Part shown: piece after piece, positions 1 through 28,397 of the stretch
Position numbering within the stretch: position 1 is the stretch's first letter
Layout of the letters: the number at the start of each line of letters is the position of its first letter
IMG/VR virus record: IMGVR_UViG_3300031857_001040
Location: 1-28,397 of that record
DNA from: a virus
DNA length: 28,397 bases
Strand: one strand, 5' to 3'
Program-made: the position numbers and the translations under genes
Notes under the pieces: generated by a model
Told to the model about the DNA's origin: nothing
The model's database searches: none
Seen by the model: only the letters and a program-made list of their open reading frames with translations

Positions 1-2
1 TG

Positions 3-758
3 GTTCCGGAAGGCAAGGAATATCCCGACGCAGCGATGAGCGACGCAAAGGAATCCTACAAGATCAACAAATACGGCAACGTGTTTACGATCACATGGGA
101 AACCGTTGTCAATGATGATCTGGACGCGATCAGCCGTATCCCTGCAATGCAGGGAGCCGCCTGCCGACGTCTGCAGAATCAGGCTGTGTACGGAGTGTTG
201 ACCGCAAATGCTGCGATGGCAGATACAGGGCTGCTGTTCAATGCGACAGCACAAACCACTGCAGGCGGTCACGCGAATTACGCGACTGGTGCAGGTGCTC
301 CGAGTGTCTCCACTCTGAACACCGCTTACATCAGCATGATGACAAAGAAGGGACTGCGTTCAGACGTCATTCTGAACATCCAGCCGGCCTTCCTGATCGT
401 GCCAGCGGCTATCAGTGCGACTGCACTGCAGTTACTGGGATCTATCGCTGATCCGTCTGTCGGTGGTTCTGCCGCTGGTAACAGCAACACAAAGAACATC
501 TACGGGCCAAACGGAGACCGACCGTTGAAGGTCATCGTGGAGCCACTGCTCGACGCCAACAGTTCAACGGCATGGTACCTGGCAGCGAACAACAGTCAGG
601 TCGACACCGTGGAAATCACCTTCCTCGAAGGCGAACAGTCTCCAGTTCTTGAATCTGAATGGGACTTTGACAAGGACGTATACAAAAACAAGGTCCGTCA
701 GACGTTCGGTGTTGCTGCGATTGATTACCGTGGTCTGTACAAACACAACGGTGCATGA
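3..758 (+). CDS. Major capsid protein, Mu gpT-like, C-terminal part (5' end outside window)
   Basis: Forms the icosahedral head shell. The reading frame is open from the first bases of the window, so the ATG at 36 is internal and the N-terminal part lies outside. The visible part begins with a segment (E-Y-P-D-A-A..K-Y-G-N-V-F-T-I-T-W-E followed by N-D-D-L-D-A-I) that matches the pattern of Mu-like major head subunits, which are often fused to or follow a prohead protease. The end (DYRGLYKHNGA) is also typical of a capsid C-terminus. A strong hairpin follows the stop, as often found after highly expressed capsid genes. Family assignment is from pattern recognition, not a search. Confidence 0.75.
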   Translation, partial: VPEGKEYPDAAMSDAKESYKINKYGNVFTITWETVVNDDLDAISRIPAMQGAACRRLQNQAVYGVLTANAAMADTGLLFNATAQTTAGGHANYATGAGAPSVSTLNTAYISMMTKKGLRSDVILNIQPAFLIVPAAISATALQLLGSIADPSVGGSAAGNSNTKNIYGPNGDRPLKVIVEPLLDANSSTAWYLAANNSQVDTVEITFLEGEQSPVLESEWDFDKDVYKNKVRQTFGVAAIDYRGLYKHNGA

Positions 759-777
759 TCGACGGGTGAATGATCTC

Positions 778-810
778 GCCCGGCTGGCTGTGTAGTCAGC
801 CGGGCATTTT
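778..810 (+). terminator. Intrinsic terminator after capsid gene
   Basis: A perfect 9-bp stem (778-786 with 797-805, GCCCGGCTG/CAGCCGGGC) and a 10-nt loop, followed by ATTTTG. The short T run suggests partial termination, which would let the capsid transcript outnumber the tail transcripts. Confidence 0.6.
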
Positions 811-870
811 GAAAATGCATCTCCACAACGTAGCGGAATGCGATAACCGTTGTTTGAAAGGTAAAAGACG

Positions 871-1521
871 ATGGCTGGTATTCAGGATTTTCAGGAATTC
901 TATGATGATTTCAACGGGGCAGTGGCGGCCTTCCCGACGTCAGCGGATCCAGCCACAGCGTGGCTGGTAGATGACACATCAAGCGCAGGTGCTCCGACCT
1001 ATACAAAAGGCACCAGTGAGGCGACGTTGACGCTGGCATCCACCACGGAAATTGAAAACGTCTGTCTGCATTTTAATGATGCTCTGGACTTTGATATCGA
1101 TTCCATCATTCGTATGGAATTCCGGGCAAAGGTCACCACCACTCTCGACAGTGCAACTACGATCGTAATGGGTCTTGGTTCGGCTCGTGCGGACGATCCT
1201 GACACAGTCGCGGCAAATGCGTTTTTCAAACTGGCCGGCAGCAATGCAGTCGTCGTCGAAACCGACGATGGAACAACGGACAATGACGATAACGCGACAG
1301 GTGTGTCGCTCAGTTCGACATACAAACGATTCGTGATCGATTTCAGCGGCGGCAAGTCTGACGTCAAGTTCTACGTTGACGGTGTGAAAGTCGGCACTGA
1401 AACGTTCACGATGTCAGCGTATTCATCCGGGCTGCAGCCAATCTTTCAGATTCAGAAGACCAGCGACAGCAACACCGACGCGCTGACGGTCGACTATGTG
1501 AAGGTTGTGTCACGTCGATGA
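871..1521 (+). CDS. Capsid decoration-like or LamG/jelly-roll-like structural protein
   Basis: 216 residues, no cysteine-rich or membrane segment, rich in Thr, Ser, Asp and Val, with alternating beta-strand-like stretches. The segment around residues 150-185 (YKRFVIDFSGG..VKFYVDGVKVGTETF) looks like a concanavalin/LamG-type beta sandwich. Its place directly after the major capsid gene suggests a head decoration protein or an extra head surface protein that may bind carbohydrate. The start is chosen for the upstream GAAAGG. Its stop overlaps the next start as ATGA, so the two are translationally coupled. Function is inferred from context. Confidence 0.55.
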   Translation: MAGIQDFQEFYDDFNGAVAAFPTSADPATAWLVDDTSSAGAPTYTKGTSEATLTLASTTEIENVCLHFNDALDFDIDSIIRMEFRAKVTTTLDSATTIVMGLGSARADDPDTVAANAFFKLAGSNAVVVETDDGTTDNDDNATGVSLSSTYKRFVIDFSGGKSDVKFYVDGVKVGTETFTMSAYSSGLQPIFQIQKTSDSNTDALTVDYVKVVSRR

Positions 1522-1880
1522 GTCTTGCAGGCCGGATTGTAACTGATGCGGGAACGGTGTTTCTGAACAGCGAGCATTTCGCTGAAACAGTCACATACCA
1601 TCCGCATCGGTTCCACACTGCTGCGGTGCGACAGCCACGAACAATCAAGGCTGTCGTCACCCGCAATCAGGTGGCCACGTTCAATCCGGACGAGCAGATT
1701 CTGACTGAATTTGAGGTGCGAGTTGCGAACAACGTCACCACCGGGATCACAAGTGCAGAACTCGACACCGGTGGTGATCAAATCGAACTCGCACCACGTA
1801 TCGGCGAAACAGCTCGGAAAGTATCGGTGCAGATGCTGACTGAGCACGACGAGGGAATGCTGGTGCTGATATGTCGGTGA
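1518..1880 (+). CDS. Head-tail joining protein
   Basis: 120 residues, located between the head proteins and the tail terminator, where lambda-like phages encode the head completion/connector protein (gpFII-like). The N-terminus (AGRIVTDAGTVFLNSEHFAETVTYHP) fits that family, whose members typically begin with a short helix and then a beta barrel that plugs the head and receives the tail. It overlaps the upstream gene by 4 bp and the downstream gene by 10 bp, as expected for a coupled set. The assignment is by order plus weak sequence pattern. Confidence 0.5.
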   Translation: MSLAGRIVTDAGTVFLNSEHFAETVTYHPHRFHTAAVRQPRTIKAVVTRNQVATFNPDEQILTEFEVRVANNVTTGITSAELDTGGDQIELAPRIGETARKVSVQMLTEHDEGMLVLICR

Positions 1881-2368
1881 TCACTGAAAAGCCAATCGTC
1901 ACCAAAATCTCTGATGAGATTTTCACACGGTTGGAAACATTGATCACTGAACCTAACGACGCATTCACGTTCACCAACGTGGTGCGCCCGACGAAGATTG
2001 CAACGTACACACCAGCACACGGTTTGATTGTTTTGACTCGTGGAGAAATCACACGAGTCAATGATCTAGACTGTCCCGGCAATCCTCCAGCGATTGCATA
2101 TCAGCAAACTTTTCTGGTGCGGGTACATATCGCTCCGAGCGAAAAAGATCTGACACCAGTGGAGCTATATGAGGACGTAGCAGAAGCGGCGATTCACAAA
2201 GCGATCAGAACATCAAACACATGGCACACGTTTGGCGGAAACGCGATCAATGCAGACTTCGGGCCACAGATCACCGCGACGTCTGACGGTGGGTACGATG
2301 GAATCGCAGTTCCAGTGATTGTGACGTTTCGAGTGTCTGAGGGTGATCCGTACACGGTGCGAAACTGA
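1871..2368 (+). CDS. Tail terminator / tail completion protein
   Basis: 165 residues, mixed alpha/beta. Position after the head-tail joining gene and before the gpZ-like gene is that of lambda gpU-type tail terminators, which cap the tail tube and set the head-tail interface. The sequence shows a helical N-terminus (residues 5-25), then beta-rich repeats (LVRVHIAP, VPVIVTFRVSEGDPYTVRN at the end), compatible with that fold. The stop TGA shares its last base with the next ATG (TGATG). Function comes mainly from synteny. Confidence 0.5.
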   Translation: MSVITEKPIVTKISDEIFTRLETLITEPNDAFTFTNVVRPTKIATYTPAHGLIVLTRGEITRVNDLDCPGNPPAIAYQQTFLVRVHIAPSEKDLTPVELYEDVAEAAIHKAIRTSNTWHTFGGNAINADFGPQITATSDGGYDGIAVPVIVTFRVSEGDPYTVRN

Positions 2369-2952
2369 TGCTTGCAATTGAAATTGATCAGAACCAACTG
2401 CAGAAGCTCGCAACGGCATCGGCGAGCGTCGGCAAGAAAATGAAGAAGGAACTTGCTGCGGCAATCAATCAGGTAAGCAAAAAGACAAAACTGGAAATGG
2501 GTCGCGGTATTCGGGCCACGGTTAATTTGAAGAAGGATGAATCAGAAAGGCCGTTGAGCATTCGGGCGAGTGCGACGGAGCAAAACCTGTCGGCTGTCGT
2601 GTCTCTCAAGAAAACGCCACGACTCGGCCTGCGGCACTTTGGAGCGAAGCAGAATAAGACTGGAGTCACATTTAAAATCAGCAAGCGAGGCGGCAGAGGG
2701 AGCGTGACTGGTGCATTTCTGGGGCCGAAACCCGGAGCGGTGAAAACCAGTTGGCGAGGCAACGCATTCAAGCGGGTCGGAAAAAAACGTCTGCCCATTA
2801 TTCAGATCAAAGGCGTGTCAGCCTGGGGCGCATACGTCAAGAACAGTTTAGCGGCACCACAAGCCAAAGCAGTGGAAGCAGAACTCCGCAAGCAGATCGA
2901 TCGTCGAATTAACCTGAACGTACTCCGCGCAAGTGGTCTCGTTAAAACATAA
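2368..2952 (+). CDS. Minor tail protein Z-like
   Basis: 194 residues, strongly basic, with an N-terminal helix-rich part (residues 1-45, many Lys) and a repeated Lys/Arg-Gly pattern in the middle (GAKQNKTGVTFKISKRGGRG, residues 91-110). This composition and the motif RLGLRHFGAKQ.K.GV.FKI are typical of the phage minor tail protein Z family (lambda gpZ), which acts at the tail-to-head connector. Coupled to the previous gene by TGATG and followed by an AAGGGA site for the tail tube gene. Confidence 0.65.
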   Translation: MLAIEIDQNQLQKLATASASVGKKMKKELAAAINQVSKKTKLEMGRGIRATVNLKKDESERPLSIRASATEQNLSAVVSLKKTPRLGLRHFGAKQNKTGVTFKISKRGGRGSVTGAFLGPKPGAVKTSWRGNAFKRVGKKRLPIIQIKGVSAWGAYVKNSLAAPQAKAVEAELRKQIDRRINLNVLRASGLVKT

Positions 2953-2964
2953 GGGAAAGAACTC

Positions 2965-3891
2965 ATGCCATTGCTACGACGTCGCGCGGTATTCGCTGCA
3001 AAGACGGAAACGACGATCGGAACAGCCGAATCATTGACCGGTGCTGAAGGCGTTTACAACGCTCGCGACTTCATGATTCAGCCCAACGTCTCATTTACTC
3101 GGCGTGAAGGTCAGGGCGGGTTTAACTACCTGACCAGCATTGCCGAAGGCATGACAGGTACATGCACCATAATTCACGATCTTACGTACAACGGAACGGA
3201 TATTCCCAATTGGGCCAGTGTCTTGCTGCCAGCGTGTGGTTGGGTCGATACGGCGGGCGTGTTTTCACCCGTATCAGCTGGACCCGGTGCAAACGTCAAA
3301 ACACTGACGATCGGCCACTACAAAGACGGTAAACGCACGCTGTTGTCCGGTGCAATGGGCACGTGGAAGATCGTCTGTCCGACTGGCAAGGTTGCTTACA
3401 TTGAGTTTACCTTTACGGGCAAGTACTCCAGCAACGAAACAGACACAGCCCTCATTGCTCCGACGTATCCGACAGTTTCGCCGCTGCGATTCGCTGCCGG
3501 TGCTCTGACCTGGAACAGCGTTAACCTGTGTACGTCGAACGTCGAAGTAGACGCAGGCAACAGCGTGATCATGCGGGAATGTGTCAACGCCACCGACCGT
3601 TCTGGATACGTATCAGCCTTGGTCACTAACCGGGCACCAGTGATCACGGCAGACCCTGAGTCTGAACTGGTAGCGACGCAGGACCGTGACGCACTGTGGT
3701 TGACGTCGTCCGCTCAGGCCTTCTCGATGCGAGTCGGAACCACCGGAACATCCATCACGATCGCAGCACCGAAAGCCCAACTAGAAAACAAACAGCAGGG
3801 TAACCGCTCGGACATGATGGTTGACAACCTGACTTGGCTGGCGACAGCTGGCAGCAGTGCAGATACAGAACTTACCATTGCTTTTGATTGA
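2965..3891 (+). CDS. Major tail tube protein
   Basis: 308 residues, beta-rich, starting after an AAGGGA site. The N-terminus (LLRRRAVFAAKTETTIGTAESLTGAEG) is the recognisable opening of phage tail tube subunits: a short tail, then TE.T.GT...LT..EG. It precedes the tail chaperone pair and the tape measure gene, the canonical position for the protein that polymerises as hexameric rings into the tube. The C-terminal half could carry an extra domain, since lambda gpV is shorter (about 246 residues). Confidence 0.7.
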   Translation: MPLLRRRAVFAAKTETTIGTAESLTGAEGVYNARDFMIQPNVSFTRREGQGGFNYLTSIAEGMTGTCTIIHDLTYNGTDIPNWASVLLPACGWVDTAGVFSPVSAGPGANVKTLTIGHYKDGKRTLLSGAMGTWKIVCPTGKVAYIEFTFTGKYSSNETDTALIAPTYPTVSPLRFAAGALTWNSVNLCTSNVEVDAGNSVIMRECVNATDRSGYVSALVTNRAPVITADPESELVATQDRDALWLTSSAQAFSMRVGTTGTSITIAAPKAQLENKQQGNRSDMMVDNLTWLATAGSSADTELTIAFD

Positions 3892-3899
3892 AAGAGTTT

Positions 3900-4259
3900 A
3901 TGCCACTCGCGTTAGAACCCGGTCAGCAGTACCCAATTGTTCTGGAAACCGACGAAAACAAGCCCGCAGAGAGCAGGCCGACTTTCTTCGCTAAGTCGCA
4001 GTCTATGCGAGGCCAGCAAGCTATCGGAACGGTGTTGGACCTGTGGACAACTAGAGATGACGTGACAATTGAAACGCTGTTCGACGAAACGTGCAAGGTA
4101 TTGGCTGGGGTTGTGATCGGATGGAAGCACATGAGCGGAATCGAGTTCAGTCCTGATGCCATTCGTGACGTGCTGACTTACTCGGAGGCGAGGGAGCTGT
4201 TGCGAAAGGTCATGTACAACCAGCACATCACACAGGACGAAAAAAAAAGTACAGAGTAG
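3900..4259 (+). CDS. Tail assembly chaperone, zero-frame product (G-like)
   Basis: 119 residues from the ATG at 3900, with GAAAGAG just upstream; a TTG at 3888 overlapping the previous stop is the less likely start. It lies between tail tube and tape measure, where phages encode the small chaperone that coats the tape measure protein during tail assembly (lambda gpG). The sequence is acidic and mostly helical toward the end (AIRDVLTYSEARELLRKVMYN), as usual for this group. Its last codons run through nine A (4240-4248) before the stop at 4257-4259, which sets up a frameshift into the following frame. Confidence 0.6.
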   Translation: MPLALEPGQQYPIVLETDENKPAESRPTFFAKSQSMRGQQAIGTVLDLWTTRDDVTIETLFDETCKVLAGVVIGWKHMSGIEFSPDAIRDVLTYSEARELLRKVMYNQHITQDEKKSTE

Positions 4260-4606
4260 CGGCACTGATACGGGGCGGGTTGATTTGTCGTAGTTGCACT
4301 CGTGGTCAATGTCGAGACGTCAGCGAGAAACCGAACCTGCTGGAAATCGAATGCCCGTCATGCAACGGTGGCGGGTGTGAAGACTGTCAGGACGGAGTGT
4401 TCACTGTTGAGGGATGCCCGAACGGTTACTGTCGGTCGATCGTGACGTCAATTGATCTGATTGACCTGTTCGGAAAAGGGATGCCGCCAATCAATGGTGG
4501 CGTGTTGGATCAGTCGGCAAGTTTTATCGACGCTGTTCAATTCTTCGAAAGCGAAGAGAGAAAAGTAGCGAATGAGCGAAGCAGTCGAAATACTTATCAA
4601 AGCTGA
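3900..4606 (+). CDS. Tail assembly chaperone, -1 frameshift fusion (GT-like) with zinc-finger extension
   Basis: A slip of -1 on the A run joins the G-like frame to the downstream frame, which is open from before 4247 to the stop at 4604-4606. The joined part reads K-Y-R-V-A-A-L-I-R-G-G-L, then a cysteine-rich stretch with paired CxxC motifs (CRSC, CPSC, CEDC) resembling a DnaJ-type zinc finger, then a helical end. The downstream frame has no ATG start and no ribosome site; a TTG at 4280 is its only start-like codon, which supports expression by frameshift. Length and order match lambda gpGT. The zinc finger is unusual for a T domain. It overlaps the tape measure gene by 35 bp. Confidence 0.55.
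4240..4248 (+). promoter_or_regulatory. Slippery run of nine A for programmed -1 frameshift
   Basis: Nine consecutive A preceded by G and followed by GT, giving A-AAA-AAA in the zero frame eleven bases before the stop. Both tRNAs can re-pair after a -1 slip. No clear downstream stem was found by eye. Transcriptional slippage on the A run is an alternative route to the same product. Confidence 0.55.
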
Positions 4607-6365
4607 CGACCAGGCGTCGCAGAAGTTCGCCACGACTGCGGAGAACATGGACAAGTCACTCAAGCGAGTGAATCAAATCCTGTCCGGTCTCGAAGAACCT
4701 GCCGACAGGTACGCCAAACAACTGGAAGAACTTAACCAGTTGCACCGTGATGGTGCGTTGTCTGCGGAACAGTTCGCGGCCGCTCAAGACAAAATCAGCG
4801 GCAAGATGAACAACACCGGTGCAGCCATGAAGGACGTCGGCGGCAACGCAAAGAAAACAACCGAGCTGGTTGGAACTCTGGCACAGTTGACGGGAAACAC
4901 GGAACTAGGCAACTTCGCTTCTCAACTGGCTGGAGCAACTGAAAAGATCAGTTCCTTTGGTGAAGTATCCAAAGCCGGTAAAGCCGGGGCACTCGCCTTC
5001 AAGCTCGGGCTGGTCGCACTCGCCGCTACGATCGGTTCGGCAATCGGTAAAGCAATCGGCGATGTGATTTTCGAAACGAAGAAGTTCACCCGCGAACTGG
5101 AACGCGCCAAAGAAGCATCCAAAGAACTGGAAGACCGGCTTCAGAAAACTCGCTCCGTAATGATGGAGAACGCGAAGGAGGATATTGAACTCATTCGCGA
5201 TCCAGACAAGAAACGGGCAGAGTACAAAGCGTTACTGGACACGCTCAACAAAGACATTGACGCGGTCAGTAAAAACGTCACCGTGTCGCAGAAAGCTGTT
5301 GACGAGTGGGCAGACGCATGGCAGATCACTGGAAACCGCAAAGAGTACGCGAAGCAGGCACAGGAACAACTGGAAAACGACAAAGCCAGGCTGGCAGCAC
5401 TTCGGGATGAACGCGACGAACTGCAGAAGATCACGTCGGAGCGTACTCGGCAAAATGAAGAACTCGCCAAAGCAAACGAAGCGAAAGACAAATCAGAGGC
5501 GTATATAGCCCAACTGAAGCAGGAGGTAGAATACCTTGCAGCAACTAAAGAAGAACAGTTGCTGCTGGATGCCGCTCGAAACACAACCATTGAAGATCGT
5601 GGAGAAGCCGAACGGCTGCTGAAAGAACGCGACGCGATTCTTGCTAAGGCCGAAGCACAGAAAGAACTGGAAGAAGCTCAGAAGCGTGCTGAAGAAGAAC
5701 GAGCCAAAGCGGCAGAGAAGGCCATTCAGGACGCACAGCGGGAACGTGATCGAATCGAGGGCATCGTCCGTACTGAAAACGAACGGCTGGCGTTGCGTGC
5801 TCTGGAATTAGAGCAGGGCAAAGAGGCTGCAAAGGTGCAGGCGTTGATTGCTCAGGGCGTCGAAGAAGCAGCAGCAAAGCAGATCGCGGCCACTGAATCG
5901 GCATTGCAGGCCAAAGAGGATAAAGCGAAAGCCGAAGAGACCAACGCACAGGAAGCGGCCAAAGAAAAGCAACGGATCGCTGACCTCGTCAAAGCAGAAC
6001 AGGAACGGTTGGCACTCAAAAAACTGGAAGCCGAACAGGGCAAGGAAGCAGCAAAGGCTCAGGCGTTAATCAATCAGGGCGTAGACGAAGTCACAGCGAA
6101 GAAACTGGCGGCAGCAGAATCTGCACTGGAAAAAGACAAAGGCCCGATGGAGAAGCCGAAGGAAACCGGGCCACTAATGGCCAGCGAATCACGACTGCTA
6201 ACCAGCGGGCGCAGCTCCGACCCGATGGACAAGACGAACAAGATTCTGGACCAAACCCAGAAGCACACACAGGAAATTGCGAAGCTGCATGAGAAAAACT
6301 TAGAACTGCAGCAGAAGATTGCTGAGAACACAGCCAAAGGTTCAAAATTGGTGGCTGTGTCATGA
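4572..6365 (+). CDS. Tape measure protein
   Basis: 597 residues, the ruler that sets tail length and exits with the DNA at infection. Residues 1-90 are helical; residues 136-167 form a glycine/alanine-rich hydrophobic segment (ALAFKLGLVALAATIGSAIG), the membrane-active patch usual in tape measures; residues 170-530 are a long highly charged coiled coil rich in Glu, Lys and Ala. Two tandem copies of a 74-residue unit lie at about 394-543. The gene starts inside the end of the chaperone frame and its stop overlaps the next start (ATGA). A short ruler such as this suggests a short to medium tail. Confidence 0.8.
   Translation: MSEAVEILIKADDQASQKFATTAENMDKSLKRVNQILSGLEEPADRYAKQLEELNQLHRDGALSAEQFAAAQDKISGKMNNTGAAMKDVGGNAKKTTELVGTLAQLTGNTELGNFASQLAGATEKISSFGEVSKAGKAGALAFKLGLVALAATIGSAIGKAIGDVIFETKKFTRELERAKEASKELEDRLQKTRSVMMENAKEDIELIRDPDKKRAEYKALLDTLNKDIDAVSKNVTVSQKAVDEWADAWQITGNRKEYAKQAQEQLENDKARLAALRDERDELQKITSERTRQNEELAKANEAKDKSEAYIAQLKQEVEYLAATKEEQLLLDAARNTTIEDRGEAERLLKERDAILAKAEAQKELEEAQKRAEEERAKAAEKAIQDAQRERDRIEGIVRTENERLALRALELEQGKEAAKVQALIAQGVEEAAAKQIAATESALQAKEDKAKAEETNAQEAAKEKQRIADLVKAEQERLALKKLEAEQGKEAAKAQALINQGVDEVTAKKLAAAESALEKDKGPMEKPKETGPLMASESRLLTSGRSSDPMDKTNKILDQTQKHTQEIAKLHEKNLELQQKIAENTAKGSKLVAVS
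5775..6145 (+). repeat. Tandem 222-bp repeat inside tape measure gene
   Basis: Two copies of a 74-residue unit. The clearest match begins at 5775 (E-N-E-R-L-A-L-R-A-L-E) and 5997 (E-Q-E-R-L-A-L-K-K-L-E); both continue through EQGKEAAK.QALI.QGV.E..AK..AA.ESAL. DNA copies have diverged, so the duplication is not recent. Confidence 0.75.
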
Positions 6366-7216
6366 GCGTAATCAACGTAACGAAAATGTGGAGCAAGACA
6401 GGCGGCAACTTTTCGTCAGAGAACTTCAACGCTTACTCTGCGAAATACCAAATCACCGAGGCGTATCAGGTGCTCTGTGAGATAGGTGATGATATCAGTG
6501 TGCCAGTCACGGCAGTTGGTATTCCATCATTTGGTGAGCAGCATCCGAGCGGTGCCTTTGCCTACGTTAAGGGATACAACGCCACACCGCTGGGGCCGAC
6601 ACTGTGGGTTGTCACCGTCACTTATGAAGGCGTTCCGGACCCAGCATTTGTGGCGGAAGTGGTCGACGTAGAATGGTCTGACGTCACATCAACTGAACCA
6701 ATTGACAGAGACTTCGACGGAAAAGCAATCACGACTGTCAATAAGGAAAAAGTCGAGGGTCTGACAATGGAAATTGCAGATCAAACCTGTGTCATCCGCC
6801 GGCGATTCAACTCAATCAACACCTATGCTATTTCTGCATACCGACATGCAACGAATTCAGACACGTTTCTCGGATGGCCACCGGGAACAGGTAGACTTGT
6901 GGGTTTCTCTGCCAAGAGTCAGTTTTCTTACGGTGCACCACAGGGCGGATGGGACGTAACGGCACGCATTCAGTTCCGGGCACCATTGGCTGGAGCCACT
7001 GCGGCGCAGGCATGGTACAAACGCTGGACGCACGAAGGGTACTACGTGAAAATCGGTAGTGATGTTCGCAGAGCAACCGATGATCAGGGTGTTGATACTG
7101 CGAAACCGGTGCTGCTTAAAGCGGACGGAACCAAAGAAACGAACACTGATACACCGTTATTCAAGTACACCAAGATCTACGGATCTCTTCCATATTCCGA
7201 ATTAGGATTAGTCTGA
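6362..7216 (+). CDS. Distal tail / tail-tip protein, unknown family
   Basis: 284 residues directly after the tape measure gene with an ATGA overlap, so probably a distal tail or tip component. Predicted mostly beta with aromatic-rich stretches (residues 180-230, e.g. FSYGAPQGGWDVTARIQF). No catalytic motif, membrane span or signal peptide is visible. The segment Y-A-I-S-A-Y and W-Y-K-R-W-T-H-E-G-Y-Y-V-K-I-G does not match a family I can name. Role inferred from position only. Confidence 0.5.
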   Translation: MSVINVTKMWSKTGGNFSSENFNAYSAKYQITEAYQVLCEIGDDISVPVTAVGIPSFGEQHPSGAFAYVKGYNATPLGPTLWVVTVTYEGVPDPAFVAEVVDVEWSDVTSTEPIDRDFDGKAITTVNKEKVEGLTMEIADQTCVIRRRFNSINTYAISAYRHATNSDTFLGWPPGTGRLVGFSAKSQFSYGAPQGGWDVTARIQFRAPLAGATAAQAWYKRWTHEGYYVKIGSDVRRATDDQGVDTAKPVLLKADGTKETNTDTPLFKYTKIYGSLPYSELGLV

Positions 7217-7226
7217 GGGTTCACGC

Positions 7227-7871
7227 ATGGCTTTATCAACCGATTCACTGACTGTATCAGGGAACGCTAACGTCAGAGGCACGTTGACCGTTGCCAGCGA
7301 TTCAATCAGCGCACAAACACGCGATACCATTCTCGTACAGGATGCCGCAGTGCGGTGTCCGGTGGCGTTGACAGGCTTGCGAGTGTGGGATGCATTCCAC
7401 ACCAATCTACCGGGCACTGCAGCCACGGACGACCTCGCGTTGATCGGCGGGACGTTCGGCACTGCTCACCCAATGGTGCAGGCTGGTGACCTGAAAGCAG
7501 CAGGAGCGACAACACGATACGCACGATTCACGTTCGTCCTGCCTGAATGTTACGACGACGGCGAAACGGTTTCTTTGGTGCTGTCCGCCGGAATGAAAAC
7601 GACGATTGCAGATACATCGTGCACAGTCGACGTGGAATGCTACAAGCACGACAAAATCAGCGGCATCAGTGCGGACTTGTGCGCGACTGCGGCACAGTCA
7701 ATCAACAGCCTGACGTTTGCTGACAAATCTTTCACCATTACCCCGACGACGCTGGTCAAAGGTGACGTCTTGGATGTGCGTATTGCGATCGCCTGCAACG
7801 ATGCCGCAACTGCGACAGCCGTAACACCGACAATCGCAAACATCGACTTTGCACTTGACATTAAAGGCTGA
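7227..7871 (+). CDS. Tail-associated beta-rich protein, unknown
   Basis: 214 residues, no cysteine cluster or membrane span, rich in Thr, Ala, Asp and Val with regular beta-strand-like alternation (VRGTLTVASDSISAQTR; FTITPTTLVKGDVLDVRIAI). Such composition is common for baseplate or fibre-associated jelly-roll proteins. It sits between the putative distal tail gene and two further tail-tip genes and is preceded by GAGGGTTC ten bases before the start. I do not recognise the family. Confidence 0.5.
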   Translation: MALSTDSLTVSGNANVRGTLTVASDSISAQTRDTILVQDAAVRCPVALTGLRVWDAFHTNLPGTAATDDLALIGGTFGTAHPMVQAGDLKAAGATTRYARFTFVLPECYDDGETVSLVLSAGMKTTIADTSCTVDVECYKHDKISGISADLCATAAQSINSLTFADKSFTITPTTLVKGDVLDVRIAIACNDAATATAVTPTIANIDFALDIKG

Positions 7872-7876
7872 TTAAA

Positions 7877-8260
7877 TTGGCCGACGAAATACCAGTAATA
7901 CAGGGCGAACAGGCGCGGTTAATCTGGCAGGATTATCTACGCCGGACGCAGCAGGGCAATGGTGGAGGCGATAAAGGGCCACGACCTACCGGAACGCAGC
8001 CACCGATTGCGGTGATACTTGATGCTGCACTCGGTGTCGCTACACATGCGCTAACCGGTGCGACGTCATGCCTTGCGACGCGGTGTGATTACGCTGTAGC
8101 GACTAACCAATACACTGAAGCACCTGACAGTGTTCCACAGGTTACAGTCTGGAACCACAGTGAATCCGACGAATACGAAATAAACACGTTCGGAAAAGCC
8201 GAATGGATCGACGGCCACTGGTGGTTCATGGGCGACTGCGGTCCGATGGCATCGAGGTAA
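7877..8260 (+). CDS. Small tail-tip protein with W-rich C-terminus, unknown
   Basis: 127 residues starting at TTG 7877, five bases after the previous stop and with AAAGG upstream; no ATG exists near this point in frame. The N-terminal third is hydrophilic and glycine-rich. The C-terminus carries D-G-H-W-W-F-M-G-D-C-G, an aromatic motif resembling one I associate with tail-tip and fibre-associated phage proteins. Sits between structural genes on the same strand. Function unknown; probably virion-associated. Confidence 0.5.
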   Translation: MADEIPVIQGEQARLIWQDYLRRTQQGNGGGDKGPRPTGTQPPIAVILDAALGVATHALTGATSCLATRCDYAVATNQYTEAPDSVPQVTVWNHSESDEYEINTFGKAEWIDGHWWFMGDCGPMASR

Positions 8261-8265
8261 ACAAC

Positions 8266-10125
8266 ATGGCGTTCAGAGTGTGCTGCAGTTGCGGTGATCC
8301 ATACGATGTCACGTGTAAACGTGTGATTTACGACGGGCAGCCATTAAATTCCGACACGACCATGTCCGGGTACGATCGCGAATGGCTGAGCGCGGAGGAT
8401 GTGCTAGAGGACTTCGATGAACGCAATCAGGTGTTTTGGGTCGGATGTACGCGGCCGGAAGATTACGAAAGTAATTCCTCCTCGAGCGTGTTTCTGTACG
8501 CGACGAAACACAAGCCATTCCGGTACAAGATTGGAACGATGGAAACTGCATTCCCAGACGCATACAACGTCGCTGACCATCGCAGAGACGTAGGGCCACC
8601 AGTTCGTGCATCACGACATTTTAACAACGCGGAAGCGACCAATGTATTGTTCAATTCCCCGATGCGGTCAGGGATTCACGTACCGATAGGCACGACTCAG
8701 GGATACTACGGTTTTGTGTTTGGGTATCGAGCGGCGTTGTCGACATATGACTACTGCCGGCTAGTGATAAACGGAGTAGCATCGACTGTCGTAGACGCGA
8801 CTGGAACATTTTCCAGTCAGTCAAATTTTACAGGCACTGGAAGCGATTTAACGTTGTGGTGTCCGTCCGATATAACGGCATCGTTACCGCTGCTGGAAAA
8901 ATGGGATTTCACCAACGCAGAAGTCTATCTGGATTTGTGGATCACCACCCGAATCGCCATTGTCGACAATTTTGATTACGTCGGGCTGACAGAAGATCCA
9001 GGATACTACGCATCGATTGATGAATACGGAGTTAGGACGGCATTGGGCCACTACGGCCAACAATGGATTTCAACGAGGCTGCTCGTTGGGCCGAGTAAGT
9101 TTAAAAAACACAAGTATGAAGTTTCTTTTGATCGAAATGGCGTAGGCGGAGAGTCAACGGTCATTCTAGGCCAGCGCAACGACCCGATAATTGAGGCGGT
9201 GTCAAATTGGAGGCCGGGAGCGTACGAGGGCGGTGCAGTGTTCGCTCCGGCTACAGCACATTGGTTTAACATCGATGAGCCAATCAGCCCGCCAGATGCT
9301 GGTGATGGTGTATATGTTACGAAAAGCGGTGCTGCAGCACAATCACAGGGGTATATCGGTAGTTCACCCGGTGCCTTTTATGGCGTGCTAACAGGTGCTG
9401 CGGTCAAAGTGTTGGCTCATTGTGACAATGCAGACGGAGATTGCAGAATCACGGGGTATTATACGACAGTTAACAACAACACAAACTCAGTCACGGGAAT
9501 AAGCGAAAACCTGACCACATCACCAGCGTGGTACACGTTTCCCCGACTGACGACGATTCCCAACACCACAGTTCCGATGATCAATACACCGCGTTTTGGC
9601 ATCACTATAACGGGAACGGACGGCACATCGAAAGCCTATATCGACGCGATTTATTTGGAGCTGCAATATAACGAGCGGCCAGAGTGGGAATACACACGCA
9701 CAGGCAGCGAAGGCAAACAAAGACTTACTCACAACCCGTCCGGCGATTATATTGAAATGCAGTTCGGTGAAGAGCTCGTCAAAATCATCGTAAACAAAGG
9801 GGCAACCAGTCTTTCAGGATACCACAAGGACTGTTTGTACATGAAAAACACGGAGGTGTTTTATGATCGATTCGAAGGGTTGATCGATGATATGAGTGGC
9901 GAATGGCCTTTTGAATTATTCGCCGATGCGTGGGACGCAGACACAGAGGCTGAGTTTGGGTTAATCAGCAGAAGGTTAACGTCGCCAAATAGCAGTTATC
10001 GATTTACGCCGGGCGGTATCAACTCGCAGCCTGTCATTCCCGGATTAGCCGGCGGTTCGTACGACAAAGACACTGGAGTAGTATTCGTGGACTTCCCTCG
10101 CATCGTGACGATTCGCAAACTCTGA
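8266..10125 (+). CDS. Large tail fibre / receptor-binding-type protein
   Basis: 619 residues from the ATG at 8266, which has GAGG nine bases upstream; an in-frame ATG at 8203 would overlap the previous gene by 58 bp and has no ribosome site. The first residues are cysteine-rich (FRVCCSCGDPYDVTC). The rest is beta-rich with many Asn, Thr, Tyr and Gly, and two regions look like carbohydrate-binding jelly rolls (about 300-480, VLAHCDNADGDCRITGYY). It is the last large gene of the rightward structural set, the usual place for adhesion proteins. Receptor binding is inferred. Confidence 0.45.
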   Translation: MAFRVCCSCGDPYDVTCKRVIYDGQPLNSDTTMSGYDREWLSAEDVLEDFDERNQVFWVGCTRPEDYESNSSSSVFLYATKHKPFRYKIGTMETAFPDAYNVADHRRDVGPPVRASRHFNNAEATNVLFNSPMRSGIHVPIGTTQGYYGFVFGYRAALSTYDYCRLVINGVASTVVDATGTFSSQSNFTGTGSDLTLWCPSDITASLPLLEKWDFTNAEVYLDLWITTRIAIVDNFDYVGLTEDPGYYASIDEYGVRTALGHYGQQWISTRLLVGPSKFKKHKYEVSFDRNGVGGESTVILGQRNDPIIEAVSNWRPGAYEGGAVFAPATAHWFNIDEPISPPDAGDGVYVTKSGAAAQSQGYIGSSPGAFYGVLTGAAVKVLAHCDNADGDCRITGYYTTVNNNTNSVTGISENLTTSPAWYTFPRLTTIPNTTVPMINTPRFGITITGTDGTSKAYIDAIYLELQYNERPEWEYTRTGSEGKQRLTHNPSGDYIEMQFGEELVKIIVNKGATSLSGYHKDCLYMKNTEVFYDRFEGLIDDMSGEWPFELFADAWDADTEAEFGLISRRLTSPNSSYRFTPGGINSQPVIPGLAGGSYDKDTGVVFVDFPRIVTIRKL

Positions 10126-10193
10126 AAGCACGGGACCGTCATTGTAACGGCCATGGCATCATGCAGGCCGACACCACAGCACCGGGAGAGCCG

Positions 10194-10313
10194 ATGCGAG
10201 CAATCGCAGCGGCTCGCTGTGTTTATCCTGCGCGAGTGATATTCAGCCCGTATCCCGCGCACGTCGTTATCATATATCCGACTCTGCGAGTGATAATCGA
10301 TCAGGCCGAATAA
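10194..10313 (+). CDS. Possible 39-residue protein
   Basis: ATG with GGGAGA six bases upstream; the product alternates hydrophobic and polar residues (VYPARVIFSPYPAHVVIIYP) like beta strands. It ends just before the terminator hairpin. Its start is buried in the hairpin at 10188-10215, which weakens the case. I do not recognise it. Confidence 0.25.
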   Translation: MRAIAAARCVYPARVIFSPYPAHVVIIYPTLRVIIDQAE

Positions 10314-10334
10314 AAACCCCGCGTTTTTGCGGGG
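10312..10334 (-). terminator. Intrinsic terminator of the leftward operon
   Basis: On the minus strand: CCCCGC, loop AAAAAC, GCGGGG, then TTTTTA. It lies 47 bases after the stop of the PAPS-reductase-like gene. On the plus strand no T tract follows, so it chiefly ends leftward transcription. Confidence 0.75.
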
Positions 10335-10380
10335 TCGGCTGGGGATATCACTGCGGCTGATAATTCAAAGTTACCATGAC

Positions 10381-11373
10381 TTATTCAGTACGTCGCCTCA
10401 TGCACCCGACACACGCAGGCTGAAACGACGGCTCATCCCCAAATAACAACATCTGCAGCGGGTTACACTTGCTCGGTTTCTCTGGTTTCGTCGCCCACTG
10501 GCACGGCAATCCAAGCGACTCACACCGCGATTCCAGCCCCTCGATATACTGCCGCGTTTCAGGCTCGATCTTTTCAATCAGATCAAGCTCGTCACGTGTC
10601 CCCATCGTTCCGCACAGGCACTCGCCACTAATGCCGATCACGTCTGTTACCGGGTTTCGTGGCAACCCGAACTCCTGCCGATACGCCTCAAAATCCGCTT
10701 TCGTCTGCCAGTAGAACGGGTTCACCCATATCGTCGACCCGGCTTTTTGTGTGTCCCTCTGGTATCCCGCCCGTATCGACGATTCATCGTGACGAATACC
10801 AGTAACCATCATCACGCAGTCAGTGCGTTTGCGTCCTCGTTTCGCATCGCGCCGCAGTCGTTCAAACGAGCGTTCCTTGAGTCGCTGATACATGCGGGCA
10901 TGTTGTCCTGGGCCTGGCATTCCGAAGTTAAAACACCATTCCTCATACTGTGTAATCCCGTCTGTCCATTTGCCCGCAGGTAATGTCGCTGCATCAAACG
11001 GCATCCCGTTCTTGTGTTTCTTTGGTGGACCCGTTGCTTCTGCCTTGTATTCGAGAAAGTCCCAGCCGTATCGGTTCGCCGTGCGTCTCGCATGTTCTCG
11101 CGACTTCTCGACGCCAATCATCGTATTTGCGTGAACTGCTGCAGCCCCGAACTCGGTGCAGGCGAAATGCGTTGCAACAACTGAATCATTGCCTCCACTA
11201 AAACCTGCGAAGATCGCAACGGGCTTATACTGCTCAATAGCTGATCGCATTATTCGCCGGCCTGATTCCAGCATCCGCTCAACACGCTCTTCATCCATGT
11301 CCCAGAACGCAGCCTGCCTACCGGGCATGGTAACAAGGTTTTGCACCGGAGTTGCCGATGACGCTGGTTCCAT
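10381..11373 (-). CDS. PAPS-reductase / DndC-like ATP-pyrophosphatase
   Basis: 330 residues from the ATG at 11373, which has GGAGG six bases upstream. The adenylation loop F-S-G-G-N-D-S (residues 59-64 for SGGNDS) is that of the PAPS reductase/adenine-nucleotide alpha-hydrolase family, which activates a substrate with ATP for sulfur transfer or reduction. The C-terminal part has CLCG (about 256) and CVGC (about 322), cysteine pairs that could bind zinc or an Fe-S cluster as in DndC-type proteins. It is the last gene of the leftward operon. Its start codon and first 16 codons lie within an attC-like hairpin; an ATG at 11328 just beyond that site is an alternative start. Substrate unknown. Confidence 0.7.
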   Translation of the reverse strand: MEPASSATPVQNLVTMPGRQAAFWDMDEERVERMLESGRRIMRSAIEQYKPVAIFAGFSGGNDSVVATHFACTEFGAAAVHANTMIGVEKSREHARRTANRYGWDFLEYKAEATGPPKKHKNGMPFDAATLPAGKWTDGITQYEEWCFNFGMPGPGQHARMYQRLKERSFERLRRDAKRGRKRTDCVMMVTGIRHDESSIRAGYQRDTQKAGSTIWVNPFYWQTKADFEAYRQEFGLPRNPVTDVIGISGECLCGTMGTRDELDLIEKIEPETRQYIEGLESRCESLGLPCQWATKPEKPSKCNPLQMLLFGDEPSFQPACVGCMRRRTE

Positions 11374-11418
11374 ATTCAACCTCCATGACCGGCAACCCGG
11401 TGAAAACTATCGTTATCA
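11328..11418 (+). repeat. attC-like site G
   Basis: 91 bp. Left arm TGGTAAC-AA-GGTTTTGCACCGGAGTTGCCG pairs with the right arm ending GTTATCA; the left arm has two extra unpaired bases (G after TTTT, A within CCGGAG). The terminal loop holds the PAPS-reductase-like start codon and its GGAGG. The gene on its right stops (TGA) within the last three bases. Confidence 0.7.
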
Positions 11419-11661
11419 CGACTCACTGTGCGTGATTTTGTGTCTGTACCCTTCGCACTCAATCGCCGTCGCTACGTCATCAACTCGTTGCGGGTTCGCA
11501 ACCAACCAATGCTCGCCAACGATAGCCAAGAGGTTGCGGAGCTTTTGCACTTGCGACTCGATGCCGCCTTTCTTCAAACTCGACTCGATCCACCAATGAA
11601 TTGAATCCTGTTCGGTTACCGTGTCACCACGAAATGCTGTTCTTTCATACTCGACTTGCAT
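11416..11661 (-). CDS. Cassette gene 6, unknown 81-residue protein
   Basis: Start ATG 11661 with AGGTGA upstream; the open frame extends further but into the preceding attC-like site. The protein is mixed charge, with a helical middle (SQVQKLRNLLAIVGEHW) and a C-terminal half resembling a small alpha/beta fold. No motif recognised. It fills the interval between attC-like sites F and G exactly: start 19 bases from one, stop inside the other. This layout defines it as a cassette gene. Confidence 0.6.
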   Translation of the reverse strand: MQVEYERTAFRGDTVTEQDSIHWWIESSLKKGGIESQVQKLRNLLAIVGEHWLVANPQRVDDVATAIECEGYRHKITHSES

Positions 11662-11679
11662 GTCTTCACCTGTGCCGCG

Positions 11680-11769
11680 TGATAACAAACCCATGCAACG
11701 GAGCGGCGAATAAGCCGTTTCATGGTGGTTGGTTTTCTTGTCGCCGCCCGTTGATGGGTAGCGTTATCC
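11680..11769 (+). repeat. attC-like site F
   Basis: 90 bp. TGATAAC-AA-ACCCATGCAACGGAGCGGCGA pairs with the reverse complement GATAACGCTACCCATCAACG.. on the right arm. Left-arm extra bases: G (CAT-G-CAACGG) and A (CGG-A-GCGG). Ends in GCGTTATCC. Confidence 0.75.
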
Positions 11770-11985
11770 GTCAACGTTGTACTTTGCACACTTCAGATTC
11801 ATGCACCGCCTGACGACACAGTGAACTGTCATCCTGTCACAATGCACGCACAGTCCAGCATGCTCGCCACCAGCGATTTCCTCAGGCGTACACTCTTTGA
11901 CTGTTCCTGTCCGATCTTCAATCAAATTACGATACCGCTCAGGGTCACCTTTCGCATCTCGCCAGCACTTTTCACACGAAGCCAT
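11764..11985 (-). CDS. Cassette gene 5, cysteine-rich zinc-binding-like protein
   Basis: 73 residues. C4-x2-C7 near the N-terminus (MASCEKCWRDA) and a C-terminal cluster CVHCDRMTVHC, then CMNLKC, suggest one or two zinc sites. The opening SCEKCW.DA followed by ER..L...R.....CTPEE.AG matches a family of small phage and accessory-gene proteins I have seen before, of unknown function. GGGGGCG precedes the ATG. The stop TAA is formed by the TAAC at the end of attC-like site F, so the gene reaches exactly to the site. Confidence 0.65.
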   Translation of the reverse strand: MASCEKCWRDAKGDPERYRNLIEDRTGTVKECTPEEIAGGEHAGLCVHCDRMTVHCVVRRCMNLKCAKYNVDG

Positions 11986-11999
11986 TACACGCCCCCGAC

Positions 12000-12090
12000 G
12001 GATAACAATGCGGTGAACGCGAGTTGCCGTTCACGCGGGTTTGAAGTTGAAAATCCTTTGGCGGCAACTGCGTTACCGCCAGCGTTATCT
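12000..12090 (+). repeat. attC-like site E
   Basis: 91 bp and the clearest fold. GGATAAC-AAT-GCGGTGAACGCGAGTTGCCG on the left; CGGCAACTGCGTTACCGCCAGCGTTATCT on the right. Arms pair except for extra G twice in the left arm (GCGGT-G-AACGC-G-AGTTGCCG). These are positioned like the extrahelical bases of integron attC sites. Confidence 0.8.
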
Positions 12091-12294
12091 GGAAGAATCA
12101 GCCTGTTCGACTGCTTCCATGTACCGTGCCGCCTCACCGCACTGAATCAACGCACGATGAAACGTATGGGCCTCATCGACCGTCGCAAACTCTGCAACGA
12201 CACGAGGCGGATTCCCCTTGAAAGTAATCAGATTAATACATGACGCCCCCGCGACATCCAACGCTTTAATTGCATCCACTGCTTCCTGACACAT
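12085..12294 (-). CDS. Cassette gene 4, unknown 69-residue protein
   Basis: ATG 12294 with GGAG nine bases upstream. Helix-strand-helix pattern: an amphipathic N-terminal helix (CQEAVDAIKALDVAG), a strand pair (INLITFKGNPPRVVAEFATV) and a C-terminal helix (EAHTFHRALIQCGEAARYMEAVEQA), a plausible small ferredoxin-like or similar fold. No recognised family. The stop TAA lies inside the end of attC-like site E; the start is 14 bases from site D. Expressed, if at all, as part of the leftward operon. Confidence 0.6.
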   Translation of the reverse strand: MCQEAVDAIKALDVAGASCINLITFKGNPPRVVAEFATVDEAHTFHRALIQCGEAARYMEAVEQADSSR

Positions 12295-12307
12295 AGCGAC
12301 GAACTCC

Positions 12308-12398
12308 AGATAACAAAGCATTGCACACGGAGTGCCGCACCATCCGTTTTAAGAATTCCACACCGGGCTGCGGCACCCGGTGAATGCCGTCGTTATGC
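12308..12398 (+). repeat. attC-like site D
   Basis: 91 bp. AGATAAC-AA-AGCATTGCACACGGAGTGCCGCA pairs with the arm TGCGGCACCCGGTGAATGCCGTCGTTATGC. Extra left-arm bases after GCATT (G), after CAC (A) and in CGGA-G. Nearly the same sequence as site C (8 differences in 91). Confidence 0.8.
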
Positions 12399-12405
12399 GG
12401 ACAAA

Positions 12406-12645
12406 TCAATCTGTGTAAGCGACGTACCGGAACTTACCGGCACCGAATTGTTCGAATCTCCCACCGAACGTACCTTTTACCTTCGCTTCCACTTGCTCAC
12501 GTGTCGTGCCTTCCGGGTAAACACCTTCTTTTACCATTGAGCAGCCACTATGTGGCTTATCGTGCCAATCGATCTTTGACGTATCGAGCTGTCTCGTTCC
12601 GAGCGGGACTAGCTTTTCTCCATCGAACTCCATCACTGAAAACAT
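12406..12645 (-). CDS. Cassette gene 3, unknown 79-residue protein
   Basis: ATG 12645 with AAAGGG seven to ten bases upstream; the longer open frame runs into the preceding attC-like site. Mixed alpha/beta protein with a glycine-rich end (GTFGGRFEQFGAGKFRYVAYTD) and a central W-H-D-K-P-H segment. No recognised family. Unlike most other cassette genes here its stop (TGA 12406-12408) is eight bases before site D rather than inside it. It is flanked by the two nearly identical sites C and D. Confidence 0.6.
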   Translation of the reverse strand: MFSVMEFDGEKLVPLGTRQLDTSKIDWHDKPHSGCSMVKEGVYPEGTTREQVEAKVKGTFGGRFEQFGAGKFRYVAYTD

Positions 12646-12685
12646 CTGTAACCCTTTCCATTGACGCATAATGTGCAAAACAGCC

Positions 12686-12776
12686 GCATAACCAAGCATT
12701 GCACACGGAGTGCCGCACCATCCGTTTTCAGAAATCCACACCGGGCTGCGGCACCCGGTGAATGCTGTCGTTATCG
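12686..12776 (+). repeat. attC-like site C
   Basis: 91 bp. GCATAAC-CA-AGCATTGCACACGGAGTGCCGCA with the right arm TGCGGCACCCGGTGAATGCTGTCGTTATCG. Same extra left-arm bases as site D. The spacer after TAAC is CA rather than the AA seen in the other sites. Confidence 0.8.
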
Positions 12777-13004
12777 GGACAAACGTTTTACTGTCCATCC
12801 TCGTAATTGTCGCATCACCTCAGACATCGTGAACGTTTCTTTTCCGAGACGCCACTTTCCGTTGATTCGTACCCTCCACTTGCTTTGCTGATTCGGGTAC
12901 GGAAACAATTTCGGCCACAGGCTTCCGCGAAACAGTTCTACCTTTATCGTTTTGCCGCGAATCTCGGCAAAGATTTTCACTTCCGGTTTTCGTTTCTCAG
13001 ACAT
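12771..13004 (-). CDS. Cassette gene 2, unknown basic 77-residue protein
   Basis: ATG 13004 chosen because the preceding open frame has no ribosome site and enters attC-like site B. Very basic (many Lys and Arg), with a beta-rich first half (VKIFAEIRGKTIKVELF) and a helical end (TMSEVMRQLRGWTVKRL). A nucleic-acid-binding role would suit this charge, but no family is recognised. The stop TAA is part of the GATAAC end of site C. Confidence 0.6.
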   Translation of the reverse strand: MSEKRKPEVKIFAEIRGKTIKVELFRGSLWPKLFPYPNQQSKWRVRINGKWRLGKETFTMSEVMRQLRGWTVKRLSR

Positions 13005-13110
13005 AGTCAGCGTTTTCTGCGTCCGTTGCGGTGTATCCGCGATCGCGCCCCCGGATCCGGCGTGTATTTCTCGATCGACCATTCCGGCAGCCGGTGTATG
13101 GGCCTCAGCC

Positions 13111-13201
13111 CGATAACAAGCACTTCCACACGGAGTGGCAGACCCCGCCGAAAAGAATTGAACATCCACCGTCTGCCACCCGGTGAAGTGCAGCGTTATC
13201 G
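13111..13201 (+). repeat. attC-like site B
   Basis: 91 bp. CGATAAC-AA-GCACTTCCACACGGAGTGGCAGAC on the left and GTCTGCCACCCGGTGAAGTGCAGCGTTATCG on the right. The TGGCAGAC and GCACTT blocks pair perfectly; extra C, A and G interrupt only the left arm. Confidence 0.8.
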
Positions 13202-13378
13202 TGCTTCAGAATCCTTGCAATTGACGAGCACATGTCGAATCGAATTACCGACACCAAACGTGCGTCCGTGAACCTCCTCATCATGTTCCACCCATTGCTG
13301 GGCCTGCAGCAATGCATGCAACATATCATTTGCGACTGCTTCCAGATTTTCGCGAGACCACTGAGAAAAATCTGCCAT
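13196..13378 (-). CDS. Cassette gene 1, unknown 60-residue protein
   Basis: ATG 13378 with GGAGG close upstream. A single long helix-rich protein (SQWSRENLEAVANDMLHALLQAQQWVEHDEE) followed by a short end (FGVGNSIRHVLVNCKDSEAR). No motif recognised. The stop TAA is formed by the TAAC of attC-like site B and the start is 19 bases from site A, giving the tight cassette geometry shared by its neighbours. Confidence 0.6.
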   Translation of the reverse strand: MADFSQWSRENLEAVANDMLHALLQAQQWVEHDEEVHGRTFGVGNSIRHVLVNCKDSEAR

Positions 13379-13396
13379 ATGACCTCCAAAAAGGCA

Positions 13397-13486
13397 CGAT
13401 AACAAGGCGATCAACACGGAGCCTTCGAGCATCCGCAAAAAAAATTCACATCACACCCTCGCACCCGGTGAAGATTTTTGTTACTC
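13397..13486 (+). repeat. attC-like site A, right end of the array
   Basis: 90 bp and the most diverged. CGATAAC-AA at the left, GTTACTC at the right; the inner arms keep GATC..CACGGAG against CCCGGTGAAGAT. Includes an A run (13437-13444) in the terminal loop. The stop of the zinc-finger gene to its right lies in its last bases. Confidence 0.6.
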
Positions 13487-13847
13487 ACGCACTGCGTTGT
13501 TCTGCAGCGTATTGTTCGGCCATTCGTTTGTCAGTGCGGGTGATGACTGCGTGTAACAACGGGTTGCGGTGCTTCAGTCGTCTCATGAGTAGCTCACGTT
13601 GCTCGGGTGTCAGCGGTTCGGGTATGTCGAGCCGCATTTCTGACTGATCGAACGGTGGCAACTGTCGTCCTTCTGGATGTTCTGAGCGGCGTTTATTCAG
13701 CCAGATACCTCGACTGCATTTGCAGGCTGCTGGTCCTTTGTTGTCTTCCAGAGGGCAGCCACCTTCAGTGAATCGCTGGCGGAAAAATACGACTGATACG
13801 ATACCGGTGCCGTTGCACATCTGGCAGCGTGGAATGTGTTCGTTCAT
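13485..13847 (-). CDS. Zinc-finger protein of the replication module
   Basis: 120 residues. C8-x2-C11-N-G-T-G (CQMCNGTG, DnaJ-like knuckle) near the N-terminus and C-K-C at about 42-44 could bind zinc; the last 60 residues form charged helices (TPEQRELLMRRLKHR). Small zinc proteins with C..C.GTG occur beside phage helicase loaders. It overlaps the upstream gene as ATGA, so it belongs to the phage operon and is not obviously a mobile cassette. Yet its own stop is within attC-like site A, making it the junction between phage core and cassette array. Confidence 0.6.
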   Translation of the reverse strand: MNEHIPRCQMCNGTGIVSVVFFRQRFTEGGCPLEDNKGPAACKCSRGIWLNKRRSEHPEGRQLPPFDQSEMRLDIPEPLTPEQRELLMRRLKHRNPLLHAVITRTDKRMAEQYAAEQRSA

Positions 13848-14137
13848 ATTTTCAATCCCCAGGCTTCAGCTAAATCGGCCTTCCGGTCAAACGTTACCTC
13901 ACCGCTTTGGGTCATCATCCCCTCACGTTGTCTGCGAATTCTCTCACACAGCGTGAGCAGTTTGCCTAGGTCGGGAAATGGATCGTCAGATGTAGCCAGT
14001 TGCAAAATAGCACGATGCACGATTTGTGGCGTGTCCTTGTAAATTGAAAGCGCCGAGGCCCATGTGTCAGTTTGGTGGTCTGTGAGTTCCAGTGTTCGTT
14101 TTGAGCTGGCGAGTCTTGCCAGTGGTTCAACAAACAT
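13844..14137 (-). CDS. Helicase-loader-like replication protein
   Basis: 97 residues from ATG 14137, eight bases after the stop of the DUF1376 gene; the longer frame to 14296 would overlap that gene for 150 bp. All-helical: W..AL..Y...P..IVHRAILQL.....DPFPDLGKLLTLCERIR. This resembles the small G39P/helicase-loader-type proteins, which recruit or hold the replicative helicase. Its place between DUF1376 and a zinc protein supports a replication role. Assigned from pattern and context. Confidence 0.5.
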   Translation of the reverse strand: MFVEPLARLASSKRTLELTDHQTDTWASALSIYKDTPQIVHRAILQLATSDDPFPDLGKLLTLCERIRRQREGMMTQSGEVTFDRKADLAEAWGLKI

Positions 14138-14144
14138 CGCACCA

Positions 14145-14966
14145 TCAATCGCTGCCGGGAGAAACTGGTACTCCTGATGCTTGTCTGAGGAGTTTGTTGA
14201 AGGAGTTTGCGGTTGTTTGCTCACGCCTCTGGTTTGCTGAGAGATGTGTCTGTCTATCACTTGCCATTTCCTTTCGTTTTCTGGAGTCCCAGCCAACAGC
14301 GGCCAGTCTCCAGTCCTTCATTTTTGTTTTACCGACCATCCAGTTCTTTGAGCCGTAGAAACTGCAGAACTCAACAGCGTCCACACACAGATGCTTTTCA
14401 AGTACGAAGTCAATCACTTCCTGAATTGACGGAGGAGCGAACGCGGTTCTCTGAACAGCAGTCTCACTCTCTCCCGTTTCAACAAAAGCAACCGGCAGCG
14501 ATGTGGTGTGTTTAGTATTTGAAGATGAAGATGAAGATGAAGATGAAGATGAAGGGTTGACTTTTCGTTGAACGTCCGTTGAACGACCGTTGGAAACTGT
14601 CATTTTTGCTGTGGTTTTTGCATGCGTGGCACGTCGCTCCGCAGATTTTCTGCCTGCTTCCGAAGCCTGATCTCGCCGATTTTGTTGCCGTTCTCGCTCA
14701 ATTTCCAACCGGTTGTGTACGAGCCGTTGACTGTCCGTTGGGTGTTCGTTGAACGACCGTTGAACGCTCGTTGCAATTTCCACTGTGCAACCTTTTCCAG
14801 CCAGTTTCGCGCATCGTTCTGGATCCGCAGGGATCGAACCGCACGACCAGCAGTAACAAAGCAGACGAATATAAACGCCTTCTTCTTCCAGTGTCATTTC
14901 GGCTACGCGCGAGGAGGAAAGGTAGTCCTGCGGGTAGAATTGAAACGCGGGAGCCTTACCGGTCAT
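14145..14966 (-). CDS. DUF1376 (YdaU-like) phage replication protein
   Basis: 273 residues. Residues 7-60 (FQFYPQDYLSSSRVAEMTLEEEGVYIRLL..CW..GSIPADP) match the DUF1376 domain found in phage replication-initiation regions, where it probably acts at the origin. A low-complexity linker of 11 serines at about 137-147 joins it to a C-terminal domain with F-Y-G-S-K-N-W-M-V-G-K-T-K-M-K-D-W, which is typical of this family. The start has AAAGGGA upstream and lies within the end of the HNH gene. Confidence 0.7.
   Translation of the reverse strand: MTGKAPAFQFYPQDYLSSSRVAEMTLEEEGVYIRLLCYCWSCGSIPADPERCAKLAGKGCTVEIATSVQRSFNEHPTDSQRLVHNRLEIERERQQNRRDQASEAGRKSAERRATHAKTTAKMTVSNGRSTDVQRKVNPSSSSSSSSSSSNTKHTTSLPVAFVETGESETAVQRTAFAPPSIQEVIDFVLEKHLCVDAVEFCSFYGSKNWMVGKTKMKDWRLAAVGWDSRKRKEMASDRQTHLSANQRREQTTANSFNKLLRQASGVPVSPGSD
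14521..14554 (+). repeat. Hexanucleotide tandem repeat (GAAGAT)
   Basis: Five and two-thirds copies of GAAGAT, encoding the serine run of the DUF1376 protein on the minus strand (alternating TCT and TCA codons). Changes in copy number would keep the frame. Confidence 0.9.
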
Positions 14967-15357
14967 TCCTAGAATTCCCTTTCCGACTTCCTCTGTTTAC
15001 TGCCGCTGGCAAGTAACGCAGATTTTCCACGCGATTATCGGTCGTGATGAAATTGATATGATCGACATCACACCCGTCAGGGCACGGCCCGAAAAACGCT
15101 TCTGCTACCAACCTGTGAACGCGATGTCTAAAAATGCGTCCATTTCGACAAAGCACAACACCCAAATACTCACGTGATTTTCCAACAGGAAACGATCGCA
15201 GGATTCTAGCTGAATGACTACGCAATCCCGTTTTTCCCATCACGTGGCGAGTCAAACTGACCACATCACCTTCGGTGGTTACGGCATACTCTAACCAGCC
15301 CGGGATCATACGAACTGGAATTGTGTGACCATCGATCACCACACTAGTGTCATTCAT
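14956..15357 (-). CDS. HNH endonuclease with NUMOD4-like N-terminus
   Basis: 133 residues from ATG 15357, with GGAG eight bases upstream; the open frame extends to 15426 without a site. Residues 18-45 (IPGWLEYAVTTEGDVVSLTR) match the NUMOD4-type DNA-binding motif. The nuclease core includes H81-R-L-V-A-E-A-F, D99-H100-I-N and N108..E-N-L-R-Y-L, typical of phage HNH enzymes. Free-standing homing-type nucleases commonly spread into phage operons, and this one separates the replication gene from the upstream small genes. It cleaves DNA; target unknown. Confidence 0.8.
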   Translation of the reverse strand: MNDTSVVIDGHTIPVRMIPGWLEYAVTTEGDVVSLTRHVMGKTGLRSHSARILRSFPVGKSREYLGVVLCRNGRIFRHRVHRLVAEAFFGPCPDGCDVDHINFITTDNRVENLRYLPAAVNRGSRKGNSRNDR

Positions 15358-15444
15358 CACGCTTCTCCGTGCTGGATGTGTCGACACCTGCCGTATGAGC
15401 AGCCAGCAACACGACCATCGAAACATCCGTGTAAACGAAAAACC

Positions 15445-15750
15445 CTACGGCTTAAAAAATCCTGCCTCGAACTGAGTCGGACGCACTGACACGATGTGAT
15501 TCAGCCGAATGCCCTGTGCCCGCAGCTCTGACCGCACTTTGTGTTGTGCGTCCTCCTGCGTGATGACATCCAGCAACGCCACAGGCAGCCGCACGTGAGC
15601 CGTCTCGATCACTCCAACAACTTCACAGTTTCGGTGAAAGATGCGTGCCAATGCTTTCCAAAGGTATCCTCGGTCAGAATCCTCGCGCGGAACTGACACG
15701 ACCACCTCGCATTCAATCCATTCGTCGTCGTCGCAGAAATCACTGCTCAT
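15445..15750 (-). CDS. Unknown 101-residue operon protein
   Basis: Acidic N-terminus (SSDFCDDDEWIECEVVVSV), then a helical and beta mix ending QFEAGFFKP. Its ATG overlaps the stop of the nuclease-like gene upstream (ATGA). An alpha/beta pattern with V-V-G-V-I-E-T-A-H-V-R-L-P could be a small nucleic-acid-binding fold, but I do not recognise it. Coupling to the PD-(D/E)xK gene suggests a shared DNA-related role. Confidence 0.6.
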   Translation of the reverse strand: MSSDFCDDDEWIECEVVVSVPREDSDRGYLWKALARIFHRNCEVVGVIETAHVRLPVALLDVITQEDAQHKVRSELRAQGIRLNHIVSVRPTQFEAGFFKP

Positions 15751-16063
15751 TGATCAACTCCTTCAAATCCTTCACGAAAAATCCGTCCTGCATTTGCGTC
15801 GGTGTGTATCGCAGAACGCGCCAGCCGAGCACGACAGCCCGGTTATATTTCTCCATGTCGCCGATGAATCCAGCTCCACGTGTGTGCCGGCCTTGAGTGT
15901 ATGCCCCGCCCTCGACTTCAATAGCGATTCGCAGCGACACAGAAGCAAAGTCAAATCTCCATCGGCGAACGTCGTCAAACTTGTGTTCTGCTTTCCAGCC
16001 GTCTGGAACAGGATGAAAAGCGTTAAGAATCTGGACGCCGTGTAGTGCGAAGGATTTGATCAC
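15740..16063 (-). CDS. PD-(D/E)xK endonuclease, VSR/DUF559-like
   Basis: 107 residues beginning with GTG, coupled by GTGA. The core D38 (RRWRFDFA), then I-E49-V-E51-G-G, H60 (GRHTRG) and D69-M-E-K72-Y-N, then G-W-R-V-L-R-Y, is the layout of small phage VSR-like nucleases with the PD-(D/E)xK fold. Such enzymes cut branched or mismatched DNA and often replace Holliday-junction resolvases in phages. Full length for the group. Confidence 0.75.
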   Translation of the reverse strand: MIKSFALHGVQILNAFHPVPDGWKAEHKFDDVRRWRFDFASVSLRIAIEVEGGAYTQGRHTRGAGFIGDMEKYNRAVVLGWRVLRYTPTQMQDGFFVKDLKELINEQ

Positions 16064-16266
16064 TCGTCTGTTTTCCTGTGCTTACTGACCACAAAAACAA
16101 GGTCTTCGGCGTCCACTAACCGTAAAGCTTTCCATTGTTCCACTCCATGCACTCGAATCACATAGCACACTCGTTGTTCATTAGACGCTCTAATGATGTT
16201 CTGAAGTCGCACAACGTCACACGTGCGGCCATTCCACGTCGCAAGTGAACCAGAGCGGTCATTCAT
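16060..16266 (-). CDS. Unknown 68-residue operon protein
   Basis: Beta-rich small protein (residues 28-65: EQRVCYVIRVHGVEQWKALRLVDAEDLVFVVSKHRK). It starts inside the end of the IbrA-like gene (8 bp overlap) and ends with a GTGA overlap into the nuclease gene, so it is translated with both. No family recognised. Confidence 0.6.
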   Translation of the reverse strand: MNDRSGSLATWNGRTCDVVRLQNIIRASNEQRVCYVIRVHGVEQWKALRLVDAEDLVFVVSKHRKTDE

Positions 16267-17476
16267 GTGACAAACCTTTTTCTAGTTTGCGTTTTGCTCG
16301 CAATTCCTTAAACGTCTGGTATGCGTCTGAAAGTGGCTGCGACTGCCCCAGTCCCTTGCACCAGTAATCATTTCGCAAAAGAACCTTGCACATTCGTCTC
16401 CATGATGGTGCCCAGCATTTAACCTCAAGCTCATGCGGGGCTTCATCGGGAATAATCGTGTATCCTCGATGATGCCATCCAGCAATAAACTTTTGAAAGC
16501 GAGCCACGTAATGTGCGCGAGTTTTTGCAGGCATGGTCCGCAAAAGCAGATTGCAGAATGATTTCCATGTGTGCCCGTCTGGTTTGCAAATCTTGTTGTA
16601 CCCGGTCATGTTGCCAGTCTCTTGGATGTACAACGCTCCGCTATTAACACCGTTTACACGGACGACAAGTTTGTACCATGTCTGAGGCTCAAGAATGTGA
16701 TAAAGCCACAACCCTTTACGCTGATCATCGCCATATGGCTGACACAACCGTTGCTGGCTGAGAGGTACGCCAGCCTTTGTCATTTGGTCGTAAATGCGAT
16801 TGTGATGCTTGTCTGGGTTCTTTCCGTGGTACACCCAAATATCTTCAACACGCCAGTCGTATATCGGGTAAATGTTGTACAGGCAGCGAGCAACTTTTGT
16901 TGTCCACTTGTGGCCATTGGCCATTAAACCATCTTTCCGTGAAACGATCGCGCGGTATCGATGCAATGACTCGTCAGACCTAATTCCGATGAATGCACCA
17001 GTTTTTCTTCCTTGTGCGTACCACTCACCAAAAATGACCATGAATTCTTCGAATTCCATCTTTGGAACATAGAAATCGTACTGGCTCAGATCTGCAGCCA
17101 GTGCAGGTTTTTCACGAACCCAGATATCCTTCTTGTCTTCATCCCAGCAAATCCATCGTGGCTGGTAGTTTGAAACGGCGTTCCTCAGCAACATTTCAGC
17201 GCACACCCAGTGAAGTTCAATGTGTTCTGCGTACTGGGTTACCATTTCCTCAATATGTTTGATCGTATCGGAATACTGAGCTTCGAGGTCTATTACCAAA
17301 ACGCCGACCTTGCGATTCCGTAGTTTTGCTTCATCCATTACTAGATGAAACATAACTGAACTGTCCTTACCACCGGAAAAGGAAATGTACAGCCGTTCGA
17401 ACATGTCAAAGGACTTCGCGATTCGCTCGCGAGCTTCGTCTAACACGGAGGTCAGTAGTTGCACCTTTTTTGTCAT
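16259..17476 (-). CDS. IbrA-like PAPS-reductase/DUF3440 protein
   Basis: 405 residues from ATG 17476, which shares one base with the IbrB-like stop (TGATG); the longer open frame to 17554 overlaps that gene. The P-loop-like I-S-F-S-G-G-K-D-S-S (residues 31-40) is the ATP-pyrophosphatase signature of PAPS-reductase-type proteins. Downstream, G-I-R-S-D-E-S and P-I-Y-D-W-R-V-E-D-I-W-V-Y fit the same group, and the long C-terminal part matches the DUF3440 type. In E. coli, IbrA and IbrB are paired prophage-type genes affecting expression of other genes. The biochemical reaction is not established. Confidence 0.8.
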   Translation of the reverse strand: MTKKVQLLTSVLDEARERIAKSFDMFERLYISFSGGKDSSVMFHLVMDEAKLRNRKVGVLVIDLEAQYSDTIKHIEEMVTQYAEHIELHWVCAEMLLRNAVSNYQPRWICWDEDKKDIWVREKPALAADLSQYDFYVPKMEFEEFMVIFGEWYAQGRKTGAFIGIRSDESLHRYRAIVSRKDGLMANGHKWTTKVARCLYNIYPIYDWRVEDIWVYHGKNPDKHHNRIYDQMTKAGVPLSQQRLCQPYGDDQRKGLWLYHILEPQTWYKLVVRVNGVNSGALYIQETGNMTGYNKICKPDGHTWKSFCNLLLRTMPAKTRAHYVARFQKFIAGWHHRGYTIIPDEAPHELEVKCWAPSWRRMCKVLLRNDYWCKGLGQSQPLSDAYQTFKELRAKRKLEKGLSHE

Positions 17477-18633
17477 CAGTAAATCTCCACCTGTCTGCCA
17501 TAGGATAGGGCAGAGTGCATGTCGAGCGTTTCCATTCCTCGAGCTTGCAGCCAACTGTTTAACGCTTCTAACGCAGTCTGATTTGCAGCTTCCTGCTGTT
17601 CGATCGTAAGCAAGTTAAAACCAGAGCAAAACTGACTGGGAATGCCACGAGCAACGCACATCGCAGCCTGACCCAGCCATGCAATCCGGTTCATGGCTAC
17701 GTTTGTGAGATAGTGTTCGCAGGAGTGCGGCCATTGCTCAAAGACCTTTACCAGTGCGTCAGCAAATTGCCGGGTGTCCGATAGGAAAGCCGCGTATTCA
17801 TGCTGGCACTGTTCCTTAGTTTTCCCATCAACCGTCGAGGAATAAAAACCAGCTTTGACGCACTCCCATTTGTCGTGTGTGTGGAACACCCTGTTGGGGT
17901 CAGAAGTATTGGCCGTTCTGACGGCTGCTCGCATCTCATCTGTTACCTCGTCAGTCAGTTCAATGAAGTCATCCGTTGGAGAGCTGTCAGACGCTTCCCA
18001 CGCTCGCGAGAAATCATGGTCTGTAAACAGGTGTTCCAGTCCAGTGATTTGGCAGAGGCGCAAGATTTCGTCCTCATCCATTCCCAGTTCTTTTGCGATG
18101 CGTTTATTGGTCCAATTACGGTTCTTCAGCTCCAGAACAATCTCTGACATTGCGTCTACCTGATGCTTTCCTCGTGCCCTGTTGTGGCGAATGGTTGACG
18201 CAATGCGATCATTCTTTCCCTGCTGTTCTTTGCGAATTTCTACGACTGGCAAATAGCCTTGAATACGCTGAGCGACAAGTTTTGATTCCTTACCAACTCG
18301 CGACCTGTGAAATCCGTCAACTACTTCGTGCGCGTCGTCTTTAGCCCACGTGACGATTGGTTGTGTGTAACCGTCATTTACAATAGATACTTCCAGCAAT
18401 TCCATTTCCGGCGGTGCAACCTTATTAGGGTTGTATTCGTTTGCAGTTACGTTCGCGGCTGGAATCCACACGACACAATCAACTGGCTCATTTGCAAACG
18501 GTGATATCGCGTGCAGTTTGCGTTTCACGTTATTGATTGCCGCCACCTTCTGAGGCATGTCCATCATCTCTATTTCATTAAGCAGCATGTTTACCGTGTC
18601 AGAAATGCTGCATGTGCATCTTTCTATACTCAT
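17476..18633 (-). CDS. IbrB-like ParB/sulfiredoxin-fold protein
   Basis: 385 residues. An N-terminal coil (12-45) leads to a ParB/Srx-like domain with N-E-Y-N-P-N-K (65-71) and V-D-G-F-H-R-S-R-V (105-113), the nucleotide-binding or nuclease-type motif of the superfamily, then a helix-turn-helix-like part (WTNKRIAKELGMDEDEILRLCQITGL, about 174-199) and a helical C-terminal extension. Partnered by one-base overlap with the IbrA-like gene. DNA binding is likely from the HTH; the extension to 385 residues is longer than typical IbrB proteins, as far as I recall. Confidence 0.75.
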   Translation of the reverse strand: MSIERCTCSISDTVNMLLNEIEMMDMPQKVAAINNVKRKLHAISPFANEPVDCVVWIPAANVTANEYNPNKVAPPEMELLEVSIVNDGYTQPIVTWAKDDAHEVVDGFHRSRVGKESKLVAQRIQGYLPVVEIRKEQQGKNDRIASTIRHNRARGKHQVDAMSEIVLELKNRNWTNKRIAKELGMDEDEILRLCQITGLEHLFTDHDFSRAWEASDSSPTDDFIELTDEVTDEMRAAVRTANTSDPNRVFHTHDKWECVKAGFYSSTVDGKTKEQCQHEYAAFLSDTRQFADALVKVFEQWPHSCEHYLTNVAMNRIAWLGQAAMCVARGIPSQFCSGFNLLTIEQQEAANQTALEALNSWLQARGMETLDMHSALSYGRQVEIY

Positions 18634-18845
18634 TCGTCCGAATCCTCATCGTTAATCTTGCAGCACCGAATCCACGGCAACGGCCGTCCTGACTCAAATA
18701 CCTGACGAATCACCCGCAGAACGATCAGCGGCTTACCTGACTCCTGAATAAACACCGTTGCACGAGGATTTGGAACAACCTCGCTGTGCAGTTCAACCGT
18801 TAGCCAATCGCCAGCAGCGTCCTTGTAACGGCACTCAAGAATCAT
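18630..18845 (-). CDS. Unknown 71-residue beta-rich protein
   Basis: Coupled at both ends by ATGA overlaps. Begins MILECRYKDAAGDWLTVELHSEV and contains several short strands, ending in an acidic tail (NDEDSDE). No motif recognised. Sits between the possible annealing protein and the IbrB-like gene. Confidence 0.55.
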   Translation of the reverse strand: MILECRYKDAAGDWLTVELHSEVVPNPRATVFIQESGKPLIVLRVIRQVFESGRPLPWIRCCKINDEDSDE

Positions 18846-19816
18846 GCGACACCTGCCGCAAGCTCAGAAATACGTGAATCCGCCAGCCGGTTGAGCGACT
18901 GAAAATCCTGAGCAGTTATTGTTCCAGCCTTCACGCTGGCCGATGCCCGCGCCATCGACTTCGAAACATCAGCCGCAGATTTGCTTTCGGCGATTGCATC
19001 CCATGCAGTCCGAGCTGAATCGCTTTTCAGCAACTGACGTTCTTTTGCCCAAACGTTTTCAACGCTGGTCTGATTCGTGATCATGACGGTGTCTGGCATC
19101 TCCAGAGTCTTCACCGGTGCAACCGTCACCGATGCCGCATCATCATCCTCATCCTGCTCAGCTGGCTCACCAGCGACTACCGACCACAATGATGACAACA
19201 GCCGCCTGCGGGCCTTTGCTTCGTGTCCGTCGCTGCCGTCGCTTTCGTAGCACGGTAGAACCAGAGGGAAATCGCCTGTTCGATTTACTTCAATTGTGCG
19301 TCCATCAAGCACGCATGACGCCTTTCCATCGAAAACAATTTCATGCTTTGCTGCGTTGTTCGCCCGCTGCCGGATGCCTCGTGAAATCGCATGCACCTGG
19401 ATGTTAGAGCAACCAGCCTTGCTAAGTTTGTAACGGTGCCCACGTTCTTTAATCGTGACACTGACGGCACCCTTCTTCCCGGCAAACACCGTGAAATGAG
19501 GGCCGTGTTCGTCGCTGAGCAAATAACGCTTATGCAGTGCAATTCGAACGCCTTGCATGATCTGTGCGTCAGTCAGTTTAAAGTTGTCCGATTCCGCGAC
19601 TTCGTATGAACTGTTTGCACCTGACAGCACCAGGGCAGCTATCTGTTTGTTTTCAAGAACCGCATCGAGACTCCGCAGTGACTGCATGCGAACCAGGCTG
19701 GAAACAACTTCACCGTGAGACTCTACCAGTCCCGCAGTGTTAGCCAGTGCATTCATCGCCGTCTGCAGTGCGATACCCGCTTGAATCGCCTGCTCCTCTG
19801 TAATCAACTCACCCAC
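18842..19816 (-). CDS. Possible single-strand annealing (RecT-like) protein
   Basis: 324 residues. A helical N-terminus (1-75), then an alpha/beta core (residues 80-215: GVRIALHKRYL...FTVFAGKKGAVSVTIKERGHRYKL) and a stretch E-A-K-A-R-R-R-L-L-S-S-L-W (about 203-215) that resembles the A-x-R-R-A-L region of phage annealing proteins. An acidic linker (EQDEDDDAAS) and a helical C-terminus follow, an arrangement suited to binding SSB-like partners. Position upstream of nuclease and replication genes fits recombination. The assignment is tentative; it may be an unrelated structural or scaffolding protein. Confidence 0.4.
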   Translation of the reverse strand: MGELITEEQAIQAGIALQTAMNALANTAGLVESHGEVVSSLVRMQSLRSLDAVLENKQIAALVLSGANSSYEVAESDNFKLTDAQIMQGVRIALHKRYLLSDEHGPHFTVFAGKKGAVSVTIKERGHRYKLSKAGCSNIQVHAISRGIRQRANNAAKHEIVFDGKASCVLDGRTIEVNRTGDFPLVLPCYESDGSDGHEAKARRRLLSSLWSVVAGEPAEQDEDDDAASVTVAPVKTLEMPDTVMITNQTSVENVWAKERQLLKSDSARTAWDAIAESKSAADVSKSMARASASVKAGTITAQDFQSLNRLADSRISELAAGVA

Positions 19817-20048
19817 GGACCAGCTCCTTCAAAAATGCCTTAAACGCAGAACGTGGGACGTCCATTTCTGCGATGTCTTGCCAGTATTTAAACTCTCTCA
19901 ACCACTCTCGAGCCCGCACTGCTGCCGGATTCGGCGTTGTCAGCACCGGCCCGAACGTTTCCCAACGCATCGGCAGACGTCGCGGCCCGTGCGTCGGATG
20001 AACGTAGTACGTTCGCGACTTCTGAGCACCAGCGGGAACACCATCCAT
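19809..20048 (-). CDS. Unknown 79-residue operon protein
   Basis: Starts at ATG 20048 with AGGTGAT upstream; overlaps the next gene by 8 bp. N-terminal half is Arg/Pro-rich (SRTYYVHPTHGPRRLPMRWETFGPV), C-terminal half helical (AVRAREWLREFKYWQDIAEM). No family recognised; small basic proteins are common beside annealing proteins. Confidence 0.55.
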   Translation of the reverse strand: MDGVPAGAQKSRTYYVHPTHGPRRLPMRWETFGPVLTTPNPAAVRAREWLREFKYWQDIAEMDVPRSAFKAFLKELVRG

Positions 20049-20114
20049 TGAATCACCTATTCAATAAACTGAGCCCTGCACGACCGACAGACGGGAAAAT
20101 TCCTTTGTTCCCCG

Positions 20115-20309
20115 TCATGCCGTCCGCAGCCCTGCAATCGTACAGGACTCAGTCCCACTCTTCGGGCGAAGTTCTGTGCGTCGGATCATCACATCCTTAG
20201 GAGCATCGATCCCGATACGCACAACACCGGGTTTGATCTGCATGACAGTGACGCGAATATCATCACCGATCTGGATGCACTCGCTCAACTTCCGTGACAA
20301 CACTAACAT
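20115..20309 (-). CDS. csrA: CsrA-family RNA-binding translational regulator
   Basis: 64 residues, the normal CsrA length. The sequence follows the family closely: MLVLSRKLSE at the start, I-Q-I-G-D-D-I-R-V-T-V, then V-R-I-G-I-D-A-P-K-D-V, and R43/R44 in the position of the RNA-contacting arginine, with L4 also kept. CsrA dimers bind GGA motifs in mRNA leaders and block or protect messages. In a phage operon it may redirect host translation or control its own genes. Good ribosome site (GGGAG) upstream. The C-terminal 15 residues are divergent. Confidence 0.93.
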   Translation of the reverse strand: MLVLSRKLSECIQIGDDIRVTVMQIKPGVVRIGIDAPKDVMIRRTELRPKSGTESCTIAGLRTA

Positions 20310-20380
20310 CTGAACTCCCTTTCAAACTAAACAAAAACAGTCCCTACCAGATCCCGAGGTAAACGCTCGCTGATGGATCT

Positions 20381-20647
20381 CTACCGCTTTCCATGCAGCG
20401 GCAGGGACTCGGTTTCCCTTATCAACATCACATATCGAAAAACGGCACCCTCTGATACCGCTACAAGGCCGCGTCTACGAAGTCGGCTGACTGTGTAGTT
20501 GGTGACTGGCGTTCCGTCTGCAAACTGCCAGCACAGTTCTGCGTTCCACAGCTCCACATCCGGCATTGCAGCCGTGCGGCGAATGGGCTGAGAACACTGT
20601 TCACCGGCTTCGAGACGTTGAAGCAATTGGTCTACGGTCACTGACAT
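20381..20647 (-). CDS. Small winged-helix-like DNA-binding protein
   Basis: 88 residues from ATG 20647, with GAGGACGG upstream. An N-terminal helix (SVTVDQLLQRLEAGEQ) is followed by a segment with a helix-turn-helix flavour (TPVTNYTVSRLRRRGLVAVSEGAVFRYV, about 50-77), like a wing after a recognition helix. DNA binding is likely but the family is not recognised. Lies in the early part of the leftward operon next to csrA. Confidence 0.5.
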   Translation of the reverse strand: MSVTVDQLLQRLEAGEQCSQPIRRTAAMPDVELWNAELCWQFADGTPVTNYTVSRLRRRGLVAVSEGAVFRYVMLIRETESLPLHGKR

Positions 20648-20658
20648 GGGTTCCGTCC

Positions 20659-20760
20659 TCAGTCTCGGTCGCGGCGTTTGTAGAACAGGTTCTCTGCGGT
20701 GAATCCCCACACGAGGATTGCACCAGCGACAGAGCACAAAATCGGGATGAAGTCATCCAT
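20659..20760 (-). CDS. 33-residue single-span membrane microprotein
   Basis: ATG 20760 with GGGAG upstream. Sequence is one hydrophobic helix (IPILCSVAGAILVWGFTAENLF) with a charged end (YKRRDRD), so N-out/C-in by the positive-inside rule. Too short to belong to a recognised family. Its clean ribosome site and setting between coupled genes argue that it is real. Confidence 0.5.
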   Translation of the reverse strand: MDDFIPILCSVAGAILVWGFTAENLFYKRRDRD

Positions 20761-20865
20761 GGTGTTACTCCCTGTGTAAAAACTCAGAGCCGGCTTTAGC
20801 CTTCGGAAACCGCCACCGGCCCTGAGGGTGCTGTCCGGGTAACACACCCAGACAGCGGTGCTGGA

Positions 20866-21051
20866 TCAATTGCGGTTCTGGAATTTCCAAAACTCTGCTT
20901 CGTCATCGTCGCGGTCATCGTCACCAGTCAGGTGCGACATAACCTGCTGATAATGTGCCCGCAGTGTGTCGATGTGTCGGCGTTGTTCTGCGACTGCTAC
21001 GCAAAGGCCAGCAGCGAATCCGCAGCCGATGGCGAGAATGGTTGCAAGCAT
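20866..21051 (-). CDS. 61-residue single-span membrane protein
   Basis: ATG 21051 with AGGAGGG upstream, one base after the stop of the previous gene. Residues 2-23 (LATILAIGCGFAAGLCVAVAE) span the membrane, followed by a helical coil and an acidic end (GDDDRDDDEAEF). Might be an accessory membrane protein such as a superinfection-exclusion or antiholin-like factor; no evidence for either. Confidence 0.6.
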   Translation of the reverse strand: MLATILAIGCGFAAGLCVAVAEQRRHIDTLRAHYQQVMSHLTGDDDRDDDEAEFWKFQNRN

Positions 21052-21052
21052 G

Positions 21053-21379
21053 TCAGACCCTCCTGTAAGTGTTAGCACTTGCCCCAGTGATTGCACAGAC
21101 CCGAACGCCGCACTGCTTTATCAATCCTTCATTAACCAGCTCGTGACATCGCTTCCGGTATGATTCAGCCAGTCCGCCGCACCGCAACTGGCAATCAGCG
21201 GCCATTTCCTGTGCGGTCATGGCGTGACCAGATAGCCGCAGGCTGTCAATCATTGCGTCGTGCAGTGCCCTGCTTTTGCGTGCAACCTGAGCTGCGGCCA
21301 TGTGGCTGGTGTCGGGGTCGACGTCACGTGTACGTTTATGTTCTGCAGGTCCAACGTCGAACAGTGTTTTCTGATTCAT
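21053..21379 (-). CDS. Winged-helix DNA-binding-like protein
   Basis: 108 residues from ATG 21379, one base after the previous stop; the longer frame overlaps the ParB-like gene. The C-terminal 70 residues (ALHDAMIDSLRLSGHAMTAQEMAADC...YRKRCHELVNEGLIKQC) follow the helix-turn-helix-wing pattern of phage winged-helix proteins that tell origin or regulatory sites. The segment D-P-D-T-S-H-M-A-A is a frequent start of that family. Likely DNA binding; role unknown. Confidence 0.6.
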   Translation of the reverse strand: MNQKTLFDVGPAEHKRTRDVDPDTSHMAAAQVARKSRALHDAMIDSLRLSGHAMTAQEMAADCQLRCGGLAESYRKRCHELVNEGLIKQCGVRVCAITGASANTYRRV

Positions 21380-21380
21380 G

Positions 21381-22166
21381 TCAACTGGCCTGCTGTGATT
21401 GTTTAAGTGCAGCAATAGTGCGAGCAGCCATTGCTTTGTCAGCCAAAAAACATAACGCCAGTTTGTTTTCGAGATGTGCTTTGTAGTTGTAGACATCTTC
21501 AAACAACTGCATTTGCTCTTTTAACGTTCTACACTTTCGAAAGGCACTAATATTGCTTCGTGCTCTGGTGAGAAAAGTATCTATAGAAAACTCAGGAACA
21601 CGTAAGCAGCGAGACAAAGAACTAACGAACATTTCGTTTATGGCAATGCCTAATGCCCTGCACGGCATCACCACTGACTTAATATCTTTCGCATGTTGTT
21701 CACCACGAACAACAAAACGACCATCCTTGAATTCCTGCAATTTATTCCCTGATCCAGCAGATTCACCACCGAGAATAGCGATGCACAATCCAAGCGGTAT
21801 TCCAGTTTCGTGAAAATAATTCTGCAGTACGATGTAATCAGGTTTCCCGCATTTTACGTGTGACTCTAAATAATCAGTAACAGACCACCGAGTCGTTGCT
21901 TTTTCCAATTCATGAATCGTTGCTACGTCATTGGAAATGACATAATAAACCGGAAGACCGAGATCCTGAGCGACTTCAAATCTATGGTGGCCCGCTTTTA
22001 TTAACAGTCGCGATCCAAGTACTTCACAATGAATAGGATACGCGGGAATGAATCCATGACGTTTCATGCTGTCACGTAGGTGGCGAGTCTTTTGAACGTT
22101 TCTGTTGAACTGACACAGGTCAAAACGCGAGTAGTCCAGTGTCGATAAAAGTTTTGGTGGACTCAT
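21381..22166 (-). CDS. ParB/Srx-fold protein, second copy
   Basis: 261 residues from ATG 22166, overlapping the previous stop as ATGA. Residues 14-70 carry the ParB-like pattern: D-L-C-Q-F-N-R-N-V, L-R-D-S-M-K-R-H-G-F-I, then L-L-I-K-A-G-H-H-R-F-E-V-A (54-66). The G-H-H-R motif sits where partition proteins bind nucleotide. The rest is helical and could bind DNA or a partner; its middle (G-G-E-S-A-G-S-G-N-K) is glycine-rich. Pairs with the preceding ParB-like gene. Function not known. Confidence 0.65.
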   Translation of the reverse strand: MSPPKLLSTLDYSRFDLCQFNRNVQKTRHLRDSMKRHGFIPAYPIHCEVLGSRLLIKAGHHRFEVAQDLGLPVYYVISNDVATIHELEKATTRWSVTDYLESHVKCGKPDYIVLQNYFHETGIPLGLCIAILGGESAGSGNKLQEFKDGRFVVRGEQHAKDIKSVVMPCRALGIAINEMFVSSLSRCLRVPEFSIDTFLTRARSNISAFRKCRTLKEQMQLFEDVYNYKAHLENKLALCFLADKAMAARTIAALKQSQQAS

Positions 22167-22954
22167 ACATCTGCTTTCAATTGAGAAGAAACCCACTTTT
22201 GAACCCGAAGCAACGCAGCTTCGCGAAATTTGTTTTTAGCGGGTATGCCCTTTAGTTGACCGATCGCAACATCAGCCTTTGTTAATGCGAATACTTCGCT
22301 TTCATTATGCTCGCCGGGATGTCGAGCTTCCCTCATCGTGGCGTCTTCTTTGGGTGTGGACTTATATGTGCGATTGCGAGCGGGCTTCTCAATCTCGGAC
22401 TTCTGTACCTCCTCGGGTTCTGAAGCCAGAATGGCGGCAGTACTGACTGCCATGCGGCCTTCATCGACAGCCTTGGCAAGCTCTGGAATTCCCTTGTCGA
22501 TAACCTTTTTTGCGTAGTCGACAGACTTCCCAGAAACGCCGAACGCTTTACCCGCAGCATCGCGGGCCTTTTCACCCTGTGGCAAATTTACCACAGGGTC
22601 GGCTTTCTTTCCGGACAGCATGCGTTCCCTAGCTTGCTGCTCATAAAACTCAGACCGTCGAGCCGCACACATGGACGCCTGAGATGGTGTCATGTGACGC
22701 CGGTGATAGTTCAGCGAAAACACATACTCAGCTGGGTCGCCGATTCCGGTGACTACTTTTGTGAGTGGTGGAATGCCTTTGATCTTGCAGGCACACATGC
22801 GGTTGCGACCGTCAAGCACCATTCCGTCGAGAAGCAGAACAGGTTCTCGTTGACCGTTCTTTTCAATGTCGTCAGCCAATTCCATCAGCTTGTCATCTGA
22901 CAGCATTGGAAAAATCTTTGACGCGGGGTGCCAAGTGAGTTCTCCGTTATTCAC
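22163..22954 (-). CDS. ParB/Srx-fold protein, third copy, with HTH-like part
   Basis: 263 residues from GTG 22954, eight bases after GGAAAGAGG; the longer frame to 23002 lacks a site and overlaps the zinc-ribbon gene. Typical phage ParB-type layout: W-H-P-A-S-K-I-F-P-M-L at the start, D-D-I-E-K-N-G-Q-R-E-P-V, then V-L-D-G-R-N-R (46-52), the expected nucleotide-binding motif. A helical region that includes Q-G-E-K-A-R-D-A-A-G-K-A-F-G-V-S-G-K-S-V looks like an HTH. The GTG start shares bases with the upstream stop (GTGA). Confidence 0.75.
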   Translation of the reverse strand: MNNGELTWHPASKIFPMLSDDKLMELADDIEKNGQREPVLLLDGMVLDGRNRMCACKIKGIPPLTKVVTGIGDPAEYVFSLNYHRRHMTPSQASMCAARRSEFYEQQARERMLSGKKADPVVNLPQGEKARDAAGKAFGVSGKSVDYAKKVIDKGIPELAKAVDEGRMAVSTAAILASEPEEVQKSEIEKPARNRTYKSTPKEDATMREARHPGEHNESEVFALTKADVAIGQLKGIPAKNKFREAALLRVQKWVSSQLKADV

Positions 22955-23127
22955 CGCGTCACCTCTTTCCGCATGTTCGCTTTCTGGCAGTAGCAACCGC
23001 ACTCAGTGCAGGCGGCTGCAGTGCTCACATGCTTCGGGTCGCGTCGGTTTACCGTTCCGCAACCAAGGCATTTCCAGACGTACACAACGGACGCGCGGAC
23101 CGTTGCCAGTGGTGGCAATAGGTGCAT
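22951..23127 (-). CDS. 58-residue zinc-ribbon protein, first gene of the leftward operon
   Basis: ATG 23127 with GGAGG four bases upstream. Cysteine pattern C20-L-G-C23 and C40-T-E-C43-G-C45-Y-C47 suggests a compact zinc ribbon. Ends with a GTGA overlap into the ParB-like gene, so it heads the operon. No family name can be given. Confidence 0.65.
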   Translation of the reverse strand: MHLLPPLATVRASVVYVWKCLGCGTVNRRDPKHVSTAAACTECGCYCQKANMRKEVTR

Positions 23128-23131
23128 GTGA

Positions 23132-23151
23132 CCTCCGTGCAGCCTCCGTGC
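23132..23151 (-). promoter_or_regulatory. Tandem GCACGGAGG leader repeats
   Basis: The nine-base GCACGGAGG occurs twice with an 11-base period just before the zinc-ribbon start; the copy nearest the start is the ribosome site. GGA-containing pairs of this kind are the usual CsrA target, and csrA lies in the same operon. Inference only. Confidence 0.35.
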
Positions 23152-23207
23152 GGCTGCTCTGATAAATTCAGCAAATCCACCAATGACGGTTATGCTGACA
23201 AAGTCTC

Positions 23208-23247
23208 AAAACAAAAACCCACACAAGCTTTCAACGGCTCGTGTGGG
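23208..23247 (-). terminator. Intrinsic terminator after the excisionase-like gene
   Basis: On the minus strand: CCCACACGAGC .. GCTTGTGTGGG (stem 23218-23247 with one mismatch) followed by TTTTTGTTTTG. It lets the excisionase-like gene be transcribed alone and separates it from the leftward operon. Confidence 0.75.
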
Positions 23248-23254
23248 CGGCAGT

Positions 23255-23272
23255 ATTTACGACATCGTAAAT
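23255..23272. promoter_or_regulatory. Perfect palindrome, candidate operator
   Basis: ATTTACGA-CA-TCGTAAAT, an 8-2-8 palindrome, between the excisionase-like gene and its terminator. Eleven of its bases (ATTTACGACAT) recur at 23493-23503, on the other side of the same gene, which suggests binding sites of one regulator. Confidence 0.4.
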
Positions 23273-23282
23273 TATTGCAATA

Positions 23283-23477
23283 TCAGGAAGCGACTTTTTT
23301 TCGAAATTCCGGAAGAGCCTGAATTTTCAGGATATCCGCATCGGTGAGAATCCATGCGTGCCCATGTTTGCTGCCGATGTTCGGGTACTCAATGCACAAC
23401 TGACGGACACGCGCATCAGTAACACCGAGTCTTTCACCGGCTTCCTTGGAAGTGTAAAAAGGTTGTAGCGTTGCCAT
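23283..23477 (-). CDS. Excisionase-like HTH (MerR/HTH_17-type) protein
   Basis: 64 residues from ATG 23477; an in-frame ATG six bases upstream (23483) is too close to AAGGA. The HTH reads F-Y-T-S-K-E-A-G-E-R-L-G-V-T-D-A-R-V-R-Q-L-C, followed by the W-I-L wing and a helix (DILKIQALPEF), which is the MerR-type fold of excisionases and phage repressor-like regulators. Adjacent to the tyrosine recombinase across a shared intergenic region, so excision or lysogeny control is likely. Confidence 0.7.
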   Translation of the reverse strand: MATLQPFYTSKEAGERLGVTDARVRQLCIEYPNIGSKHGHAWILTDADILKIQALPEFRKKVAS

Positions 23478-23492
23478 GTTCATATCCTTAGA

Positions 23493-23503
23493 ATTTACGA
23501 CAT
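23493..23503. promoter_or_regulatory. Half copy of the candidate operator
   Basis: ATTTACGACAT, identical to the left part of the palindrome at 23255-23272, just before the excisionase-like gene start. Consistent with autoregulation. Confidence 0.35.
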
Positions 23504-23522
23504 TGAAAACGCAGATACAAGA

Positions 23523-23602
23523 GAAAAGCTGCAGTTGGTTGAAACCCGGAGACTTTATCGACGGGCATGGATCCTTGCGGATTCCATCAACTGCAGCTTT
23601 TC
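23523..23602. repeat. 15-bp inverted repeat next to the tRNA
   Basis: GAAAAGCTGCAGTTG and its perfect reverse complement, separated by 50 bases. The right copy ends three bases before the tRNA 3' end. Could be a recombinase/excisionase arm site or a transcript-end hairpin. Confidence 0.6.
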
Positions 23603-23604
23603 AG

Positions 23605-23688
23605 TCTCGATCGGGAGAGTCGAACTCCCACTCCGGTTAAGGAACATGCTCCTGAAGCATGCGCGTCTACCAATTCCGCCAGATCGAG
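23605..23688 (-). tRNA. tRNA-Leu (anticodon CAG)
   Basis: 84 nt. Acceptor stem CTCGATC/GATCGAG, discriminator A, T8, a D arm with GGAATTGGTAGAC, anticodon stem CATGC-TTCAGGA-GCATG (anticodon CAG), a long class-II variable arm (TCC/GGA) and T arm GGGAG-TTCGACT-CTCCC. The A discriminator is the leucine identity base. CCA is not encoded (CTG follows). Every stem pairs, so it appears functional. Confidence 0.9.
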
Positions 23689-23747
23689 AATGTGTTTGTT
23701 ACCAGTCTTTTCTCTATTCAAACCCATATTGTCGGGAGCAAACTGAC

Positions 23748-23762
23748 GTGCTCCTGAAGCAC
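23748..23762. other. Candidate attP core: anticodon stem-loop copy
   Basis: GTGCTCCTGAAGCAC, self-complementary (GTGCT/AGCAC). Thirteen bases are identical to the anticodon region of the tRNA 100 bp away. It is close upstream of the recombinase gene, flanked by the CTCTATTCAA direct repeats. tRNA anticodon loops are common attB sites, so this may be the attP core for a host tRNA-Leu. No other tRNA part is seen around it. Confidence 0.35.
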
Positions 23763-23899
23763 CTTAGCACTAAGGGTAGGGGTGACCTCTATTCAAGGCC
23801 GTTTCGGTGGTTTTGCCTGACCGGAATGTTGTAGATACTGCGATTTATTCGGTTGAAGGACAATACACCGGACGGAGTCTCTACTTTGTGGAGACAATT

Positions 23900-24766
23900 A
23901 TGAAAGTGCTCGCATTTGCTAAACGCTACGTCGATGACCGCAAACTACAGAAGACGCCTATCTATTCAGCGGCGCGATTCATTCGCATCGTGAAAGACAT
24001 AGATATCGCCAACATTACGGAACGTCACCTGAGTGAGTTTCGAACAAAAGCTTTGGCTGAAGGGCTGTCGCCGCACACAGTCAAGGGATCACTGAAAGAC
24101 CTGCGAACGCTAATCAGGTCCACCGGTCGGCAAATCAAGGTTGAACGGGTGCGAGTCCCGCAGCCAGATCCGCACCCAGTGCCACACGCTCACATTGATC
24201 TGATTTGGCCGTGCTTGTCGTTGTGGGCTCAGCAGTGGCTGGTGTTTGCCTTATGGACTGCTGCCAGGCTGGATGATGTCATTAGACTGCAGCAACAGTT
24301 GACCGCAACAACGTCGACGCTGGCACTGACGGCATCGAAGACAGGTCATCGCCACGAATGGCCAGTGCCGACATGGCTGCAAGGGTGGCTGAGTCCGCAG
24401 CGGTTACCCTATGGGAAAAGTTACGACTGGTCTGGGCATTTGGTCCGTCAGGCATTGCACGCAGCGTCGAAATGTTGTGGTATTCCTGACGTACTTCCGA
24501 ACCATGTGAGAGACAGAGCACTGACAGAATGGTCACGAGCAGATCACACAGCGTGCGAGGTTTTGCACGGTCAGTCGCTCGGGACGCTGCGACATTACCT
24601 GAGCCCACTGGAAATTCTGTCGGCGGCATCTCCACGTGTGAAACTGCCGGCTTGTTTCGATGCGGCGACGGATTCCACGTCCCGATTGATTAATAGTTTC
24701 AATCGATTAGACCCCAGCGCCCAAGGTCTCATCGTCGACACTACCGAGCGTTTAGCCCGCTCATGA
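23900..24766 (+). CDS. int: Tyrosine recombinase (integrase)
   Basis: 288 residues from ATG 23900, with GGAG nine bases upstream; the longer open frame has no ribosome site. The N-terminal SAM-like domain (1-80) includes I-T-E-R-H-L-S-E-F-R. Catalytic candidates: R123 (AARLDDVIRL), K147 (SKTGHRHEWP), N201/H202-V-R204, H223 and Y233 (LRHYLSP). The first box-II position is Asn-His rather than the common His-x-Leu-Arg, so the enzyme is divergent. It should integrate and excise the phage with the excisionase-like protein. It lacks the features of an integron integrase. Confidence 0.75.
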   Translation: MKVLAFAKRYVDDRKLQKTPIYSAARFIRIVKDIDIANITERHLSEFRTKALAEGLSPHTVKGSLKDLRTLIRSTGRQIKVERVRVPQPDPHPVPHAHIDLIWPCLSLWAQQWLVFALWTAARLDDVIRLQQQLTATTSTLALTASKTGHRHEWPVPTWLQGWLSPQRLPYGKSYDWSGHLVRQALHAASKCCGIPDVLPNHVRDRALTEWSRADHTACEVLHGQSLGTLRHYLSPLEILSAASPRVKLPACFDAATDSTSRLINSFNRLDPSAQGLIVDTTERLARS

Positions 24767-24905
24767 GTTATTGCTATTGACATCAATGCCGCCGGCGGTA
24801 CAGTCCCCGCCAGCCGCTCATGACGCGCGGTTAAGCACTTACGCAAAATTCCCTCAATGGAACAACAGCCTGACTGTGTCGGGTCGCTTGTTGATTGCGT
24901 AATCG

Positions 24906-25097
24906 ATGCGAGAACACACAGCCAAAGACGGTGTAATCAAACGACCGGATAACTACGTCCCGACGGTTGAAGAACAGGCCGAGCAGGAAGCGATTCGTCG
25001 ACAAATCGACGAAGAACGCACCGCAATTGATTGCATTGATCAGCGCGGGCAGTATCGACATCCGCGAAAATTCACGCTCCGGGAGGTAATGCGATGA
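24906..25097 (+). CDS. Small charged protein before the lipoprotein gene
   Basis: 63 residues, highly charged and helical (VPTVEEQAEQEAIRRQIDEERTAIDCI). An in-frame stop lies two codons upstream of the ATG at 24906, so this start is forced; no clear ribosome site. The end overlaps the next ATG as ATGA. Not recognised. Confidence 0.5.
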   Translation: MREHTAKDGVIKRPDNYVPTVEEQAEQEAIRRQIDEERTAIDCIDQRGQYRHPRKFTLREVMR

Positions 25098-25504
25098 AGT
25101 GGTATTTGTGGCTTGTAGTCGCTGGTTTTCTCTGCGGTCTCACAGGCTGCACCGCAGAAGACAAGGCCGGCTTCTCAATCGATCTGTCAAACCTCAACTG
25201 GCAGACGGTCGCAATCATCGGTGCGGCTTTGCTCACGCCTTTTCAGTCGCTGCTAAAGCCGGTACTCATGGCATTGCAGCCGATCGTTTCAATCCTGCAG
25301 AAACTCGGAATACTGCGAAAACCCGCAACACCGGACGACACGCCGGGCGAATTAACGATAGCGGAATTCATCGCGATCCTGACGGACTTGCTTAGCAAGA
25401 CCAGCGATCCAGTGTTGAAAGGCCAGATCCTCGGGCTGATATCGACTGCTGCAGGCGTTGCACCTGAGGTCAAGGGGGCGGCCAGTGCCAGCAAAAGCAA
25501 GTGA
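25094..25504 (+). CDS. Lipoprotein-like membrane protein, holin-like candidate
   Basis: 136 residues. N-terminal signal with lipobox L-T-G-C19, then a hydrophobic stretch at 35-66 (VAIIGAALLTPFQSLLKPVLMALQPIVSILQ) and a helical end. First of a compact set that ends in a papain-like peptidase gene. A holin or envelope anchor is possible, but the lipobox is unusual for a holin; its membrane role is clearer than its function. Confidence 0.5.
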   Translation: MKWYLWLVVAGFLCGLTGCTAEDKAGFSIDLSNLNWQTVAIIGAALLTPFQSLLKPVLMALQPIVSILQKLGILRKPATPDDTPGELTIAEFIAILTDLLSKTSDPVLKGQILGLISTAAGVAPEVKGAASASKSK

Positions 25505-25862
25505 GCAGCCGGAATCGAATCCGCTGCTGCTGTTTATCTTGGTAGTTGCTGGCGTCTGGTTTTTCAATCGGGACGCTGCGCCGACACCAGACCCACAACC
25601 ACCCGAGCCAGTTGTTAGCGACGTTCTGCAGGATGCCTACGACGCTGATCGAAAGACTCAGGTTGCCGTTTTGCGGGAACTTGCACAGCAGCCGTTTGAT
25701 GGTGCGACGGACGATGGCCGGCGGCTTGCCGGGGAATGGTTCAATAAGCAGCGTTTTCGCAATCGGGCGGATGATTTTGGAGCCTATACGGACGTTGTTG
25801 CAGAAGCCATTGCGACGAACACCGAAAGCGAACTGGCTGCGAAACTGGAGGTGAAGCCGTGA
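25485..25862 (+). CDS. Single-span membrane protein with exported domain
   Basis: 125 residues from GTG 25485 with AAGGGGGCGG upstream, overlapping the lipoprotein gene by 20 bp. Residues 11-29 (NPLLLFILVVAGVWFFNRD) form one transmembrane helix; a proline-rich linker (PTPDPQPPEPVV) leads to a helical domain. The layout resembles spanin-like or lysis accessory proteins, but no family motif is present. Coupled to the peptidase gene by GTGA. Confidence 0.5.
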   Translation: MPAKASEQPESNPLLLFILVVAGVWFFNRDAAPTPDPQPPEPVVSDVLQDAYDADRKTQVAVLRELAQQPFDGATDDGRRLAGEWFNKQRFRNRADDFGAYTDVVAEAIATNTESELAAKLEVKP

Positions 25863-26686
25863 ACGAACACCACACAGGCGGCTGGCGCATCGATCTGGAA
25901 CGCTTTGACGTGCTTGCTGCCTTGCCGGCGGAAGATCCAGTGCTTGCCATGCGTGGCACTTACAACGAAGTCAGCGTAGATCCTCGGTCAGTTCTCCGCG
26001 TTGAAAATCAGGGCTCCGTCGGAAGTTGTCAGGGGCATTCAATCAGTTCGTCATGCGAGTGGTGTTACGTCATCGCAACACGTGATGAAGACCTGCAACT
26101 AAGCCGTGCTTACGGTTATTACGAAACGCAGCGGCTTGACCAAATCAGCGGAGACCGTGGAAGCACGATCGAGGGCGGTATCCGACTGGCTACAGAATTC
26201 GGGATCTGCCGTGAGGAACTGTGGCCGTACTCGGGACGATACGAACCGACGAGGCCGAAACCGATTGAGGAACTGCGAAAAGACGCAGCAACCTACAAAA
26301 TCGGCAAATCCTACAAGCTTACAAGCTACGATGGCATTCGCACGTTTCTTGGATCTGGACAGGGTGCGGTGCATCTCGGGATCACATGGAATTCAAGCGT
26401 CGATGCTGCGGTGGTCAACAACTACAGCGGGGCTCAGGGTGGCGGACATGCCATCAGCCTGTATTCGCTGTCGGATCGCAAAGACTCACAAGGCAGGCCG
26501 TACTGCTGGATGATGAATTCGTGGGGCAAAGGCTGGGGGAATACTGGCTGGGCTGAGTGGTCTCCAAACGCAATCAGCCAAATGCTCACCAGTCGCTGGG
26601 CTGTGTTTGTCGGTGTTTCTGACATGCCAAACGTCAGGCCACGTGAGTTCACTCTGGCGGATCTGAAGAAGTCTCTGAGGATCTGA
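25859..26686 (+). CDS. Papain-like (C1-type) cysteine peptidase
   Basis: 275 residues from GTG 25859, with GGAGGTGA upstream. The active-site signature is complete: Q51-G-S-V-G-S-C57-Q-G-H-S (oxyanion Gln and nucleophile Cys), G-G-G-H197-A-I-S-L, and N220-S-W-G-K-G-W-G. No signal peptide; the N-terminal 45 residues may be a short pro-region. Papain-fold enzymes hydrolyse peptide bonds; here it could be a lysis enzyme, a virion processing protease or an anti-host factor. The gene lies between single-span membrane and lipoprotein genes. Confidence 0.85.
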   Translation: MNEHHTGGWRIDLERFDVLAALPAEDPVLAMRGTYNEVSVDPRSVLRVENQGSVGSCQGHSISSSCEWCYVIATRDEDLQLSRAYGYYETQRLDQISGDRGSTIEGGIRLATEFGICREELWPYSGRYEPTRPKPIEELRKDAATYKIGKSYKLTSYDGIRTFLGSGQGAVHLGITWNSSVDAAVVNNYSGAQGGGHAISLYSLSDRKDSQGRPYCWMMNSWGKGWGNTGWAEWSPNAISQMLTSRWAVFVGVSDMPNVRPREFTLADLKKSLRI

Positions 26687-26687
26687 T

Positions 26688-27662
26688 ATGCGTTATCTCA
26701 TTGCAATCATCCTGCTGACTGGCTGCGTCGATGCAACGCAGCAAGCCAGCATCGAAGAAGCAAAGCAGCAGCTTCGCGCCGCATCGGTATTCGTGGAGGA
26801 TGAGCCAATAATCCCCAACACTATCGCACTGCAGGCGATTCGCACGAAATTTAACGAACCCTCCGAATCAGAACCAGCGGTTGAACCTGAGCCGGAGGAC
26901 ACACCGCAACCTGCCTCCGGGCTTCCAGATCCCGCTGGTTCTGATTTTATTGAGCCGGTTCCTGAGCCGTCGATCACCTTTAGCCGTCCTGTGCAGTCCG
27001 GGCCGGTGGCAACGCTCTACACGTCGGACGGCTCGTTCGTGTGCGGTGGGTGTATCACGCAAGAAAGAATTCTTTCGCAGGAAAAGATTCCTTTCGATCT
27101 GTATGCAATCGAGAAGGTGAACGCCGAAACGGCTGCAGCCATGGGTGGTGTGCCGCGATGGATTCCATACGACAAGTCGGCAAGCTATCCCGGGGCAAAA
27201 TCGAATGAGACGTTGCTGACATGGTTCAACACGCTCAAAACGTTTCGTGACGGAAGCACGCCTGTCGCGTGTGAAGTGATCGGGGGGGCGGTAACGGTGG
27301 ATTCCGTTGCCGCTGCTCTGACCGCTCATTTAAGTGATGAGGCGGCACAACAGCCGTTCGGAAGCCTACTGAATATCGACATTGATGCACCCGATACTGC
27401 GACGGCTGCGGTATTCACAATAATTGAAACGGGCCGATATGCAAACGCGACAGTTGGAATCGCTTTCGACTGGTCGGCTTCCACCCGCACCATCAGCGAC
27501 ACAGCCAAAACCATCACACTAAATCCACCGGCCAAAATCACGCTCACAAAATGGCGGGCAAAATGGTCTGCGGCATTGCGTGGCATACAGTACGACTCGG
27601 CGGCTAAATCGGTGACGCTGCTGCTTTTAGGTGCGCCGGATCTGACTGTGAGGTTTCAGTGA
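26688..27662 (+). CDS. Lipoprotein with thioredoxin/glutaredoxin-like CGGC segment
   Basis: 324 residues. Lipobox L-L-T-G-C13 predicts membrane anchoring. Residues 55-100 are Pro/Glu-rich (a spacer). Then V-A-T-L-Y-T-S-D-G-S-F-V-C119-G-G-C122 and, later, G-G-V-P-R-W-I, the CxxC and cis-proline pieces of a glutaredoxin-like fold. The C-terminal 150 residues are beta/alpha with Thr-rich strands. Coupled to the peptidase gene by one base. An envelope redox or redox-coupled lysis role is conceivable; unusual for a phage. Confidence 0.6.
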   Translation: MRYLIAIILLTGCVDATQQASIEEAKQQLRAASVFVEDEPIIPNTIALQAIRTKFNEPSESEPAVEPEPEDTPQPASGLPDPAGSDFIEPVPEPSITFSRPVQSGPVATLYTSDGSFVCGGCITQERILSQEKIPFDLYAIEKVNAETAAAMGGVPRWIPYDKSASYPGAKSNETLLTWFNTLKTFRDGSTPVACEVIGGAVTVDSVAAALTAHLSDEAAQQPFGSLLNIDIDAPDTATAAVFTIIETGRYANATVGIAFDWSASTRTISDTAKTITLNPPAKITLTKWRAKWSAALRGIQYDSAAKSVTLLLLGAPDLTVRFQ

Positions 27663-27976
27663 GTGCGATATTTCTGGAACGTGATCGAACTGAAATTGTC
27701 GGGGAAATGCTTCGTAAGTTCGAGTGTGAGGAACTGCCGGCATTCGCATGGAACGACCGAAAAGAACCAAAGGAAAGACGGAAAAAACGTGCATTGTGTA
27801 TCGCAACATTGGAGGAGTTCGAGCGGGTGCTGGAGCGAGCCGGAGCACCAAAAACGCGACAGGAAGCAATCGACGCGATTTATCCTCAGGGAATTGGATA
27901 TGTGTTGATGTGGATCATTCTGAGGGCGGTGGTGGCTAAAATTGTCGGATGGCTGTGGGACAGGACGCAGGCATAA
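27659..27976 (+). CDS. Small protein with C-terminal hydrophobic helix
   Basis: 105 residues from GTG 27659 with GAGG upstream, coupled by GTGA to the lipoprotein gene. Charged N-terminal two-thirds (RKEPKERRKKRALCIATLEEFERVLERA) and a hydrophobic C-terminal helix (VLMWIILRAVVAKIVGWLW). Tail-anchored or amphipathic; no family recognised. Last gene of the 25 kb-28 kb set. Confidence 0.55.
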   Translation: MSAIFLERDRTEIVGEMLRKFECEELPAFAWNDRKEPKERRKKRALCIATLEEFERVLERAGAPKTRQEAIDAIYPQGIGYVLMWIILRAVVAKIVGWLWDRTQA

Positions 27977-28043
27977 CAATCAGGAACCATAGAGGGGAGG
28001 TGGTCCCGATCTGATGGTACGGTGGAAATAACAAACAATTGTC

Positions 28044-28158
28044 TGTCAGTAGTGCTTGAGGGGTCACATGTAAACCAACCGGCTGCCGCATGTGAGTTTC
28101 TCTGAGAAGTGACCAAACCACGCTCGGTATAAACCAGACGGAATCAAGAAACTGACAG
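28044..28158 (+). ncRNA. Candidate structured RNA
   Basis: Outer helix CTGTCAG (28044-28050) with CTGACAG (28152-28158), then after an internal loop CTTGA (28056-28060) with TCAAG (28144-28148), and an inner hairpin TCACATG (28065-28071) with CATGTGA (28090-28096). Nested pairings in one order over 115 bases are more than chance would suggest, but only computation can decide. Orientation is not certain. Confidence 0.3.
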
Positions 28159-28201
28159 CCGCAGTAGCACCGTGCGGGTGTTTGGATGACGGTGCAAAAA
28201 C

Positions 28202-28241
28202 AAAAAAAGCCTGCGGAGTCCGGCAAGACAATACCGCAGGC
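28202..28241 (-). terminator. Leftward intrinsic terminator-like hairpin
   Basis: GCCTGCGG (28209-28216) and CCGCAGGC (28234-28241) with a 17-base loop; on the minus strand it is followed by TTTTTTTG. No minus-strand gene is seen to its right within the window, so its client is unknown. Confidence 0.55.
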
Positions 28242-28243
28242 AA

Positions 28244-28253
28244 GGAACGTTCC
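28244..28253. promoter_or_regulatory. Perfect 10-bp palindrome GGAACGTTCC
   Basis: Lies between the hairpin and the start of the next rightward gene at 28296, a usual position for an operator. Its binding protein is not known. Confidence 0.35.
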
Positions 28254-28295
28254 GGTAACTGAATCGCGAAGACAATTGGAGACCGGACGAAAAAT

Positions 28296-28397
28296 ATGTG
28301 GATAAACAAAATAAACGCAGAAGTGCTGCGAGAGGTGCTGCAGGAATCGCCCTCCTGTTACATGATCAGTGGTCTCGACGGCGAAATTTACTGGGCA
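28296..28397 (+). CDS. PAS-like protein, N-terminal part (3' end outside window)
   Basis: 34 codons visible from ATG 28296. The protein starts with a helix (WINKINAEVLREVLQES) and continues P-S-C-Y-M-I-S-G-L-D-G-E-I-Y-W-A, which has the look of the beginning of a PAS sensory domain (..vidldGrI.ya). The GGA at 28284 is the only ribosome-site-like sequence. Too short to be certain. Confidence 0.35.
   Translation, partial: MWINKINAEVLREVLQESPSCYMISGLDGEIYWA

Follow-up and report, generated by a model that had tools for sequence, protein, structure and literature searches.

In the lambda-type lysis cassette, a phage opens its host with a holin, an endolysin and spanins. The locus described here has the outline of such a cassette, and its enzyme is a C1A peptidase of the papain family. 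C1A enzymes are protein endopeptidases. The best sequence and fold match is xylellain from Xylella fastidiosa (PDB 3ois), which shares the Q-C-H-N catalytic set and is similar in size. The two proteins are approximately 22% identical; the phage protein differs in having Q-G-H after the catalytic cysteine, in lacking a signal peptide, and in being encoded in a phage cassette with membrane and lipoproteins.

Papain-like phage peptidases of the same fold are on record in uncultured Caudovirales (A0A6J5RCA6 and A0A6J5TCZ4), in PHROG 16701 ('peptidase'), and in the 595 kb phage LR756511. The peptidase described here is 27-29% identical to these proteins (E of 1.4e-7 for the PHROG). Their records assign neither a function nor a lysis context.

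The lipoprotein encoded next to the peptidase is compared here with the membrane-bound, thioredoxin-like proteins of the TlpA/ResA type, in which a lipid- or membrane-anchored CxxC domain faces the periplasm. The lipoprotein probably has the same arrangement, but it is encoded beside a papain-like peptidase and, in the clade of the window, has an additional C-terminal beta domain.

The probable hosts are planctomycetes, and the chemistry of their wall has been a matter of dispute for four decades. The protein of planctomycete envelopes is rich in proline and cysteine and is stabilised by disulfides (PMC3035269), and wall preparations contain cysteine-rich YTV proteins (PMC8567305). In P. limnophila (Planctopirus), the essential set includes a YTV protein, and the cell can do without many of its peptidoglycan genes (PMC10632474). 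Planctomycete sacculi fall apart when treated with lysozyme (PMC4432640). A chronic, non-lytic planctomycete phage has been described in a text that makes no mention of an endolysin (PMC10945688), and the opening of planctomycetes by phages appears to be undescribed in the open-access literature searched.

The locus is best explained as follows: a siphovirus-like phage that infects Planctomycetes, and is probably temperate, carries here a putative lysis cassette with a papain-like (C1A) protease in the endolysin slot. The probability given to this reading is about 0.55. The larger part of it goes to the narrower claim that the decisive substrate is protein, which on its own falls short of even odds.

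Gene order, gene starts and selection

The window, which is the whole stretch of DNA analysed, comprises a 28.4 kb piece of the genome of a siphovirus-like phage. All features below are on the + strand. The block is located 3' of a tyrosine recombinase (integrase-like; 23807..24766; PHROG 1, E 3.4e-6), which is part of the cassette context and not a member. Successive genes abut or overlap, and most starts in the block have a clear Shine-Dalgarno sequence. A promoter scan gave chance-level results, and no clear terminator was detected where the block ends.

A small ORF of 63 amino acids (24906..25097) has a stop that overlaps the start of gene A, and a homologue is present at the same place in one relative (L017). 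Gene A (25094..25504) encodes 136 amino acids, with a lipobox (LTGC) and a hydrophobic segment at approximately residues 36-60 followed by a helical domain. Its Shine-Dalgarno sequence is GGGAGGTAA. Gene B (25485..25862) encodes 125 amino acids and contains one N-terminal transmembrane (TM) segment, a proline-rich linker and a helical domain. The ORF tool mechanically called a TTG start at 25458; the GTG at 25485 is the most likely start because an AAGGGGG Shine-Dalgarno sequence is found there. Gene B is the companion directly 5' of the peptidase in most relatives.

Gene C (25859..26686) encodes the papain-like cysteine peptidase and is 275 amino acids in length. It has a GTG start behind a strong Shine-Dalgarno sequence, GGAGGTGAA, and lacks a signal peptide or TM segment. 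Gene D (26688..27662) encodes a 324-amino-acid lipoprotein composed of an LLTGC lipobox, a Pro/Glu-rich linker, a predicted thioredoxin-like domain and a C-terminal beta domain. Gene F (27659..27976) encodes a tail-anchored protein of 105 amino acids with a C-terminal hydrophobic segment, and a similar gene is present at the same place in six relatives. A gene for a PAS-domain plus TM protein, which follows the cassette in relatives, starts at 28296 and is cut by the window end (28296..28397).

The earlier note had described the peptidase gene as lying between two membrane proteins, one with a lipobox, and a lipoprotein with a CGGC segment. Both upstream products are membrane-associated as it said, and the CGGC aligns with the CxxC of thioredoxin; the start of gene B and the extent of the block, which now includes gene F, are corrected here.

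Ratios of dN/dS were computed against the same genes of two relatives, L004 and L005 (genes A and F against L004 alone). The values are 0.05-0.06 for gene C, 0.06 for gene D, 0.09-0.22 for gene B, 0.10 for gene A, and 0.20 for gene F. All five are therefore selected genes, and gene C is not a chance frame.

The peptidase and its phage family

Gene C matches the Pfam family Peptidase_C1 with 37.5 bits (cut-off 20.7, E 3.5e-9), and PF00112 is its only Pfam match at E up to 1. Its best sequence match in the PDB is xylellain, with E of 3.9e-12. An AlphaFold (AF2) model built on 19 homologues has a pLDDT of 87 and a pTM of 0.88, and predicts the two-domain fold of papain. Foldseek with this model returned xylellain (E 3e-15) followed by C1A cathepsins, with E values of 1e-10 to 1e-15 for xylellain and cathepsins together. 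A relationship to NlpC/C39, which the earlier note had proposed for comparison alongside C1, was rejected, as the profile and Foldseek both give C1A. The NlpC/P60 and CHAP profiles have no match anywhere in the window.

The catalytic set is present in papain order. The codons from Q51 (oxyanion hole) to C57 (nucleophile) are at 26009..26029 and form the start of the QGxxGSCQGH hallmark, H197 is in a GGHA motif (26447..26449), and N220 is in an MNSWG motif (26516..26518). The full C-H-N signature reported from the sequence is thus confirmed and extended by the oxyanion glutamine. H197 and N220 are invariant in the 19 homologues, down to 28% identity, while Q51 and C57 had been included in the pattern by which most of these homologues were found. 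By sequence and model, gene C is a C1A papain-family peptidase and a predicted protease. Within this known family it forms a new branch.

Papain-like topology is found in many known endolysins (CHAP, Amidase_5; PMC10318531), and among viral proteins a similar papain fold occurs in some that are named 'Peptidoglycan binding-like' and 'N acetylmuramidase'. These likenesses favour an alternative in which gene C is an ordinary endolysin in function. It would be a C1-fold enzyme, released by a holin, whose targets in planctomycete peptidoglycan are the peptide stems or the cross-links, with gene D as a spanin-like or redox helper. The cassette evidence given below is shared by this alternative and the protease reading. 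The alternative is rated unlikely: gene C has the sequence and fold of C1A, a family acting on proteins, it contains no wall-binding domain, and xylellain and the cathepsins are closer to it in fold than NlpC/P60 or CHAP.

A DNA pattern for QGxxGSCQGH was found in 60 viral stretches. Approximately 50 of these encode homologues, most of them 258-293 amino acids long, and a few are short chance frames that clearly have no relation to the family. With a profile-based scan, 55 loci were obtained. The family bearing the hallmark is present in more than 50 viral contigs; residues within the search motif are invariant by construction, and H197, N220, S82, GDxGST and others are independent of it. The peptidase occurs in diverse phages, including some of 157-179 kb. 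A search for close relatives among GenBank phages gave one distant match only.

Worth noting are three relatives (L017-L019) in which the cassette is otherwise nearly identical and the peptidase is strongly diverged, with SCAGHS and SCRGHS at the hallmark. The position therefore matters, and the enzyme is exchangeable.

Neighbouring proteins and the search for wall hydrolases

An N-terminal hydrophobic segment is absent from all peptidases at the 29 non-redundant loci compared. The product immediately upstream has an N-terminal TM segment or lipobox at 20 of 28 non-redundant loci, and the product immediately downstream is secreted or lipid-anchored, also at 20 of 28. The background for membrane or lipid-anchored products is 16 of 283 ORFs (6%).

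Genes A and B, each with a TM segment or lipobox, match no holin profile in Pfam or PHROG, nor does any other gene of the window match a holin family there. Gene A has no Pfam or PHROG match at all, and genes A, B and F are unclassified in PHROGs. From its sequence features, gene A is a candidate membrane component, either a holin or a regulator. In one relative (L141), a Pfam holin (PF23987, Phage_holin_10, E 1.3e-13) is located approximately 0.85 kb upstream of the homologous peptidase, which has small membrane genes as neighbours. Another relative (L100) has a PHROG holin match with E of 0.0016. The TM segment of gene B and the lipobox and proline-rich linker of gene D are suggestive of spanins; neither gene matches a spanin family in Pfam or PHROG.

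Fourteen partner proteins were aligned, drawn from the window clade, distant phages, the prophage of Thalassoglobus neptunius and planctomycete MAG contigs. Only three residues are invariant, namely C119 and C122 of the CGGC motif (residues 119-122; 27042..27053) and P156 (27153..27155), and these are the CxxC and cis-proline positions of thioredoxin. CGGC as an isolated coincidence was rejected, as partners from phages and from chromosomes alike keep the CxxC and proline positions. Pfam Thioredoxin is above its cut-off in two partners, from T. neptunius and a Planctomyces MAG, and the neighbour of the peptidase in the T. neptunius prophage is a clear thioredoxin.

Gene D of the window has no Pfam match. 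Its AlphaFold model has a pLDDT of 52 overall and of 65-82 in the region 104-190, and is too poor outside this thioredoxin-like region for the beta domain to be interpreted. Within the region, the model has the expected beta-alpha order, with C119 directly before a helix (120-130) and P156 before a strand (157-160). The best PDB matches in Foldseek are mostly thioredoxins and are non-significant (E 0.1 or worse; 0.1-1). The alignment and this low-confidence model suggest that gene D of the window is thioredoxin-like. A beta gene of approximately 90 amino acids, separate in other phages, appears by eye to be fused to the C-terminus of gene D in the window.

In many relatives the downstream product is a lipoprotein that lacks CxxC, in some loci a coiled-coil one ending in a CPGGxCP tail, or else a tiny protein with CPGGxC. 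Among the cassettes the redox domain is thus frequent and not universal.

No wall hydrolase had been seen from the sequence alone, and none came to light when fuller relatives were searched systematically. For G003 (43 kb) and G402 (39 kb; ORFs of 100-600 amino acids) the Pfam lists are complete and contain no wall hydrolase; the ends of G003 overlap over 1 kb at 84%, so that this genome is probably near complete. Among the 25 families listed for each of G404, G407, G001 and the T. neptunius prophage, there is no recognised peptidoglycan hydrolase. A search for a standard endolysin, which the earlier note had proposed, was made directly. Phage_lysozyme, SLT, NlpC/P60, M15_3 and CHAP are absent from 15 of 15 cassette-bearing records, some of which may be fragments, and Amidase_2 is absent from 11 of 11 phage records searched; control genomes were positive in the same searches. 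The phages of 157-179 kb also encode a matrixin with a peptidoglycan-binding domain. The block lacks a recognised peptidoglycan-degrading enzyme, and its peptidase may do the work of an endolysin without belonging to that class.

In T. neptunius and in the clade of the window, the fibre and terminase genes come just after the cassette, a lambda-like position. In another clade (L027, L041 and L066), the block is found among head-tail genes. This second position is what a protease of the virion or of morphogenesis, used for processing or injection, would lead one to expect. Such a role is nevertheless improbable: the head genes of G003 and G001 already include a standard maturation protease, and the usual neighbours of the peptidase are membrane and lipoproteins, not structural proteins.

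Hosts, proposed mechanism and known systems

A scan of approximately 85,000 prokaryote species genomes with a diverse alignment gave four confirmed close relatives, all of them planctomycetes; the same scan with the single window protein gave no match. In Thalassoglobus neptunius KOR42, the block lies in an intact prophage of approximately 45 kb, between replication genes and terminase/portal genes. A tRNA-Arg repeat that is at least 40 bp long marks both ends of this prophage, and an integrase adjoins. In a drawn set of 392 planctomycete genomes, three besides T. neptunius were matched strongly (E below 1e-33). Searches with terminase, capsid and tail-tube proteins gave distant matches with mixed hosts and no host clue.

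YTV genes are present in seven of the seven peptidase-bearing planctomycete genomes checked and in none of 14 controls. PBP transpeptidases are also encoded by all seven, and planctomycete sacculi are lysozyme-sensitive. A peptidoglycan target for gene C is therefore a live rival, and peptidoglycan may still need cutting.

Three planctomycete chromosomes (L170, L171 and L172) carry a related block, composed of a TM or lipoprotein gene, a papain-like gene and a thioredoxin-like gene, with no visible prophage around it. This module may have been taken over by cells. A cellular function is thereby possible, which favours an alternative in which the block is an envelope-modifying or superinfection-exclusion factor. 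Its membrane-anchored proteins and protease would alter a surface or periplasmic protein of the host, blocking competing phages or aiding the lysogen. The divergent peptidase swaps within conserved cassettes (L017-L019) resemble those of host-range or conflict genes, and exclusion systems often include lipoproteins and membrane proteins. The peptidase is, however, found in diverse phages, next to holin-like genes and with no other lysin recognised, and if it served for exclusion the phages would have nothing to lyse the host with. This explanation is considered rather unlikely, somewhat more so than a peptidoglycan-cutting endolysin.

The earlier note had suggested a lysis system based on a cysteine peptidase, perhaps regulated by redox state. 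A lysis cassette built on the peptidase is the best-supported reading through its position, its membrane neighbours, the holin of L141, the lack of a standard endolysin family in the 15 cassette-bearing records, and the thioredoxin-domain partner at phage and planctomycete loci; the suggestion is partly supported, and its redox element is refined to a lipoprotein of predicted thioredoxin fold.

In the proposed mechanism, the block would be expressed late. The small membrane proteins A and B, and perhaps F, would form or control a holin-like lesion, through which the signal-less peptidase C could cross the inner membrane. The lipid-anchored protein D, with its CGGC domain on a long flexible linker, would reduce disulfides in the cysteine-rich wall protein layer and/or keep C57 reduced in the oxidising periplasm. 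The peptidase would then cut the loosened wall proteins and the cell would burst. A broader and tentative proposal is that planctomycete phages do not lyse their hosts by peptidoglycan hydrolysis. Instead, proteolysis would be coupled to disulfide reduction of a cysteine-rich protein wall, and the phages of 157-179 kb would add their matrixin.

If the lysis reading is true, phage tools would reveal whether protein or peptidoglycan is the load-bearing wall layer, and enzymes would be available for dissecting and opening planctomycete cells. The endolysin concept would be widened to include a pair of protease and reductase. With its prophage, T. neptunius offers a direct test of the idea in an environmental bacterium that is in culture.

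A C1A protease as lysin, a thioredoxin-like lipoprotein and a planctomycete protein wall were not found in combination in the open-access literature searched. In its working the cassette would resemble systems already known, and the combination appears to be new. With the lambda-type cassette it shares the position before terminase, small membrane proteins, a signal-less enzyme and a downstream lipoprotein with a proline-rich linker. It differs in having a C1A protease in place of a recognised peptidoglycan hydrolase, a predicted thioredoxin-like domain on the lipoprotein, and no recognised spanin. The archaeal pseudomurein endopeptidases PeiW and PeiP (C71) are likewise lysins of a virus or provirus that have a thiol-peptidase fold and act on a non-standard host wall, but they belong to a different family and their substrate is pseudomurein.

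Mosaicism among related phage genomes

The window and two fuller genomes of related phages (G001 and G003) have the tail module and the cassette in common, with about 87-91% DNA identity, and differ in the head and/or replication modules. Mosaicism among the three is strong. A PAPS-reductase/DUF3440-like gene adjoining a ParB-like gene (window 16259-18633, minus strand; family names taken from the G003 homologues) is kept as a pair in both the window and G003. The tRNA-Leu(CAG) gene of the window (23604-23688), which adjoins a tyrosine recombinase, was not found in either relative checked (G001, G003). This gene may mark an attachment site, or it may be a tRNA belonging to the phage.

Additional genes and motifs of the cassette

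In phages of 157-179 kb, a matrixin-type metallopeptidase is a second protease of the same cassette, and its gene lies three genes before the papain-like gene. The metallopeptidase has a PRCGCPD ‘cysteine switch’ and a domain that binds peptidoglycan. At the peptidase locus L138, its gene spans 7302-8204 (Pfam M10, E 2.3e-36). Locus L140 has a similar gene approximately 1.8 kb upstream of the peptidase.

Two cassette relatives contain an HNH-endonuclease-like ORF inserted immediately 5’ of a diverged peptidase gene (L017, 6711-7190; L018, 6570-7190), an arrangement that fits a replacement of the peptidase driven by homing.

CPGGxCP or CPNGxC motifs recur in secreted cassette proteins, often C-terminally: the downstream lipoproteins of loci L097, L100, L106, L134, and L141, and small proteins of L084 and L107. 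This segment is possibly a disulfide-forming tail.

In several phages, the cassette is followed by the gene for a protein that combines a PAS domain with a TM segment at its C-terminus (window 28296-28397, start only; L004, 10268-10972; L019, 2646-3350). This protein may be a sensor tied to lysis timing.

Related blocks on planctomycete chromosomes

A block composed of a TM or lipoprotein gene, a papain-like gene, and a thioredoxin-like gene is present on three planctomycete chromosomes (L170, 8100-12294; L171, 8403-11815; L172, 9058-11771). No prophage is visible around these blocks. An ATP-binding (P-loop) gene is next after the block in L170 and L171. The chromosomal block is possibly a domesticated lysis module or a GTA lysis locus.
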